Shown here one piece after another: positions 1 through 64,000 of a DNA stretch of 64,000 nt. The notes under the pieces are model-generated. The model searched no databases, was not told the DNA's origin, and saw only the letters and a list, made by a program, of their open reading frames with translations. The translations under genes and the position numbers were made by a program. The stretch is from contig CP009416.1 in NCBI GenBank assembly GCA_000818095.1, positions 1,472,501 to 1,536,500 on the forward strand. Reading direction: 5' to 3'. Within the stretch, counting starts at the first letter, position 1. Every line of letters starts with the position of its first letter. The DNA is from Jeotgalibacillus malaysiensis (lineage in GTDB: Bacteria; Bacillota; Bacilli; Bacillales; Jeotgalibacillaceae).

Positions 1-1
1 T

Positions 2-817
2 TCAATACAAATCATTACACGTTCAGAAAAACAATCAGAGGAACTTAATCGACATGGAGTAGTAAATCAGTCTGCTCAAAAAATAACCGCAGGACCTTTG
101 GAACATACACAATTTCATCAGGCAGATGCAGTCTTGATCGCAGTTAAACAATATCACCTTGAAGCGATTATGCCTGCCATCTCAGATATACCTGCATCCA
201 TACCACTGATCTTTTTACAAAACGGCATGTCACATCTTGAGCATTTATCATCACTTACGCATGAACACATATTTGTCAGCACGGTTGAGCATGGAGCTAA
301 AAAGCTGAATGCCTATAGCGTTCAGCATAACGGGGTTGGCTGGTGGCGCTTAGCTGCTTACAGAGGTGAAGATGAAAAGTTACAGTCAATTCTTGCGTGT
401 CATCATAAAGACTTTCCTATTGAATACGAATCAGATTACCTTAAGCTATTAAGGGTGAAATTAATTAAGAACCTGATGATTAATCCTTTAACAGCCATTT
501 TTCAGGTGAAAAATGGTGTGCTGGCTGATAATCCGTACTTTAATAAAATGATGATTTCCCTGTACGAAGAACTTTCAGCAGTGTTTCCGGAAGAGATTGG
601 GTACTGCAGCTTTCAAGACATCTTAGATCTGTGCAGAAGAACCGCAGAAAACGAATCATCCATGCTCTCTGATATTAAGGCCGGGCGGAAAACTGAGGTT
701 GAGTCACTTACAGGTTATGCAATAAAAATTGCTGAAGAGAAAAATGTGATGCCTGTCCTCCTTATATTTTTGGAGAAGAGTATATTGGCGATTCAGATTG
801 AAAGGGGATCGGATTAG
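2..817 (+). CDS. panE: 2-dehydropantoate 2-reductase (ketopantoate reductase), 5' end missing
   Basis: Open from the left window edge in frame 2, so the N-terminal NADP-binding glycine motif lies outside. The visible part reads through the end of the Rossmann domain (ADAVLIAVKQYHL, then PLIFLQNGMSHLE) into the helical C-terminal domain, which has the family's KLIKNLMINPLTAI segment carrying the conserved catalytic Lys and Asn. The family reduces 2-dehydropantoate to pantoate with NADPH for coenzyme A synthesis in the cytoplasm. The same gene (ylbQ) sits upstream of bshC in B. subtilis. Its stop codon shares one base with the GTG start of the next gene, so the two are translationally coupled. 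An in-frame TTG at 98 is internal and not a real start. Confidence 0.9.
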   Translation, partial: SIQIITRSEKQSEELNRHGVVNQSAQKITAGPLEHTQFHQADAVLIAVKQYHLEAIMPAISDIPASIPLIFLQNGMSHLEHLSSLTHEHIFVSTVEHGAKKLNAYSVQHNGVGWWRLAAYRGEDEKLQSILACHHKDFPIEYESDYLKLLRVKLIKNLMINPLTAIFQVKNGVLADNPYFNKMMISLYEELSAVFPEEIGYCSFQDILDLCRRTAENESSMLSDIKAGRKTEVESLTGYAIKIAEEKNVMPVLLIFLEKSILAIQIERGSD

Positions 818-1203
818 TGGAAGCTGCAGCCATATTTTTCAGCATATTTTTATATGCGCCATATCTGATTTATCTGATTGTATTTATCATCGTTAAAAAA
901 ATATCTGCAAGGCACCGGACAGCCGTTTCTACAGGCATCCATGCAACAAATCCTTTTCTGATCGGCTCAGTGTATTTTTTGATTTTGTTTATATGGGGCC
1001 TTTCTATGTTCTGGATGCTGTGTCTGCTGATTGCGATGATCGGTATTTTATCTGCATTTTACATAAGAAGTAAAAAAGACGATTTTACGTTTGGACTTAT
1101 TTTAAAAAGCACCTGGCGTCTGTCATTCTTAGTTTTTGTTCTGTTGCATATTTCATTGGTAATTGCCGGGACAGTGCTTGCCATTTATCATTCAGTCAGT
1201 TAA
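817..1203 (+). CDS. small integral membrane protein, DUF3397-like
   Basis: This 128-residue, very hydrophobic protein has about four predicted membrane segments (roughly residues 2-25, 45-66, 67-83 and 98-123) separated by short basic loops. It starts with GTG directly on the panE stop codon (TAGTG overlap), so it should be co-translated with panE. I recall DUF3397 family proteins at this position next to bshC in other Bacillales. That assignment rests on size, topology and context, not on a motif. No function is known to me, and no catalytic residues are visible. Confidence 0.6.
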   Translation: MEAAAIFFSIFLYAPYLIYLIVFIIVKKISARHRTAVSTGIHATNPFLIGSVYFLILFIWGLSMFWMLCLLIAMIGILSAFYIRSKKDDFTFGLILKSTWRLSFLVFVLLHISLVIAGTVLAIYHSVS

Positions 1204-1215
1204 CGAGCAATATCC

Positions 1216-1245
1216 TTTCGGCTTTCGAAAGTCAGATGGTATACT
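1216..1245 (+). promoter_or_regulatory. candidate sigma-A promoter for bshC (extended -10)
   Basis: TATACT at 1240-1245 is preceded by TG one base upstream, giving an extended -10. A weak -35-like TTCGGC lies 17 bp upstream at 1217-1222. The bshC start at 1283 is 38 bp downstream. Confidence 0.4.
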
Positions 1246-1282
1246 GACAATGGACTAATGCGGATTAAAGGAGAATGTAACA

Positions 1283-2890
1283 ATGCTCGTAAAACAATTG
1301 GACCTTCCGGCTATTCAGCCTTTTGCGTCAGCATATATAAATGAGTCAGATCAGGCAATGAAGCATTTTCATTATTCTTACCGGAATGATTTTAAAAAAA
1401 GGCTTGAGGATCTTGACCAGAGAACGTTTATGAGAAATGAATTAGCAGCCTGTATAGAGAACTATATGGATGGATTACCTTCATCCTCAGAAACATATGC
1501 TTCTCTATCTGCTTTAAGAGAGGACGCTCCCGCTGTTGTAGGCGGTCAGCAGGCCGGGCTTTTGACAGGACCGCTTTATTCGATACATAAAGTTATCTCA
1601 ATTATAAAGCTCGCCAAACAGCAGACATCAGCACTTGGACGACAGGTAGTCCCGATCTTCTGGATTGCCGGGGAAGACCATGATTTTCTTGAAATTAATC
1701 ATGTGTATACAGAGTCAGAGGGGAAGTTGAAAAAGAAAGGCTACCCTGAGAGAGTGCTGACAAAGAAAATGGCCTCTGATATTGAGTATGATCACGCAGA
1801 AATGCAGCAATGGGTTAAAGACATTCTATCAGAATTCGGTGAAACCCAGCATACGGCTCGTTTAAAAGAAAAGCTGTATGAGGCTGCTGAAAAAAATACG
1901 AATATCTCACAGATGTTCGCATGGCTTATAATGGATCTCTTTAAAGAGTCAGGTCTTCTTGTACTCGATGCTGCAGATCCTGAACTTAGAAGGCTTGAAT
2001 CGGGATTTTTCAAACAGCTGATTGAACAAAATAAAGAGATTAATGAATCTGTACTGGCTCAGCAGGATGTACTTCGACGTGAAGGTTTTAAGCCGATGAT
2101 TGAGCTCGAAAGTGATGCAGCGAATCTCTTTATCAGAATTGACGGGGAAAGACAGCTGCTTTTTTCCGAGGGTGAATCCTTTTATGATAAGGCGGGTCGC
2201 CAATATTCACTTCATGATTTATTACACGAAGCTGAACATGAGCCTGCTAACCTGAGTAATAATGTAGTGACTCGGCCCCTGATGCAGGAGTGGCTGATTC
2301 CAACGTTAGCTTTTATTGGTGGTCCCGGGGAAATAGCGTACTGGGCTGAACTGAAGAACGCTTTTGAAAATACAGGCTTTAAAATGCCTCCGGTTGTTCC
2401 TCGCCTGACTTATACCATTGTTGAAAGGAACATTGAACAGGATGCCAGGGAGCTGGATCTATCTGTCGAACGTATTATTGCTGAAGGTGTGGATCACGAG
2501 CGCACGGCATTTTGGGAAAGGGTAAAAGATCAGTCGCTGAAAGAACTGATAGATGAAACTGAAAAGCAGCTAACTTCACAATATGAACAGATCAAAAAAC
2601 TTTCTGATGAGTACGATCCTGGATTTAATCAGATCGTTGAAAAAAATCTTAACTTCCATTTAAAGCAGCTTTCTTATCTGCAGCTGAAATCAGATGATGC
2701 ACTCAGGCATAAGCACCAAAATGTTCTGAGAAAATATGATCGTGTGGGGAATGCACTCAGACCAGGAGGCCCACAGGAAAGAATCTGGAACGTTTATTAC
2801 TATATGAATCGATATGGAGAGTCGTTTATCAAAGACCTTCTTGACGCTCAGATCGAATTTAACCATCAGCATAATATTGTCTATATATAA
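1283..2890 (+). CDS. bshC: bacillithiol biosynthesis protein BshC (putative cysteine ligase)
   Basis: This 535-residue protein is full length for the BshC/YllA family. The family is required for the last step of bacillithiol synthesis, joining cysteine to glucosaminyl-malate. Visible family features are the N-terminal GGQQAGLLTGPLYSIHK segment, the PIFWIAGEDHDFLEINH core, the FIGGPGEIAYWAEL motif, and a C-terminal helical coiled coil (about residues 410-480). The start ATG follows an AAAGGAGAA ribosome site. It lies directly upstream of mraZ, as in B. subtilis, but a strong terminator separates the two, so it is not part of the division operon. Confidence 0.93.
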   Translation: MLVKQLDLPAIQPFASAYINESDQAMKHFHYSYRNDFKKRLEDLDQRTFMRNELAACIENYMDGLPSSSETYASLSALREDAPAVVGGQQAGLLTGPLYSIHKVISIIKLAKQQTSALGRQVVPIFWIAGEDHDFLEINHVYTESEGKLKKKGYPERVLTKKMASDIEYDHAEMQQWVKDILSEFGETQHTARLKEKLYEAAEKNTNISQMFAWLIMDLFKESGLLVLDAADPELRRLESGFFKQLIEQNKEINESVLAQQDVLRREGFKPMIELESDAANLFIRIDGERQLLFSEGESFYDKAGRQYSLHDLLHEAEHEPANLSNNVVTRPLMQEWLIPTLAFIGGPGEIAYWAELKNAFENTGFKMPPVVPRLTYTIVERNIEQDARELDLSVERIIAEGVDHERTAFWERVKDQSLKELIDETEKQLTSQYEQIKKLSDEYDPGFNQIVEKNLNFHLKQLSYLQLKSDDALRHKHQNVLRKYDRVGNALRPGGPQERIWNVYYYMNRYGESFIKDLLDAQIEFNHQHNIVYI

Positions 2891-2895
2891 TGCTT

Positions 2896-2936
2896 AAAAG
2901 CCTGCTACAGATCGATAATCTGTAGCAGGCTTTTTT
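2896..2936 (+). terminator. rho-independent terminator after bshC
   Basis: AGCCTGCTACAGA pairs perfectly with TCTGTAGCAGGCT around a 7-nt loop and is followed by six T. It isolates bshC from the mraZ operon. Confidence 0.93.
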
Positions 2937-3016
2937 GATTTTACTAAGCATACCTGAAGAGAAATAAAAGATTGTTTTTAGAAAATTCATTTATTTTGAA
3001 CTTATTATTATTACAG

Positions 3017-3028
3017 TTGTGTTAGAAT
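3017..3028 (+). promoter_or_regulatory. candidate extended -10 promoter of the mraZ/dcw operon
   Basis: TAGAAT at 3023-3028 is preceded by TG one base upstream (TGTTAGAAT). A TTGAAC at 2996-3001 is too far away (21-bp spacer) to be a convincing -35. Transcripts would start just before the MraZ boxes. Confidence 0.45.
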
Positions 3029-3039
3029 GTGAGAAACGA

Positions 3040-3065
3040 GTGGTACAAAGTGGGGGACTGTGGTA
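3040..3065 (+). promoter_or_regulatory. MraZ operator: three 10-bp-spaced GTGG repeats
   Basis: GTGGTA (3040), GTGGGG (3050) and GTGGTA (3060) form direct repeats with exactly 10-bp periodicity between the -10 element and the mraZ start. MraZ is known to autoregulate its operon by binding tandem TG-rich repeats upstream of its own gene. The spacing fits one helical turn per box, as expected for its ring-shaped oligomer. Assignment to MraZ is inference from position and motif. Confidence 0.75.
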
Positions 3066-3092
3066 CATTTATTTTGAGAGGTGGGAAGCCGG

Positions 3093-3524
3093 ATGTTCAT
3101 GGGGGAGTATCAGCATTCAATCGATACAAAAGGGAGAATCATTGTCCCTGCAAAATACCGTGAACATGTGAAAGATCTTTTTGTCATTACGAGAGGTCTT
3201 GATCAGTGTCTATTTGGTTATCCCATGGATGAATGGCGGCGCCTTGAAGAAAAAGTACGTTCACTTCCTGTCACAAAGAAAGATGCCAGAGCATTTGCGA
3301 GATTTTTCTTCTCAGGTGCAGTTGAATGTGAAATTGACAAACAGGGAAGAATTAATCTTCCGAAGAACTTAATTGACTATGCGAAAATTGAAAAAGAGTG
3401 CATGATTATCGGTGTATCATCAAGAATTGAAATCTGGGATAAAGCAGTGTGGGGTGATTATCTCTCTGAATCAGAGGAATCGTTCGCAGAAATAGCAGAA
3501 AACCTGATTGATTTCGACTTATAG
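3093..3524 (+). CDS. mraZ: transcriptional regulator MraZ
   Basis: A 143-residue MraZ with two SpoVT/AbrB-like half domains. Each carries the DxKGR/DKQGR signature ([15 protein letters not shown] near residue 11, [14 protein letters not shown] near residue 82). It controls transcription of the division and wall cluster by binding repeats upstream of its own gene. I chose ATG at 3093 because GAGAGGTGGG lies at the right distance upstream and the MFMGEYQH start matches the family. A GTG at 3081 would overlap the ribosome site. It is the first gene of the dcw operon. Confidence 0.95.
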
Positions 3525-3549
3525 AATTTAATGTGTTGAGGTGGCAAGA

Positions 3550-4485
3550 ATGTTTGATCATACTACTGTCCTTCTGAAAGAAACAGTTGATGGACTAAAT
3601 ATAAAAAAGGACGGTATTTATGTGGACTGTACGCTTGGTGGTGCAGGTCACAGTGAGTACTTATTATCCCAGTTATCAAAAGAAGGTCATCTTTATTGCT
3701 TTGACCAGGATGAAACAGCAATTGAGCATGCAAAAGAAAAATTGAAGCCTTATGACGGACAGGTTACTTTTATCCAGTCCAACTTCAGGCACTTGAAAAG
3801 TGAATTAAACAATCTTGGCGTCGAAAAAGTAGACGGCATTCTTTATGACCTTGGCGTCTCATCTCCGCAGCTGGATACACCTGAGAGGGGATTCAGCTAT
3901 CATCATGATGCACCGCTTGATATGAGGATGGATCAGACAGCGGAGTTAACAGCGAGAGAAGTTGTAAATGAATGGGCCTATGAAGATCTGGTCAGAATCT
4001 TTTTCAGATATGGGGAAGAAAAATTTTCTAAGCAGATTGCCCGAAAGATTGAAGCAGCAAGAGAAAAGAATCCGATTGAAACGACTGCTGAACTTGTAGA
4101 GCTGATTAAAGATGGTATTCCGGCACCCGCAAGAAGAAAAGGCGGTCATCCTGCAAAGCGTATTTTTCAGGCAATCAGGATTGCAGTAAACGATGAACTT
4201 GGTGTAATTGAGGAATCGATAGAGCAGGCAATTGACATGCTGAAGCCTGGGGGAAGGATCAGCGTCATTACATTTCATTCTTTAGAAGACAGAATCTGCA
4301 AGACAATGTTTAAAGAAGCTTCTAAAGGCCCGGAACTGCCGCCGGGGATGCCGGTTATTCCTGAAGGGTATGAACCTGTATTAAAGCTCGTAACACGAAA
4401 GCCGATCACAGCAAGTGAAGAAGAGTTAGAACATAATAACAGATCACGCTCTGCCAAGCTCAGAATTGCAGAGAAAAACAAATAA
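3550..4485 (+). CDS. rsmH: 16S rRNA (cytosine-1402-N4)-methyltransferase RsmH (MraW)
   Basis: A 311-residue SAM-dependent methyltransferase that N4-methylates C1402 in the decoding centre of 16S rRNA. It shows the SAM motif [12 protein letters not shown], the FDQD acidic end of strand 2, the [14 protein letters not shown] motif, and the [17 protein letters not shown] block near the C-terminus. ATG at 3550 is preferred over GTG at 3541 because the latter sits inside the GAGGTGG ribosome site and MFDHTTVLL matches the usual start. It is cotranscribed between mraZ and ftsL. Confidence 0.95.
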
Positions 4486-4516
4486 AAATAGATAAATGTG
4501 AAATGGGGGAAATAGA

Positions 4517-4870
4517 ATGATGAACACTGCAAGGAAGGTCGAGCAAAAGCCGTCCATTCAAACCGCGCCTAAAAAAGTACTGAGAAAGAGATCTTCTGCA
4601 TTTACGCTTGGTGAAAAAGTAATCGCTGCTGTATTTGCTGCATTTGTTTGCTTTGCGAGTCTTCATATTATTACAGCACAGGCTGAGATCTACAGTACGA
4701 ACAAAGAAATTCAACAGTTGGAATCAACTGTACTGGCCCAGGAAAATGTTAATAACGATCTGACGATTCAGGTAAGCCAGATGAGTACATATGAGCGTGT
4801 ATGGGAAAAGGCGAAAGAACTTGGACTCACGCTGAATGATTCAAACGTTAAGGTTGTGCAGCAGCCATGA
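4517..4870 (+). CDS. ftsL: cell division protein FtsL
   Basis: A 117-residue bitopic membrane protein: a basic cytoplasmic N-terminus of about 37 residues, one membrane helix (about residues 38-57), then an extracytoplasmic leucine-zipper-like coiled coil (about 60-105). FtsL forms the divisome FtsL-DivIC-DivIB complex that activates septal wall synthesis. Sequence conservation is low in this family, so topology and its place between rsmH and pbpB carry the call. Its TGA overlaps the ATG of pbpB by four bases. Confidence 0.9.
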   Translation: MMNTARKVEQKPSIQTAPKKVLRKRSSAFTLGEKVIAAVFAAFVCFASLHIITAQAEIYSTNKEIQQLESTVLAQENVNNDLTIQVSQMSTYERVWEKAKELGLTLNDSNVKVVQQP

Positions 4871-7053
4871 GGAAATTGAAAAAGAATTGGGGAGCCTACC
4901 TGCTGTTTACAGTATTTAGCGCTCTCTTTTTTTTATTGATCACACGATTTTTGACGTTACAGATTACGGGTGAAGCAGAAGGACGGGACCTTGCTGCCCA
5001 GGCACAGGCGCAATATGCAAGAAGTCAGATTCTTGAAGCGGAAAGAGGAAAAATTCTTGACCGTAATGGAGAAGTCATTGCTGAAGATACCCAAACCTAT
5101 AAAATCGTTGCGGTTCTGGACGAAAACCTGACGACGAATGAAGAAAATCCTAGACACGTGCTTGATCCTGAAGGCACTGCTTCAACCCTTGCGCAGTATC
5201 TGGATTTAAGCGAAGCTGAAATACTGGATATTTTAACGCAGGACCGGAAACAGGTGGAATTTGGAACTGAAGGTAAGGATATTCCGCTTGAAATTAAACA
5301 GCAGATTGAAGATGCAGAACTGCCGGGGATCTTTTTCCTGCAGGATCTAAAACGCTTTTATCCAAATGGTATTTTTTCTTCACACCTGATCGGCTACGCA
5401 CAGCCTGAAGCAAATGAGGACGGGCTGGTAAAGACTGTTGGTCAAATGGGTGTTGAAAGGAATCTGAATAAATACCTCGAAGGTCAAAACGGTAAGCTCT
5501 CTTATGAAACAGATGCAAGAGGGTTCCTGCTGCCTGGAGGAGAAGAGGCAATACAAAAAGCACAGGATGGTCATGATGTCTATCTGACAATCGACAAAAA
5601 AATCCAGACATTTCTTGAGGATGCACTGAGCCAGGTTTCTGATGAATATAATCCCGAAAAAATGTTTGGGGTTGTAGCTGATGCGAAAACTGGAGAAATT
5701 CTTGCCATGAGTCAGCGGCCTACATTTGACCCTGATACTCGGGTTGGATTAAGTGAGAACTGGTATAACCAGATAGTAGAAAGCACATTTGAACCAGGCT
5801 CAACGTTTAAAACATTTTCACTCGCAGCGGCAGTCGAAGAGGGTGTATTTAATCCAAACGCTACTTATCAGTCGGGATCCTATGATGTGCTTGGGCAGAA
5901 AATTAATGACCACAACGTCAGCGGATGGGGCACAATCAGTTATTTAGAAGGTGTGCAGCGTTCTTCTAACACAGCATTTGCTAAGCTGCTTGAACAGATG
6001 GGTGATGATGTGTATAGAAATTACCTTGATCAGTTTGGCTTTGGTCAGCAAACTGGTATTGACCTCCCGAATGAGGCGCCGGGTAACATTCTTTATAACT
6101 ACCCGATTGAAAAAGTAACAACAATTTTCGGTCAGGGTACGACCGTTACGCCTCTTCAGATGATTCAGGCTGAAACTGCTATTGCAAGTGACGGCAAGAT
6201 GAAAAAACCGTACGTGTTATCGAAAGTAGTAAATCCTGAGACAGGAGAAGCAGTATATGAAGGTGAATCAGAAGTGACTGGTCAGCCAATTTCTTCTGAC
6301 ACAGCTGCTAAAGTCAGGGAATATCTTGCTTCAACTGTTACAAGTGAAGTAGGAACCGGTCAGCCGTTCAGCATACCGGGCTATGAAGTTTCAGGTAAAT
6401 CAGGTACAGCCCAGATTCCTGATCCTGAAACAGGACGCTATATGACAGGTAGATCTAACTACTTATTCTCATTTATCGGTATGGCACCTGCAGATGATCC
6501 TGAACTGATCGTCTACATTGGCATTCAGCAGCCTGATCTGCCGGCAGATGAGATCAGTTCAATTCCAGTTTCTAAAGTGTTTAATCCTGTTATGCTCAAC
6601 AGTCTTAAGTACCGCAACATTCAGCCCGCTGAAGCGCCAATGAAAGAAAGTGTGCCGGTTGAAGATTATAAAGATCAATCAGCCGCAGCAGTGAAAGAAC
6701 AGCTTGAGGGGCAGGGTCTAAAGGTTGAAGTAATCGGTAATGGTGATACCATTCAAACGCAGTCTACAGTCAATAATGAATTAATTGCGGGAGAAAGACT
6801 GATTCTTGTAACTGACGGAGATCTGACAATACCGGACTTTACCGGATGGTCGTATAGAGATGTCGTGCGTGCAGCTGCAGCAGCGGACCTTGAATTAAAT
6901 ACGAACGGTACCGGATTTGCTGTCTCCCAAAATCTGACCGCTGATAGTGTAATCAGTGCCGGTCAGCCTTTAACGGTAAAATTCGAAACGCCTGAAGAAA
7001 CGAGAACCAGACTCAGTCAGCCTGAAGAAGAAAGTGAACTTCCTCAGGACTAA
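4867..7053 (+). CDS. pbpB: penicillin-binding protein 2B, septal transpeptidase
   Basis: A 728-residue class B PBP and the divisome's septal peptidoglycan crosslinking enzyme. It has an N-terminal membrane anchor (about residues 8-30), a dimerisation/pedestal domain beginning ERGKILDRNGEVIAED, then a complete transpeptidase with the catalytic serine motif STFK at residues 312-315, SSN at 366-368 and KSGT at 511-514. Two C-terminal PASTA domains follow (about 585-705). This full set of motifs contrasts sharply with the gutted spoVD next door. A terminator follows, so murE onward is largely a separate transcription unit. Confidence 0.96.
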   Translation: MRKLKKNWGAYLLFTVFSALFFLLITRFLTLQITGEAEGRDLAAQAQAQYARSQILEAERGKILDRNGEVIAEDTQTYKIVAVLDENLTTNEENPRHVLDPEGTASTLAQYLDLSEAEILDILTQDRKQVEFGTEGKDIPLEIKQQIEDAELPGIFFLQDLKRFYPNGIFSSHLIGYAQPEANEDGLVKTVGQMGVERNLNKYLEGQNGKLSYETDARGFLLPGGEEAIQKAQDGHDVYLTIDKKIQTFLEDALSQVSDEYNPEKMFGVVADAKTGEILAMSQRPTFDPDTRVGLSENWYNQIVESTFEPGSTFKTFSLAAAVEEGVFNPNATYQSGSYDVLGQKINDHNVSGWGTISYLEGVQRSSNTAFAKLLEQMGDDVYRNYLDQFGFGQQTGIDLPNEAPGNILYNYPIEKVTTIFGQGTTVTPLQMIQAETAIASDGKMKKPYVLSKVVNPETGEAVYEGESEVTGQPISSDTAAKVREYLASTVTSEVGTGQPFSIPGYEVSGKSGTAQIPDPETGRYMTGRSNYLFSFIGMAPADDPELIVYIGIQQPDLPADEISSIPVSKVFNPVMLNSLKYRNIQPAEAPMKESVPVEDYKDQSAAAVKEQLEGQGLKVEVIGNGDTIQTQSTVNNELIAGERLILVTDGDLTIPDFTGWSYRDVVRAAAAADLELNTNGTGFAVSQNLTADSVISAGQPLTVKFETPEETRTRLSQPEEESELPQD

Positions 7054-7056
7054 TCA

Positions 7057-7096
7057 AAAGCCTTTTCTGATCTTAAGATCAGAAAAGGCTTTTTGC
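7057..7096 (+). terminator. rho-independent terminator after pbpB
   Basis: AAAGCCTTTTCTGATC and GATCAGAAAAGGCTTT form a 16-bp stem around TTAA, ending in a T run. Confidence 0.93.
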
Positions 7097-7154
7097 ATAT
7101 GAAAATCGTTTTGGCATACGATGAATTAGAGATATTCAGAACAGGAGGCGCAGC

Positions 7155-7436
7155 GTGCAGCACTTTTCTGAGAGATTGTTGAAAAAAAGACTGATGATTG
7201 TATTCTTTTTATTTCTCCTGATACTTTTTGTTGTGCTGGTCAGACTTTTTTATGTACAGGTTATTGCCCATGAGCAGCTGTACGAAAAGGCGATTCCGGT
7301 CAGTGACCTGCTTGAGATGCACTTAAATCTAAAACTTGATATCAAAGGGGAAGGTGAAAAGATTATCAGGCAGTCACCTGAGCCTGGAGCGGTTATTTTA
7401 GAGGGCGAAACCGTTCGAATTTTTATTGGTCAATAG
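7155..7436 (+). pseudogene. spoVD: spoVD remnant: membrane anchor fused to PASTA repeat, catalytic domain deleted
   Basis: This 93-codon ORF occupies the spoVD position between pbpB and murE. It keeps a good ribosome site (GGAGGCG) and a GTG start. Residues 1-45 match the SpoVD N-terminus: a basic stretch, a membrane helix at about 11-33, then RLFYVQVIAHEQLYEKA. Residues 46-93 match the C-terminal PASTA repeat (PVSDLLEMHLNLKLDIKGEG, then IIRQSPEPGAVILEGETVRI). About 550 residues containing the dimerisation and transpeptidase domains, including STFK, SxN and KTG, are gone in frame, with the join near 7285-7300. SpoVD crosslinks spore cortex peptidoglycan with SpoVE; this product cannot. It may still be translated as a small membrane PASTA protein. 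Confidence 0.85.
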
Positions 7437-7495
7437 CATTCTTTCGACCTATCAGTTAAGATAAATATATAAGAATTGATCGAGGAGTTGGGTTT

Positions 7496-8974
7496 ATGAG
7501 ACTTTCAGATCTGACAGGTTGCCTTCCCTTTTATGAGATAAAAGGCCCTGAATCAGACCCTGAGATTTTAAAGATCTGTCATCATCACCGTGACGTCGAA
7601 CCGGGATCTCTTTTTGCAGCGATAAAAGGTGAAAAATCAGATGGCAGGTTTTATATTGAAAAAGCGATTGAGAACGGTGCTTCAGCAATCCTGTCTGATA
7701 CGGAGTACCATCTGAGTGTACCGGTTGTAATCGTCAAGCATCCAAGACATGCGCTTGCTTATATCGCGAACCATTTTTATGATTATCCAAGCTTTGACTT
7801 AAATGTCATTGGTGTAACTGGTACGAATGGGAAGACAACGGTTACCCATATGATTCAGGGAATATTAGAGGCGAGCAACGTGAAAACGGGGATTATCGGA
7901 ACGCTCTATATGAAGCAGGGTAACCAGGTGAAAAAAGCGGAAAACACGACACCGGACAGCCTGCTGCTTCAGCAGACACTTGCTGAGTTCAGGTCTTGTG
8001 GAGTAAAAGCTGCCATTCTTGAAGCCTCCTCTCACGGCCTCGCTCAGGGAAGAATGTATGGTTGTGATGTAGATGTTGCAGTTTTTACAAATCTCACGCA
8101 GGATCACCTGGATTATCATGAAACAATGGAGCATTACAAATGGTCAAAAACATTGTTATTTTCACAGCTGGGTCATCATCATGCGAAACACGCACCTAAA
8201 TTTGCAGTATTAAATCAGGATGATCCATTCACTGAGGAAATCAAAGCAGCAACTTCTGCACATATTATTACTTATGGCTTAACAGCAGAGTCGGATCTAT
8301 ACGCAGAAAATATCATTCATTCTAAAGAAACGACTACCTTTACACTTTGTACACCGCTTGGAAAGGCAAAAGTTCAGCTGAAGCTTGCAGGATTATTTAA
8401 TATTTACAATGCACTCGCAGCCGCTGCTGCAGCCTTTGTAAAAAGAATTCCACTCGATACGATTATAAAAGGACTTGAAGGGATTACGGGTGTGCCGGGG
8501 CGTTTTGAAATTGTCCGTCATTCAGGACCATTTACAGTAATTGTCGACTATGCACATACACCGGACAGTCTGAAAAACATTCTTACTGCAGCAAGAAAGA
8601 TGAATCCGAATAGACTGATTACAGTGATCGGCTGTGGCGGCGATAGAGATAAAGTTAAAAGACCTGCAATGGCAAGGATTGCATGTGCTTATGCTGATTA
8701 CGCTATATTTACTTCTGATAATCCAAGAACTGAACAACCGGAAGATATTCTGAAGGACATGGAAAGAGGAGTTCCCGGAGAAGCCTATAAAACAATTGTC
8801 GACAGAAGTGATGCAATTAAACATGCAATCAGTCAGGCTGCTGAGGAAGATATTATTATTATCGCCGGAAAAGGACATGAAAAGTTTCAGCTGATCGATC
8901 ATCGTAAAATTCCATTTGATGATAAATCAGTTGCTGAAAGCTTTTTGAATGAGTATCAGCTTAAGGATGTATAA
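7496..8974 (+). CDS. murE: UDP-MurNAc-tripeptide synthetase MurE
   Basis: A 492-residue Mur ligase that adds the third amino acid to UDP-MurNAc-L-Ala-D-Glu in the cytoplasm. The ATP-binding VTGTNGKTTVTHM loop is near residue 107, the carbamylated-lysine region follows in the central domain (ASSHGLAQGR), and DNPRTEQP lies near residue 408. DNPR is the motif associated with meso-diaminopimelate specificity, whereas lysine-adding enzymes usually lack that Arg. So the sequence predicts a meso-DAP wall. The start ATG follows GAGGAGTTGGG. Confidence 0.94.
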   Translation: MRLSDLTGCLPFYEIKGPESDPEILKICHHHRDVEPGSLFAAIKGEKSDGRFYIEKAIENGASAILSDTEYHLSVPVVIVKHPRHALAYIANHFYDYPSFDLNVIGVTGTNGKTTVTHMIQGILEASNVKTGIIGTLYMKQGNQVKKAENTTPDSLLLQQTLAEFRSCGVKAAILEASSHGLAQGRMYGCDVDVAVFTNLTQDHLDYHETMEHYKWSKTLLFSQLGHHHAKHAPKFAVLNQDDPFTEEIKAATSAHIITYGLTAESDLYAENIIHSKETTTFTLCTPLGKAKVQLKLAGLFNIYNALAAAAAAFVKRIPLDTIIKGLEGITGVPGRFEIVRHSGPFTVIVDYAHTPDSLKNILTAARKMNPNRLITVIGCGGDRDKVKRPAMARIACAYADYAIFTSDNPRTEQPEDILKDMERGVPGEAYKTIVDRSDAIKHAISQAAEEDIIIIAGKGHEKFQLIDHRKIPFDDKSVAESFLNEYQLKDV

Positions 8975-9049
8975 AATCAGGTGACTGTGACAAAACACTG
9001 TCATTTCACTCATACCGGTTTTAATAGCAATAACCCAATATGCAACGCT

Positions 9050-9085
9050 AAGAGTGAGACACTTATGTCCCACTCTTTTTTAATT
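9050..9085 (+). terminator. rho-independent terminator after murE
   Basis: AAGAGTGAGACA pairs with TGTCCCACTCTT (one A-C mismatch) and is followed by six T. It lies in the 309-bp gap between murE and mraY. Apart from this hairpin and a candidate promoter near 9212, I see nothing coding in the gap; a 65-codon frame at 8981-9178 has no family resemblance or ribosome site. Confidence 0.85.
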
Positions 9086-9206
9086 AATTGCATAAAGACG
9101 TTGTTGTTTGTGCAATCAACAGCCCTCTTTAACAAAACTTTTCATGTAAACAATTCATGCAGTGAAATTAAAATGTAAAAAACTTTAGCGCTACATCCCA
9201 TGCAGT

Positions 9207-9217
9207 TATGGTAAAAT
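9207..9217 (+). promoter_or_regulatory. candidate extended -10 promoter for mraY
   Basis: TAAAAT at 9212-9217 with TG one base upstream (TGGTAAAAT) lies 66 bp before the mraY start and just downstream of the murE terminator. No clear -35 is present. Confidence 0.4.
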
Positions 9218-9283
9218 GAGAGATTGTCAGCATACAACATAAAAAGCACAATAAACTGGAATGATTTGTTAGGAGGAAGCACG

Positions 9284-10258
9284 ATGTCAGTATTCGCTGT
9301 AATACTAGCAGCAATATTCGGATTTGGAATTTCTGCAGCGGCAGCACCGCTATTTATTCCTTATTTAAGAAGATTAAAGTTTGGACAGAGTATCAGAGAG
9401 GAAGGACCTCAGTCTCATCAGAAGAAATCAGGAACCCCAACAATGGGCGGGCTGATTATATTAAGCGCAATGACGCTTGCCACAGTAATTGTCAGTGCAA
9501 TTTACGGTGTACTTTCAGTAACTACATTATTATTATTAATGGTTACAATTACATTTGGTGTACTTGGATTTTTAGATGACTTCATTAAAGTCGCTAAAAA
9601 GAGAAATCTGGGCCTGACATCAAAGCAGAAACTGCTTGGTCAGATTGTGATTGCCATTATATTTTATATTATTTTCAGCGCAAACGATTTTTCATCCATT
9701 ATCTCAATTCCTTTTACTTCAATTGAATTAAATCTCGGAATTGTTTATGTAGCATTTGTTATCTTCTGGCTTGTTGGTTTTTCTAATGCAGTCAACTTAA
9801 CTGACGGGCTTGATGGGCTTGTCTCAGGAACAGCTGTCATTGCATTTGGTGCGTTTGCATTGATCGCCTGGCAGCAGGAACAGCTTGCTCTGGCAATCTT
9901 CTGTATGGCTGCAGTTGGAGCACTGCTTGGTTTTCTATTATTCAATGCACATCCTGCAAAAGTATTTATGGGTGATACCGGGTCGCTTGCTCTCGGCGGC
10001 GCGATCGGAACAGTTTCACTTCTTGCTAAACAGGAAGTACTATTATTATTGATTGGAATTGTATTTGTATTAGAAACATTATCTGTCATGATACAGGTAA
10101 CTTCTTTTAAAACTACTGGAAAACGGGTGTTCAAGATGAGTCCGCTTCATCACCACTTTGAGCTGACTGGATGGTCAGAATGGAAAGTGGTAACTGTCTT
10201 CTGGACAGTTGGTCTTGCTGCGGGAATCCTGGGCGTTCTGATAGGGGTGTACGGCTAA
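9284..10258 (+). CDS. mraY: phospho-N-acetylmuramoyl-pentapeptide transferase MraY
   Basis: A 324-residue polytopic membrane enzyme (about ten helices) that transfers phospho-MurNAc-pentapeptide to undecaprenyl phosphate, giving lipid I. Diagnostic segments are [10 protein letters not shown] near residue 48, [19 protein letters not shown] with the catalytic Asp pair near residue 95, [12 protein letters not shown], and [11 protein letters not shown] followed by SPLHHHFE. The ATG at 9284 follows AGGAGGAAGC and gives the family's usual length; longer in-frame extensions upstream lack a ribosome site. Its stop codon overlaps the murD ATG by one base. Confidence 0.96.
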
Positions 10259-11610
10259 TGATTGATTACAAAGGATATCAAAATAAAAAGGTGCTTGTTG
10301 TCGGACTTGCAAAAAGTGGTGTTGCTGCATCATTACTGCTTCACAGACTTGGCGCGTTTGTAACGGTGAATGACTGGAAGCCGTTATCTGAAAACAAAGA
10401 TGCTCAGCAGCTGCTTGATCAAGGAATTAAAGTCATTACTGGTAGTCATCCGGTTGAACTGCTTGATGAGGGCTTTGAACTGATTGTAAAAAATCCGGGC
10501 ATACCTTATTCCAATCCTCTTATCAAGGGAGCAATTGCGAAAGGGCTTCCGGTGCTTACAGAAGTTGAGCTTGCCTATCAGATCAGTGAAGCAGATATTA
10601 TTGGTGTTACAGGTACAAACGGTAAGACTACAACCACTACACTTATTCATGAAATGATCACTAAAGATCAAAAGAAATCCTATGCTGCAGGTAATATTGG
10701 AACTGTTGCATGTGAAGTCGCTCAGATTGCTAAGCCTGATGAAGCAATGGTGATTGAATTATCATCATTTCAGCTGATGGGCATCAGACAGTTTGCGCCT
10801 TCTATTTCGATTATTACAAATATCTATGATGCACATCTTGATTACCATTCATCAAAGGAAGAATACGTTGAGGCAAAGGCAGCTATTACAAAAAATCAGA
10901 CTGCAGACGATTACTTAATCGTTAATGCTGATCAGGAAGATCTGATGGCAGCAGTAAGTCATACAAAAGCCAAAATCGTGCCGTTTTCAACTAAAAGATT
11001 TTTGCAGGATGGTATCTCAAGTGATGGAGACAAAATTTATATGAACGGTGAAGCAGTCGTAGCAATCAGAGAGATTGTGCTGCCGGGCAGACATAACCTT
11101 GAAAATATCATGGCGGCGATTGGTGCAGCAAGGTTATACGGTGTGTCTGATGATAGTATCAGAAAAGTACTTGGTGAATTTTCAGGTGTGAAGCATCGGA
11201 CCCAGTTTGTGAGAGAATGGAAAGATATTAAATTCTACAACGATTCCAAAGCAACAAATATTCTCGCGACACAAAGTGCGCTTGACGCATTTACAGTGCC
11301 AACGATTCTTCTTTGCGGCGGTCTTGACCGTGGCAACAGCTTTGACGAACTGTCTGATTCCATGTCTCATGTCAAAACAGCTATTGTATTTGGTGAAACT
11401 GCAGAGAAAATGGCAGATGCAGCAAAAAATGCAGGGGTTACGGATATCATTCGTGTTAAAGATGTAAACGAAGCAGTAACTGCAGCGGCAGAAGTCGCAG
11501 CAAGCGGTGACGTGGTATTGTTATCACCTGCCTGTGCGAGCTGGGATCAGTATCCGACGTTTGAAGTTCGTGGAGACATATTTATTGAAGCCGTGAATAA
11601 GCTGAAATAA
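10258..11610 (+). CDS. murD: UDP-N-acetylmuramoylalanine--D-glutamate ligase MurD
   Basis: A 450-residue cytoplasmic Mur ligase adding D-Glu to UDP-MurNAc-L-Ala. It shows an N-terminal nucleotide-binding fold (VLVVGLAKSGVAA), the ATP loop GVTGTNGKTTTT near residue 116, the central NDSKATN motif, and a C-terminal LLSPACASWDQY block. Its ATG at 10258 overlaps the mraY stop, giving tight translational coupling. Length and motifs are normal. Confidence 0.95.
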   Translation: MIDYKGYQNKKVLVVGLAKSGVAASLLLHRLGAFVTVNDWKPLSENKDAQQLLDQGIKVITGSHPVELLDEGFELIVKNPGIPYSNPLIKGAIAKGLPVLTEVELAYQISEADIIGVTGTNGKTTTTTLIHEMITKDQKKSYAAGNIGTVACEVAQIAKPDEAMVIELSSFQLMGIRQFAPSISIITNIYDAHLDYHSSKEEYVEAKAAITKNQTADDYLIVNADQEDLMAAVSHTKAKIVPFSTKRFLQDGISSDGDKIYMNGEAVVAIREIVLPGRHNLENIMAAIGAARLYGVSDDSIRKVLGEFSGVKHRTQFVREWKDIKFYNDSKATNILATQSALDAFTVPTILLCGGLDRGNSFDELSDSMSHVKTAIVFGETAEKMADAAKNAGVTDIIRVKDVNEAVTAAAEVAASGDVVLLSPACASWDQYPTFEVRGDIFIEAVNKLK

Positions 11611-11632
11611 ATACGTTGAAGGGACGAGTTGC

Positions 11633-12707
11633 ATGGATCGTCTACTGGTTTTATTCATTCTGATCTGTTCAGTATTCGGAGTTTTATTAATCGATAGTGC
11701 AAGTAGTGTGTGGGCATTGGACCGTTTCGGCAATGCCCATTTTTTTTTCGGCCAGACAGGCTGTTTATTTAGTGCTGGGCCTTATAGTCATGCTGATTTT
11801 ATCAAAGGTGGATTATCATTTTGGTACAGGCATGCTACATTAATTTATCTCGTTACGGTCGTCCTGCTTATTATTGTATTGATTCCAGGCATTGGACTTG
11901 AGAGAAACGGTTCTCAAAGCTGGATTGGTGTTGGACCGCTGTCAGTACAGCCGGCAGAACTAGCAAAAGCGGGCGTGCTGATGCTGACAGCTGGATTGAT
12001 CAGTATCCAGAGAAAGAAATTATCAGTCAGGCAGACTTTTCTTCTGATGATAATTGTTCTGTTTCCGTTCGGGATTATTATGCTTCAGCCGGACCTTGGC
12101 ACTGGTACAGTCCTTGCAGGAAGTGGTCTTGCCCTGTTATTTTTAGCCGGTGTGAGTATCCGCTTTTTTATGTTCCTGTTTGGAGCAGGTGCTGCGGGCT
12201 TTGCGGGACTTGTTATTGCTGCGCCGTATAGAATGCAAAGGATCTATTCTTTTTTGGACCCCCTGGCAGGATCCGCTTGGCGCGGGATTTCAGATTATCC
12301 AGTCTCTTTATGCAGCCGGTCCTGGGGGGCTTTTTGGTGCGGGGTTTTTTGAAAGCAGACAGAAGCATTTTTATCTGCCGGAGCCTCAAAATGATTTTAT
12401 TTTTGCGATTGCAGCAGAAGAGCTTGGACTTGCAGGGAGTATCATGATCGTCTGCCTGTTTTCAGCTGTCATCTGGAGAGGTGTTTTAATCGCCATGCAT
12501 GCGCCTGACAGCTTCAGTAAACTGCTCGCCGGAGGTATTACGATTTCACTTGGACTGCAGGCTTTTATGAATATATCAGTTGTAATCGGTCTGATTCCTG
12601 TAACAGGGATTACGCTGCCATTTTTCAGCTACGGCGGGTCATCTCTGATGGTCGTTCTCAGTATGAGCGGAATATTATTGAATATCAGCAGGTATACAGG
12701 CAGATAG
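11633..12707 (+). pseudogene. spoVE: frameshifted spoVE (SEDS-family cortex glycosyltransferase)
   Basis: The remnant matches SpoVE along its length: SASSVWA, NGSQSWIGVGPLSVQPAEL, QPDLGTGT, then in another frame PLGAGFQIIQSLYAAGPGG, LPEPQNDFIFA and GITLPFFSYGGSS. Three single-base indels break it. A +1 near the T-run/GG at 11740-11751 is undone by a -1 in a T4 tract at 11819-11822, scrambling about 25 residues; the lost reading ARQAVYLVLGLIVMLILSKV is a membrane helix matching the family. A +1 in C5 at 12259-12263 then ends the frame at 12352. SpoVE is the SEDS partner of SpoVD in spore cortex synthesis. The ORF 12180-12707 is only its 3' fragment. Confidence 0.9.
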
Positions 12708-12833
12708 CTATTTTACATTTTCATGACGATCCACAAGTTTCTGTATGTTCTAAGCTTACAATAGTGTAGTATTAAAGTAGATTTACAAAGAGTAATGTGA
12801 TTGCGGGTTAACCGCATGACTGGAGTGAAATGA

Positions 12834-13694
12834 ATGAAACGCAAGCCGGTTGTCTCACTTGAAGACAGAGTGCCGCAATTAAGACAGCGCCGGCGGAAAA
12901 GAGCGAACAGGCGCTTAGTTGGAGTTGTATTGCTATTCGTCTTCCTGATCATTATTGTGCTGTACTTTCAATCACCATACAGTAAAGTGCAGAACATTCA
13001 AATTACAGGTAACAGCGGAATCTCTGAAGAGCAGGCAATAAAGTTAAGCGGTATTTCAGCCGGAGATTCGTATTGGACATTAAATACTGATGAAGCTGAA
13101 AACAGACTGAAAGATAATCAGATGATTAAAAACGCAGAAGTTAAAAGGGATTTGCCTTTAAATGTAGAAGTGATCATTGAAGAATTTGACAAAGTTGCAT
13201 TGAGCAGAGAAAACCAGCAGTTTAGAGCTGTTTATGAAAATGGCTATATAGGGGACCCTTTGTCTGTGCAGGATATCAATTTCAGTGCGCCTGTACTGAA
13301 TGGTTTTCAGCAGGGGAAAGTAATTAATAACCTTGCATCCGCTCTGTCAGACCTTCCGGGGAATGTATTAAACTCCATTTCTGAAGTGCATTATACTCCT
13401 TCTGAAGTTGACTCCAATAAAATCATATTATATATGAACGATGGTTTTGAAGTTCATGCAGTCATTCCCACACTTGCTGAAAAAATGACTCATTATCCTT
13501 CCATTGTAAGTCAGCTTGACCCTGAGGTTAAAGGAATTATTGATCTTGAAGTTGGATCTTATTTCCGTGCGTATGATGCAGGGGAAGCCGCCGCAGGGGA
13601 TACAGAAGAAGCGCTTGAAGAGCAGATTGAAGAGGCTGCTGAAGGATTGCCGGATAACGATGTACCGACCATTGAGGAAAACTCAGAGGGGTAA
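12834..13694 (+). CDS. divIB: cell division protein DivIB (FtsQ)
   Basis: A 286-residue bitopic divisome protein: a basic cytoplasmic N-terminus (RRRKRANRR), a membrane helix at about residues 29-47, then a POTRA domain starting YSKVQNIQITGN and a beta domain up to about 240. The acidic, low-complexity C-terminal tail (DTEEALEEQIEEAAEG) is typical. In B. subtilis murG and murB lie between spoVE and divIB, but here only a 126-bp gap separates them. DivIB stabilises FtsL-DivIC at the septum. It must have its own promoter or read through from murD; I found no convincing promoter in the gap. Confidence 0.92.
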   Translation: MKRKPVVSLEDRVPQLRQRRRKRANRRLVGVVLLFVFLIIIVLYFQSPYSKVQNIQITGNSGISEEQAIKLSGISAGDSYWTLNTDEAENRLKDNQMIKNAEVKRDLPLNVEVIIEEFDKVALSRENQQFRAVYENGYIGDPLSVQDINFSAPVLNGFQQGKVINNLASALSDLPGNVLNSISEVHYTPSEVDSNKIILYMNDGFEVHAVIPTLAEKMTHYPSIVSQLDPEVKGIIDLEVGSYFRAYDAGEAAAGDTEEALEEQIEEAAEGLPDNDVPTIEENSEG

Positions 13695-13752
13695 AAACTG
13701 TCAGAGTATGAATTTGTCAGTAATATCGGTCATTTATTACTTTTCTGAGTAT

Positions 13753-13781
13753 CTCAATTGGTGTAGACTATACCTATTGAG
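13753..13781. promoter_or_regulatory. 29-bp near-perfect dyad upstream of ftsA
   Basis: CTCAATTGGTGTAG and CTATACCTATTGAG face each other across a single central A, with only one T-T mismatch and one G-T pair. A one-base loop cannot form a hairpin, so a DNA operator for a dimeric regulator is more likely than a terminator. It lies about 105 bp before the ftsA start. The regulator is unknown. Confidence 0.4.
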
Positions 13782-13886
13782 GTTTCAAAGCTGAAACTTA
13801 TAAACAGGCTTTCTATGAATAGCAGATAAAATGAAAATTTAAATGATTAAAATGAATGTGAACAAGGTTCGAAGGAGGTGCCACAC

Positions 13887-15176
13887 GTGAGCAATAATGA
13901 ATATTATGTCAGTCTTGACATAGGATCATCATCTGTAAAAGTAGTCATCGCAGAGCTGGTCCATGATTCAGTAAATATTATCGGGGTCGGAAATGTTGAG
14001 TCCGAGGGGATCCGCAAAGGTTCTATTGTAGATATTGATGAAACCGTACAATCTATCCAGAAAGCTGTAGATCAGGCTGAACGGATGACGGGTCTTTCAA
14101 TACATAATGTAATTGTCGGAATACCAGCAAACCATGTAGCCCTGCAGCCATGTCATGGAGTAGTGGCAGTTTCTACAGAAGATAAAGAAATTCGTGATGA
14201 GGATATTGCGCGCGTGCTTGATGCGGCGCAGGTAATGCCGATGTCACCTGACAGAGAGTTAATTAACATCGTACCACGTCAGTTCATCGTGGATGGACTT
14301 GATGAGATCAAGGATCCTCGCGGCATGATTGGCGTTAGGCTTGAACTTGAAGGTACCGTTGTAACAGGTTCTAAAACAATGCTGCACAATATTTTACGCT
14401 GTGTTGAAAAAGCAGGCCTTGAAGTCGCAGATATCTTCCTTCAGCCACTGGCAGCCGGAACGATTGCGCTATCTAAGGATGAACAGGATCTTGGTACTGC
14501 AATTATCGATATCGGTGGAGGATCTACAAGTATTGCAGTCTTTGAACATGGTCATTTGATCGCAGCATCTACAGTGCCTGCCGGCGGTGAGCATATTACA
14601 AAGGATCTGTCTATTGGACTTAGAACAACAACAGATGATGCTGAAAAGATTAAGCGCAAGCATGGTCACGCGTTTTACGATTATGCATCAGAAGATGAAG
14701 TATTCAGCGTACCGATTATCGGTAGTGATCAGCATCAGCAATTTAACCAGCTGGAAATCTCTGATATTATAGAGGTCCGGATGGAAGAAATGTTTGAACT
14801 GGTCCTGAATGAATTGAAGAGGCTTAACATCCATGATTTACCCGGCGGATTTGTTCTGACTGGCGGATCAGCTGCGATGCCTGGTGTACTTGAACTTGGA
14901 CAGGCTGTATTACAAAATCAGGTTCGAGTGGCTGTACCGGATTATATCGGGGTAAGAGAACCTCAATATACAACAGCAGTAGGATTGATTAAATACGCTT
15001 ACAAGCATGCTAAACTTCAGGGGCAGGCTGACAAACAGCCTTCAGCATTTGAGGAGCAGCATGAATATCCGCAGAAGAAGCCTAGAAACACTGAAACAAG
15101 TACTAAGCAGCAAAAGCCAAAGCAGAAAAATGAAGAGGGAAGATTTAAAAAACTGTTTGGATACTTCTTTGAATAG
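13887..15176 (+). CDS. ftsA: cell division protein FtsA
   Basis: A 429-residue actin-like ATPase that tethers FtsZ to the membrane and recruits the divisome. It has the phosphate-1 motif SLDIGSSSVKVVIAEL, the phosphate-2 motif IIDIGGGSTSIAVF, and an adenosine motif GGFVLTGGSAAMPG. A Gln/Lys-rich linker follows, with the C-terminal amphipathic membrane-targeting helix (RFKKLFGYFFE). The start is GTG at 13887, seven bases after a strong GAAGGAGGTG; a GTG at 13878 lies inside that site. It is followed by ftsZ after 37 bp. Confidence 0.95.
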   Translation: MSNNEYYVSLDIGSSSVKVVIAELVHDSVNIIGVGNVESEGIRKGSIVDIDETVQSIQKAVDQAERMTGLSIHNVIVGIPANHVALQPCHGVVAVSTEDKEIRDEDIARVLDAAQVMPMSPDRELINIVPRQFIVDGLDEIKDPRGMIGVRLELEGTVVTGSKTMLHNILRCVEKAGLEVADIFLQPLAAGTIALSKDEQDLGTAIIDIGGGSTSIAVFEHGHLIAASTVPAGGEHITKDLSIGLRTTTDDAEKIKRKHGHAFYDYASEDEVFSVPIIGSDQHQQFNQLEISDIIEVRMEEMFELVLNELKRLNIHDLPGGFVLTGGSAAMPGVLELGQAVLQNQVRVAVPDYIGVREPQYTTAVGLIKYAYKHAKLQGQADKQPSAFEEQHEYPQKKPRNTETSTKQQKPKQKNEEGRFKKLFGYFFE

Positions 15177-15213
15177 GGGATCCGGAAAGTAATTTGAATT
15201 AGGAGGATTTGCG

Positions 15214-16383
15214 ATGTTAGATTTCGATACGAATGTTGATTCCCTGGCAACGATAAAAGTCATCGGTGTAGGCGGCGGCGGAAACAATGCTGTTAACCGT
15301 ATGATCGAGCACGGTGTGCAGGGAGTAGAATTTATAGCAGTAAATACAGACGCACAGGCACTGAATCTTTCAAAAGCTGAAATTAAAATGCAGATCGGCG
15401 GTAAACTTACGCGCGGTCTTGGTGCAGGTGCAAATCCTGAAGTAGGTAAAAAAGCAGCTGAAGAAAGCCGCGAACAGATCGAAGAAGCAATTAAAGGCGC
15501 AGATATGGTATTCGTCACTGCAGGTATGGGTGGCGGAACCGGAACAGGTGCAGCACCTGTTATTGCACAGATTGCCAGAGAACTTGGTAGTCTTACAGTC
15601 GGAGTTGTGACACGTCCATTTACTTTCGAAGGACGTAAGCGTGCAACACAGGCAGCAGGCGGAATCAGCTCAATGAAAGAAGCGGTGGATACACTGATCG
15701 TGATTCCAAATGACAGACTTCTTGAAATTGTTGATAAGAGTACACCAATGCTTGAAGCTTTCCGTGAAGCAGATAATGTACTGCGTCAGGGTGTTCAGGG
15801 TATCTCGGATTTAATCGCGGTACCTGGTCTGATTAACCTTGACTTTGCAGACGTGAAGACGATCATGTCTAATAAAGGTTCTGCATTAATGGGTATCGGT
15901 ATTGCTTCAGGTGAAAACCGTGCTTCAGAAGCTGCTAAAAAAGCGATCTCAAGTCCACTCCTTGAAACGTCAATTGACGGGGCACAGGGTGTACTGATGA
16001 ATATTACAGGCGGAACGAACTTAAGCCTTTATGAAGTTCAGGAAGCTGCCGATATTGTTGCAAGTGCTTCTGATCAGGAAGTAAACATGATTTTCGGATC
16101 GGTCATCGATGAGGATTTGAAAGATGAAATTCTGGTTACTGTGATTGCAACTGGATTCAGCGAACAGCTGAATCAGGCAAAGCCTGCACGTCCGCAAATG
16201 GGCGGCCAGGTAAGACAGCAACCTCAGCCTCCTAAACGTGAAAGAGAAAGAGAACCAGTTCGCGAGCAGCATCACCGTGAGCGCGAAGAAGCACCACAGG
16301 CTGAACAGCGTAATCAGCAGCCTGTAGAAGATACACTTGATATCCCGACATTCCTGCGTAATCGTAACAGACGCAGAGGATAA
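15214..16383 (+). CDS. ftsZ: cell division protein FtsZ
   Basis: A 389-residue tubulin-like GTPase that builds the Z ring. It shows the N-terminal [13 protein letters not shown] motif, the GTP-binding signature [13 protein letters not shown] near residue 105, the T7 synergy-loop region [10 protein letters not shown], a variable Arg/Gln/Glu-rich linker, and the conserved C-terminal peptide [14 protein letters not shown] that binds FtsA and SepF. AGGAGGATTTG precedes the ATG. Length is normal. Confidence 0.98.
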
Positions 16384-16444
16384 TTAAGTATTTTACTTTT
16401 AAGTTAGCGTTGAACGTTATCAACTAGTTTAATAAATATAGTGT

Positions 16445-16552
16445 AGTGAAACGGAAGGCGGCGACTCCACCGGGATGTGACGGACAGCTGAGACCCGGCA
16501 AGGCGCAGCGCCGTCCCCCGGGGAAAGCGTCCGCCTGAAGTGTAACGAAACG
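16445..16552 (+). repeat. dispersed structured repeat, long form, copy A (downstream of ftsZ)
   Basis: This carries the family hallmarks GGCGGCGACTCC at the 5' side and GGAAAGCGTCCGCCTGAAG at the 3' side, with AGGCGG (16455-16460) pairing to CCGCCT (16530-16535) and further internal GC-rich stems. Both ends carry GTGAAACG-like sequence rather than a complementary outer stem. It is far more GC-rich than its surroundings. It occupies much of the 314-bp gap between ftsZ and spoIIGA, with a terminator right after it. Confidence 0.8.
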
Positions 16553-16559
16553 ATTAAAT

Positions 16560-16589
16560 GACCTGAGACAATATGTCTCAGGTTTTTTT
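16560..16589 (+). terminator. terminator downstream of ftsZ and repeat copy A
   Basis: ACCTGAGACA pairs with TGTCTCAGGT around a 3-nt loop, followed by a T run. Confidence 0.92.
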
Positions 16590-16640
16590 GTGGCTTGATG
16601 GCGTAATTTATCCAACGATTTATTAAAACTGCTGTAGAAA

Positions 16641-16673
16641 TTGACAAGTTTCGTTCTTTCTTATTTGTAAAAT
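16641..16673 (+). promoter_or_regulatory. spoIIG-type promoter with abnormally long spacer
   Basis: A perfect TTGACA (16641-16646) and TAAAAT (16668-16673) are separated by 21 bp. The B. subtilis spoIIG promoter is known for sigma-A elements spaced 22 bp apart that work only when Spo0A-P binds. The TTTCG/TTC bases between the elements loosely resemble 0A boxes. It lies 25 bp before spoIIGA. Confidence 0.6.
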
Positions 16674-16697
16674 GTGGTTATTGGGAGGACGGGATGA

Positions 16698-17528
16698 ATG
16701 ACATTGTATTTCGAGTACTTACTGCTTGTAAATATGTGTGGTGGACTGCTGTTATTATTCGCTGTCAGCAGGTGTCTGAAATCCGTAATTAATATTCGCC
16801 TGGCGTGTATCATACTGTTTTTATATACGCTGATTGAATGCGTTGCAGTCAGGTATCTTCCTCAGTTGTCAGGTTTTCTAGCAGCCGTATTCATTCTTGT
16901 GATCAGTAGATTTATTGGTAAAAGTCAAATGGTTTTGCATGCAGCAATTATATTATTATTCATTTTTTCTTCAGGCTCCATGACACTTTATACAATTAAT
17001 TTACTGAATTTTCGGCTATTTTATTGTGCGGCTTTATTAATTATTTTTTTAACAGGCCATTACATCCTTTCTGTTAGAGCTGCGGATTGGATTAGTTTTT
17101 CATCTGTACAAGCTACTTTTATTTGCGATGTTAAACTACAGCAGGGAAAGGCATCATGGCTCGGTAAAGGGTATTTGGATTCAGGAAATGCGCTTTCTGC
17201 CCCATTTAGTGGTAAGCCTGTGATGTTTGCAGATGCCAATGTATCATCAGAACTGTTACCTGAGGAAGTCGTTGATTACCTGAATGGTCATTCGGAATGT
17301 CCTGATCACTGGAAAGAAAAAATTTCTTTTATTCCTTCAAAATCAGTTCATTCGTCGTGTGAAATTCTGGTTGGAGTTGAATGTGAAAAAGTAGAGGTAC
17401 GATCCAATGGAGAGACATTTGTATTTGAAAACATACCGGTGGTGTTCAGTAAAGAACAATATTACGTAGAGCAGTCGTGTCATTGTCTGCTTAGCCCGAT
17501 GCAAATGTTGCAATGCTATCAAAAATAA
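16698..17528 (+). CDS. spoIIGA: sporulation sigma-E processing aspartic peptidase SpoIIGA
   Basis: A 276-residue protein with five predicted membrane helices in the first about 130 residues, then a soluble protease domain. The catalytic DSGN motif is intact ([20 protein letters not shown], near residue 160). SpoIIGA sits in the forespore septum and cleaves the pro-sequence from pro-sigma-E in the mother cell when signalled by SpoIIR. It is shorter than the B. subtilis protein (about 309 residues) and quite divergent, but shows no frameshift. Its stop codon overlaps the ribosome site of sigE, so the two form the spoIIG operon. Confidence 0.9.
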
Positions 17529-17541
17529 GGAGTGCTGTGAA

Positions 17542-18261
17542 TTGAATTTACTGGATGCAAAAAAGAAGGTTCAATTATGGCTTGTACAGGTAGCCGGTAA
17601 GATAAAAGCAAAAGAAATTCACTATATCGGCGGTAGTGAAGCATTGCCATCTCCACTTGAAAGACCGGAAGAAGCAAAAGTGTTAGCCAGACTGGCACAG
17701 GGAGACGAGCAGGCGAGGTCACTTTTAATCGAAAGGAATCTCAGACTTGTCGTCTATATATCAAGAAAGTTTGAAAATACGGGTATTAATCTCGAAGACT
17801 TGATCAGTATAGGAACAATTGGTTTAATTAAAGCGATTAACACATTTAATATTGAAAAAAATATAAAGCTTGCCACATACGCATCCAGATGTATTGAAAA
17901 TGAAATCCTGATGTATCTGAGAAGAACGAGCAAGCTGAGATCAGAAGTATCCTTTGATGAGCCACTGAATACAGATTGGGATGGAAACGAGCTGTTATTA
18001 TCTGATGTGATGGGGACTGAAAATGACCTGATTGTTAAAGGAATAGAAGAGAAAATGGACCGGGTTCTTCTGTATCAGGCATTAACGATTTTAGACGAAA
18101 AAGAATCTTTTATCCTAGAGTCAAGGTTCGGGTTAAACGGCAGGCAGGAGCATACACAAAAAGATGTAGCAGATATGATGGGCATCTCCCAGTCCTACAT
18201 ATCAAGACTTGAAAAGCGGATCATAAAACGGCTCCAAAGGGAAGTAGCAAAACTGGTATAA
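17542..18261 (+). CDS. sigE: RNA polymerase sigma-E factor precursor (mother cell, sporulation)
   Basis: A 239-residue sigma-70 family factor with an N-terminal pro-sequence of about 27 residues before YIGGSEALP. Region 2 is intact ([33 protein letters not shown]), and so is region 4 with its HTH ([25 protein letters not shown]). It directs early mother-cell gene expression after cleavage by SpoIIGA. The start codon is TTG, behind TAAGGAG. No damage is seen, unlike the cortex genes nearby. Confidence 0.95.
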
Positions 18262-18290
18262 CAGGTATTCTTTTCCTCCAGATACACTCC

Positions 18291-18319
18291 GCATATTTTT
18301 TACCAGCAGGGACATACTG
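18291..18319 (+). promoter_or_regulatory. sigma-G/sigma-F type promoter of sigG
   Basis: GCATA at 18291-18295, a 17-bp spacer, then CATACTG at 18313-18319 fits the sigma-G pattern (GYATR, about 17 bp, CATACTA). GGACATACT in the same place also fits the sigma-F -10 pattern. Forespore transcription of sigG by sigma-F with autoactivation is established in B. subtilis. The sequence match is by eye. Confidence 0.6.
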
Positions 18320-18355
18320 AACGAGAACAATTACTCCCGACTGGAGGAAAATCTC

Positions 18356-19129
18356 ATGTCCCGGAAAGTTGAAATTTGTGGTGTTGATACATCTACACTT
18401 CCAATTTATAAGAACGAAGAAATGAGAGCATATTTCTCTGCTTTTCAAAGCGGTGATCCTGAAGCGAGAGAGAAACTTGTATATGGAAACCTTAGACTTG
18501 TATTAAGTGTGATTCAACGGTTCAGTCACCGGAGCGAAAATCCCGATGATCTGTTCCAGGTCGGTTGTATCGGTCTGTTGAAATCGATTGATAATTTTGA
18601 TCTGAGTCAAAATGTTCGTTTTTCCACTTATGCTGTACCAATGATTATTGGGGAAATCAGAAGGCACCTCAGAGACAATAACCCGATTCGTGTATCAAGG
18701 TCTCTTCGTGATATTGCATACAAATCTTTAAAGGCAAAAGAGGAACTGATATCAGAAACATCAAAGGAACCGACGATCAGTGAAATTGCAAAACGCGCAG
18801 ATATACCAGAAGAAGATATTGTTTTTGCACTAGATGCCATACAGGAGCCTGTCTCCTTATTTGAACCGGTTTATCAGGATGGTGGAGATCCTGTCTATGT
18901 GATGGATCAGGTCAGGGATAACCGCGTGAGTGATGAGCGCTGGATTGAAGAACTGTCAATCAGGGAAGGAATGAAGGACCTTGAAGACAGGGAGCGCCTG
19001 ATCGTAACAAACAGATTTTTCAATGGCAAAACACAAATGGAAGTGGCTGAGGAGATCGGTATTTCACAGGCACAGGTATCAAGACTTGAAAAAGGAGCCA
19101 TCAGGCAAATGAATAAATATTTTTCCTGA
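18356..19129 (+). CDS. sigG: RNA polymerase sigma-G factor (late forespore)
   Basis: A 257-residue sigma factor, intact over its length. It has the N-terminal VEICGVDTS segment typical of sigma-G, region 2 (DDLFQVGCIGLLKSIDNFD, FSTYAVPMIIGEIRR), region 3 (RVSRSLRDIAYK), and region 4 with HTH (KTQMEVAEEIGISQAQVSR). It drives late forespore genes. ATG follows ACTGGAGGAAAA. It lies behind sigE in the usual Bacillales order and is followed by a terminator. Confidence 0.96.
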   Translation: MSRKVEICGVDTSTLPIYKNEEMRAYFSAFQSGDPEAREKLVYGNLRLVLSVIQRFSHRSENPDDLFQVGCIGLLKSIDNFDLSQNVRFSTYAVPMIIGEIRRHLRDNNPIRVSRSLRDIAYKSLKAKEELISETSKEPTISEIAKRADIPEEDIVFALDAIQEPVSLFEPVYQDGGDPVYVMDQVRDNRVSDERWIEELSIREGMKDLEDRERLIVTNRFFNGKTQMEVAEEIGISQAQVSRLEKGAIRQMNKYFS

Positions 19130-19158
19130 GAGAAGAATCAAGGATTCTTCTCTTTTTT
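19130..19158 (+). terminator. terminator after sigG
   Basis: GAGAAGAATC and GATTCTTCTC form a perfect 10-bp stem around a 3-nt loop, followed by six T. Confidence 0.93.
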
Positions 19159-19213
19159 CATTGCATCGTAAAACAGGCCTCCCTGCATAGACTAAAGTAA
19201 GGAGGAGATAATG

Positions 19214-19458
19214 ATGAGAATTTCTGATCTTCAATCAAAAGATGTGGTTTCAATTACTGACGGGAAAAGCTTGGGCTGATTGCTGATATAGATTTAAATG
19301 TCTACACAGGCATGATTGATTCTTTTGTACTTCAGGGTCAGGGAGGGTGGTTCAATCGCGGAGAAGAGGTTAGAATAAAATGGAAGGATGTCGCAAAGAT
19401 CGGAAATGATGTGATTTTGGTCAAAAATATTGATAAAGCTGAAGGGCTAATCAATTAA
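19214..19458 (+). pseudogene. ylmC: frameshifted ylmC (YlmC/YmxH family PRC-barrel sporulation protein)
   Basis: From ATG 19214, behind a strong GGAGG, the frame reads MRISDLQSKDVVSITDGKSLG and hits TGA at 19277. Inserting one A into the AAAA run at 19265-19268 restores DGKKLGLIADIDLNVYTG and a full product of about 81 residues ending at 19458, with GGWFNRGEEVRIKWKDV and KIGNDVILVK as in YlmC. The family is a small PRC-barrel protein linked to sporulation, of unknown role. The gene sits in its normal place between sigG and ylmD. The single-base loss could in principle be a sequencing error. Confidence 0.87.
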
Positions 19459-19525
19459 AGAGATTTTCGCAGATTTATGATACACTTTTAGAGAATCTCT
19501 GCGTGCACAGAAAGGTTTGATCTTA

Positions 19526-20332
19526 ATGAATAAGGGCCAGACAAATACATTTCTGGAGTCATCTAAGTGGAAACAGCAATTCCCCGGCCTGACTGCGCTT
19601 TTTACAACTAAGAATGGCGGTGTCAGTAAGGGGTATTATTCAACTTTAAATACAGGGCTACATGTAAACGATGAAAACCATACTGTTGTGCAAAACCGAA
19701 AAATCGTTGCAGAGCACAGCGGATGGGAATTAAATAAATGGATCTACGCAGACCAGGTGCATGGTACACGTGTCGTTCAGGTAACCTCCCGTCATGCGGG
19801 TATGGGGACTGAGGCTTATCATGAGGCAGTGAAAGCAGCTGATGGTCTCTGGACTTTTGACAGTGGAATCGGTTTATCTCTCGGTTTTGCTGATTGTGTT
19901 CCAATCTATTTTGCTGAGCCTGAAACCGGATATGCCGGTGTGGCTCATGCAGGATGGAAAGGATCAGTCGGTAACATAGGCGGCGAAATGATCAGGCAGG
20001 CAGCTGAAGCAGGAGTCTGTGCAGATAAAATGCACGTATTGATCGGACCTTCTATTGGAGAATGCTGCTACCGGGTAGATCAGCGAGTCATTGACCGGAT
20101 TCCTGATCAAATTAATAAAAAAGATATATATGAGACGCTCGGAGAAGGTCAGTTCAGACTGAATCTGCAGGAGCTGAATAAACAGCTGATTATAGGTGCG
20201 GGCGTGAAAGAGCAGCATATTGAAGTAAGCGGGTTGTGTACAGCCTGCCAGAAAGACCTTTTCTTTTCTCATAGAAGAGATCAGGGGAAAACAGGCAGAA
20301 TGTCGGCAGTCATTGGATGGAGGGAATCGTAG
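19526..20332 (+). CDS. ylmD: YlmD/PgeF family peptidoglycan editing factor (multicopper-oxidase-like fold)
   Basis: A 268-residue protein of the YfiH/PgeF family. Visible signatures are the LNTGLHVNDEN segment, DQVHGTRVVQV, FADCVPIYFAEPETGYAGVAHAGWKG with conserved Cys and His, and SIGECCYRVD. The E. coli member removes misincorporated amino acids from wall precursors, and other members show purine nucleoside activity; the role here is inferred from the family. ATG at 19526 is preferred over TTG at 19517, which is too close to the AAAGG site. Confidence 0.9.
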   Translation: MNKGQTNTFLESSKWKQQFPGLTALFTTKNGGVSKGYYSTLNTGLHVNDENHTVVQNRKIVAEHSGWELNKWIYADQVHGTRVVQVTSRHAGMGTEAYHEAVKAADGLWTFDSGIGLSLGFADCVPIYFAEPETGYAGVAHAGWKGSVGNIGGEMIRQAAEAGVCADKMHVLIGPSIGECCYRVDQRVIDRIPDQINKKDIYETLGEGQFRLNLQELNKQLIIGAGVKEQHIEVSGLCTACQKDLFFSHRRDQGKTGRMSAVIGWRES

Positions 20333-21004
20333 GTGAAAGTATCTGAAAAGCTTGAGAACATTAACAAAGAAATATATTCAGCTTGTGAGCGTGCAGGCAG
20401 GCAGCCTGATACAGTTAAAATTGTAGCAGTCACAAAATATGTCAGTAATGAACGGACGCAGGAGGCAGTTGATGCTGGACTGGTTCACCTTGGTGAGAAC
20501 CGTCCTGAAGGCTTTCATGAAAAGAAAGAAGCTGTGTCTGGAAATATAAAGTGGCACTATATCGGGTCACTGCAGTCCAGAAAAGTGAAAAACGTCATTA
20601 ATGACATTGATTATCTTCATTCACTGGACAGGCTGTCACTTGTTAAAGAAATTCAAAAACGCGCTGAACATCAAGTTGATTGTTTTATCCAGATAAATGT
20701 GTCAGGAGAAGAACAAAAACATGGACTTTCTCCAGAAAATGCGGCACATTTTGTCGAAGATCTGGCAAACTATGATAAAATAAATGTAGTTGGATTAATG
20801 ACAATGGCGCCGCTGACTGAAGATGAAGAGGTGATCCGCAGCTGTTTCAAACAGCTGGCAGTGCTGAGAGACTCGATTGCTGCAAAAAATCTGCAGCATG
20901 CACCGTGCACTGAGCTGTCAATGGGAATGTCAAACGACTTCACCATTGCCATTGAAGAAGGAGCTACCTACATAAGAATCGGATCTTCGCTCGTCGGAGA
21001 ATAA
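20333..21004 (+). CDS. ylmE: YggS/PLPBP family pyridoxal-phosphate homeostasis protein
   Basis: A 223-residue alanine-racemase-like TIM barrel with the PLP-binding lysine in VAVTKYVS near residue 36, [20 protein letters not shown] and the phosphate-binding C-terminus [11 protein letters not shown]. Family members buffer PLP and influence amino acid pools and have no known catalytic turnover. It starts with GTG immediately after the ylmD stop, so the two are coupled. It lies in the ylm cluster between division genes. Confidence 0.92.
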
Positions 21005-21021
21005 AGGAGGAAATCCGTGTT

Positions 21022-21432
21022 ATGGGGATGAAAACGAAATTCAAAGATTTTTTCTTTGGTGAAGAAGAGGAATACATGGAAGAAGTATCTGAAGAAACGC
21101 CTGAAGAAGTAAGAAGCATCAGAAAACCTTCTCAAAAACAGAATGTTGTCAGCCTGCAAAGTGTACAGCAGTCTTCTAAAATGGTTTTAATGGAGCCGAG
21201 AATGTACGCAGAAGCACAGGAAATTGCTGATCATCTTAAAAGTCACCGAGCTGTTGTAGTAAATCTTCAGCGTATTAGCAAAGACCAGGCAAAACGGATC
21301 GTTGATTTCCTCAGCGGAACAGTCTATGCCATTGGCGGTGACATTCAGCGGGTTGGAACAGATATCTTTTTATGTACACCTGATAATATAGAGGTCAGCG
21401 GAAATATTACTGATCTGATTCAAGAAGATTAA
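21022..21432 (+). CDS. sepF: cell division protein SepF
   Basis: A 136-residue protein with an N-terminal amphipathic membrane-binding helix ([13 protein letters not shown]), an acidic linker, and a C-terminal globular domain with [23 protein letters not shown] and the glycine-bearing [17 protein letters not shown]. SepF polymerises into rings and anchors FtsZ to the membrane, overlapping FtsA in function. ATG 21022 follows AAAGGAGG. Its normal length and place behind ylmE support the call. Confidence 0.95.
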
Positions 21433-21455
21433 AATGATGGGTGGTTAAAAGCAGC

Positions 21456-21731
21456 ATGCAAAGTGTTTTAGCTTTAGTCTTTTCGATTTTAGATACATTA
21501 TTAACGTTTTTCAGTTTTGCGCTGATTATTTATATTTTGCTTTCATGGTTTCCTAATGCAAGAGAAAGCAGCTTCGGCCAGATCCTTGCAAAAATTTGTG
21601 AGCCTTACTTGGAGCCGTTTAGAAAAATCATACCACCTCTTGGAATGATTGATATCTCACCACTTGTTGCAATTATTGCACTTAACCTTGCAAGGTCAGG
21701 GCTGCAGCAACTATACGTTATGATTACTTAA
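21456..21731 (+). CDS. ylmG: YggT family membrane protein YlmG
   Basis: A protein of about 91 residues with two membrane helices around the conserved [13 protein letters not shown] and [28 protein letters not shown] segments of the YggT family. The family is linked to membrane or divisome organisation in bacteria and chloroplasts; the exact role is unknown. The start is uncertain: ATG 21456 matches the family's N-terminus best, while GTG 21441 would add five residues. A terminator follows. Confidence 0.9.
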
Positions 21732-21736
21732 AGAAC

Positions 21737-21767
21737 TAACCCGGTGACAATCACCGGGTTTTCTTTT
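21737..21767 (+). terminator. terminator after ylmG
   Basis: AACCCGGTGA pairs with TCACCGGGTT around a 3-nt loop, followed by TTCTTTT. It splits the ylm cluster before ylmH. Confidence 0.88.
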
Positions 21768-21784
21768 ATAAAGGATGTGAAACA

Positions 21785-22561
21785 ATGTCTGTTTATCAGC
21801 ATTTTCGTGAAGAAGAAAGAGGATTTATAGATCAGGTGATGGATTGGAAGCTGGATGTCGAGATGAAATATGCCCCGAGACTGACTGCTTTTCTTGATCC
21901 GCGTCAGCAGCATATTATGCAGTCGATTATCGGGTCGGCAGGTGACATAAAAGTGGCTTTTGAAGGAGGGGCGTCTGAGAGTGAAAGAAAAAGAGCCCTT
22001 ATTTATCCGGATTATCTTTCACCTGAACGTAGCGATTTTGAGCTTGTTCTCCTTAATGTCGGTTTTCCATCGAAGTTTGTCCAGCTCTCTCACGGTGACA
22101 TTTTAGGGTCACTCATGGGACTTGGGATTAAGCGGGAAACAATTGGCGATATTCTGACTCAAAGAGACCGGATTCAGCTCATAGCGACGAAAGAAATGAG
22201 GGATTTTCTCATTATGAATCTGGTTCAGGCAGGTAAAGCAAAGGTCAATGTATCTGAACTGAAATGGGAGGATATCATTCAGCCGGAGCATCAGTGGGCA
22301 GAAAAGAATGTACTGGTTTCTTCTATGCGACTGGATACTGTTCTCGCTGGAGCAGTGAACGTTTCAAGACAGAAAGCTCAGCTGCTCATACTGGGTGGTA
22401 AGGTAAAAGTGAACTTCAGGCAGGAAGAAAAAACTTCTTTTGAACTTGATCAGGGGGACATGATTTCTGTCCGTGGATATGGCAGAATACACGTAGGGGA
22501 GATCAGCGGAGTGACAAAGAAAGATAAAATCAGACTGAATTTTTATTTTCTGCAATCTTAA
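21785..22561 (+). CDS. ylmH: S4-domain RNA-binding protein YlmH
   Basis: A 258-residue protein with an N-terminal two-lobed domain (RLTAFLDPRQQHIMQSI, then ERKRALIYPDY) and a C-terminal S4 RNA-binding domain from about residue 180 (MRLDTVLAGAVNVSRQKAQ, ILGGKVKVNF, ISVRGYGRIHV). YlmH family proteins act with stalled 50S subunits and can add alanine tails in ribosome quality control, which links it functionally to rqcH in this same window. ATG follows AAAGGATGTG. Confidence 0.92.
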   Translation: MSVYQHFREEERGFIDQVMDWKLDVEMKYAPRLTAFLDPRQQHIMQSIIGSAGDIKVAFEGGASESERKRALIYPDYLSPERSDFELVLLNVGFPSKFVQLSHGDILGSLMGLGIKRETIGDILTQRDRIQLIATKEMRDFLIMNLVQAGKAKVNVSELKWEDIIQPEHQWAEKNVLVSSMRLDTVLAGAVNVSRQKAQLLILGGKVKVNFRQEEKTSFELDQGDMISVRGYGRIHVGEISGVTKKDKIRLNFYFLQS

Positions 22562-22580
22562 AGCAGGAATTAGAAGGATT

Positions 22581-22611
22581 TTTACACAAAGCGTCGAATC
22601 ATCAGTATAAT
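22581..22611 (+). promoter_or_regulatory. candidate sigma-A promoter for divIVA
   Basis: TTACAC (22582-22587) and a perfect TATAAT (22606-22611) are spaced 18 bp apart, 36 bp before the divIVA ATG. Confidence 0.6.
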
Positions 22612-22646
22612 GGAAGATAGATTATAAAGACTCGGAGGTGCACGTT

Positions 22647-23156
22647 ATGCCACTATCGCCACTCGATATACATAATAAAGATTTCAGCCGCGGATTCAGG
22701 GGCTATGATGAAGATGAGGTAAATGAATTTCTTGATCACGTGATGAGAGATTATGAACTGGTTCTGCGTGAAAAGAAAGAGCTTGAAGAAAAACTGAATA
22801 ACCACACTGAAAGGCTCGGACACTTTACAACAATTGAAGAAACACTCAATAAATCAATTGTAGTGGCTCAGGAAGCAGCTGAAGAAGTTAAGCGTAATGC
22901 AACAAAAGAAGCGAAGCTCATTGTGAAGGAAGCAGAAAAAAATGCTGATCGCATCGTGAACGAATCATTAACAAAAGCACGTAAAATTGCGCTTGAAATT
23001 GAAGATTTGAAAAAGCAGTCAAAGGTTTTCCGTACCCGTTTTAAGATGCTCATTGAAGCGCAGCTGGATCTGATCAGTCACGATGACTGGGATGAGCTCA
23101 TGGAATACGACCTTGATACAGAAGAACTGAAAAGCCTTACCCCTGAACACGAATAA
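22647..23156 (+). CDS. divIVA: septum/polar scaffold protein DivIVA
   Basis: A 169-residue coiled-coil protein. The N-terminal lipid-binding domain reads MPLSPLDIHNKDFSRGFRGY, with DEDEVNEFLDHVMRDYE following, then long heptad-rich coiled coils from about residue 30 to 150. DivIVA senses negative membrane curvature at septa and poles, and recruits Min proteins and, in sporulating cells, the chromosome anchor. ATG at 22647 is chosen because the ribosome site GGAGGTG ends just before it; a GTG at 22638 lies inside that site. Confidence 0.95.
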   Translation: MPLSPLDIHNKDFSRGFRGYDEDEVNEFLDHVMRDYELVLREKKELEEKLNNHTERLGHFTTIEETLNKSIVVAQEAAEEVKRNATKEAKLIVKEAEKNADRIVNESLTKARKIALEIEDLKKQSKVFRTRFKMLIEAQLDLISHDDWDELMEYDLDTEELKSLTPEHE

Positions 23157-23162
23157 GAAATA

Positions 23163-23191
23163 TTGACGTATCATATTTATGTTACTATAAT
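23163..23191 (+). promoter_or_regulatory. sigma-A promoter of ileS
   Basis: TTGACG (23163-23168), a 17-bp spacer and TATAAT (23186-23191) form a near-consensus promoter about 35 bp before the T-box leader. Confidence 0.85.
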
Positions 23192-23226
23192 AAAACTGTT
23201 AAAATGTAATTTATCATGCACTCATA

Positions 23227-23480
23227 TATTTAGATCAACTGTGATGGGAACAGTACGCTGATGATATACCTGCACTAGCGATTCGGGGATGGTGAAAGCC
23301 CGGAGCAGAATGTCAGCGGAAGATCATCCCTGAGTTTTCAGGCTGAATGAAGTAAGTCTGAACGTGTGACAGCGTTACCCGTTACTTAAGTGGAAAAAGT
23401 CTGATCTTTTTCTATAAGGGTGGTACCGCGTGAAGCACAAGCTCTCTCGTCCCTTTACCAGGGATGGGGGAGCTTTTTAT
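23227..23480 (+). ncRNA. T-box leader (isoleucine-specific) controlling ileS
   Basis: The T-box sequence AAGGGTGGTACCGCG is at 23416-23430. Upstream, Stem I shows the AGTA bulge (ACAGTA) opposite a specifier loop flanked by CGCTGA/TCAGCG and GGGA/TCCC pairing. The specifier codon is ATC at 23323-23325, an isoleucine codon. The terminator is AAGCTCTCTCGTCCCT pairing with AGGGATGGGGGAGCTT (23439-23475), then a T run. Uncharged tRNA-Ile would stabilise the antiterminator and allow ileS expression. Leader and promoter together fill the 352-bp gap after divIVA. Confidence 0.95.
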
Positions 23481-23508
23481 ATTTTCTATGAACACAGGAG
23501 GAGAAAAA

Positions 23509-26286
23509 ATGGAATACAAAAATACTTTATTAATGCCAAAAACGGCATTTCCAATGCGGGGTAACCTGCCAAACCGTGAGCCTGAAATGCAGGAAAAGTG
23601 GGCAGAAATGGATATCTACAAAAAAGTACAGGAAAGAACAGCAGGAAGACCATTATTTGTTCTGCATGATGGTCCTCCTTATGCCAATGGAGACCTTCAT
23701 ATGGGTCATGCGCTGAACAAAGTGCTAAAAGACTTCATCGTACGATACAAATCTATGAGCGGATTTCAGGCGCCATACGTTCCGGGCTGGGACACTCATG
23801 GTCTTCCGATTGAACAGGCGCTTACTAATAAAGGTGTGAAGCGTAAAGAAATGACTGTTGCTGAATTCCGTGAAAAGTGTGCTGAATATGCTCTGCAGCA
23901 GATCGATAATCAACGCACACAGTTCAAACGGATCGGTGTCCGCGGTGACTGGGATAACCCATACATTACGCTGAACCCGGAATATGAAGCAGAACAGATC
24001 CGTGTATTCGGTGAAATGGCTAAAAAAGGTTATATCTATAAAGGGAAAAAGCCCGTCTACTGGTCTCCATCAAGTGAATCTGCACTTGCTGAAGCAGAAA
24101 TTGAATATCAGGATAAGCGTTCTGCTTCTATTTATGTATCATTTGATGTGAAAGATGGCAAAGGGAAGCTGGATCAGGATACAGCTTTTGTGATCTGGAC
24201 GACTACGCCATGGACGATTCCTGCCAACCTGGCAATCGCACTGCACCCTAAGCTTGAATACGTGGTTGTAGACACAGACAGCAAGAAGTTCGTCGTTGCA
24301 AAAGAATTGCTTGAAAGCGTTCAGGAAACAATGGGCTGGGAAAAAGCTGATGTGACAGCAACTTACAAGGGCTCAGAACTTGAGCATGTTACTGCAGCAC
24401 ATCCTTTATATAACCGTGAATCTCTCGTTGTACTTGGAGAGCATGTAACAACGGAAGCCGGAACAGGTTGTGTTCATACTGCACCGGGACACGGTGAAGA
24501 TGACTTTATCGTTGGAAAACAGTACGGACTTGACGTACTTTGCCCGGTTGATGACCGTGGTGTGTTCACTGATGAGGCTCCTGGCTTTGAAGGGTTATTC
24601 TATGATAAAGCCAACAAACCGATCACTGAAAAACTTGATGAAGCAGGCGCATTATTAAAGCTTGAATTCTTCACGCACAGTTATCCGCATGACTGGAGAA
24701 CAAAAAAGCCGATCATCTTCCGTGCAACGGCACAATGGTTTGCTTCTATTGATAAGTTCAGAGAGGAGCTTATGCAGGCCGTACAGGATACAAAGTGGGT
24801 TCCGGCATGGGGAGAAACCAGACTGTTTAACATGGTACGTGACCGTGGTGACTGGTGTATTTCAAGACAGCGTGCATGGGGTGTGCCGATTCCTGTATTC
24901 TACGCAGAAAACGGAGATGCGATCATCACTGAAGAAACGATTGATCATGTATCTAACCTTTTTGCAGAGCACGGGTCTAATATCTGGTTCGAACGCGATG
25001 CAAAAGATCTTCTTCCTGAAGGATTCTCTCATGAAGGAAGTCCGAATGGCCGCTTTACAAAAGAACAGGATATTATGGATGTATGGTTCGACAGCGGTTC
25101 TTCCCATCAATCAGTGCTAAAAGTCCGAGATGAGCTTCAGCGTCCTGCTGACCTTTATCTTGAGGGAAGTGACCAGTATCGTGGCTGGTTCAACTCTTCA
25201 TTGACAACTGGTGTTGCTGTAACTGGTAAAGCACCATACAAAGGCGTGTTGAGCCACGGATTTGCACTTGATGGCAATGGCCGTAAGATGAGTAAATCTC
25301 TTGGTAACGTTGTATTGCCTTCTAAGGTGATGAATCAGCTTGGAGCGGATATCCTTCGCTTATGGGTTGCTTCAGTTGACTACCAGGCAGATGTGCGCGT
25401 ATCTGATCCGATTTTAAAACAGGTTGCTGAAGTTTACCGTAAGATGCGTAATACACTTCGTTTCCTGCTTGCGAACCTGGCTGATTTTGACCCGTCAAAA
25501 GATGCTGTATCGTTTGATGACTTAAGAGAAGTTGACCAGTTTATGATGGTCAGACTAAATCAGGTTGTAAAATCAGTGACAAATGCATACGAAAATTATG
25601 AGTTTGCATCAATCTATCACACGATTAATAACTTCTGTACGACAGACCTGAGCTCGTTCTACCTTGATTTTGCAAAAGACATTCTTTATATCGAGGCTGA
25701 AAATCATCAGGATCGCCGTGCAATGCAGACAGTGATGTATGAGTCGCTTGTATCGCTTGTGAAGCTGCTATCTCCAATTCTTTCTCATACAGCTGATGAA
25801 GTATGGGCGTTCATCCCTGGCGTTGAAAAAGAAAGTGTGCAGTTGACTGATATGCCAGAGGCGAAAACCTATGATAATGAGAAAGCACTGCTTGAAAAGT
25901 GGAATGCTTTCCTTGATGTAAGAGATGATGTATTAAAAGCGCTTGAGGAAGCGAGAAGCACGAAGCTGATCGGTAAGTCTCTGGCAGCGAAAGTAACGTT
26001 GTACGCAGATGAAAAGACGCATGAGCTACTTTCGTCTGTAAATGAGGATCTGAAGCAGCTGTTTATTGTTTCTGATTTTGAGCTTGCTGCTTCATCTGAC
26101 AGTGTACCTGAACAGGCTATCAAGTTTGATGGTCATACAGTTGCTGTTGAAAAAGCTGAAGGTGAAACGTGTGAAAGATGCTGGACTGTGACAACTGACG
26201 TTGGTAAAGACAGTGATCACCCGACACTTTGCACAAGATGTGCGACTGTTGTAAAAGAAAATTATGCAGATGTAGCTGCAGAATAA
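23509..26286 (+). CDS. ileS: isoleucyl-tRNA synthetase
   Basis: A 925-residue class I synthetase charging tRNA-Ile. HMGH ([15 protein letters not shown]) lies near residue 66 and KMSKS ([10 protein letters not shown]) near residue 595. The CP1 editing domain lies between ([16 protein letters not shown]), and a C-terminal Cys4 zinc site is present (CERCWTV and CTRCATVV). The start is ATG at 23509 behind AGGAGGAG; an in-frame codon at 23464 lies inside the T-box terminator. The length matches the Bacillus enzyme. Confidence 0.97.
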
Positions 26287-26293
26287 ATGATTT

Positions 26294-26330
26294 GGAGCTG
26301 CCGGTTTAACATACCGGCAGCTTTTCATTT
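26294..26330 (+). terminator. terminator after ileS
   Basis: GAGCTGCCGGT pairs with ACCGGCAGCTT around a 7-nt loop, followed by TTTTCATTTT. Confidence 0.88.
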
Positions 26331-26342
26331 TGTAAGTGCAGA

Positions 26343-26482
26343 GATTTTGGCTCATTCCATGCCTGCAGGCAGGCATGGCTTTTCAAGCAGAGCTTGAAAA
26401 GTACAGAATAAGAAAAGAGAGCGGAAATTCAAGCTAGCTTGATTTCCGCTCTCTTTTCTTATTCTGTAAATGAGCCAAAATC
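26343..26482. repeat. 140-nt four-armed cloverleaf palindrome between ileS and lspA
   Basis: A perfect 14-bp outer stem, GATTTTGGCTCATT (26343-26356) with AATGAGCCAAAATC (26469-26482), encloses three abutting hairpins. Hairpin 1 is 26357-26378 (10-bp stem CCATGCCTGC, 2-nt loop). Hairpin 2 is 26379-26401 (10-bp stem CTTTTCAAGC, 3-nt loop). Hairpin 3 is 26402-26468 (about 33-bp stem with a single bulged T). Every base belongs to an arm and the junction has no unpaired base. It lies in the 336-bp gap where B. subtilis carries ylyA; the rest of the gap holds the ileS terminator and a weak lspA promoter. Confidence 0.92.
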
Positions 26483-26573
26483 GAACGAGGTTATAAACAA
26501 ATCATTGTTATTGTTCATATTCGGACAAACTATTTGCAAAACATCTGCTGTAATCATGCCGGAGACCCTGAAT

Positions 26574-26584
26574 TATGCTACAAT
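26574..26584 (+). promoter_or_regulatory. candidate extended -10 promoter for lspA
   Basis: TACAAT at 26579-26584 preceded by TG one base upstream (TATGCTACAAT). No good -35 is visible. It lies 38 bp before the lspA GTG. Confidence 0.4.
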
Positions 26585-26622
26585 ACTTTAAGGGTTTGCA
26601 ACGAGATAACGGAGGTAGACAA

Positions 26623-27111
26623 GTGATCTATTATTTGCTGGCTTTATTTATTATTGTAGTGGACCAGCTGACAAAATGGCTGGTAGTAAGGAATATGGAA
26701 GTAGGGGAATCAATTAATGTGATTGATGGTTTCTTCTACCTGACCTCGCATCGTAATACTGGTGCAGCATGGGGCATGCTCGAAGGACAGATGTGGCTGT
26801 TTTATATTGTCACACTGGTTGTCATTGCAGGAATTCTTTATTACTATCACAAACATGCTAAAGGAAATAAATTATTCAGTGCAAGTCTGATGGTGTTACT
26901 CGGCGGAGCAGTCGGTAACTTTATTGACCGGATTTTCAGGCAGGAAGTTGTAGACTTTTTACAATTTACATTCTTCAACTTTATTTTTAATATTGCTGAT
27001 GCAGCACTGACAATTGGAGTAATCATGTTATTTCTTCAAATGATTTTAGAAGAAGTGCAAGAAAAGAGGAAGAAAAATGGAAAACATTCAACACTCAATA
27101 CAGGAAAGTGA
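26623..27111 (+). CDS. lspA: lipoprotein signal peptidase II
   Basis: A 162-residue polytopic aspartic peptidase (four membrane helices) that removes signal peptides from prolipoproteins after lipidation. The family blocks are present: [33 protein letters not shown] and [11 protein letters not shown], the last two with the catalytic Asp pair. Start GTG at 26623 lies behind ACGGAGGTAG. Its 3' end overlaps the next gene by 35 bp in a different frame. Confidence 0.95.
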
Positions 27112-27988
27112 AAAAGGAAAACGCCTTGATGCAGTTCTCGCAGGGCTTGAATATAACTGGTCCCGAACACAGGTGCAGCAGTGGATTAAAGAAGGTAACG
27201 TTACCGTTAACGGTGCTGCAACAAAACCGAATTACAAATGCGTACCAGGTGCAGAAGTACAGGTAGAGATCCCTGATCCTGAACCGCTTGATGTCGAAGC
27301 TGAAGAAATGAACCTTGATATCTATTACGAGGATGCTGATGTACTAGTCGTTAACAAACCAAAAGGGATGGTTGTGCATCCTGCACCGGGACACCTTACC
27401 GGCACACTTGTTAACGGTCTGATGGCACATTGTAAAGACCTTTCAGGAATCAATGGCATACTGCGTCCGGGGATTGTCCACCGTATCGATAAAGATACTT
27501 CAGGACTATTAATGGTAGCAAAAAATGATTCTGCACATGAAAAACTTGTTCAGCAGCTTGTAGATAAGACTGTGACAAGAAAGTACACAGCTGTTGTCCA
27601 TGGTGTGATCACACATGGAGCAGGAACAATTGATGCACCGATCGGCCGTGATAAAAAAGATCGCCAGAGTATGACAGTGGTTGATGGCGGTAAACAGGCA
27701 GTCACTCATTTTAATGTCATCGAGCGGTTTAAAGACTTTACACTAGTTGAGTGTATTCTTGAAACAGGACGCACACATCAAATTCGTGTGCATATGAAAC
27801 ATATCGGCTTCCCGTTAGCAGGCGATCCAAAATATGGACCGCGTAAAACGCCTGATTTGAATGGACAGGCACTTCACGCAGGGGTGTTAGGATTTATTCA
27901 TCCTTCAAGTGGAGAATACATCGAATTTGAAGCACCTGCACCAGAAAGTTTCAATGAATTTATCGAAAAACTTAAAAAAGAACATTGA
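27077..27988 (+). CDS. ylyB: RluD-family pseudouridine synthase YlyB
   Basis: A 303-residue RluA/RluD family enzyme isomerising uridines to pseudouridine in large-subunit rRNA. It has an N-terminal S4 domain ([20 protein letters not shown], then [11 protein letters not shown]), the catalytic motif [18 protein letters not shown] with the active Asp near residue 138, and the [16 protein letters not shown] motif. It begins inside lspA (ATG 27077, ribosome site AGAGGAAG), a conserved neighbour pair in Bacillales. The exact target uridines are not deducible. Confidence 0.93.
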
Positions 27989-28035
27989 CATTGTTCGCAT
28001 GAAAGTTTAAACTGAGAACAACTTCATAACTGAAA

Positions 28036-28066
28036 CCTTTAATCCGGTCCAGAGAGACAGGAAAGG
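28036..28066 (+). promoter_or_regulatory. PyrR-binding hairpin (attenuator 1, pyrR leader)
   Basis: CCTTT and AAAGG close a hairpin with the conserved loop TCCAGAGAG. PyrR with UMP is known to bind this structure and favour the downstream terminator. Confidence 0.88.
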
Positions 28067-28093
28067 CTTAGCGAATGTACCAGGTATATTTCT

Positions 28094-28687
<594 letters not shown>

Positions 28688-28689
28688 AT

Positions 28690-28721
28690 CCTTTAATGCA
28701 GCCCCGAGAGGCTGGCAAAGG
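28690..28721 (+). promoter_or_regulatory. PyrR-binding hairpin (attenuator 2, before pyrP), variant loop
   Basis: CCTTT and AAAGG again close the hairpin, but the loop reads GCCCCGAGAGGC instead of the GTCCAGAGAG core seen in attenuators 1 and 3. The GAGAGG part is conserved while CA is replaced by CC. Confidence 0.8.
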
Positions 28722-28750
28722 AGACGACGGGGGATTTCTATATCCTCATG

Positions 28751-28789
28751 AACCTCTTTGCCATGCTTTCTTGGCAAAGAGGTTTTTTT
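28751..28789 (+). terminator. attenuator 2 terminator before pyrP
   Basis: AACCTCTTTGCC pairs with GGCAAAGAGGTT around a 10-nt loop, followed by seven T including the stem end. Confidence 0.92.
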
Positions 28790-28806
28790 ATGAGGAGGAA
28801 ACGCAA

Positions 28807-30129
28807 ATGACAAATACACAAACAGCAAAACCTATACTTGATGTAGAAGAAAAACCAAAATTAAACCAGTGGCTCACTCTGAGTCTGCAGCACCTTTTTG
28901 CTATGTTTGGCGCAACAGTGCTTGTACCAATGCTAGTTGGATTAAGCCCGGGTACAGCACTTTTATCAAGCGGACTCGGCACGATAGCCTACCTGATCAT
29001 TACGAAAGGCCAAATTCCTGCCTATCTCGGTTCATCTTTCGCTTTTATTGCACCGATTATAGCAGCAACTGAAATAGGTGGCCCGCAGGCCGCAATGCTC
29101 GGCGCATTTTTTGCAGGGCTTGCATACGGTGCAGTTGCAATGCTGATCTATAAGTTCGGCGTAAACTGGTTAATGAGAATCTTACCGCCAGTTGTTGTAG
29201 GACCAGTCATTATTGTAATTGGATTAAGCCTTGCAGGAACAGCTGTGAACATGGCAATGTATGAAAATCCATTAGCAGATCCAGCGGAATTTATCTATAG
29301 CGGAACGCATATTACAGTAGCACTGATCACACTTGCCATCACAATTATCGCGTCGATCTACTTTAAGGGCTTCTTCGGACTTATTCCGGTCCTTGTAGGA
29401 ATTACAGGCGGATACATTGCAGCGATGTTTGCCGGTCTGGTTAACTTTCAGCAGGTAATTGATGCACCGTGGTTTGCAGTACCTGAACTTTATATGCCAT
29501 TTGTAGATTACACACCAGCATTTTCATGGACAGCCATCGCAATTATGGTACCAGTTGCCGTTGTAACACTTTCAGAACATACAGGTCATCAAATGGTTGT
29601 TAGTAAAGTAGTAGGAAGAAACTTTTTAGAAAAGCCGGGTCTGCACCGCTCACTGCTCGGTGACGGTGTTGCCACAATGATCGCATCAATGATCGGCGGA
29701 CCGCCAAATACAACTTATGGTGAAAACATTGGCGTACTTGCGATAACAAGAATCTTCAGTGTCTTTGTGATCGGCGGCGCAGCAGTCCTTGCAATCTTCT
29801 TTGGATTTGTCGGTAAGGTATCAGCCTTGATCAGCTCAATACCAACACCGGTAATGGGCGGGGTATCGATCCTGCTGTTTGGAATTATTGCTTCAAGCGG
29901 ACTCAGAATGCTGATTGAAGGAAAAGTTGATTTCTCATACAAACGTAACCTGATCATCGCTTCAGTCATTATGATCATCGGAGTCGGAGGCGCATATGTA
30001 CAATTTACAGAATCATTCGTCCTCCCCGGCATGGCACTTGCAGCTATCATCGGAATTGCTCTGAATCTGATCTTACCGGGCCGCAAGCCTGAAGAAGAAA
30101 CACTATTTAACGAAAATAAAGCCGCATAA
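28807..30129 (+). CDS. pyrP: uracil permease PyrP
   Basis: A 440-residue nucleobase:cation symporter-2 (UraA-like) transporter with about 12-14 membrane segments bringing uracil into the cell. Family blocks include QHLFAMFGATVLVPMLVGLSP, SSFAFIAPI, EHTGHQMVVSKVVGRNF and GGPPNTTYGENIGVLA. ATG 28807 follows ATGAGGAGGAA directly after the attenuator terminator; the frame upstream of it runs through the leader and is not coding. It is placed between pyrR and pyrB as in Bacillus. Confidence 0.95.
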   Translation: MTNTQTAKPILDVEEKPKLNQWLTLSLQHLFAMFGATVLVPMLVGLSPGTALLSSGLGTIAYLIITKGQIPAYLGSSFAFIAPIIAATEIGGPQAAMLGAFFAGLAYGAVAMLIYKFGVNWLMRILPPVVVGPVIIVIGLSLAGTAVNMAMYENPLADPAEFIYSGTHITVALITLAITIIASIYFKGFFGLIPVLVGITGGYIAAMFAGLVNFQQVIDAPWFAVPELYMPFVDYTPAFSWTAIAIMVPVAVVTLSEHTGHQMVVSKVVGRNFLEKPGLHRSLLGDGVATMIASMIGGPPNTTYGENIGVLAITRIFSVFVIGGAAVLAIFFGFVGKVSALISSIPTPVMGGVSILLFGIIASSGLRMLIEGKVDFSYKRNLIIASVIMIIGVGGAYVQFTESFVLPGMALAAIIGIALNLILPGRKPEEETLFNENKAA

Positions 30130-30133
30130 CAAT

Positions 30134-30168
30134 CCTTTTAAATGAAGTCCAGAGAGGCTTTCAAAAGG
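30134..30168 (+). promoter_or_regulatory. PyrR-binding hairpin (attenuator 3, before pyrB)
   Basis: CCTTTT and AAAAGG enclose a loop with the canonical GTCCAGAGAGGC. Confidence 0.9.
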
Positions 30169-30192
30169 GTTTCTGACAGTACACGTCTGTCT

Positions 30193-30233
30193 AAAACCGC
30201 TTTTTGAGCCTGCTCTCAAAAAGCGGTTTTTTT
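30193..30233 (+). terminator. attenuator 3 terminator before pyrB
   Basis: A 16-bp stem, AAAACCGCTTTTTGAG with its complement, encloses a 6-nt loop and is followed by seven T. Confidence 0.93.
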
Positions 30234-30278
30234 AATAAATCATGATATAAATACAGACCATTATAAATGAACAACTCA

Positions 30279-30353
30279 GCTGACCCTTGGAGGACAGGAC
30301 GGAGACTCCCGCCAGGGGGCAGGAAAGCGCAGTCCTGTCCGGAAAGGGTCAGC
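30279..30353 (+). repeat. dispersed structured repeat, short form, copy B (pyrB leader)
   Basis: A 75-nt element with a perfect 10-bp outer stem (GCTGACCCTT / AAGGGTCAGC), then GGAG, a perfect inner stem (GACAGGAC / GTCCTGTC), and a conserved loop containing GGAGACTCCCG and GGGGGCAGGAAAGCGCA. It lies after attenuator 3 and before the pyrB ribosome site, so pyrB-pyrE mRNA would carry it in the leader. Copy C at the far end of the operon is the same length in opposite orientation. Confidence 0.9.
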
Positions 30354-30387
30354 GGTTATAAAGTGATATTAATAAGGAGGGTTAACC

Positions 30388-31293
30388 ATGCATTTTCTTA
30401 CACTTGATGAACTGACAGTTGATGATATTTATGAAGTACTTCACCAGGCAGAAGCACTGAAAAATCACAAGCTGCTTTCTAGACCGGACCTGTACGCAGT
30501 CAACCTGTTTTTCGAAAACAGCACAAGAACAAAGTGCAGCTTTGAAATGGCACAGAGAAAACTTGGTATGAACGTCCTTTCATTTGATGCGGGCACAGCT
30601 TCAATCAGTAAGGGTGAGTCATTATATGACACGGTAAAAACACTTGAAGCAATCGGAGTAGATGTTGCAGTGATTCGTCACAGTGAGGAAAGATATTTTG
30701 ATGCGCTGAAAGATAAAGTATCTATCTCCCTGATCAACGGGGGTGATGGAATGGGGCACCACCCTTCACAATGCATGCTAGACCTGCTTACGATCTATCA
30801 GGAATTTGGAAGCTTTAAGGGCTTGAATGTCACGATTGCAGGTGATATCAGACACAGCCGGGTTGCTCGCTCCAACACATATGCACTGAAAAGGCTAGGA
30901 GCAAATGTGAGCTTCTCAGGTCCAAAAGCCTGGCGGGACCCTGAAATAGGAGATGTTTCATTTATTGAAATGGATCAGGCTGTTAAAGAAAGTGACGTAC
31001 TCATGCTTTTGCGTGTGCAGCATGAAAGACATGCATTTGGAGAAAACTTCACAAAACAGGAGTATCACAATCAGTACGGACTGACTTTAGAAAGAGAAAA
31101 AAAGATGAAAAAAAACAGTATCATCATGCATCCTGCTCCTGTGAACAGAGGCGTGGAAATTGCAGATGAGCTGGTTGAGTGCGAAAGATCACGCATTTTT
31201 AAACAAATGAATAACGGCGTTTTCACCAGAATGGCGATGCTTCAATATGTGCTTGCAAAAAGAGAGGAGACAAAACATGAACTTATTAATTAA
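30388..31293 (+). CDS. pyrB: aspartate carbamoyltransferase catalytic chain
   Basis: A 301-residue enzyme condensing carbamoyl phosphate and aspartate to carbamoyl aspartate. The carbamoyl-phosphate loop [15 protein letters not shown] is near residue 48, and [15 protein letters not shown] and MHPAPVNRG carry the other substrate contacts. No regulatory chain gene is nearby, as in other Bacilli. The ATG follows AAGGAGGG. Its end overlaps pyrC by 17 bp. Confidence 0.96.
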
Positions 31294-32545
31294 AGGTGCA
31301 AATGTATTTGGATACGGAGTAACGGACGTCAGAATCTCTGAAGGCAAAATTCAATCAATTGGTGATTGTTCACCTATACATAATGAGGAGGTCATTGAGG
31401 CTTCAGGAAAGACACTCTCCCCGGGGTTTGTAGATGTACACATTCATTTAAGAGAACCGGGCGGAGAACATAAAGAAACAATCAAAACGGGCACAGAGGC
31501 TGCAGCGCGCGGAGGATATACGCTAGTTTGTGCAATGCCTAACACCAGGCCGGTTCCGGATGACATTGAAACACTTAAAAATATCCAGAAAAAGATCACT
31601 GAAGATGCATTGATTCCGGTTCTGCCATACGCATCTATTACAAAAAATCTGGCTGGTAAAGAGATAAATGATTTAGAAGCACTTGCAGCACAGGGTGCTT
31701 TTGCCTTCACGGATGATGGAGTCGGTATTCAAAGTGCTGATCAGATGCTTCAGGTGATGAAAAGGGCTGCTGCATTAGGAAAAGCAGTCGTTGCTCACTG
31801 TGAAGACAACAGTCTGATCCACGGCGGGTGCATGCATGAAGGGAAACGCTCAAGCGAACTAGGACTGCCTGGTATTCCATCAGTGTGCGAGTCTGTTCAG
31901 ATCGCACGCGATGTGCTGCTAGCTGAAGCAGCTGACTGCCACTACCACGTCTGCCACGTCTCTACTAAAGAATCTGTCAGAGTAATACGTGATGCGAAAA
32001 AAGCTGGCATAAAAGTAACAGCTGAAGTTACACCGCACCACCTGTTATTAAATGAAGAAGCAATTCCAGATGATGACGCGAACTTCAAAATGAATCCGCC
32101 GCTTAGGTCTAAAGAAGATCAGCAGGCATTGATCGAAGGGCTTGAAGATGGAACGCTCGATTTCATTGCAACAGACCATGCGCCACATGCAAAAGAGGAA
32201 AAAGATGAAGGAATGCTGAGAGCGCCATTTGGTATAACAGGACTCGAAACAGCATTTCAATTATTAAATACAGCCTTTGTAGAAACCGGACGATGGACGA
32301 TTGACCAGCTGATTGAATGGCTGGCAGTAAAACCGGCAGCTGTTTTCGGACTAGATGCGGGGAAACTTGCAGAAAAAGCATTTGCAGATCTGATATTACT
32401 GGATCTGAAAGAAAAAAGTGAGATTGATGCAGAAGGTTTCAGATCTAAAGGAAAAAACACACCATTTAATCATCAGCAGGTCAGTGGAAAAGTTGTGCTG
32501 ACAATCAGCAAAGGACAAATTGTATTTCAGGAGGAGCTCGTATGA
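31277..32545 (+). CDS. pyrC: dihydroorotase (class I)
   Basis: A 422-residue zinc amidohydrolase that cyclises carbamoyl aspartate to dihydroorotate. The metal-binding [10 protein letters not shown] is near residue 57, with further His in [11 protein letters not shown] and the Asp of [17 protein letters not shown] 31277 follows AGAGGAGACAAA and gives the standard [10 protein letters not shown] start, overlapping the end of pyrB. It is the second structural gene of the operon. Confidence 0.96.
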
Positions 32546-33627
32546 CAAACAAACTGCTTATTTTAGAAGATGGTTCAGTATTTAAAGGAGAAGGCTTCGG
32601 CTGGATGGGCGATGCTGAGGGAGAAGTTGTATTTAATACAGGTATGACAGGTTATCAGGAAATTCTCTCAGATCCATCATATTGTGCGCAGATGGTTGTG
32701 CTGACGTACCCCCTGATTGGAAATTATGGAATTAACAGAGACGATTTTGAATCAATTCATCCTTATATTAAGGCGCTCATTGTACGGGAAGCGTGCGATC
32801 TGCCATCTAACTTCAGAAGTGAAGCAAGTATAGATGATCTTTTGAAAGAAAAGAAGATTCCTGGTCTTTCAGGAATTGATACAAGAAGGCTGACAAAGCT
32901 GATCAGAAGTTATGGAACGATGAAGGGAAGAATCTGTGAAGAAACAGCAGAAATTGCACGCGTTGTATCAGATCTGAAGTCCTCAGCACTTGCTACTGAT
33001 CAGGTGAGCCGTGTATCAACAAAATCCTCCTACCCGAGTCCTGGTCGGGGGAAAAGGGTTGTAGTCGTTGATTATGGCATGAAGCACGGAATTTTGAGAG
33101 AGCTGAACCGCAGACAGTGTGACGTAATTGTTGTCCCGTATCATACTTCAGCAAAAGAAATTCTGAGACTTCACCCGGACGGTGTTGTGCTCTCTAATGG
33201 ACCCGGAGATCCGAAATCAGTACCTGAATCAGTGAAGGCAGTTAAAGAATTAATTGGCGCTGTTCCGATCTTTGGGATCTGTCTTGGTCACCAGCTGCTC
33301 GCACTCGCAGGCGGAGCAGACACATTCAAGCTGAAATTTGGCCATCGCGGTTCAAATCACCCTGTTAAAGACATTGAAACAGGGAAAGTGGCTATCACTG
33401 CACAGAATCACGGCTATGCAGTCGATGAAGACTCTTTACTGACAACTGATTTTATCGTGACACATAAAGCATTGAATGATGGAACCGTAGAGGGAATTAA
33501 ACATAGAGAGCATGCAGTATTTTCTGTACAGTATCACCCCGAAGCATCACCAGGTCCTGAGGATGCAAATGAACTGTTTGACCGTTTTATTCAACTGATG
33601 AAAGAGGAGGAAATTCAATATGCCTAA
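32542..33627 (+). CDS. carA: carbamoyl-phosphate synthase small chain (pyrimidine-specific)
   Basis: A 361-residue glutaminase subunit (pyrAA). It has an N-terminal CarA domain with [19 protein letters not shown] and a C-terminal class I glutamine amidotransferase with the nucleophile Cys in [12 protein letters not shown] and the His/Glu pair in YHPEASPGP. It feeds ammonia to the large chain. The ATG overlaps the pyrC stop by four bases and its own end overlaps carB by eight. Confidence 0.96.
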
Positions 33628-36600
33628 ACGTACAGATATCAAAACCATTTTAGTGATCGGGTCTGGTCCAATTATTATCGGACAGGCTGCAGAGTTTGAT
33701 TATGCAGGTACACAGGCCTGCCTCGCTTTGAAGGAAGAAGGATATCGTGTCGTACTGGTCAATTCAAATCCGGCAACGATCATGACGGACACTGAAATTG
33801 CGGATAAGGTGTATATGGAACCTCTGACAGTTGAATTCATCAGCAGAATTATCAGAATGGAAAGACCTGACGCATTGCTGCCGACACTCGGCGGGCAGAC
33901 AGCACTGAATCTTGCTGTTGAATTATCGGATAGCGGGATATTAGAAGATTGCGGTGTTGAAATACTCGGAACGAAGCTTGATGCGATCCAGCAGGCAGAA
34001 GATAGAGATCTATTCAGAAAGCTGATGAATGAATTAAATGAGCCGGTCCCGGAGAGTGAAATCATTCATAACCTTGATGAAGCATATGCATTTGTACAGG
34101 AAATTGGTTATCCGGTCATCGTCCGCCCTGCATTTACACTTGGCGGAACAGGCGGCGGGATCTGCAACAATGAAGAAGAATTGGTTGAGGTCGTAACTTC
34201 CGGCTTGAAGTACAGCCCGGTTACGCAGTGTCTTCTCGAGAAGAGTATTGCCGGATTTAAGGAAATTGAATATGAAGTCATGCGCGATAAGGATGATCAT
34301 GCCATCGTAGTTTGTAACATGGAAAACATTGATCCGGTTGGGATTCATACAGGAGATTCAATCGTCGTCGCTCCTTCTCAGACACTTAGCGACAGAGAAT
34401 ACCAGATGCTTAGAAACTGCTCCCTGAAAATCATTCGCGCCCTTGGAATTGAAGGAGGCTGTAACGTACAGCTCGCACTCGACCCTGACAGCTTCCAGTA
34501 TTATATTATCGAAGTTAATCCACGCGTCAGCAGATCTTCAGCACTTGCATCTAAAGCAACCGGCTATCCGATTGCAAAGCTCGCAGCAAAAATTGCAACA
34601 GGCCTGACGCTTGATGAAATGATTAACCCGGTAACCGGTACATCTTATGCCTGCTTTGAGCCTGCGCTTGATTATGTGGTAACAAAGATTCCAAGATGGC
34701 CATTTGATAAATTTGAATCTGCGAAGCGTAACCTCGGTACACAGATGAAAGCAACCGGTGAAGTGATGGCAATCGGGCGGTCAATTGAAGAGTCACTTTT
34801 AAAAGCAGTGCGATCTCTTGAAAATAACGTATATCATCTGGAAATTGAGCAAAATGATGCAGAATGGGTAGAGCGCCGGATCAGAAAAGCGGGGGATGAG
34901 CGCCTCTTTTATATCGGTGAAGCACTGAGAATGGGTGTATCAATCGAAGACATTCATGACTGGAGTAAAATTGATTTCTTCTTCCTGAACAAAATGAACA
35001 ACATTATTCAGCTCGAAAAGACACTTAAGGAAGATGCTTCATATGACAGTCTCTATAAAGCTAAAAGAATGGGCTTCAGTGACAAAACAATCGCTAAGCT
35101 CTGGAATATGACTGAAGAAGACGTCTATAACAGAAGAAAAGCTGACGGGATTATGCCGGTTTACAAAATGGTTGATACATGTGCTGCTGAGTTTGAATCA
35201 GAAACGCCATATTTCTACGGTACGTATGAAGATGAAAATGAGTCTCTTGTCAGCAGCCGTAAAAAAGTAGTGGTGCTCGGTTCAGGTCCGATCAGAATAG
35301 GTCAGGGCGTTGAGTTCGATTATGCAACGGTTCATTCAGTGTGGGCAATTAAAGAAGCGGGATATGAAGCAATCGTCATTAATAGTAACCCAGAAACAGT
35401 TTCCACAGACTTCTCAATCTCAGACAAGCTTTATTTTGAACCGCTGACACTTGAAGATGTGATGCATGTTATTGACCTTGAAAAGCCTGAAGGAGTAGTC
35501 GTTCAGTTCGGCGGTCAGACAGCCATCAACCTGGCAGACGGTCTCGCTAAAAGAGGTGTGAAAATTCTTGGGACATCACTTGAAGACGTTGATCGCGCAG
35601 AAAACAGGGATCAGTTTGAAAAAGCCCTTAAAACCCTTGGAATTCCTCAGCCGGAAGGGAAAACTGCAGTATCAGAAGAGCAGGCAGTTGCCATCGCTGG
35701 AGAGATTGGATATCCGGTACTCGTAAGACCTTCATACGTGCTTGGCGGACGTGCGATGGAGATTGTCTACCATGAATCAGAGCTTCGTCAGTATATGAAT
35801 ACAGCGGTAAAAGCAAGTCCTGAGCATCCGGTATTAATTGACCGTTACCTGACTGGTAAAGAAATTGAGGTTGATGCAATCAGTGATGGAGAAACAGTAT
35901 GTATTCCGGGGATTATGGAGCATATTGAACGCGCGGGTGTTCACTCAGGTGACTCCATAGCAGTCTATCCACCTCAGTCACTGACACCTGATCAGATCGC
36001 AACACTTGAGGATTATACAATCCGTCTTGCGAAAGGCTTAAATATTAAAGGATTGATTAATATACAGTATGTCATCTCTAAGGGCGAAATCTTCGTACTA
36101 GAAGTGAACCCAAGATCAAGCCGTACAGTACCTTTTATGAGCAAAATTACAGGAATTCCAATGGCGAATATGGCAATGAAGGCCATCCTTGGTGAAAAAA
36201 TCAGCTCTTTAGGATTCGGCACCGGCCTTGTTCCACAAAAAGAAGGTGTTTACGTGAAAGTGCCTGTCTTCTCATTTGCAAAGCTGAAACGTGTTGATAT
36301 TACCCTCGGACCTGAGATGAAATCAACAGGAGAAGTCATCGGAAAAGACGAAACGCTTGAGAAGGCGCTTTATAAAGGGCTGACTGCAGCCGGTATGAAC
36401 ATCAAGCATCACGGCTCAGTACTTTTAACAGTATCGGATAAAGATAAAGAAGCGGGAACAATACTAGCAGAAAGGTTCCATCGTCTTGGTTATCATATCC
36501 TTGCAACTGAAGGAACTGCGCAGACTTTTAAAGAAGCGGGCATTCCTGCAGAGCCGATCAATAAAATCGGTGAACAGGGTAAAACGCTAATCGACGGAAT

Positions 36601-36807
36601 CCAGTCAGGCGAGATTCAACTGGTAGTTAATACGCTGACGAAAGGGAAACAGCCTGCAAGAGACGGATTCAGAATCCGCCGCGAGTCAGTTGAAAATGGC
36701 GTGCCATGTCTGACATCACTTGATACAGCGGAAGCCATGCTTCGTGTGCTAGAATCAATGAACTTTACAATGGCGCCAATGAGCCCGATTAAAAAGGCGG
36801 CTTTAGT

Positions 36808-36811
<4 letters not shown>
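33620..36811 (+). CDS. carB: carbamoyl-phosphate synthase large chain (pyrimidine-specific)
   Basis: A 1063-residue synthetase (pyrAB) with two homologous ATP-grasp halves: [17 protein letters not shown] opens the first, and [16 protein letters not shown] near residue 553 opens the second. An oligomerisation segment lies between, and a C-terminal MGS-like allosteric domain starts at about residue 930 ([15 protein letters not shown]), where UMP and PRPP effects act in relatives. It makes carbamoyl phosphate from bicarbonate, ATP and glutamine-derived ammonia. Confidence 0.97.
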
Positions 36812-39171
<2,360 letters not shown>

Positions 39172-39179
<8 letters not shown>

Positions 39180-39780
39180 ACAAATGGCAGCTTATCTGCT
39201 TGAAATTAAAGCTGTGGAATTAAAGCCGGAAAATCCTTTTACCTGGGCGTCTGGAATCAAATCTCCAATATACTGTGACAACCGCTTAATCATGTCATAT
39301 CCGGAAATCAGATCATTTGCTGCAGACCAGCTGGCAGATCTGATTAAAACCAAGTTTCCTGATGCAGAACTCATTGCAGGAACGGCTACAGCCGGCATTC
39401 CTCATGCTGCCTGGGTCAGTGAACGAATGGAACTGCCAATGAACTATGTGCGCTCTTCGGCAAAAAAGCACGGTAAAACGAACCAGATCGAAGGAAAAGT
39501 AACGCCAGGTAAAAAAGCGGTTGTCATAGAAGATTTAATCTCAACAGGTGGAAGCAGCATCGATGCTGTAAAAGCACTTGAAGAGCAGGGGATAGAAGTA
39601 TTAGGGGTTGCTGCACTATTTACATACGGCTTCAAAAAAGCAGAGCAGCAATTCAAAGAAGCGGGTGTCCCTTACCACACAGTCACAAACTTTGATACAC
39701 TGATCGCACAGGCCGAAGAAATGAATTACATCAGCAAAGACCAGTTAACGGAGCTGGCGAAGTGGAAGAGTGAGTTCTAG
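39172..39780 (+). CDS. pyrE: orotate phosphoribosyltransferase
   Basis: A 202-residue type I phosphoribosyltransferase adding PRPP to orotate. The PRPP motif [17 protein letters not shown] is near residue 120, and the flexible loop [15 protein letters not shown] follows the family pattern. It is the last gene of the pyr operon. I see no ordinary terminator after it; the 319-bp gap to the convergent rqcH holds repeat copies C and D instead. Confidence 0.96.
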
Positions 39781-39805
39781 AAAAATAAAGAATTACTTAA
39801 AAACC

Positions 39806-39880
39806 GCTGCATCTCTCCGTGTGGGGCTGCGCTTTCCTGCCCCCGAACGGGAGTCTCCGTTCCACACTCCAAGATGCAGC
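39806..39880 (-). repeat. dispersed structured repeat, short form, copy C (after pyrE)
   Basis: A 75-nt element, minus orientation, the same length as copy B. On its own strand the outer stem is GCTGCATCT / AGATGCAGC and the inner stem core is TGTGG / CCACA. The loop shares GGAGACTCCCG and GGGGGCAGGAAAGCGCA with B. Stem sequences differ from B but stay complementary, which is direct covariation evidence for structure. Confidence 0.9.
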
Positions 39881-39939
39881 TGATACTGGTTAAAAATTTT
39901 AATAGTTTGATTCTTAAAGATAAATAAATTGTTTGCACA

Positions 39940-40068
39940 GCTGTTGATTGGAGCGTAAGCCGGCGACTCCGGGACGAGTAGCGGGATGGCTTAGACCATA
40001 TTGGCGCAGGCGAATGGGCTCAGCGACCGCCGTCCGGAAAGCGTCCGGCTGAAGCGGAAATCAACAGC
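39940..40068 (+). repeat. dispersed structured repeat, long form, copy D (pyrE-rqcH gap)
   Basis: A 129-nt element with a perfect 10-bp outer stem GCTGTTGATT / AATCAACAGC, an AGCCGG / CCGGCT inner stem, and the family blocks GGCGACTCC and GGAAAGCGTCC. Its GCTG-variable-TTGGAG opening matches copies B and C, linking the long and short forms. It sits between the convergent 3' ends of pyrE and rqcH. Confidence 0.88.
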
Positions 40069-40099
40069 CAAATTACTAAAAGTAAATAGATTTATAACA

Positions 40100-41809
40100 T
40101 CACTTTTTTAAACGTCTGATCAACTCATCATCAGGCGTAACATACACAGTCTCCTGCTGCTCATAAATCACATAACCCGGCTTCGATCCGCTCGGTTTTT
40201 TAACGTGACGAATTTTTGTGAAATCAACAGGCACTGAACTGGAAGCCCTCGCCTTACTGAAATACGCTGCAATTTTAGCAGCTTCTATAATCGTTTCCTC
40301 ATCAGGTTCTTTATCACGGATCACGACGTGAGAACCTGGAATATCCTTCGTATGAAGCCAGATTTCATCTTTACCGGCAGCTTTATTTGTCAGATAATCA
40401 TTTTGTTTATTATTTTTACCAACAAGAATCAGCGTACCGTTACTGGCAACATACTCCTCTAAAACCGGCTTTTGTGGTTTTGATTTTTTCTTCTTCTGTT
40501 TTTTCGCTTTCATATAACCCTCTTCAGCCAGTTCTTCCCTGATTTCTTCAAGGTCAGAAGGTGAGGCTGAATCGAGCTGCTGCATCAGCTGATCAAAATA
40601 CTGAATTTCTTTTTCCGCAATATTAATCTGTTCTTTCACAACATCTACTGCATTTTTGGCTTTTTGATATTTAGTGAAGTACCATTGTGCATTCTCAGAC
40701 GGTGTTTTACGCGGGTCGAGTTTAATCGTGATTGATGGTGAATCCTCTTCGTAATAGTTCAGGACCTCCACTTCAGACATGCCGCGTTCAACTGCATAAA
40801 TGTTAGCAGTGAGCAGTTCACCGCTCAGCTGATATTTTCCTGCTTCAGCTGCCTGATCAAGTGTTTTGTTGAGTTTCTTTATTTTTGATACGTTTTTGTA
40901 TTTTTCATTTTTTATAAACCGTTCAAGATCATGGCCCTGCTGCCTGACGCGGTCACGTTCAGCTTTTCCGAAGTAATACCGGTCTAAAAGCTGGCTGATC
41001 GACGGGTACGATTCGATTTGCGCGTTTTTAAGCTGCTGCAATGGATAAAGATAAAAGTAATCTTTATTGTCTGACTGCATAAATGAAGCTTCATAATCAT
41101 GGGACTTCATTCGCTCCAGTAGTTTGCTAAAAGCTTCATATACGCGTTTTTTCTCAGGTAATCCGGCCCGTTCGATCACCTCTTTTGCGAATAAAGGAGA
41201 GAATCCTGCAAAATGCTGTACAAGCTGTTTATCAAGCTTACCGCTGTTCCAGTCCATCGTTCTCATGAAGAGATCTTCATTCACTTCAAATGGGTCCAGC
41301 TTATTCTGTTCAGGCGGCCACTCGAAGTCAGCACCCGGCAGAATTGTTCTTGCACGGTTCACAGAAGGATTCAAATGTTTAATACTATCTAAAATCATAC
41401 TGCGTTCTTTATCGACTAATATGATATTTGAGTGTCTGCCCATAATTTCTACAATTAACTGCTTATATGAAACGTCACCAATCTCGTTTCGGCCTTTCAC
41501 TTCAAATACAATGATCCGTTCCATATCTTTTTGTGTGATTGATTCAATGATCGCGCCTTCTAAATGCTTGCGGAGAAGCATGCAGAACATAGGCGGCTCT
41601 GAAGGATTATCGTACTGCTCTTCAGTTAATTGAATTCTTGAGTAGGAAGGATGGGCCGAGAGAAGCAGTTTGTGGTTTTTACCCTGTGCACGGATGACCA
41701 TGATCAATTCATTCTGATAGGGCTGATGAATCCGGCTGATCCTGCCGCCATCTAATTGATCGGTTAACTCTTTTGTGATGGCTCTTGTAAATAATCCATC
41801 GAATGACAT
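40100..41809 (-). CDS. rqcH: ribosome quality control protein RqcH (NFACT family; YloA)
   Basis: A 569-residue protein, one of only two genes on the minus strand. It has an N-terminal NFACT-N domain ([19 protein letters not shown]), a central helical and coiled-coil part (about residues 270-430), a Lys-rich stretch, then an NFACT-R domain ([33 protein letters not shown]). RqcH binds stalled 50S-peptidyl-tRNA complexes and adds C-terminal alanine tails. Older annotations call it a fibronectin-binding protein. It is divergent from yloC and convergent with pyrE. Confidence 0.93.
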
Positions 41810-41873
41810 ACTGATCCCTCTTTCTGTCTTTCTTTATGTTCTGTCCCATCTTACCATCTTTTCACCCGGTCTG

Positions 41874-41884
41874 TATGCTATAAT
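41874..41884 (+). promoter_or_regulatory. candidate extended -10 promoter of the yloC-remA-gmk-rpoZ operon
   Basis: A perfect TATAAT (41879-41884) with TG one base upstream (TGCTATAAT) lies 37 bp before yloC. The -35 region is weak. Confidence 0.65.
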
Positions 41885-41921
41885 GGAGTACATTGAAAGA
41901 GATAAGCAGGTGATTTGCGAT

Positions 41922-42791
41922 ATGACAAAAAGCATGACCGGATTCGGAAGAGGAACAGCAAGGCATGAGCTTCTGGCTGTAACGGTAGAGATCAAATCAG
42001 TTAATCACCGTTTTCATGAATGTTCAGTCAAGATGCCAAGAATGTATGCCGAAGCTGAAGATAAAATAAAAAAGGTCATTTCTTCATACATAAAACGTGG
42101 TAAAGTTGATGTTTATATATCAGTGGAAAGCGAAAAGCCTAACAGTCATAAGCTGCTTGTGGACTGGGAGCTGCTGGATGCTTATGCGCAGTTTGTGAGG
42201 GATGCCTCAGACAGATATAACATTGAAGAAGATCTGCGCGTCAGGGATCTGTTGAAACAGACAGATGCATTTACCGCAGTGGAAATAAAGGAGGAACATT
42301 CTGCTGATGATGTCATTTTGTCTGCATTAAATGAAGCGTGCCGAAAGCTTTCAGATATGAGGACAAATGAAGGAAAAGAACTTGAAAATGAACTGCTTTA
42401 TCAAGTACAATCATTAAAGCAAAATGTCGAGTATGCTATGGAGATCTCTCCGCAGGTATCAAAGAAATACAAAGAACGGCTTGAAAAAACGATCAGAGAG
42501 TATACAAACGGTATAGATGAGAACAGACTGTTGACAGAAGTGGCAATATTTGCTGAAAAAGCAGATGTTACAGAAGAATTCACCCGTCTGCTCAGTCATA
42601 TTAAGCAGTTTGAAAATGCGCTCAAAAAAAATGAGCCGATCGGCAGAAGGCTGGATTTTTTGACGCAGGAAATGCACCGTGAAGTAAATACAGTAGGGTC
42701 AAAAGCTGGAGACGAGAGAGTAGCAGCAGTCGTGATTGATATGAAATCGATTCTCGAAAAAATCCGGGAACAGGTTCAAAACATAGAGTGA
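41922..42791 (+). CDS. yloC: YicC/YloC family endoribonuclease
   Basis: A 289-residue protein with the family's MTKSMTGFGRG N-terminus, SVNHRFHECSVKMPR, and the C-terminal GRRLDFLTQEMHREVNTVGSKA signature. E. coli YicC has endoribonuclease activity on small RNAs; the role here is inferred from that. ATG 41922 follows CAGGTGA and yields the normal length, whereas an upstream extension reaches back into the rqcH promoter region. It is always found next to remA and gmk in Bacilli. Confidence 0.93.
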   Translation: MTKSMTGFGRGTARHELLAVTVEIKSVNHRFHECSVKMPRMYAEAEDKIKKVISSYIKRGKVDVYISVESEKPNSHKLLVDWELLDAYAQFVRDASDRYNIEEDLRVRDLLKQTDAFTAVEIKEEHSADDVILSALNEACRKLSDMRTNEGKELENELLYQVQSLKQNVEYAMEISPQVSKKYKERLEKTIREYTNGIDENRLLTEVAIFAEKADVTEEFTRLLSHIKQFENALKKNEPIGRRLDFLTQEMHREVNTVGSKAGDERVAAVVIDMKSILEKIREQVQNIE

Positions 42792-42813
42792 AATCGATTA
42801 AGGGGTGTCAAGG

Positions 42814-43694
<881 letters not shown>

Positions 43695-43695
43695 T

Positions 43696-43923
43696 ATGTT
43701 ATATCCATCATCTGATGCGTTAAGAAAGAATATCGATTCAAAATATTCACTTGTGAGTGTAGCTGCAAAGCGCGCCCGCAATATGCAGGAAAAAGGTGAT
43801 AAAGGTTCACTTGAATCTTATCATTCAGTTAAATTCGTCGGACAGGCACTTGAAGAAATTGCAGCTGGTCAGCTTGTAATGAAAAAGCCTCAGGAAGGCA
43901 TCCTTTACGAAGACGAAAAATAA
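43696..43923 (+). CDS. rpoZ: DNA-directed RNA polymerase omega subunit
   Basis: A 75-residue omega subunit that assists assembly and stability of the beta' subunit. It shows YSLVSVAAKRARNMQ and the SVKFVGQALEEIAAGQLV helix. ATG 43696 follows GGAGGTCG. It follows gmk as in most Bacilli and is closed by a terminator. Confidence 0.95.
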   Translation: MLYPSSDALRKNIDSKYSLVSVAAKRARNMQEKGDKGSLESYHSVKFVGQALEEIAAGQLVMKKPQEGILYEDEK

Positions 43924-43931
43924 GATGAACA

Positions 43932-43968
43932 GAAAAAACAGCCGCTGCCGGTTGTTTTTTCTTTTTTG
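43932..43968 (+). terminator. terminator after rpoZ
   Basis: GAAAAAACAGCCG pairs with CGGTTGTTTTTTC (one G-T pair) around a 4-nt loop, followed by further T. Confidence 0.85.
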
Positions 43969-43989
43969 TTTTTGGTTTTAATCAAGTGT

Positions 43990-44070
43990 GCTGTTGATTG
44001 GAGCTTAAGACATGCGCTTTTAAAGGGACGCGCCATTCTTGTGCGGAAATCTCAGCTGAAGTATACAACG
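43990..44070 (+). repeat. dispersed structured repeat, degenerate copy E (after rpoZ)
   Basis: The 5' end GCTGTTGATTGGAGCTTAAG matches copy D at 19 of 20 bases. The 3' part CGGAAATCTCAGCTGAAG matches loosely, then the outer stem is lost. The core is deleted and altered, so this looks like a decaying copy. It lies in the 3' flank of rpoZ. Confidence 0.6.
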
Positions 44071-44160
44071 CAACTTTTTAAAAGATTCATGCCTGTTGAG
44101 TGAAAAATGTAGTTTTTTCGTTCATAATGGAAGTATCTATTTAATAGGGAGATGGCTGCA

Positions 44161-45369
44161 TTGGTGAATAAAAATATACTCCTTTGTGTATCAGGGGGAA
44201 TTGCAGTATATAAAGCGGTCGCACTGACCAGTAAACTGAGTCAGGCAGGCTTCAATGTAAAGGTTATGATGACGGAAAGTGCAATAGAGTTTGTCACACC
44301 GCTTACATTTCAGGCGATGTCTAGAAATGATGTATATTACGATACATTTGATGAAAAGGATTCAGCGAAAATTGCTCACATTGACCTGGCTGACTGGGCA
44401 GATCTTGTCTTGATCGCACCTGCGACTGCCAACGTATTAGGTAAGCTTGCTAATGGCATTGCTGATGACATGATTACAACAACACTGCTTGCGACAACAG
44501 CACCTGTATGGGCAGCACCGGCAATGAACGTTCATATGTACAGTCATCCGGCAGTTTTAAAAAATATTGATACGCTGCACGAGCGGGGCGTACGTTTTAT
44601 TGAGCCTTCAGAAGGATTTTTGGCATGCGGTTATGTAGGAAAAGGCCGGCTTGAGGAGCCTGAGAAAATTACTGAGATCATTACACAGTACTTTGATCAA
44701 AAACCCGTCCAGCTACTAAAAGGTAAAAAGCTATTAATCACCGCTGGACCTACGAGAGAAAAAATCGATCCGGTCCGCTTTTTTACGAATCATTCAAGCG
44801 GGAAAATGGGATATGCAATCGCAAAAGCAGCTTCAGAGGCAGGAGCAGATGTCACACTGGTTTCTGGTCCGGTTACAATTACACCGCCATCTGGTGTGAC
44901 GACCATTATGGTGGAAACTGCAGAAGAAATGTACAATCAGGTACTCAATCATTTTGATGAGGCGGATATTGTGATTAAAAGTGCCGCGGTTGCAGATTAC
45001 CGTCCTGCTGAGACGAGCGATCAGAAAATGAAGAAAAAAGACGGTACCCTGACAATCGAATTTGAACGGACAAAAGATATTTTAAAAACACTTGGTGTGC
45101 AAAAGAAACATCAGATTCTGATTGGCTTTGCAGCTGAAACAGAGCAGCTCGAAACCTATGCAAAACGAAAGCTGGAATCAAAAAATGCAGATATGATTGT
45201 CGGTAATAACATCCTGACTGAGGGGGCTGGCTTTGGAACAGACACAAATGCAGTGACGTTCTTCAGAAAAGACGGGACGATTTCCGAGCTTCCACTGCAG
45301 ACGAAAGAACAGGTTGCACAAGCGCTTCTCAGTGAAATTGATCATTTGCTGAAGGAACGATCTGTATGA
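44161..45369 (+). CDS. coaBC: bifunctional phosphopantothenoylcysteine decarboxylase / phosphopantothenate-cysteine ligase
   Basis: A protein of about 402 residues carrying out two steps of coenzyme A synthesis. The N-terminal CoaC flavodomain has ILLCVSGGIAVYK, APATANVLGKLANGIADD and the PAMNVHMY motif. The C-terminal CoaB domain has ITAGPTREKIDPVRF and NHSSGKMGYAIA. The start is uncertain: TTG 44161 is spaced nine bases from AGGGAG, ATG 44152 is too close to it, and GTG 44164 is also possible. It works with panE, seen at the left edge, in the same pathway. It overlaps priA by four bases. Confidence 0.94.
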   Translation: MVNKNILLCVSGGIAVYKAVALTSKLSQAGFNVKVMMTESAIEFVTPLTFQAMSRNDVYYDTFDEKDSAKIAHIDLADWADLVLIAPATANVLGKLANGIADDMITTTLLATTAPVWAAPAMNVHMYSHPAVLKNIDTLHERGVRFIEPSEGFLACGYVGKGRLEEPEKITEIITQYFDQKPVQLLKGKKLLITAGPTREKIDPVRFFTNHSSGKMGYAIAKAASEAGADVTLVSGPVTITPPSGVTTIMVETAEEMYNQVLNHFDEADIVIKSAAVADYRPAETSDQKMKKKDGTLTIEFERTKDILKTLGVQKKHQILIGFAAETEQLETYAKRKLESKNADMIVGNNILTEGAGFGTDTNAVTFFRKDGTISELPLQTKEQVAQALLSEIDHLLKERSV

Positions 45370-47747
45370 TTGCTTCAGTCATTGTGGATGTACCTGCAAA
45401 ACAGATAGACCGAACATTTGATTACACTGTCCCTGCATCACTTCAACCCGTTGTCCAAAGAGGCGTCAGAGTAATCGTTCCGTTCGGACCAAGAAAAATT
45501 CAGGGCTTTATTCTTGAAATCAAGCATGAATCATCAGTGAAAAAACTGAAACCGATTGAAGAGGTTGTGGATATTGAACCTGTTTTAAACGAAGAATTAA
45601 TGTCATTATCTGAATGGCTGACTGAACAAACGCTGTGTTACAGAATTTCAGCACTTCAGGTGATGCTGCCTGCAGCGATGAAAGCGAAGTATCATAAGCT
45701 TTTCTTCCAGCTTGATCATGACATTCCGGATCATATACAAAGTCTCTTTCATACTGAATCACCACTTTCCTGGAAAAAAGCTGATGAGTCAGGTGCACTG
45801 AAAGACCTTCAGGAACTCATAAAACAGCGCAAAGTGGAAATGAAATATGTAGTTAGACAGTCAATGAATGTAAAAAAGAAGAGATTTGTTGAACTGACCG
45901 GCACTGTCACATCCGGGAATATCCCCGGTAACGCTAGAAAGCAAAAGCAGATTTTAGAACATCTTGAAGCCGGTGAAGGCAAGATCGCGGTGGCTGATCT
46001 GAAAGAGATTGCTCAAACCACTAGTGCTGTTATAAAAACAATGATAGATAAAGGGTATCTAAAAGAATCCTTCAGTGAGCAGTATAGGGATCCATTTGCT
46101 GAAAGAACATTTGAAAAGACTGACCATTTTACACTGACACCTGATCAGAAAAAGGCGATCACACCAATAGTTGAGAAGGTGAATCAATATGAGCAGCAGA
46201 CTTTTTTACTGCACGGGGTAACCGGGAGCGGTAAAACAGAAATTTATCTGCAGACGATCGATCAGGTATTGAAGCAAGACAGGCAGGCGATTATGCTCGT
46301 ACCCGAGATTTCACTGACTCCGCAAATGGTTCAGCGATTTAAAGGTAGATTTGGAGATCAGGTAGCTGTAATGCACAGTGGGCTATCTGTTGGGGAAAAG
46401 TATGATGAGTGGAGAAAGATTCACAGAGGTGAAGTGAATGTAGTGGTCGGTGCGCGATCAGCAATTTTTGCCCCATTTAAAAGACTCGGTGTCATTATCA
46501 TTGATGAAGAACACGAAACGAGTTATAAGCAGGAGGACTCCCCGAGGTATCATGCAAGAGATGTTGCGATTGAAAGAAGCATGCGGCATGGGTGTCCGGT
46601 TATTTTAGGGAGCGCTACACCTTCTCTTGAAAGCTTTGCCAGAGCTAAAAAAGGGAATTATCAGCTGCTTGAACTTGAATACCGAATGAATCAGCAGGAT
46701 CTTCCTGAAGTAAAGATCATTGATATGCGGGAAGAGCTCCGTGAAGGAAATCGCTCGATGTTCTCTAGGGATCTGCTGGTTGAAATTGAAAAAAGAATTG
46801 AGCGGAAAGAGCAGATTGTTCTGTTCCTGAATAGACGGGGCTATTCTTCTTTTATTATGTGCAGAGACTGCGGAACGGTCATGCAATGCCCTCACTGTGA
46901 GGTGTCGCTGACTTACCACAGGTATAAAGAAAGTATGAAGTGTCATTATTGTGGATTTGAGGAGCAGGTGCCAAATACGTGTCCTGAATGTGAAAGTGAG
47001 CATATCAGATATTTCGGTACCGGGACGCAAAAAGTAGAGGAAGAGCTATTCAAGCTGATGCCTCATGTTAAAACAATCCGCATGGACGTCGATACCACTT
47101 CAAAAAAAGGCTCTCATGAAAAACTGCTGGATGCATTTGGAAGAGGGGAAGCGGATATTCTGCTGGGTACTCAGATGATTGCAAAAGGTCTGGATTTTCC
47201 AAATATCACACTTGTCGGTGTACTAAGTGCTGATACGATGCTTCATTTGCCTGATTTCAGAGCATCAGAAAAAACGTTTCAGCTTTTAACACAGGTAAGC
47301 GGCCGGGCGGGAAGACATGAAAAACCCGGTGAAGTGATCATCCAGACGTATACACCTGAACATTTTTCAATTGAACTCGCAAAAACCCAGAATTATGAAT
47401 GGTTTTATCAAAAAGAAATGATGATGAGAAAGACAGCGCAATATCCGCCCTTTTACTTTATCTCACTAATCACACTCAGCCATGAGAACGTGAATAAAGC
47501 GGCAGGAGTGTGTAATGAAATCGCTGAAATTTTAAAAAGCAGACTCTCAGATCAGTCAATCATTTTAGGACCTGTTGCTTCGCCCATTGCGAGAATACAG
47601 GATAAATACCGTTACCAGTGTATGATTAAATACAAACATGAACCAGAACTGAAGCTGTTACTAAAGAAAATCCTTGATCAGTACAGTGATACTGGAAAGG
47701 ACGCTGTATCCATTAATATTGATGTGCAGCCTTATATCATGATGTAA
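45366..47747 (+). CDS. priA: primosomal replication protein N' (PriA helicase)
   Basis: A 793-residue superfamily 2 helicase that reloads replication forks away from oriC. It has an N-terminal DNA-binding domain (VDVPAKQIDRTFDYTVP), Walker A GVTGSGKTEIYLQ near residue 288, DEEH Walker B, a zinc-binding cysteine cluster (CRDCGTVMQCPHCEVSLTYH and further CxxC pairs) and helicase motif GRAGRHEKPGEV. The ATG overlaps the coaBC stop. Confidence 0.96.
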   Translation: MIASVIVDVPAKQIDRTFDYTVPASLQPVVQRGVRVIVPFGPRKIQGFILEIKHESSVKKLKPIEEVVDIEPVLNEELMSLSEWLTEQTLCYRISALQVMLPAAMKAKYHKLFFQLDHDIPDHIQSLFHTESPLSWKKADESGALKDLQELIKQRKVEMKYVVRQSMNVKKKRFVELTGTVTSGNIPGNARKQKQILEHLEAGEGKIAVADLKEIAQTTSAVIKTMIDKGYLKESFSEQYRDPFAERTFEKTDHFTLTPDQKKAITPIVEKVNQYEQQTFLLHGVTGSGKTEIYLQTIDQVLKQDRQAIMLVPEISLTPQMVQRFKGRFGDQVAVMHSGLSVGEKYDEWRKIHRGEVNVVVGARSAIFAPFKRLGVIIIDEEHETSYKQEDSPRYHARDVAIERSMRHGCPVILGSATPSLESFARAKKGNYQLLELEYRMNQQDLPEVKIIDMREELREGNRSMFSRDLLVEIEKRIERKEQIVLFLNRRGYSSFIMCRDCGTVMQCPHCEVSLTYHRYKESMKCHYCGFEEQVPNTCPECESEHIRYFGTGTQKVEEELFKLMPHVKTIRMDVDTTSKKGSHEKLLDAFGRGEADILLGTQMIAKGLDFPNITLVGVLSADTMLHLPDFRASEKTFQLLTQVSGRAGRHEKPGEVIIQTYTPEHFSIELAKTQNYEWFYQKEMMMRKTAQYPPFYFISLITLSHENVNKAAGVCNEIAEILKSRLSDQSIILGPVASPIARIQDKYRYQCMIKYKHEPELKLLLKKILDQYSDTGKDAVSINIDVQPYIMM

Positions 47748-47762
47748 AAAATGGAGGAAACT

Positions 47763-48251
47763 ATGAATAAACTTGAAATTGTAACACACCCTGACGAAAG
47801 ACTTGAGCAGGTATGCGATAAAGTATCTGTATTTGATAAAGAACTGCATGGTCAGCTGGATCAGCTGTTTGACCTGATGATGGAGCATGACGGTATTGGC
47901 ATTGCTGCACCTCAGGCAGGAATTCTAAAAAGGGTCGCAATTGTCTATCTTGATGATGAATCAGGCGTAATTGAGATGATTAATCCTGAAATACAAATGA
48001 TCTCAGGAGAAGAGACTGATGTTGAGGGATGTCTAAGCTTCCCTGGCGTATTTGGAGAAGTAACAAGAACAGATCAGATTGTTTTATCAGCGCAGGATCG
48101 TAACGGGAAAACTTTTGTAATCGAAGCTGACGGTTACTTATCAAGAGCGATCCAGCATGAAGCTGATCATCTTGACGGCGTCCTATTCACCTCAAAAGTT
48201 TCCAGATACGTAACAGAGGAAGAATTGAAAGAAATGGAGGAGGAGGCTTAA
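47763..48251 (+). CDS. def: peptide deformylase
   Basis: A 162-residue metalloenzyme removing the formyl group from nascent proteins. All three family motifs are present: [18 protein letters not shown] and the metal-binding [11 protein letters not shown] 47763 follows ATGGAGG; the in-frame ATG at 47751 lies upstream of that ribosome site. Its stop overlaps the fmt ATG by one base, pairing deformylation with formylation genes. Confidence 0.95.
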
Positions 48252-49186
48252 TGACTTCAGTAATTTTTATGGGGACACCCGACTTTTCAGTGCCTGTTCT
48301 TCAAAGAGTCATCGCTGATGGGTATGAAGTGAAGGCTGTTGTGACACAGCCTGATAGACCAGTAGGCAGAAAAAAGGTACTCACTCCTCCGCCGGTAAAA
48401 AAGGAAGCGCTAAATCATCAGATTAAAGTCATTCAGCCGGAAAAACTAACAGGGTCAGCTGAACTTGAAGAGATTATCGACCTTGACGCTGATTTGATTA
48501 TTACTGCAGCATTTGGACAGCTGCTGCCAAAAAAATTACTTGATGCACCTAAGCTTGGGTGTATCAATGTACATGCGTCACTTCTTCCTGAATTAAGAGG
48601 AGGTGCGCCGATTCATCATGCCATTATCAGAGGCTATGATCAATCAGGCATTACGATTATGTATATGGCAGAAAAGCTGGATGCAGGAGATATAATCAGT
48701 CAGCGTACAGTACCGATCAGCGATGAAGATCATGTCGGCACGTTGCATGATAAATTAAGTAAAGCAGGTGCTGATTTGCTTTCTGAAACACTCCCATTAC
48801 TGATCGAAGGAAAGGCAGCCCGCACAGAACAGGATCACGATAAGGCGACTTATGCATGGAATATAAAAAGAGAAGAAGAAAAAATTGACTGGAATCGTCC
48901 GGGCAAAGAAGTATTCAATCAGATCAGAGGGCTTTATCCCTGGCCGACTGCCTATACAATTTTCAGGGATAAGCCTTTAAAAATCCAGGGTGCAAAACTT
49001 TCTAAAGGGACTGGTGCGCCTGGAGAGGTGATCAGCGTAACTGATGAAGGTATTACATTTGCAACAGCTGATGATCAGGCTGTGCTAGTAACTGAATTGC
49101 AGCCTTCAGGAAAAAAGAAAATGGCTGCAGCGGACTTTTTAAGAGGGTCTGATGTAAAGACCGGAGAGAAGGCACAATATGAGTAA
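48251..49186 (+). CDS. fmt: methionyl-tRNA formyltransferase
   Basis: A 311-residue enzyme that formylates initiator Met-tRNA. The start reads [14 protein letters not shown], and the folate/catalytic segment is [22 protein letters not shown] with the Asn-His pair near residue 108, and [13 protein letters not shown]-terminal OB-like tRNA domain follows from about residue 205. The ATG overlaps the def stop by one base, and the gene overlaps rsmB by eight. Confidence 0.96.
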
Positions 49187-50510
49187 ATTTTCATTAAGAG
49201 AAGCTGCTCTTCATATCCTTGATCAGATCGATAAAAATCAGTCATACAGTAACCTGTTGCTGAATCATGCGATTAAAAAGTTTGATATCAGTAAAAAAGA
49301 TACGGGACTGCTGACAGAGATTACTTATGGTACGATTCAGCGTAAAATGACACTTGATTATTTCCTTGAACCTTTCTTAAAGAAAAAAGTCGAAGGATGG
49401 GTCCGGAATCTTTTGAGACTGAGTCTATACCAGATGCTGTACCTGGATCGTGTACCTGAGCGTGCGGCTATTCATGAAGCGGTGGAAATTGCTAAGAAGA
49501 AGGGGCATAAAGGGATCTCCGGTATGGTTAACGGGGTTTTACGTTCAATTCAGCGCGAAGGGGTCAGATCAACTGAAGACATTCAGGATCCGATTAAAAA
49601 AATCTCAATTGAAACAAGTCACCCGGAATGGCTGGTAAATAGGTGGGCAGCACACTTTGGCCTTGAAAAAACAAAGGAAATGTGTGAGAGAAACCTGATT
49701 GCACCTGTTCAGACAGCAAGAGTGAATACGAGCAGAATCAGCCGTGATGAAGCGCTTAAACTACTTGAAGATGAAGGAATAGAAGCATCTGAAAGCCCGA
49801 TTGTGCCATCAGGTATACGTGTCAAAAAAGGTAATATTGCACATACTTCAGCGTATAAAAACGGTTATATTACCGTTCAGGATGAAAGTTCCATGCTTGT
49901 AGCTTATGCGCTGGCTCCTGTACCTGGTGAAACAATTCTCGATATGTGTGCAGCGCCGGGAGGAAAAACCACACATGTTGCCGAATGTTTAAACAATGAA
50001 GGTGAAGTCTATGCGCTTGACCTTCATGACCATAAGATAAAACTGATTAAAGAAAATGCAGACCGTCTGCAGCTGAAGAACGTAAAAGGCGAAGCGCTTG
50101 ATGGCCGAAAGCTGAAAGAACGCTTCCCGGAAAAGTTGTTTGACAGAATCCTTGTTGATGCTCCGTGCAGCGGCCTCGGTGTGCTCAGAAGAAAACCAGA
50201 TATAAAATATGCAAAAAGAGAGCAGGACCTAAAGTCACTTTCAAAAATACAACAGGAGCTTCTGGACTCAGCTGTTCAAAGTCTTAAAAAAGACGGAGTA
50301 CTTGTATACAGCACATGTACTGTTGATAAGGAAGAAAATGAAGGAACCGTGAAGCAGTTTCTTGCGGATCATGCTGATATGACGCTGATGACGCCGGACC
50401 AGCTGCCAGAAAAAATTGCAGTACTGGCAGAAAATAATCTGCTTCAGATTTTCCCGCAGGACTTTGATGGAGATGGTTTCTTTATTGCAGTATTTAAAAA
50501 GAATGCGTAA
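49179..50510 (+). CDS. rsmB: 16S rRNA (cytosine-967-C5)-methyltransferase RsmB
   Basis: A 443-residue enzyme with an N-terminal NusB-like RNA-binding domain (about residues 1-130), then a Rossmann methyltransferase with the SAM motif [15 protein letters not shown] near residue 254 and catalytic cysteines in [15 protein letters not shown] and [11 protein letters not shown]. The next gene in B. subtilis is rlmN, but here only 25 bp separate rsmB from prpC. Confidence 0.95.
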
Positions 50511-50535
50511 TTCAGATGATGAACGAGGTGGATAG

Positions 50536-51291
50536 ATGGAAGCCGTTTTTAAAAGCGATCGTGGAAAAATACGAAAGCTGAATGAAGATGCGGGTGGCAT
50601 TTTTAGAAACCATTATGCCGTTCTGGCTGTTGTAGCAGATGGCATGGGGGGGCACCGTGCAGGTGATGTTGCAAGTGAAATGACAGTAAAGCTTGTTGAA
50701 AAGAAATGGCAGGAACTGAGCAGCGAACTTAAAGCCGGAGCTGCTGAAGACTGGCTTCGGCAAACAGTTGAAGAAGTGAACGCTGAGCTGTATCAGTATG
50801 CTGAAAGACACCCTGAGTGCAACGGGATGGGAACAACTCTTGTGGCGGCAATATGTACACATGACTTCATTTCAATTGCACATATTGGAGACAGCAGAGG
50901 ATACGTGATTGATCAGTCGCGCGTGGTACAGATGACTGAAGATGATTCTTTTGTAAATGCACTTGTACAGTCAGGTGAAATCTCAAAAGAAGATGCAGAG
51001 CAACATCCGAAAAAGAACCTTCTGTTAAAAGCTTTAGGTACAAAAGGTAAGGCAGACCCATCGATTAAAACGATCATTCCAGAGCATGGGACACTCCTCC
51101 TTTTATGCTCAGATGGGCTTTCCAATAAAGTATCTGAAGATGAGATTGCTGCAGCTGCAGCGCAAAAGCTGCCACTTGATGAAATGGCGGAAAGCCTGAT
51201 CCGTCTTGCAAATGATCATGGTGGTGAAGATAATATTACCCTTGCGGCTGTGAAGGTTTTATTGCCCGGTGAAGGTGGTGAGACCTTATGA
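50536..51291 (+). CDS. prpC: PP2C-type serine/threonine protein phosphatase PrpC
   Basis: A 251-residue metal-dependent phosphatase reversing PrkC phosphorylation. PP2C motifs are present: RKLNEDAG, VVADGMGGHRAGDVAS, MGTTLVAAI, HIGDSRGYVID, LLLCSDGLSNKVSEDEI and GGEDNITLAAV with metal-binding Asp residues. Its TGA overlaps the prkC ATG (ATGA), so kinase and phosphatase are co-translated. Confidence 0.95.
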   Translation: MEAVFKSDRGKIRKLNEDAGGIFRNHYAVLAVVADGMGGHRAGDVASEMTVKLVEKKWQELSSELKAGAAEDWLRQTVEEVNAELYQYAERHPECNGMGTTLVAAICTHDFISIAHIGDSRGYVIDQSRVVQMTEDDSFVNALVQSGEISKEDAEQHPKKNLLLKALGTKGKADPSIKTIIPEHGTLLLLCSDGLSNKVSEDEIAAAAAQKLPLDEMAESLIRLANDHGGEDNITLAAVKVLLPGEGGETL

Positions 51292-53246
51292 TCGGTAAAA
51301 GATTAAGTGGCCGATACAAGGTCCTGAGATCAATCGGGAGCGGTGGTATGGCGAACGTTTATCTTGCGAGGGATATGATCCTTGACAGAGATGTTGCTGT
51401 AAAGGTGCTTCGTGTGGATTATGTCAGCGAAGCCAATATGCTGAAGCGGTTTCAGCGGGAGGCTCAATCTGCTACCAGTCTGACGCATCCGAACATTGTC
51501 AGTATGTATGATGTCGGAGATGAAGGTGACTATTATTTTCTTGTGATGGAATACGTAGAAGGTATGACGTTAAAGCAGTATATTCAGGAACATTCACCGC
51601 TTGACTTAGATGATGCAATCAACATTATGCTTCAGCTGACATCAGCGATCGCCCATGCGCACCATAATGGGATTATCCACAGAGATATTAAACCGCAAAA
51701 CATCCTGATCGATCAAGAAGGCAACATTAAAATAACTGACTTTGGTATTGCGATGGCATTAAGTGCGACTGCGATTACACAGACTAACTCTGTGATGGGG
51801 ACTGTTCATTACCTTTCGCCAGAGCAGGCAAGAGGAGGAACCGCCTCTAAGAAATCGGATATTTACTCTCTAGGCATCGTCATGTATGAACTGATTACAG
51901 GCACGCTCCCATATGAAGGTGAATCACCGATTTCGATCGCTTTAAAGCATTTGCAGAGTGATTTACCAAGACCGTCAGAAGTCGTTGAAGATCTGCCGCA
52001 GAGTCTTGAAAATGTCATTTTAAAGGCTGCTGCTAAGGACCCTCACTACCGTTACGCAAGTGCCGATGAGATGACAGAAGATCTGAAAACGGTGTTAAAC
52101 CCTGAGCGAGCTTCAGAACCATTGTTTGCTCCTGCTCCTGATCTCGAAGCGACAAAAGCCATTCCAATCATCAAGGACCGGATGGATGTCATTCGGGCAG
52201 AAGACACAAAAGTGCATGAGCCTGAAAAGAAAGAAGAGAAGCCGGTAAAGAAGAAAAAGAAATGGCCATGGATCCTTGCGCTCGTATTGGTTCTGCTTTT
52301 AAGCGGAGGTGTTATGGCTGCTTTAGGCATGTTTTGGCCAACCCAGGTTCAGGTACCGGATGTAATCGGAGAGAACATAGAAGATGCTGAAGATATCATT
52401 ACAGAAGCTGGGCTGACTGTCGGAGATATTGTATATGAACCGAATGAACAGGTTGAAGAAGATATTGTGCTCAGAAGTTCACCTAAAGCGACCAGATCAA
52501 TTGAAGAGGGTGAACCTGTCAATCTGGTGGTCAGCAGTGGAAAAGAAACAATTGAAGTGGATGGGTATGTCGGCAGAAACATCAATAACACGGAAGATCT
52601 GATCCGTGAAGCAGGTTTCAGTGACATCGACCCTACTGAACAGTATGATGATTCAGCAGAAGGAACGATACTTGAACAGGATCCGCGTGAAGGCGAAGAA
52701 GTTGTGCCCGGCGATACAGTCATGAGACTTGTGATCAGCCAGGGACCTGAACAGTCTGAGGTGCCTGATCTGACAGGCTACACCGCTGAAGAAATTGCTG
52801 CTTATGAACAGGAAACAGGAATCACCGTATCAATTACCAGAGAAGAATATTCAAATGATTACGCTGCAGGTACCGTTATTTCACAAAATCCTGAAGCAGG
52901 TACAATGGTGGAAGTGGGGGGGAATATTAATGTCGTCACTTCCCTTGGCGCACCACCTGTTCCGGTCAATAACGTAGTCATTCCTGTAACCATTGAATAC
53001 CTTCAGGAGGAAGAAGCGCCTGAAGAAGGAGAGGATCCTCCTGAATTACCTGAGCAGGTGATTACGATCTATATTGATGATAAAAATAATTCAATTGATG
53101 AGGCGGTTGAAGAATTTACGATAACTGAAGATACAGAAAGAAATATCAGGCTGACCATTGAAGAGGGAAGCAGCGGTTCGTACAGAATCGAAAGAGATGG
53201 GGAAGTTTATCTTGAAGATACAATCTCTTATCAGGAAAATGAATAG
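51288..53246 (+). CDS. prkC: serine/threonine protein kinase PrkC with PASTA domains
   Basis: A 652-residue membrane kinase. The Hanks-type catalytic domain (about residues 1-270) has glycine loop IGSGGMANVYLA, AVKVLR lysine, HRDIKPQNIL loop and DFGIA. A Lys-rich juxtamembrane region and one membrane helix follow (about 325-348). Three extracellular PASTA repeats (about 352-420, 421-488, 489-555) and an extra C-terminal beta-rich domain complete it. PASTA repeats bind muropeptides, so PrkC senses cell wall fragments. In sporulators it also triggers germination. Confidence 0.96.
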   Translation: MIGKRLSGRYKVLRSIGSGGMANVYLARDMILDRDVAVKVLRVDYVSEANMLKRFQREAQSATSLTHPNIVSMYDVGDEGDYYFLVMEYVEGMTLKQYIQEHSPLDLDDAINIMLQLTSAIAHAHHNGIIHRDIKPQNILIDQEGNIKITDFGIAMALSATAITQTNSVMGTVHYLSPEQARGGTASKKSDIYSLGIVMYELITGTLPYEGESPISIALKHLQSDLPRPSEVVEDLPQSLENVILKAAAKDPHYRYASADEMTEDLKTVLNPERASEPLFAPAPDLEATKAIPIIKDRMDVIRAEDTKVHEPEKKEEKPVKKKKKWPWILALVLVLLLSGGVMAALGMFWPTQVQVPDVIGENIEDAEDIITEAGLTVGDIVYEPNEQVEEDIVLRSSPKATRSIEEGEPVNLVVSSGKETIEVDGYVGRNINNTEDLIREAGFSDIDPTEQYDDSAEGTILEQDPREGEEVVPGDTVMRLVISQGPEQSEVPDLTGYTAEEIAAYEQETGITVSITREEYSNDYAAGTVISQNPEAGTMVEVGGNINVVTSLGAPPVPVNNVVIPVTIEYLQEEEAPEEGEDPPELPEQVITIYIDDKNNSIDEAVEEFTITEDTERNIRLTIEEGSSGSYRIERDGEVYLEDTISYQENE

Positions 53247-53258
53247 AGGAGCGTGTGT

Positions 53259-54140
53259 ATGCCCGAAGGAAAAATCATGAAAGCCCTGAGCGGTTTTTAT
53301 TATGTAAAAGATCAGGATGCAGTCATTCAGTGCAGAGGACGCGGTATCTTCCGCAAAAATAAAATTACCCCTCTTGTAGGTGATTTTGTAGAGTACCAGG
53401 CTGATAATGCACAGGAAGGGTACATTCTTGATATTCAGTCCAGAAAAAATGAGCTAGTACGGCCGCCGATCGCTAACGTTGATCAGGCAGTCCTCGTTTT
53501 CTCGGCAGTAGAACCGGATTTCAGCACATCCTTACTCGATAGATTTCTGGTGCTTGTAGAGAGCCATCATATTAGACCGGTCATCTGTATATCTAAAATT
53601 GATCTGCTCGATAAAGAACAGGAACAAAACATACAGGAGTTTGCTGATGACTACAGAAGGATCGGCTACGAAGTCATTTTGACTTCAGCTAAATGGGAAG
53701 AGAGTATGGCTCTTTTAAAGCCGATTCTTGACGATACTGTAACTGTATTTGCCGGTCAGTCAGGTGTCGGAAAGTCTTCGATATTAAATGCATTGAGACC
53801 GGATCTTGAATTAAAGACTGATGCCATTTCAAGTTCTCTTGGCAGAGGAAAGCATACTACACGCCACGTCGAACTGATTGAGATCGGTGAAGGATTTGTA
53901 GCTGATACGCCCGGATTCAGTGCACTTGAATTCTCAGAACTTGAGCTTGAAGAACTCTCAGACTGTTTCCCTGAAATGGCAGAAGCGTCTGAACAGTGTA
54001 AATTCAGAGGCTGTCTCCATATGAATGAACCGAAATGTGCTGTGAAATCAGCAGTGGAAACAGGAGATATTAAGCAGTACAGATATGATCATTACCAGCA
54101 GTTTTATGAAGAAATAAAATCCAGAAAGCCGAGGTATTAA
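53259..54140 (+). CDS. rsgA: ribosome small subunit-dependent GTPase RsgA (CpgA)
   Basis: A 293-residue circularly permuted GTPase in late 30S maturation. It has an N-terminal OB domain (QCRGRGIFRKNKITPLVGD), G motifs in permuted order (SKIDLL before GQSGVGKSSILNAL and DTPGF), and a C-terminal zinc knuckle with Cys and His (CKFRGCLHMNEPKC). ATG 53259 follows AGAGGAGC and gives MPEGKIMKALSGFYYV, the family start; GTG 53253 is too close to the ribosome site. Confidence 0.95.
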   Translation: MPEGKIMKALSGFYYVKDQDAVIQCRGRGIFRKNKITPLVGDFVEYQADNAQEGYILDIQSRKNELVRPPIANVDQAVLVFSAVEPDFSTSLLDRFLVLVESHHIRPVICISKIDLLDKEQEQNIQEFADDYRRIGYEVILTSAKWEESMALLKPILDDTVTVFAGQSGVGKSSILNALRPDLELKTDAISSSLGRGKHTTRHVELIEIGEGFVADTPGFSALEFSELELEELSDCFPEMAEASEQCKFRGCLHMNEPKCAVKSAVETGDIKQYRYDHYQQFYEEIKSRKPRY

Positions 54141-54144
54141 TAAT

Positions 54145-54798
54145 ATGGTCAAAATTGCCCCATCTATTTTATCAGCAGACTTCTCAAAGCTTGGCGATGA
54201 AGTACGCGAAGTAGAAAAAGGAGGAGCCGATTATATCCATATTGATGTAATGGATGGCATGTTTGTGCCTAATATTACGATGGGTGCGCTTGTGGTTGAA
54301 GCGATCAGACCGGTCACATCTCTGACACTCGATGTACACTTAATGATCGAGCAGCCGGAAAGATATGTGGAATCATTTGCTAAAGCGGGTGCTGATATTA
54401 TTTCTGTTCACGTAGAAGCAACAAAGCACCTTCACAGAACACTACAATTAATCAAAGTTGCAGGTGTTAAAGCAGGTATTGTATTGAATCCGCACACACC
54501 TGTTGAAGCAGTTAAACACTGCCTGAGTGAAGCTGATCTCGTACTTGTGATGACAGTCAATCCGGGATTTGGCGGACAGTCATTTATTAAAGAAACGGTA
54601 ACGAAGATCAAGGAACTGAATGAACTCAGAACAAATGAGCGCTACAGTTTTGAAATTGAAGTAGATGGTGGTGTCACGGATGAAACCATTGCATTATGTA
54701 CAAAGGCGGGAGCTGATGTAGCAGTAGCGGGATCATTCGTTTACGGAAAGAAGGATCGTGAAGCAGCAATCACATCCTTAAAAAACGCAGCAAACTAA
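54145..54798 (+). CDS. rpe: ribulose-phosphate 3-epimerase
   Basis: A 217-residue TIM barrel of the pentose phosphate pathway interconverting ribulose- and xylulose-5-phosphate. Metal and catalytic residues are in APSILSADFSKLGDE, HIDVMDGMFVPN, DVHLMIEQPERY, VNPGFGGQSFI and VDGGVTDETI. It is followed by a terminator. Confidence 0.96.
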   Translation: MVKIAPSILSADFSKLGDEVREVEKGGADYIHIDVMDGMFVPNITMGALVVEAIRPVTSLTLDVHLMIEQPERYVESFAKAGADIISVHVEATKHLHRTLQLIKVAGVKAGIVLNPHTPVEAVKHCLSEADLVLVMTVNPGFGGQSFIKETVTKIKELNELRTNERYSFEIEVDGGVTDETIALCTKAGADVAVAGSFVYGKKDREAAITSLKNAAN

Positions 54799-54846
54799 AA
54801 ATAAACGTACAGGGGGAGAAAATCTTTTCCTGTACGTTTATTTATT
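54798..54846 (+). terminator. terminator after rpe
   Basis: ATAAACGTACAGG pairs with CCTGTACGTTTAT, with a second short stem inside, followed by a T-rich tail. Confidence 0.88.
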
Positions 54847-54898
54847 ATATGTTAGTGGTTAATATTATTATTATGTAAACTGTAAAAGGGGGATTGCA

Positions 54899-55534
54899 TT
54901 GATCTATTTAGTAGGTGGAGGTCCAATCAATGAGGAATGGTTCGATCAGCTTGAGAAGGATGGACAGTGGATTGGAATTGACCGCGGAGCAGCTTTTTTA
55001 CTCAGAAAAGGGCTGACAGTTTCACATGCTTTTGGAGATTTCGATTCAGTCACTGCAGAAGAATTCAAGATGATTCAAAAAGACATTGCACATGTACATA
55101 AAGAGCAGCCTGAAAAAGATATGACAGATATGGAAATCGCACTCAACTGGGCATTAGGTCAGAAAGAGCCCATAAAAATGATTGGTGTCACAGGCGGAAG
55201 ACAGGATCATTTTTTTGGGAATATACAGCTACTGCTATCAGAAACTGCCTTAAACCACACTGAGCAGATTACGATTGAAAATGAAAATAATCAGATGTCC
55301 TGTCATTTGCCGGGCAATTTCACTGTTTTAAAAGAAGATAAGTATCCTTACCTGTCATTTATTCCTTTCACAAAAGATGTCAGGGGTCTCACGCTTTCAG
55401 GTGTGAAGTATCCACTAGATGAACACCATCTTACTTACGGCATGACGCTCACGCTAAGTAATGAAATTGTTGATGACTTTGCTTCTATTTCATTTAAAGA
55501 CGGCATATTAATGATGATAAGAAGCAGAGATTAG
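54899..55534 (+). CDS. thiN: thiamine pyrophosphokinase
   Basis: A 211-residue kinase transferring pyrophosphate to thiamine (yloS in B. subtilis). It has GIDRGAAFLLRKG, HAFGDFDSVTAEE and VTGGRQDHFFGN, the metal and substrate segments of the family. The start codon is TTG at 54899 behind AAAAGGGGG. It lies directly before spoVM. Confidence 0.93.
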   Translation: MIYLVGGGPINEEWFDQLEKDGQWIGIDRGAAFLLRKGLTVSHAFGDFDSVTAEEFKMIQKDIAHVHKEQPEKDMTDMEIALNWALGQKEPIKMIGVTGGRQDHFFGNIQLLLSETALNHTEQITIENENNQMSCHLPGNFTVLKEDKYPYLSFIPFTKDVRGLTLSGVKYPLDEHHLTYGMTLTLSNEIVDDFASISFKDGILMMIRSRD

Positions 55535-55549
55535 CAGGGAGGGAGTTAT

Positions 55550-55636
55550 ATGCGCTTCTATTCGATTAAGCTGCCGAGAATGCTCGGGGGAATGGTAAGA
55601 GGGGTATTAAGCCTTTTCAGAAGGAGAACTGCATAG
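55550..55636 (+). CDS. spoVM: stage V sporulation protein SpoVM (28-residue membrane peptide)
   Basis: A tiny ORF reading MRFYSIKLPRMLGGMVRG and then about ten more residues rich in Arg. It aligns with the 26-residue SpoVM of B. subtilis, including the KLP turn with the conserved Pro9 and the following GG. SpoVM is an amphipathic helix that recognises the convex forespore membrane and anchors the coat ATPase SpoIVA. The ribosome site GGGAGGGAG is strong. Position between thiN and rpmB is the conserved one. It appears intact, unlike spoVD, spoVE and ylmC. Confidence 0.93.
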   Translation: MRFYSIKLPRMLGGMVRGVLSLFRRRTA

Positions 55637-55646
55637 TATATAGATT

Positions 55647-55684
55647 AAAAAGACCTTAAGATCATGATGATCTTAAGGTCTTTT
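55647..55684. terminator. bidirectional terminator between spoVM and rpmB
   Basis: AAAAGACCTTAAGATCA pairs with TGATCTTAAGGTCTTTT around a 3-nt loop, with A and T runs on both sides, serving both convergent genes. Confidence 0.93.
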
Positions 55685-55699
55685 CACTTTAATCATTTA

Positions 55700-55888
55700 T
55701 TACACGCGTTCTACTTTGCCTGATTTCAGAGCACGAGCAGAAACCCAAACACGCTTAGGCTTACCATCAACAAGAATACGAACTTTTTGAAGGTTTGCGC
55801 CCCATGTACGCTTGTTAGCGTTCATTGCGTGGGAACGAGCGTTACCAGAACGTGTTTTACGACCTGTTACAACACATTGTTTTGCCAT
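55700..55888 (-). CDS. rpmB: 50S ribosomal protein L28
   Basis: A 62-residue L28 with [13 protein letters not shown] and [13 protein letters not shown]. It carries a single Cys ([12 protein letters not shown]), so it is the zinc-free type. It is on the minus strand, convergent with spoVM, as in B. subtilis. The ribosome site is AGGAGGGGAA (read on the minus strand). The 236-bp divergent gap to yloU must hold both promoters; a TATAGT near 56076 may serve yloU, and I could not settle the rpmB promoter. Confidence 0.96.
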
Positions 55889-56124
55889 TCTATTCCCCTC
55901 CTAACAAATGAAGCTGAAAACATTGTTTCAATCTTTCACTTAGTCAATCACACTTTATCTAATTTATCATAAGGCTTTTCATTATGCAATAAAAATAATT
56001 ACTTCTATCAAGTTTTTTTGCTTTACACTGTCAAGAATGCGATAAATACTGTTTATCTTTCATTCATAGCTGTAGTATAGTAAAATATCTGTAGCCAAAA
56101 CAGTATTCAAAGGGGGAGCACTCT

Positions 56125-56487
56125 ATGTCGATTGAGTTAACTACCAAATATGGTCAGATCGATATTTCAAATGACGTTATTGCAATGGTTGCCGGTGGAG
56201 CAGCGATCGAATGTTACGGGATCGTCGGGATGGCATCCAAGCATCAGATCCGTGATGGGCTCACCGATATTTTAAGACGTGAAAATTTTACCCGTGGCGT
56301 CATTGTGCGTCAGGATGGCGATAAAGTAACGATTGATATGTATATAATCGTGGGATATGGCACGAAAATCTCAGAAGTAGCTCACAACGTTCAGTCATCA
56401 GTAAAATATACACTTGATAAAACTGTTGGGCTTTCAGTAGAAGCAGTCAATATTTTTGTTCAGGGAGTCAGGGTGACGAACCTGTGA
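56125..56487 (+). CDS. yloU: Asp23/Gls24 family envelope stress protein YloU
   Basis: A 120-residue protein with the family's TKYGQIDISNDVIAMVAGGAA and IECYGIVGMASKHQIRD opening and VQSSVKYTLDKTVGLSVEAVNIFVQGVRV end. Members associate with the membrane and wall stress responses; the function is poorly defined. It is always next to the yloV/fakA gene, 15 bp downstream here. Confidence 0.93.
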   Translation: MSIELTTKYGQIDISNDVIAMVAGGAAIECYGIVGMASKHQIRDGLTDILRRENFTRGVIVRQDGDKVTIDMYIIVGYGTKISEVAHNVQSSVKYTLDKTVGLSVEAVNIFVQGVRVTNL

Positions 56488-56502
56488 TAGGAGGAAAGTT
56501 TT

Positions 56503-58176
56503 GTGATTAGAAAAGAGATAGACGGCAATGTGTTTGCCGGAATGGTACTTCAGGGGGCAGCAAGCCTCTCAAATAATGCAGATACAGTAGATGCGCTGAA
56601 CGTATTTCCTGTACCGGATGGTGATACAGGTACAAATATGAACCTGTCGATGACATCCGGCTCAAAGGAAGTCAAAAATAACACCGGTGATCATGTCGGT
56701 AAAGTTTCCACAGCGCTTTCTAAAGGTCTTCTAATGGGTGCACGCGGTAATTCAGGCGTTATCCTGTCCCAGCTATTCAGAGGGTTTGGAAAAGCCGTGG
56801 AATCAAAAGCAGTACTGACTGCCAAAGATTTCGCCGAGGCGCTTGATGCAGGTGTTGCATCAGCTTACAAAGCAGTAATGAAACCTGTTGAAGGAACGAT
56901 CCTGACAGTTGCCAAAGATGCCGCGAAAAAAGCGGTTGAAGCAGCTGAAACAGAAGAGGATATTACGAAGCTGATGGAAATCACGCTTGAAGAAGCAAAA
57001 GCCTCACTTAAAAGAACGCCTGATCTTCTACCTGTGTTAAAAGAAGTCGGCGTTGTCGATAGCGGCGGTCAGGGGCTTGTCCATGTATATGAAGGCTTCC
57101 TTGCAGAGCTTAAGGGGGAGAAGATTTCAGATTCTCCAGTTGCGCCATCGATGGATGAGCTTGTCAATGCAGAGCATCATGTTGGCGTGCAGGGCTTTAT
57201 GAATACAGAAGATATAGAGTTTGGCTACTGTACAGAATTCATGGTGAAGTTCGAAGAGAAAAAACTGGCTGATCATCCTTATGATGAAATGAAGTTCCGT
57301 GAAGATCTGAGCGAGCTTGGTGATTCACTGCTTGTTATCTCTGATGATGAAGTAGCTAAGGTACATATACACACTGAAGAGCCTGGGAAAGCACTTTCGC
57401 AGGGACAGTTGTATGGAAGCCTGATCAAAATGAAAATTGAAAACATGCGTGAACAGCACACAGAAATCGTTGGACAAGGTCACCGTGCTGCTGAGAAGCC
57501 GTCAAAGCCTGTTGAAAAACAGCCTTACGCAATTATCACAGTTGCAATGGGTGAAGGTGTATCAGAACTGTTCAAGAGTATTGGTGCTACCGGTGTAATC
57601 GAAGGTGGTCAGACAATGAATCCAAGTACAGAGGATATTGTGAAGGCCATTGAAGAATCTCACGCTGAACGCGTGATTATCCTGCCAAACAATAAAAACA
57701 TTATTATGGCGGCAGAACAGGCAGCAGAAGTTGTGGATATGGAAGCAATTGTCATCCCGACAAAAACGGTTCCTCAGGGAATGGCATCTATTCTTGCCTT
57801 CAACCCTTCAGCTGAACTGAATGACAATGCTGAGACAATGACTGAAGCGCTTCAGCATGTAAAAACAGGACAGGTAACATTTGCGGTACGCGATACATCT
57901 ATTGATGGCATCACAATCAAGAAAGATGATCATATGGGAATCGCTGAAAGCAAGATTGTAACTTCAGGAAGCAGCCGGTTTGAAACAGTAAAGAAGCTGC
58001 TTGAGCATATGATTGACGAAGAGTCTGAAATCGTAACTGTGCTTTATGGTGAAGATTCACCTGAAGATGAAGTATCAGAGATTGAATCATATATCGAAGC
58101 GAACTATCCGGATGTTGAAATAGAAGTTCATAACGGCAAGCAGCCGTTATACTCATATATTTTGTCAGTCGAATAA
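56503..58176 (+). CDS. yloV: DAK/FakA-type fatty acid kinase ATP-binding subunit YloV
   Basis: A 557-residue protein with an N-terminal DhaL-type ATP domain (NVFPVPDGDTGTNMNLSMTSG with metal-binding Asp near residue 40, GARGNSGVILSQLFRG), a middle domain, and a C-terminal DegV-like half. By homology to FakA it phosphorylates fatty acids bound to FakB partners, which would feed exogenous fatty acids into the PlsX/PlsY pathway; plsX lies 4.6 kb downstream. GTG start at 56503 lies behind TAGGAGGAAAG. It ends with a terminator. Confidence 0.92.
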   Translation: MIRKEIDGNVFAGMVLQGAASLSNNADTVDALNVFPVPDGDTGTNMNLSMTSGSKEVKNNTGDHVGKVSTALSKGLLMGARGNSGVILSQLFRGFGKAVESKAVLTAKDFAEALDAGVASAYKAVMKPVEGTILTVAKDAAKKAVEAAETEEDITKLMEITLEEAKASLKRTPDLLPVLKEVGVVDSGGQGLVHVYEGFLAELKGEKISDSPVAPSMDELVNAEHHVGVQGFMNTEDIEFGYCTEFMVKFEEKKLADHPYDEMKFREDLSELGDSLLVISDDEVAKVHIHTEEPGKALSQGQLYGSLIKMKIENMREQHTEIVGQGHRAAEKPSKPVEKQPYAIITVAMGEGVSELFKSIGATGVIEGGQTMNPSTEDIVKAIEESHAERVIILPNNKNIIMAAEQAAEVVDMEAIVIPTKTVPQGMASILAFNPSAELNDNAETMTEALQHVKTGQVTFAVRDTSIDGITIKKDDHMGIAESKIVTSGSSRFETVKKLLEHMIDEESEIVTVLYGEDSPEDEVSEIESYIEANYPDVEIEVHNGKQPLYSYILSVE

Positions 58177-58205
58177 GAGCATTGAAAAATAGCGTGAAAC
58201 AAGAG

Positions 58206-58237
58206 AAAATAGAAGGGCGGGGCCCTTCTATTTTTTT
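58206..58237 (+). terminator. terminator after yloV
   Basis: AAAATAGAAGGG pairs with CCCTTCTATTTT around a 5-nt loop, ending in a T run. Confidence 0.92.
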
Positions 58238-58275
58238 GAAGTGCCAAAATAGTCTCTATGAAAGAGGGAACTCCA

Positions 58276-58938
58276 ATGAAATACAAAAGCGTATTTGATA
58301 TTATCGGTCCTGTAATGATTGGGCCTTCATCTTCTCATACTGCGGGAGCAGCAAGAATCGGTAAAATGGCAAGAGAGCTTTTTGGCAGAGAACCTGAATG
58401 GGCAAACCTGTCATTTTACGGCTCATTTGCAAAAACCTATAAAGGTCATGGAACGGATGTTGCAATGATCGGCGGGATCATGGATTTTGAAACTGACGAT
58501 GAACGCATCATTGAGGCAAAAAAAATTGCCAGAGACAGAGGCATCCGAATTAAAATCCGCGAAGAAGAAGCACTGACAGATCATCCGAATACAGCCCGGA
58601 TCAAGCTTGGCGATAAAGACGGTGAAATGGAACTTGTCGGTATTTCGATCGGAGGCGGTAAGATTGAGATCATTGAATTAAATGGATTTGAACTCAGTCT
58701 GACAGGACACCACCCGGCTATTCTTGTTGTGCATGAAGACCGCTTTGGTGCCGTAGCAGCAGTTTCAACTGTCCTTGCAAGACATAAAATGAACATCGGG
58801 AAAATGGATGTATCGAGACAAGATGTTGGAAAGATGGCGCTGATGACAATTGAAGTTGATCAGCACATTGAAGATGCTTTACTTACCGAATTAAAGGCGC
58901 TTCCTGAAGTTACACAGGTAACAAAAATTACTGATTAA
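58276..58938 (+). CDS. sdaAB: L-serine dehydratase, beta subunit
   Basis: A 220-residue iron-sulfur L-serine deaminase subunit. It has an N-terminal catalytic-side domain (SVFDIIGPVMIGPSSSHTAGA, FYGSFAKTYKGHGTD) and a C-terminal ACT domain (AILVVHEDRFGAVAAVSTVL) that likely senses serine. ATG 58276 gives the family start MKYKSVFDI; an in-frame ATG at 58258 precedes the AGAGGGAA ribosome site. It works with SdaAA to make pyruvate and ammonia from serine. Confidence 0.95.
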   Translation: MKYKSVFDIIGPVMIGPSSSHTAGAARIGKMARELFGREPEWANLSFYGSFAKTYKGHGTDVAMIGGIMDFETDDERIIEAKKIARDRGIRIKIREEEALTDHPNTARIKLGDKDGEMELVGISIGGGKIEIIELNGFELSLTGHHPAILVVHEDRFGAVAAVSTVLARHKMNIGKMDVSRQDVGKMALMTIEVDQHIEDALLTELKALPEVTQVTKITD

Positions 58939-58943
58939 AAAAG

Positions 58944-58957
58944 TGATAGCGCTTACA
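58944..58957 (+). promoter_or_regulatory. catabolite-responsive element (cre) between sdaAB and sdaAA
   Basis: TGATAGCGCTTACA fits the cre consensus TGWNANCGNTNWCA at every fixed position. CcpA-HPr(Ser-P) binding there would block transcription into sdaAA during glucose growth. It also overlaps the space where the sdaAA ribosome site begins. Confidence 0.8.
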
Positions 58958-58973
58958 TCACAGGAGGGTTATT

Positions 58974-59861
58974 ATGTTTAGAAATGTAGCAGAGCTGGTC
59001 GAACTGGCTAAAACACATAACAAGAAAATTTCAGATATCATGATCGAACAGGAAATGGAAGTGCGTAATAAAACGCGTGAAGAAGTATTTGACACAATGG
59101 ATAAAAATCTGACTGTCATGGAAGAAGCAGTTGAGCGTGGTCTCAAAGGTGTAAAATCCCATTCCGGATTAACCGGGGGAGACGCGGTGCTGATTCAGAA
59201 TTATATCGCGTCAGGTAAATCATTGTCAGGTGAGCTGCTTCTGGATGCGGTTAGTAAAGCAGTAGCTACGAATGAAGTAAATGCAGCGATGGGTACAATT
59301 TGCGCAACGCCAACAGCAGGATCTGCGGGTGTTGTTCCGGGAACGCTTTTTGCAGTACAGAACAAATTGAACCCTACGCGTGAAGAAAAGCTCAGATTTC
59401 TTTTCACTTCAGGCGCGTTTGGTTTTGTTGTTGCAAATAATGCATCGATTTCAGGTGCGGCTGGAGGCTGCCAGGCTGAGGTTGGATCGGCAGCCGGGAT
59501 GGCAGCGGCAGCTATAACTGAAATGGCAGGCGGGACACCTGCACAATGTGCGGAAGCCATGGCGATCACGCTTAAAAATATGCTGGGCCTTGTGTGTGAC
59601 CCTGTAGCGGGACTTGTAGAAGTGCCGTGTGTAAAAAGAAATGCAATGGGTGCTGCAAACGCGATGGTAGCTGCAGATATGGCGCTTGCCGGAGTAACGA
59701 GCAGAATTCCATGTGATGAAGTGATTGATGCGATGTATAAAATCGGCCAGACAATGCCGGTAGCCTTACGTGAGACAGCTCAGGGCGGATTGGCAGCAAC
59801 ACCGACCGGCCGGGAGCTGGAGGCGAAAATCTTTGGATTCTCTCTTGATAAAAAATCCTGA
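58974..59861 (+). CDS. sdaAA: L-serine dehydratase, alpha subunit
   Basis: A 295-residue subunit holding the 4Fe-4S cluster. Typical segments are SHSGLTGGDAVLIQNYI, GTICATPTAGSAGVVPGTLF, the glycine-rich GAAGGCQAEVGSAAGMAAAA and LGLVCDPVAGLVEVPCVKRN, with Cys residues that ligate the cluster in the family. AGGAGGGTT precedes the ATG. Its 3' end overlaps the TTG start of recG by 29 bp. Confidence 0.95.
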   Translation: MFRNVAELVELAKTHNKKISDIMIEQEMEVRNKTREEVFDTMDKNLTVMEEAVERGLKGVKSHSGLTGGDAVLIQNYIASGKSLSGELLLDAVSKAVATNEVNAAMGTICATPTAGSAGVVPGTLFAVQNKLNPTREEKLRFLFTSGAFGFVVANNASISGAAGGCQAEVGSAAGMAAAAITEMAGGTPAQCAEAMAITLKNMLGLVCDPVAGLVEVPCVKRNAMGAANAMVAADMALAGVTSRIPCDEVIDAMYKIGQTMPVALRETAQGGLAATPTGRELEAKIFGFSLDKKS

Positions 59862-61905
59862 TCATCCATTGCTGCAACCAGTTTCAGTCCTGCAGGGCGT
59901 AGGAGAAGAAACAGCATCACAGCTTGGAGATATGGGTATTCACACAGTCTCAGATCTGATTAATTATCTGCCCTACAGATACGACGATTTCAGATTAAAA
60001 GATCTATCAGAAGCCGCTCACGAGGAGCGTGTAACCGTTGAAGGCAGTGTTCATAGTGAACCTGCCCTTCAATTTTATGGGCGTAAAAAATCACGGCTCA
60101 CATTCAGGTTATTGACGGGTCCACATAGTGTAAAGGTGACTTTTTTTAACCAGCCGTATTTGAAAAAGAAGATCAACCTGCACGATAAAGTTACAATAAC
60201 CGGTAAATGGGACCGGCAGCGTCAGCTGATCACAGCCCAAACATATAAGCTTGGGGAGGGTGCCCAGGAAGAGTTGTTTGCACCTGTTTACCCTTTAAAA
60301 GGCAGTGTGACGAATAAGACACTGCGAAAGTTTATTAAGCAGGCACTGGAGCTTTATCGTGATACGCTGTCAGAAACACTGCCGCCGGCGCTAATGATGA
60401 AATATAAGCTGGTTAATCGTAAAGAGGCACTTCAGGCAATGCATTTTCCATCATCACCAGAGAGTATGAAGCAGGCAAGAAGAAGGTTTGTTTATGAGGA
60501 ATTCTTTTATTTTCAGCTAAAAATGCAGGGATTAAGAAAAATTGAAAGAGAACAGTCAGAAGGCGTTCATTTTCAATATGATCCTGAAAAACTGAGGAAT
60601 TTTACAGATCAGCTTCCTTTTCCACTGACAAATGCTCAGAAAAGAGTGCTGAAGGAGATCTTTGCCGACCTGTCGTCACCATTTAGAATGAATCGCCTCC
60701 TGCAGGGAGACGTCGGTTCAGGGAAAACCGTTGTTGCTGCAATCGCACTCTATGCGGTTATAACTGCGGGGTATCAGGGGGCATTGATGGTTCCTACAGA
60801 AATTCTTGCTGAGCAGCATGCTGAATCTTTATCTGCGTTATTTGAGCATACTGACGTGAATGTAGCTCTTTTAACAAGTTCAGTTAAAGGTAAAAGAAGA
60901 AAACTTCTCCTTGAGCAGCTGAAGCAGGGGGAAATTGATCTGCTGGTTGGAACCCATGCACTGATTCAGGACGAAGTAGACTTCCAAAACCTCGGGCTGG
61001 TTATTACAGATGAGCAGCACCGCTTTGGTGTCCAGCAAAGGCGGGTGCTCCGTGAAAAGGGTGAAAGTCCTGACGTGTTGTTCATGACTGCAACGCCAAT
61101 TCCAAGGACGCTTGCTATCACGGTGTTTGGTGAAATGGACGTTTCTATCATTGATGAGATGCCTGCAGGACGGAAACCAATAGAAACCTACTGGGTTAAA
61201 GATAATATGATGAACCGGATCTTAAGTTTTATTGAAAAAGAATTGGAACATGGCAGACAGGCATATGTGATCTGCCCGCTGATAGAAGAATCAGATAAGC
61301 TGGATGTTCAAAACGCAATTGACGTACACGCTCAGCTTACACAATACTATGCAGGCAGATATGAAGCAGGATTAATGCATGGCAGACTTCACCCTGAAGA
61401 AAAAGAGACCATCATGAAACAATTTGCCGAAAACAAAACGCACGTACTAGTTTCCACAACCGTTGTAGAAGTTGGTGTAAACGTTCCAAACGCATCAGTC
61501 ATGCTGATCTATGATGCTGAGCGTTTTGGATTGTCACAACTTCATCAGCTCAGAGGGCGAGTGGGACGTGGCAGTGATCAGTCATATTGTATTCTAATGG
61601 CGGATCCTAAAAATGAAGTCGGCAAAGAGCGTATGAAAATCATGACAGAAACGAACGACGGCTTCGTACTTAGTGAAAAAGATCTTGAACTCAGAGGACC
61701 GGGGGACTTCTTCGGCCGAAAGCAAAGTGGTATGCCTGAATTCAGAGTAGCTGATATGGTGCATGATTACAGAGCGCTTGAAACCGCAAGAGATGACGCT
61801 CACCAGCTCATCGAAAGCGATGCATTCTGGCACAACGAAGAATATGAATCACTAAGAAACTACCTCCAAGCAGAAGGTGTTATTAGTGGCGGGAAATTGG
61901 ATTGA
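59833..61905 (+). CDS. recG: ATP-dependent DNA helicase RecG
   Basis: A protein of about 690 residues that remodels stalled forks and branched DNA. It has a wedge/OB domain (RVTVEGSVHSEPALQFYGRK), Walker A LLQGDVGSGKTVVAA near residue 295, DEQH (ITDEQHRFGVQQRR), helicase motifs STTVVEVGVNVPNA and QLRGRVGRG, and the C-terminal GPGDFFGRKQSGMPEF block. I chose TTG at 59833 because GGAGGCG lies seven bases upstream, inside the end of sdaAA; an ATG at 59770 lacks a ribosome site and would overlap by 92 bp. Confidence 0.94.
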   Translation: MDSLLIKNPDHPLLQPVSVLQGVGEETASQLGDMGIHTVSDLINYLPYRYDDFRLKDLSEAAHEERVTVEGSVHSEPALQFYGRKKSRLTFRLLTGPHSVKVTFFNQPYLKKKINLHDKVTITGKWDRQRQLITAQTYKLGEGAQEELFAPVYPLKGSVTNKTLRKFIKQALELYRDTLSETLPPALMMKYKLVNRKEALQAMHFPSSPESMKQARRRFVYEEFFYFQLKMQGLRKIEREQSEGVHFQYDPEKLRNFTDQLPFPLTNAQKRVLKEIFADLSSPFRMNRLLQGDVGSGKTVVAAIALYAVITAGYQGALMVPTEILAEQHAESLSALFEHTDVNVALLTSSVKGKRRKLLLEQLKQGEIDLLVGTHALIQDEVDFQNLGLVITDEQHRFGVQQRRVLREKGESPDVLFMTATPIPRTLAITVFGEMDVSIIDEMPAGRKPIETYWVKDNMMNRILSFIEKELEHGRQAYVICPLIEESDKLDVQNAIDVHAQLTQYYAGRYEAGLMHGRLHPEEKETIMKQFAENKTHVLVSTTVVEVGVNVPNASVMLIYDAERFGLSQLHQLRGRVGRGSDQSYCILMADPKNEVGKERMKIMTETNDGFVLSEKDLELRGPGDFFGRKQSGMPEFRVADMVHDYRALETARDDAHQLIESDAFWHNEEYESLRNYLQAEGVISGGKLD

Positions 61906-61995
61906 CTTCGAAGATAAATATTTTTGTGCGATATTTAGAAAATAAAAATTGAAAGAAGTTTTAGTTTAGTTTATCTAGATATAAAGTATATATTT

Positions 61996-62120
61996 AGTGG
62001 AACGAAGCGTAAGGCGGCGACTCCGGCAGGAGAAGCCGGACAGGTGAGACCCCGCAGGCGAAGCTGAGGAGGCTCACCGCCGGCCCTGCGGAAAGCGTCC
62101 GCCTGAAGCGCAGTGAAACG
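61996..62120 (+). repeat. dispersed structured repeat, long form, copy F (after recG)
   Basis: About 125 nt with AGGCGG (62012-62017) pairing to CCGCCT (62099-62104), an internal CCGGC / GCCGG hairpin (62023-62039) and a GGTGAG / CTCACC stem (62043-62078). The hallmarks GGCGGCGACTCC and GGAAAGCGTCCGCCTGAAG are the same as in copy A, and both carry GTGRAACG at their ends. It is much more GC-rich than flanking DNA and lies in the 357-bp recG-fapR gap, which otherwise holds a terminator and the fapR promoter. Confidence 0.85.
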
Positions 62121-62126
62121 GTTACT

Positions 62127-62157
62127 CAACCTGCAACTTGGTGGTCGCAGGTTTTTA
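62127..62157 (+). terminator. terminator after recG and repeat copy F
   Basis: AACCTGC pairs with GCAGGTT around a 12-nt loop, followed by a T run. It lies about as far downstream of copy F as the ftsZ terminator lies from copy A. Confidence 0.8.
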
Positions 62158-62195
62158 TTAATTTTTCTAACAAAACCCTGACCCGTCAATATCCT

Positions 62196-62224
62196 TTGCA
62201 AAAAGGACTATTTATTTATATACT
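62196..62224 (+). promoter_or_regulatory. sigma-A promoter of fapR-plsX-fabD
   Basis: TTGCAA (62196-62201) and TATACT (62219-62224) are separated by exactly 17 bp. The FapR half-sites start right after the -10. Confidence 0.75.
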
Positions 62225-62247
62225 ACTATTAGTACCAAGTGTTAGTA
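62221..62247 (+). promoter_or_regulatory. candidate FapR operator
   Basis: TTAGTA occurs at 62229-62234 and again at 62242-62247, with the inverted TACTA at 62221. FapR is known to autoregulate fapR-plsX-fabD by binding a TTAGTACC-type sequence, with malonyl-CoA as the releasing ligand. The match is by motif and position only. Confidence 0.65.
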
Positions 62248-62262
62248 TCGGACGGTGAAGAA

Positions 62263-62835
62263 ATGAAAAGGACAAAAAAAGAGCGTCAATCAGAGTTGAC
62301 GAATAAAATTGATGAAAATCCCTTTGTGACAGATGACGAACTTGCTAGATTTTTTGGCGTCAGCGTACAGACAATCAGGCTTGACCGGATGGAGCTATCC
62401 ATCCCGGAGCTTAGAGAGCGCATCAAACACGTGGCTGAACAGACATTTGAAGATGAAGTAAGATCTCTTCCGATCGATGAAGTAATTGGAGAGATCATTG
62501 ACGTGGAACTCGATGACCATGCCATTTCTATTTTGGATGTACAAAAAGAACACGTATTCCAGCGCAATAATATTGCCAGAGGGCACCACTTGTTTGCGCA
62601 GGCGAACTCACTCGCAGTTGCGCTGATTGATGATGATCTTGCACTCACTGCAAAGGCTTCGATTGAATTCTGTAAGCCCGTTCACTCAGGTGATCGGGTC
62701 GTCTCAAAAGCCAGAGCTGTAAAAAATGATGGCCGGAGAACAATAGTGGAAGTCAAATCCTCGGTAGGAAAAGAAGTTGTATTTGAGGGTGAATTTGAGA
62801 TGTACCGTTCATCTGCTGAAAAGGAGGAAGATTAA
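62263..62835 (+). CDS. fapR: fatty acid biosynthesis transcriptional regulator FapR
   Basis: A 190-residue repressor: an N-terminal DeoR-like HTH ([21 protein letters not shown]), a linker helix ([15 protein letters not shown]), and a C-terminal hot-dog domain that binds malonyl-CoA ([20 protein letters not shown]). It represses lipid synthesis genes when malonyl-CoA is low. ATG 62263 matches the family start; an upstream extension at 62239 would overlap the operator. plsX follows one base after its stop codon. Confidence 0.95.
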
Positions 62836-62836
62836 A

Positions 62837-63817
62837 TTGATTATTGCGGTAGATGCAATGGGTGGCGATCATGCACCTGGAGAAATTGTGAAGGGTGCAG
62901 TGAAAGCTGCTGCAGAGAACCCGTCACTGACAATCAAACTGTATGGGGATGAAAAGCAGATTCAGCCTTTACTGAATCAACAGAAAAATATCGAAGTAAT
63001 ACATACAGATGAGGTGATTCTATCAACAGATGAGCCTGTCAGAGCTGTAAGAAGAAAGAAGAATGCTTCAATGGTTTTGATGGCGCAAGCTGTGAAGGAT
63101 CAGGAGGCTGATGCGTGCGTATCAGCAGGTAACACTGGGGCATTAATGGCTGCAGGATTATTTGTAGTCGGCAGAATAAAAGGAATTGACCGTCCTGCGC
63201 TATCACCGACTCTCCCGACAATTGACGGGCAGGGCTTTGTGATGCTTGATCTTGGCGCAAATGCAGACGCTAAACCTGAACATATTCTGCAATATGCAGT
63301 CATGGGAAGTATTTATGCAGAACAGGTACGAGGCATTAAGAACCCAACAGTTGGTCTGCTGAACATCGGTACTGAAGAAGGTAAAGGTAATGAACTGACA
63401 AAGCAGGCGTATGCATTACTTGAGCAATCGGGTCTGAACTTTGTTGGAAATGTAGAATCGCGTGATTTGCTGAATGGTGTAAGCGATGTTGTTGTTACGG
63501 ACGGCTTTACCGGCAATATGGTACTAAAAACAATTGAAGGAACCGCTCAGGCTCTTTTTGGCATGCTGAAAGAGACATTCACCTCCTCACTAAAAACAAA
63601 GCTTGCTGCCGGTCTTGTAAAGAGTGACCTGAGAGCACTTAAAGGAAAGCTTGATTATACTGAATACGGCGGAGCAGGACTGTTTGGATTAAACGCACCT
63701 GTCATTAAGGCGCACGGCTCTTCAAATGAGACCGCTGTGTACAATGCAATTAAACAGGCACATACAATGGCTGAGAACGATGTCAGCGGTAAAATTTCCG
63801 CATCACTAAATCAATAA
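62837..63817 (+). CDS. plsX: phosphate acyltransferase PlsX
   Basis: A 326-residue peripheral membrane enzyme forming acyl-phosphate from acyl-ACP, the first step to phosphatidic acid with PlsY. It has [16 protein letters not shown], the [14 protein letters not shown] block, [27 protein letters not shown] and [20 protein letters not shown]. The start codon is TTG at 62837, behind AAGGAGGAAG. Confidence 0.95.
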
Positions 63818-63833
63818 AGAGAGGTTATTTCTG

Positions 63834-64000
63834 ATGGCGAAAATAGCAGTATTATTCCCAGGGCAAGGTGCACAGTCAGTCGGGATGGGACAGGAAATCG
63901 CACAAAGTTATGAATCAGCAAAAGAGATATTTCAGGAGGCATCATCTATTTTAGGTGAGGAATTTGTCAGCCTGATGCGGGAGGGACCCCAGGAAGAACT
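63834..64000 (+). CDS. fabD: malonyl-CoA:ACP transacylase FabD, 3' end missing
   Basis: The first 55 codons are visible (AKIAVLFPGQGAQSVGMGQE), carrying the FPGQGAQ motif that opens every FabD. The frame runs off the right edge; the catalytic GHSLG serine lies outside. FabD loads malonyl groups onto acyl carrier protein. Ribosome site AGAGAGG precedes ATG 63834. It follows plsX as in the fapR regulon. Confidence 0.95.
   Translation, partial: MAKIAVLFPGQGAQSVGMGQEIAQSYESAKEIFQEASSILGEEFVSLMREGPQEE

Follow-up and report, generated by a model that had tools for sequence, protein, structure and literature searches.

Between ileS and lspA of Jeotgalibacillus malaysiensis lies a stretch of 140 nt that folds into a cloverleaf, which raises the question of whether it is a functional RNA, a folded DNA with a role of its own, or the trace of a mobile element. 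We re-measured it in the window, that is, the whole stretch of 64,000 nt that was analysed (contig CP009416.1), and obtained the geometry that the original prediction had given: a 14-bp outer stem round three hairpins of 22, 23 and 67 nt, meeting in a junction without an unpaired base. The features of the site, in window coordinates, are the following (a dot marks features to which no strand is assigned):

23464..26286, strand +: ileS ORF, named from its sequence and the T-box leader before the ORF
26294..26324, strand +: terminator-like hairpin after ileS, upstream of the cloverleaf, from a terminator/promoter scan
26343-26482: whole cloverleaf, 140 nt, zero unpaired junction bases, outer stem round three hairpins
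26343..26356, strand.: 5' arm of the outer stem, GATTTTGGCTCATT, 14 bp, 100% paired with the 3' arm
26357..26378, strand.: hairpin 1, 22 nt, 9 bp, 4-nt loop
26379..26401, strand.: hairpin 2, 23 nt, 10 bp, 3-nt loop AGA
26402..26468, strand.: hairpin 3, 67 nt, 27 perfect pairs and a 4-bp tip helix past one bulged T
26469..26482, strand.: 3' arm of the outer stem, AATGAGCCAAAATC
26579..26584, strand +: TACAAT, -10 of a probable lspA promoter downstream of the cloverleaf, inferred from conservation
26623..27111, strand +: lspA, with an inferred GTG start after GGAGGT (ORF listed from 26575)

Geometry and position of the cloverleaf

Folded as single-stranded DNA, the 140 nt reach -63.7 kcal/mol, compared with -17.4 (sd 2.7) in 200 dinucleotide shuffles, none of which was as good (z -17.1). 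The 67-nt arm had been described as a nearly perfect inverted repeat of 33 bp; it is indeed a long palindrome, of 31 bp (27 perfect and 4 at the tip) rather than 33, and its 27-bp pair is the longest perfect one among the 22 inverted repeats listed in the window with arms of at least 14 and a spacing of at most 200. Two other strong palindromes in the window lie at 7056-7093 (a perfect 19-bp pair with no spacer) and at 55641-55691 (25 bp paired at 88%, with a 1-nt spacer). The CAAGC/GCTTG core noted in hairpins 2 and 3 is shared in the window and is no feature of the family: among 64 copies listed, hairpin 2 is mostly CTTTCAGC/GCTGAAAG and hairpin 3, the most variable arm of the cloverleaf, differs widely. 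The commonest 5' arm of the outer stem in copies elsewhere is ATTTTTGGCTCATT, against GATTTTGGCTCATT in the window.

The site lies after the terminator-like hairpin of ileS and before lspA, in agreement with the position first assigned to it. Since the cloverleaf is placed between terminator and promoter, any effect on ileS or lspA would be exerted as DNA and not as RNA. The TACAAT hexamer falls inside the string (A/G)TGCTACAAT, which is kept in 11 of 12 genus sequences (G007 differs); a simple promoter scan did not report it at 26579..26584. The statements that the structure is neither a tRNA nor a terminator hold, as no Rfam family, tRNA included, reaches its gathering score at 26343-26482, the scan reports no intrinsic terminator (a G+C-rich stem followed by a T run) within these positions, and ileS is followed by a terminator-like hairpin of its own. 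Elsewhere in the window, Rfam models place the T-box leader before ileS at 23232-23457 (RF00230, 127 bits) and two PyrR binding-site leaders at 28686-28791 and 30130-30234 (RF00515).

The same locus in Jeotgalibacillus

Seven of the 12 genomes of the genus carry the cloverleaf between ileS and lspA, and the carriers form one group. Homologous cloverleaves stand there in G000, G004, G011 and G001; G002 and G009 have the same architecture at 141 nt, but their hairpins 1 and 3 differ much in sequence; and G006 has the cloverleaf without hairpin 3. In G011 the loop of hairpin 2 reads TCT, the reverse complement of the AGA in the window. No cloverleaf lies between ileS and lspA in G003, G005, G007, G008 and G010, and these five of 12 genomes are relatives lacking the element, as had been named beforehand as support for mobility. 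A covariance model found nothing in G005, G007 and G008; G003 (E 0.12) and G010 (E 0.09) gave a single weak match each, away from this locus. In an ileS tree with a midpoint root, the seven carriers make up one side of a branch with support 100/99, present in 100% of 200 bootstrap trees, and because of this a single entry before the seven species diverged would be the simplest history; hairpin 3 would then have been lost in G006, which rests on a fork of modest support (84/97). The suggestion of a recent insertion can be rejected, since seven species share the cloverleaf at this place. An assembly artefact, the outcome that was to refute the structure, is unlikely as well, because the fold recurs at this locus, with compensated differences, in sister species whose genomes were assembled separately.

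Covariation was assessed in six of the seven carriers, with G006 left out. In these six rows, 32 of 65 pairs are changed on both sides and 98.5% of cells are paired; none of 500 shuffles was as high, and slid controls were at most 51% paired. Invariant pairs make up 11 of 14 in the outer stem, 8 of 10 in hairpin 2 and 7 of 31 in hairpin 3. Comparing genomes two by two, we find the element mostly more alike than its flanks in G000/G004, G000/G011 and G004/G001, and not more alike in G011/G001 and G002/G009. For G000/G011 the likeness is 27/28 in the outer stem, 0.87 in hairpin 2 and 0.85 in hairpin 3, as against 0.68 upstream and 0.62 downstream. This pattern suggests constraint on the outer stem and hairpin 2, and arm correction or chance may also explain it.

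Around the seven ileS-lspA copies no terminal repeats or target duplication are recognisable, and among 28 tests for remnants of ends the lowest p values were 0.019 and 0.046, none of them convincing. A search of its own genome with the element returned the element, matches of its palindromic arms and short chance-like matches with E of at least 0.5; the covariance model gave one further weak partial match there (E 0.2), and the 64-kb window holds no second copy.

Relatives across the order

A degenerate pattern made from Jeotgalibacillus outer stems alone matched five stretches in the genome_contigs collection, three from Jeotgalibacillus and two from Rossellomorea aquimaris, and the latter two proved to be full cloverleaves at other loci. 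Of 299 genomes sampled from the order, 46 have matches with E <= 1e-3, mostly at other loci, to a covariance model (R1) built from eight copies from these two genera. The 46 belong to 14 of the 116 genera sampled (the matches of G061 and G063 are weak), and 30 of them lie outside g1 and g28 (g28 is probably Rossellomorea). Among 398 genomes sampled across the phylum, R1 matched three at E <= 1e-5, and these belong to that order as well. In the search of the order at most ten candidates per genome were scored, making all copy numbers lower bounds, and a few draft-genome copies hold N or break inside hairpin 3, through either assembly trouble at the palindrome or masking, by which counts in drafts may be low. 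A 23-base pattern (at most 3 mismatches; short forms give two sites each) has 85 sites in G107, 34 in G113, 24 in G135, 23 in G259, 7 in G029, 5 in G258 and 4 in G139, and 0 in G000, G002 and G009, the pattern being blind to the Jeotgalibacillus variants; run backwards as a control, it had 0 in all ten genomes. In many listed folds of hairpin 3, some 7 bp separate the 4-nt tip loop from an asymmetric internal loop beneath it; GAGAAAGCNNGCTTTCTC and GAGCAAATNNATTTGCTC are examples of such tips.

Mobile units with two kinds of ends

In G107 and G135, both of one other genus, the core lies within GGCTATGTTAGC...TAACATAGCC as part of a ~195-bp element with GGCTATGTTA ends. Of 37 loci scanned for target duplications, 31 gave a parsed copy and 6 gave none, and 27 of the 31 parsed copies are flanked by 8-bp duplications equal in at least 7 of 8 positions, where 1.04 would be expected and the shuffle maximum was 5; the other four are L092 (a wrong parse), L094, L095 and L159. 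Copies elsewhere with changes at the target site, the other kind of support for mobility that had been named, are thus at hand. Fifteen parsed units measure 194-197 bp, nine measure 106 bp and the rest fall between. The 106-bp units hold only the outer stem and hairpin 1, and all nine also have target duplications of 7 or 8 out of 8. At least 15 short forms are found among the G107 matches listed, and G107:C7:878422-878489 and similar stretches, with both GGCTATGTTA-type ends in 68-131 bp total, are further short forms of the same MITE. By eye, similar ends stand beside single copies in other families, at L075 (G071) and L077 (G089), and on one side at L080 (G055). The G107/G135 copies are thus short, non-coding and dispersed in many copies, with terminal inverted repeats and target-site duplications. 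As for the transposase of the GGCTATGTTA ends, the profiles PF13610, PF12762 and PF01610 gave nothing over the cut-off in G107 and G135; IS6, IS1595 and ISL3 are unsupported as parents, these three profiles staying below the cut-off, and GGCTnTGTTA is absent from the loci of the weak PF13610 matches and of the G055 ISL3 matches.

Genome G113 has nine copies of 194-195 bp with CTATATAAGTTGAA-type, ISBs2/IS630-like ends. An ISBs2-family IS on a Geobacillus plasmid (NZ_CP020032.1) has the ends CTATATAAGTTGAA and CTATATAAATTGAA, of which the first is the same over 14 bases as in the G113 copies and the second is one base off; the blast match pointing to ISBs2 was short (E 0.7), and in plasmid searches five plasmid records match the ends of the G113 unit. 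IS630 prefers CTAG targets. A C precedes the left TATATAAG in 8 of 9 copies, and in 8 of 9 the right end is followed by a G. A TA duplication in CTAG would leave this pattern, which gives the G113 copies ISBs2-type ends together with a TA target in CTAG. Since one core is found between GGCTATGTTA ends in G107/G135 and between ISBs2-like ends in G113, the core travels with two kinds of ends.

A probable relic of a transposable element

Judged by these sequences, the family is one of MITEs that have a four-way junction as their interior and come with either of two kinds of ends. We therefore regard it as likely that the cloverleaf in the window is the interior of such a non-autonomous transposable element, inserted between ileS and lspA before the split of seven Jeotgalibacillus species and retained at that site. 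The window copy itself shows neither terminal inverted repeats nor a target duplication, and it is taken as a relic because its ends are no longer recognisable; homology of the core is what ties the Jeotgalibacillus ileS-lspA copies to a MITE, and such descent is most likely in light of the dispersed relatives in other genera of the order, which share the fold and resemble these copies in the motifs of outer stem and hairpin 2. A transposase acting in trans on the ends would have moved the ~195-bp unit, with the cloverleaf as its interior. Each palindromic arm would serve to correct its partner when the polymerase switches templates; such events would change both arms at once, invert hairpin loops and be able to invert the whole interior within the outer stem, and arm correction of this kind would let the fold outlive the ends. 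The original suspicion of a palindromic four-way junction with mobility is borne out, as relatives lack the element at the locus and copies elsewhere have target duplications. Mobility by hairpin formation finds less support; with their terminal inverted repeats and duplicated target sites, the G107/G135 and G113 copies resemble ordinary MITEs.

How the copies change

Sister copies were compared in 15 of 16 sister pairs (L124/L142 was skipped for length), giving 34 changes on both sides of a stem pair and 23 that were one-sided or broken. In 12 disjoint pairs drawn from these, 27 stem pairs had changed on both sides to Watson-Crick pairs (19 transversions, 8 transitions), 18 had changed on one side (6 transversions, 12 transitions), 1 had changed to a non-pair and 696 were unchanged. 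Transversions cannot pass through a G.U step, and they are in excess among the two-sided changes (Fisher p 0.03; p 0.16 without G002/G009).

Loops point in the same direction. Among 85 copies, 73 gave a hairpin-2 loop and 58 a hairpin-1 loop, and the hairpin-2 loops come in reverse-complement pairs: AGA 9 and TCT 14, AAA 12 and TTT 9, ATA 3 and TAT 3, and more rarely GGA 4 and TCC 1, GAA 2 and TTC 1. These counts overstate the number of events, because copies within one genome are not independent; the 57 hairpin-2 loops from a choice of 69 copies include AGA 9, TCT 8, TTT 8 and AAA 5. Between the orthologues L092 (its second copy) and L110, AGA has become TCT with one other base changed. A larger inversion is seen between G002 and G009. 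Downstream of the element the two are identical at 130 of 130 bases, and upstream at 51 of 57, yet no more than 51 of 70 columns agree in hairpin 3. One interior is reversed relative to the other: 93 of 117 columns match after flipping, compared with 64 of 138 without it.

Homogenised arms and inverted spacers are marks of template switching, according to the accessible text of PMC8604942 and PMC8794818. Arm correction by template switching at the DNA level explains the changes better than a selected RNA, on account of the concerted change of arms, the loop inversion, the one inverted interior and mismatches without strand bias. The hairpin evolution described in those two papers likewise involves arm homogenisation, multiple compensatory changes and inversion of loops or spacers; as far as that text goes, it concerns RNA genes and yeast coding DNA, whereas here the substrate is a mobile element and one case spans the whole interior between the outer arms.

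DNA, RNA or something else

It is doubtful, though conceivable, that the core is folded DNA, as a single strand or a cruciform, read by a transposase, resolvase or host protein, so that outer stem and hairpin 2 keep their sequence across several genera and two kinds of ends. The six rows agree with this, in that the outer stem and hairpin 2 keep their letters and hairpin 3 mainly its pairing, as do the same core between different ends and a fold that outlasted the ends. However, no binding partner or cleavage site is known, the element is not more alike than its flanks in two of the genome comparisons (G011/G001 and G002/G009), and the nine 106-bp forms with target duplications indicate that hairpins 2 and 3 are dispensable at least after insertion. 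One could also speculate, a shade more cautiously still, that the cloverleaf constitutes a self-standing DNA module: a four-way junction that is recognised in its folded DNA form and has been taken up independently by different transposons because it helps in moving or in being tolerated, for example if extrusion brings the two ends together; its arms would diversify by template switching, and outer stem and hairpin 2 would stay readable.

A structured RNA, be it an sRNA or a cis element, with a selected fold could account for the two-sided changes in 32 of 65 pairs in the six rows, and for an element that, in three of five comparisons (G000/G011 among them), is for the most part better conserved than its flanks, but we consider it unlikely. 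RNA tolerates G.U on its own strand, and for a selected RNA of either strand one of G.T and A.C would be tolerated, not both. In 69 chosen copies folded without G.U, single stem mismatches show no such strand preference, with 19 G.T, 18 A.C and 26 others (near-duplicate copies of G113, G107 and G135, L021/G006, reverse-strand matches of the same copies and L068, at the same place as L113, were left out). In insertion context, 46 of 85 copies lie between tandem neighbours, 14 between divergent and 5 between convergent ones, with 20 unclear, on ORF calls too crude to be used beyond the orientation count, which is 27 the same as and 19 opposite to the tandem neighbours (p 0.30). The interior is inverted between two sister species, the element sits between terminator and promoter, and in addition to the lack of an Rfam match in the window, the cores of nine relatives' loci match only microRNA hairpin models, below gathering scores. 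Strand symmetry, orientation and position thus point to DNA, although the mismatches may be young and unselected.

That the structure is a transcription terminator or insulator kept for the neighbouring genes is very unlikely. The site between ileS and lspA and the largely invariant outer stem would suit it, but the outer stem opens with T and closes with A, opposite to what a terminator tail would show; a terminator-like hairpin already follows ileS, G006 does without hairpin 3, and five of 12 genomes do without the element. Parvovirus ends occur in flip and flop forms, which a cloverleaf with an invertible interior resembles, yet capture of a viral or plasmid terminal repeat or a rolling-hairpin origin in the chromosome, in line with the early comparison to a viral ITR, is extremely improbable, given that a G107 copy matches nothing in phages or plasmids, that two exact patterns match nothing in viral contigs, that no replication gene occurs among the neighbouring ORFs read, and that the copies are dispersed MITEs. 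A retron msr-msd is unlikely, the neighbours being ileS and lspA on a reading of the ORFs of 20000-32000, and no constant tag of the REP/RAYT kind (GTAG or CGTC) was seen by eye beside the core among the copies listed.

Comparison with known repeats

MITE-like repeats with modular folded interiors are already known, as BOX and RUP illustrate in the accessible part of PMC3049150. BOX, of Streptococcus pneumoniae and S. suis, is likewise a small modular intergenic repeat with terminal repeats, target duplications, optional inner modules and a predicted fold, and in S. suis the inner module boxB is likewise shared between two different pairs of end modules. Compared by description, the present family is unlike BOX in having a four-way junction of ~140 bp whose arms pair almost perfectly and are variable. 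RUP of S. pneumoniae, also from the part of PMC3049150 available, is non-autonomous with IS630-like ends, to be compared with the ISBs2-like ends and CTAG/TA targets in G113; it is a simple 107-bp unit, whereas the cloverleaf core also occurs between other ends. Dispersed folded repeats are likewise found in other Firmicutes, namely bcr1 (B. cereus group) and Efa-1 (E. faecalis) with 147-167 bp, Bhal-1 (B. halodurans) with 74 bp, and EFAR (enterococci), as given in the accessible text of PMC2267715 and PMC3733652. Efa-1 is there a pair of adjacent stem-loops and bcr1 is specific to the B. cereus group, unlike the cloverleaf. It is by these partial descriptions that the cloverleaf is set apart from Efa-1 and bcr1, and a link to one of the four repeats may exist, with Bhal-1 above all. 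In the open-access literature searched (subscription papers lay outside the scope) we found no description of a four-way-junction architecture with two sets of ends.

The copies add a bacterial MITE family with a complete four-way-junction interior; it is represented in 14 of the 116 genera sampled from one order, in two of them by weak matches only. Orthologous and dispersed copies together document how long palindromes persist and evolve in nature: paired transversions, loop flips, the flip of a whole interior and the loss of an arm can be read from them directly. They also carry a warning: because DNA palindromes can correct their own arms, covariation alone, even in 32 of 65 pairs, is no proof of a functional RNA.

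Further cloverleaf loci

Two further cloverleaf loci, L101/L103 and L102/L104, occur in G009 and G002 and only in these two of the 12 genus genomes; their outer stems are unusual, with GAAGGTTAATCATT in L101 and AAAACTGGCGTATT in L102. In R. aquimaris, the cloverleaf at L046:3152-3291 sits between ORFs resembling tig and clpX, and similar copies are present in G258, G139 and G111 (L127, L131 and L135), with some compensated change. The L046/L127/L131/L135 cloverleaf is probably a second old fixed insertion.
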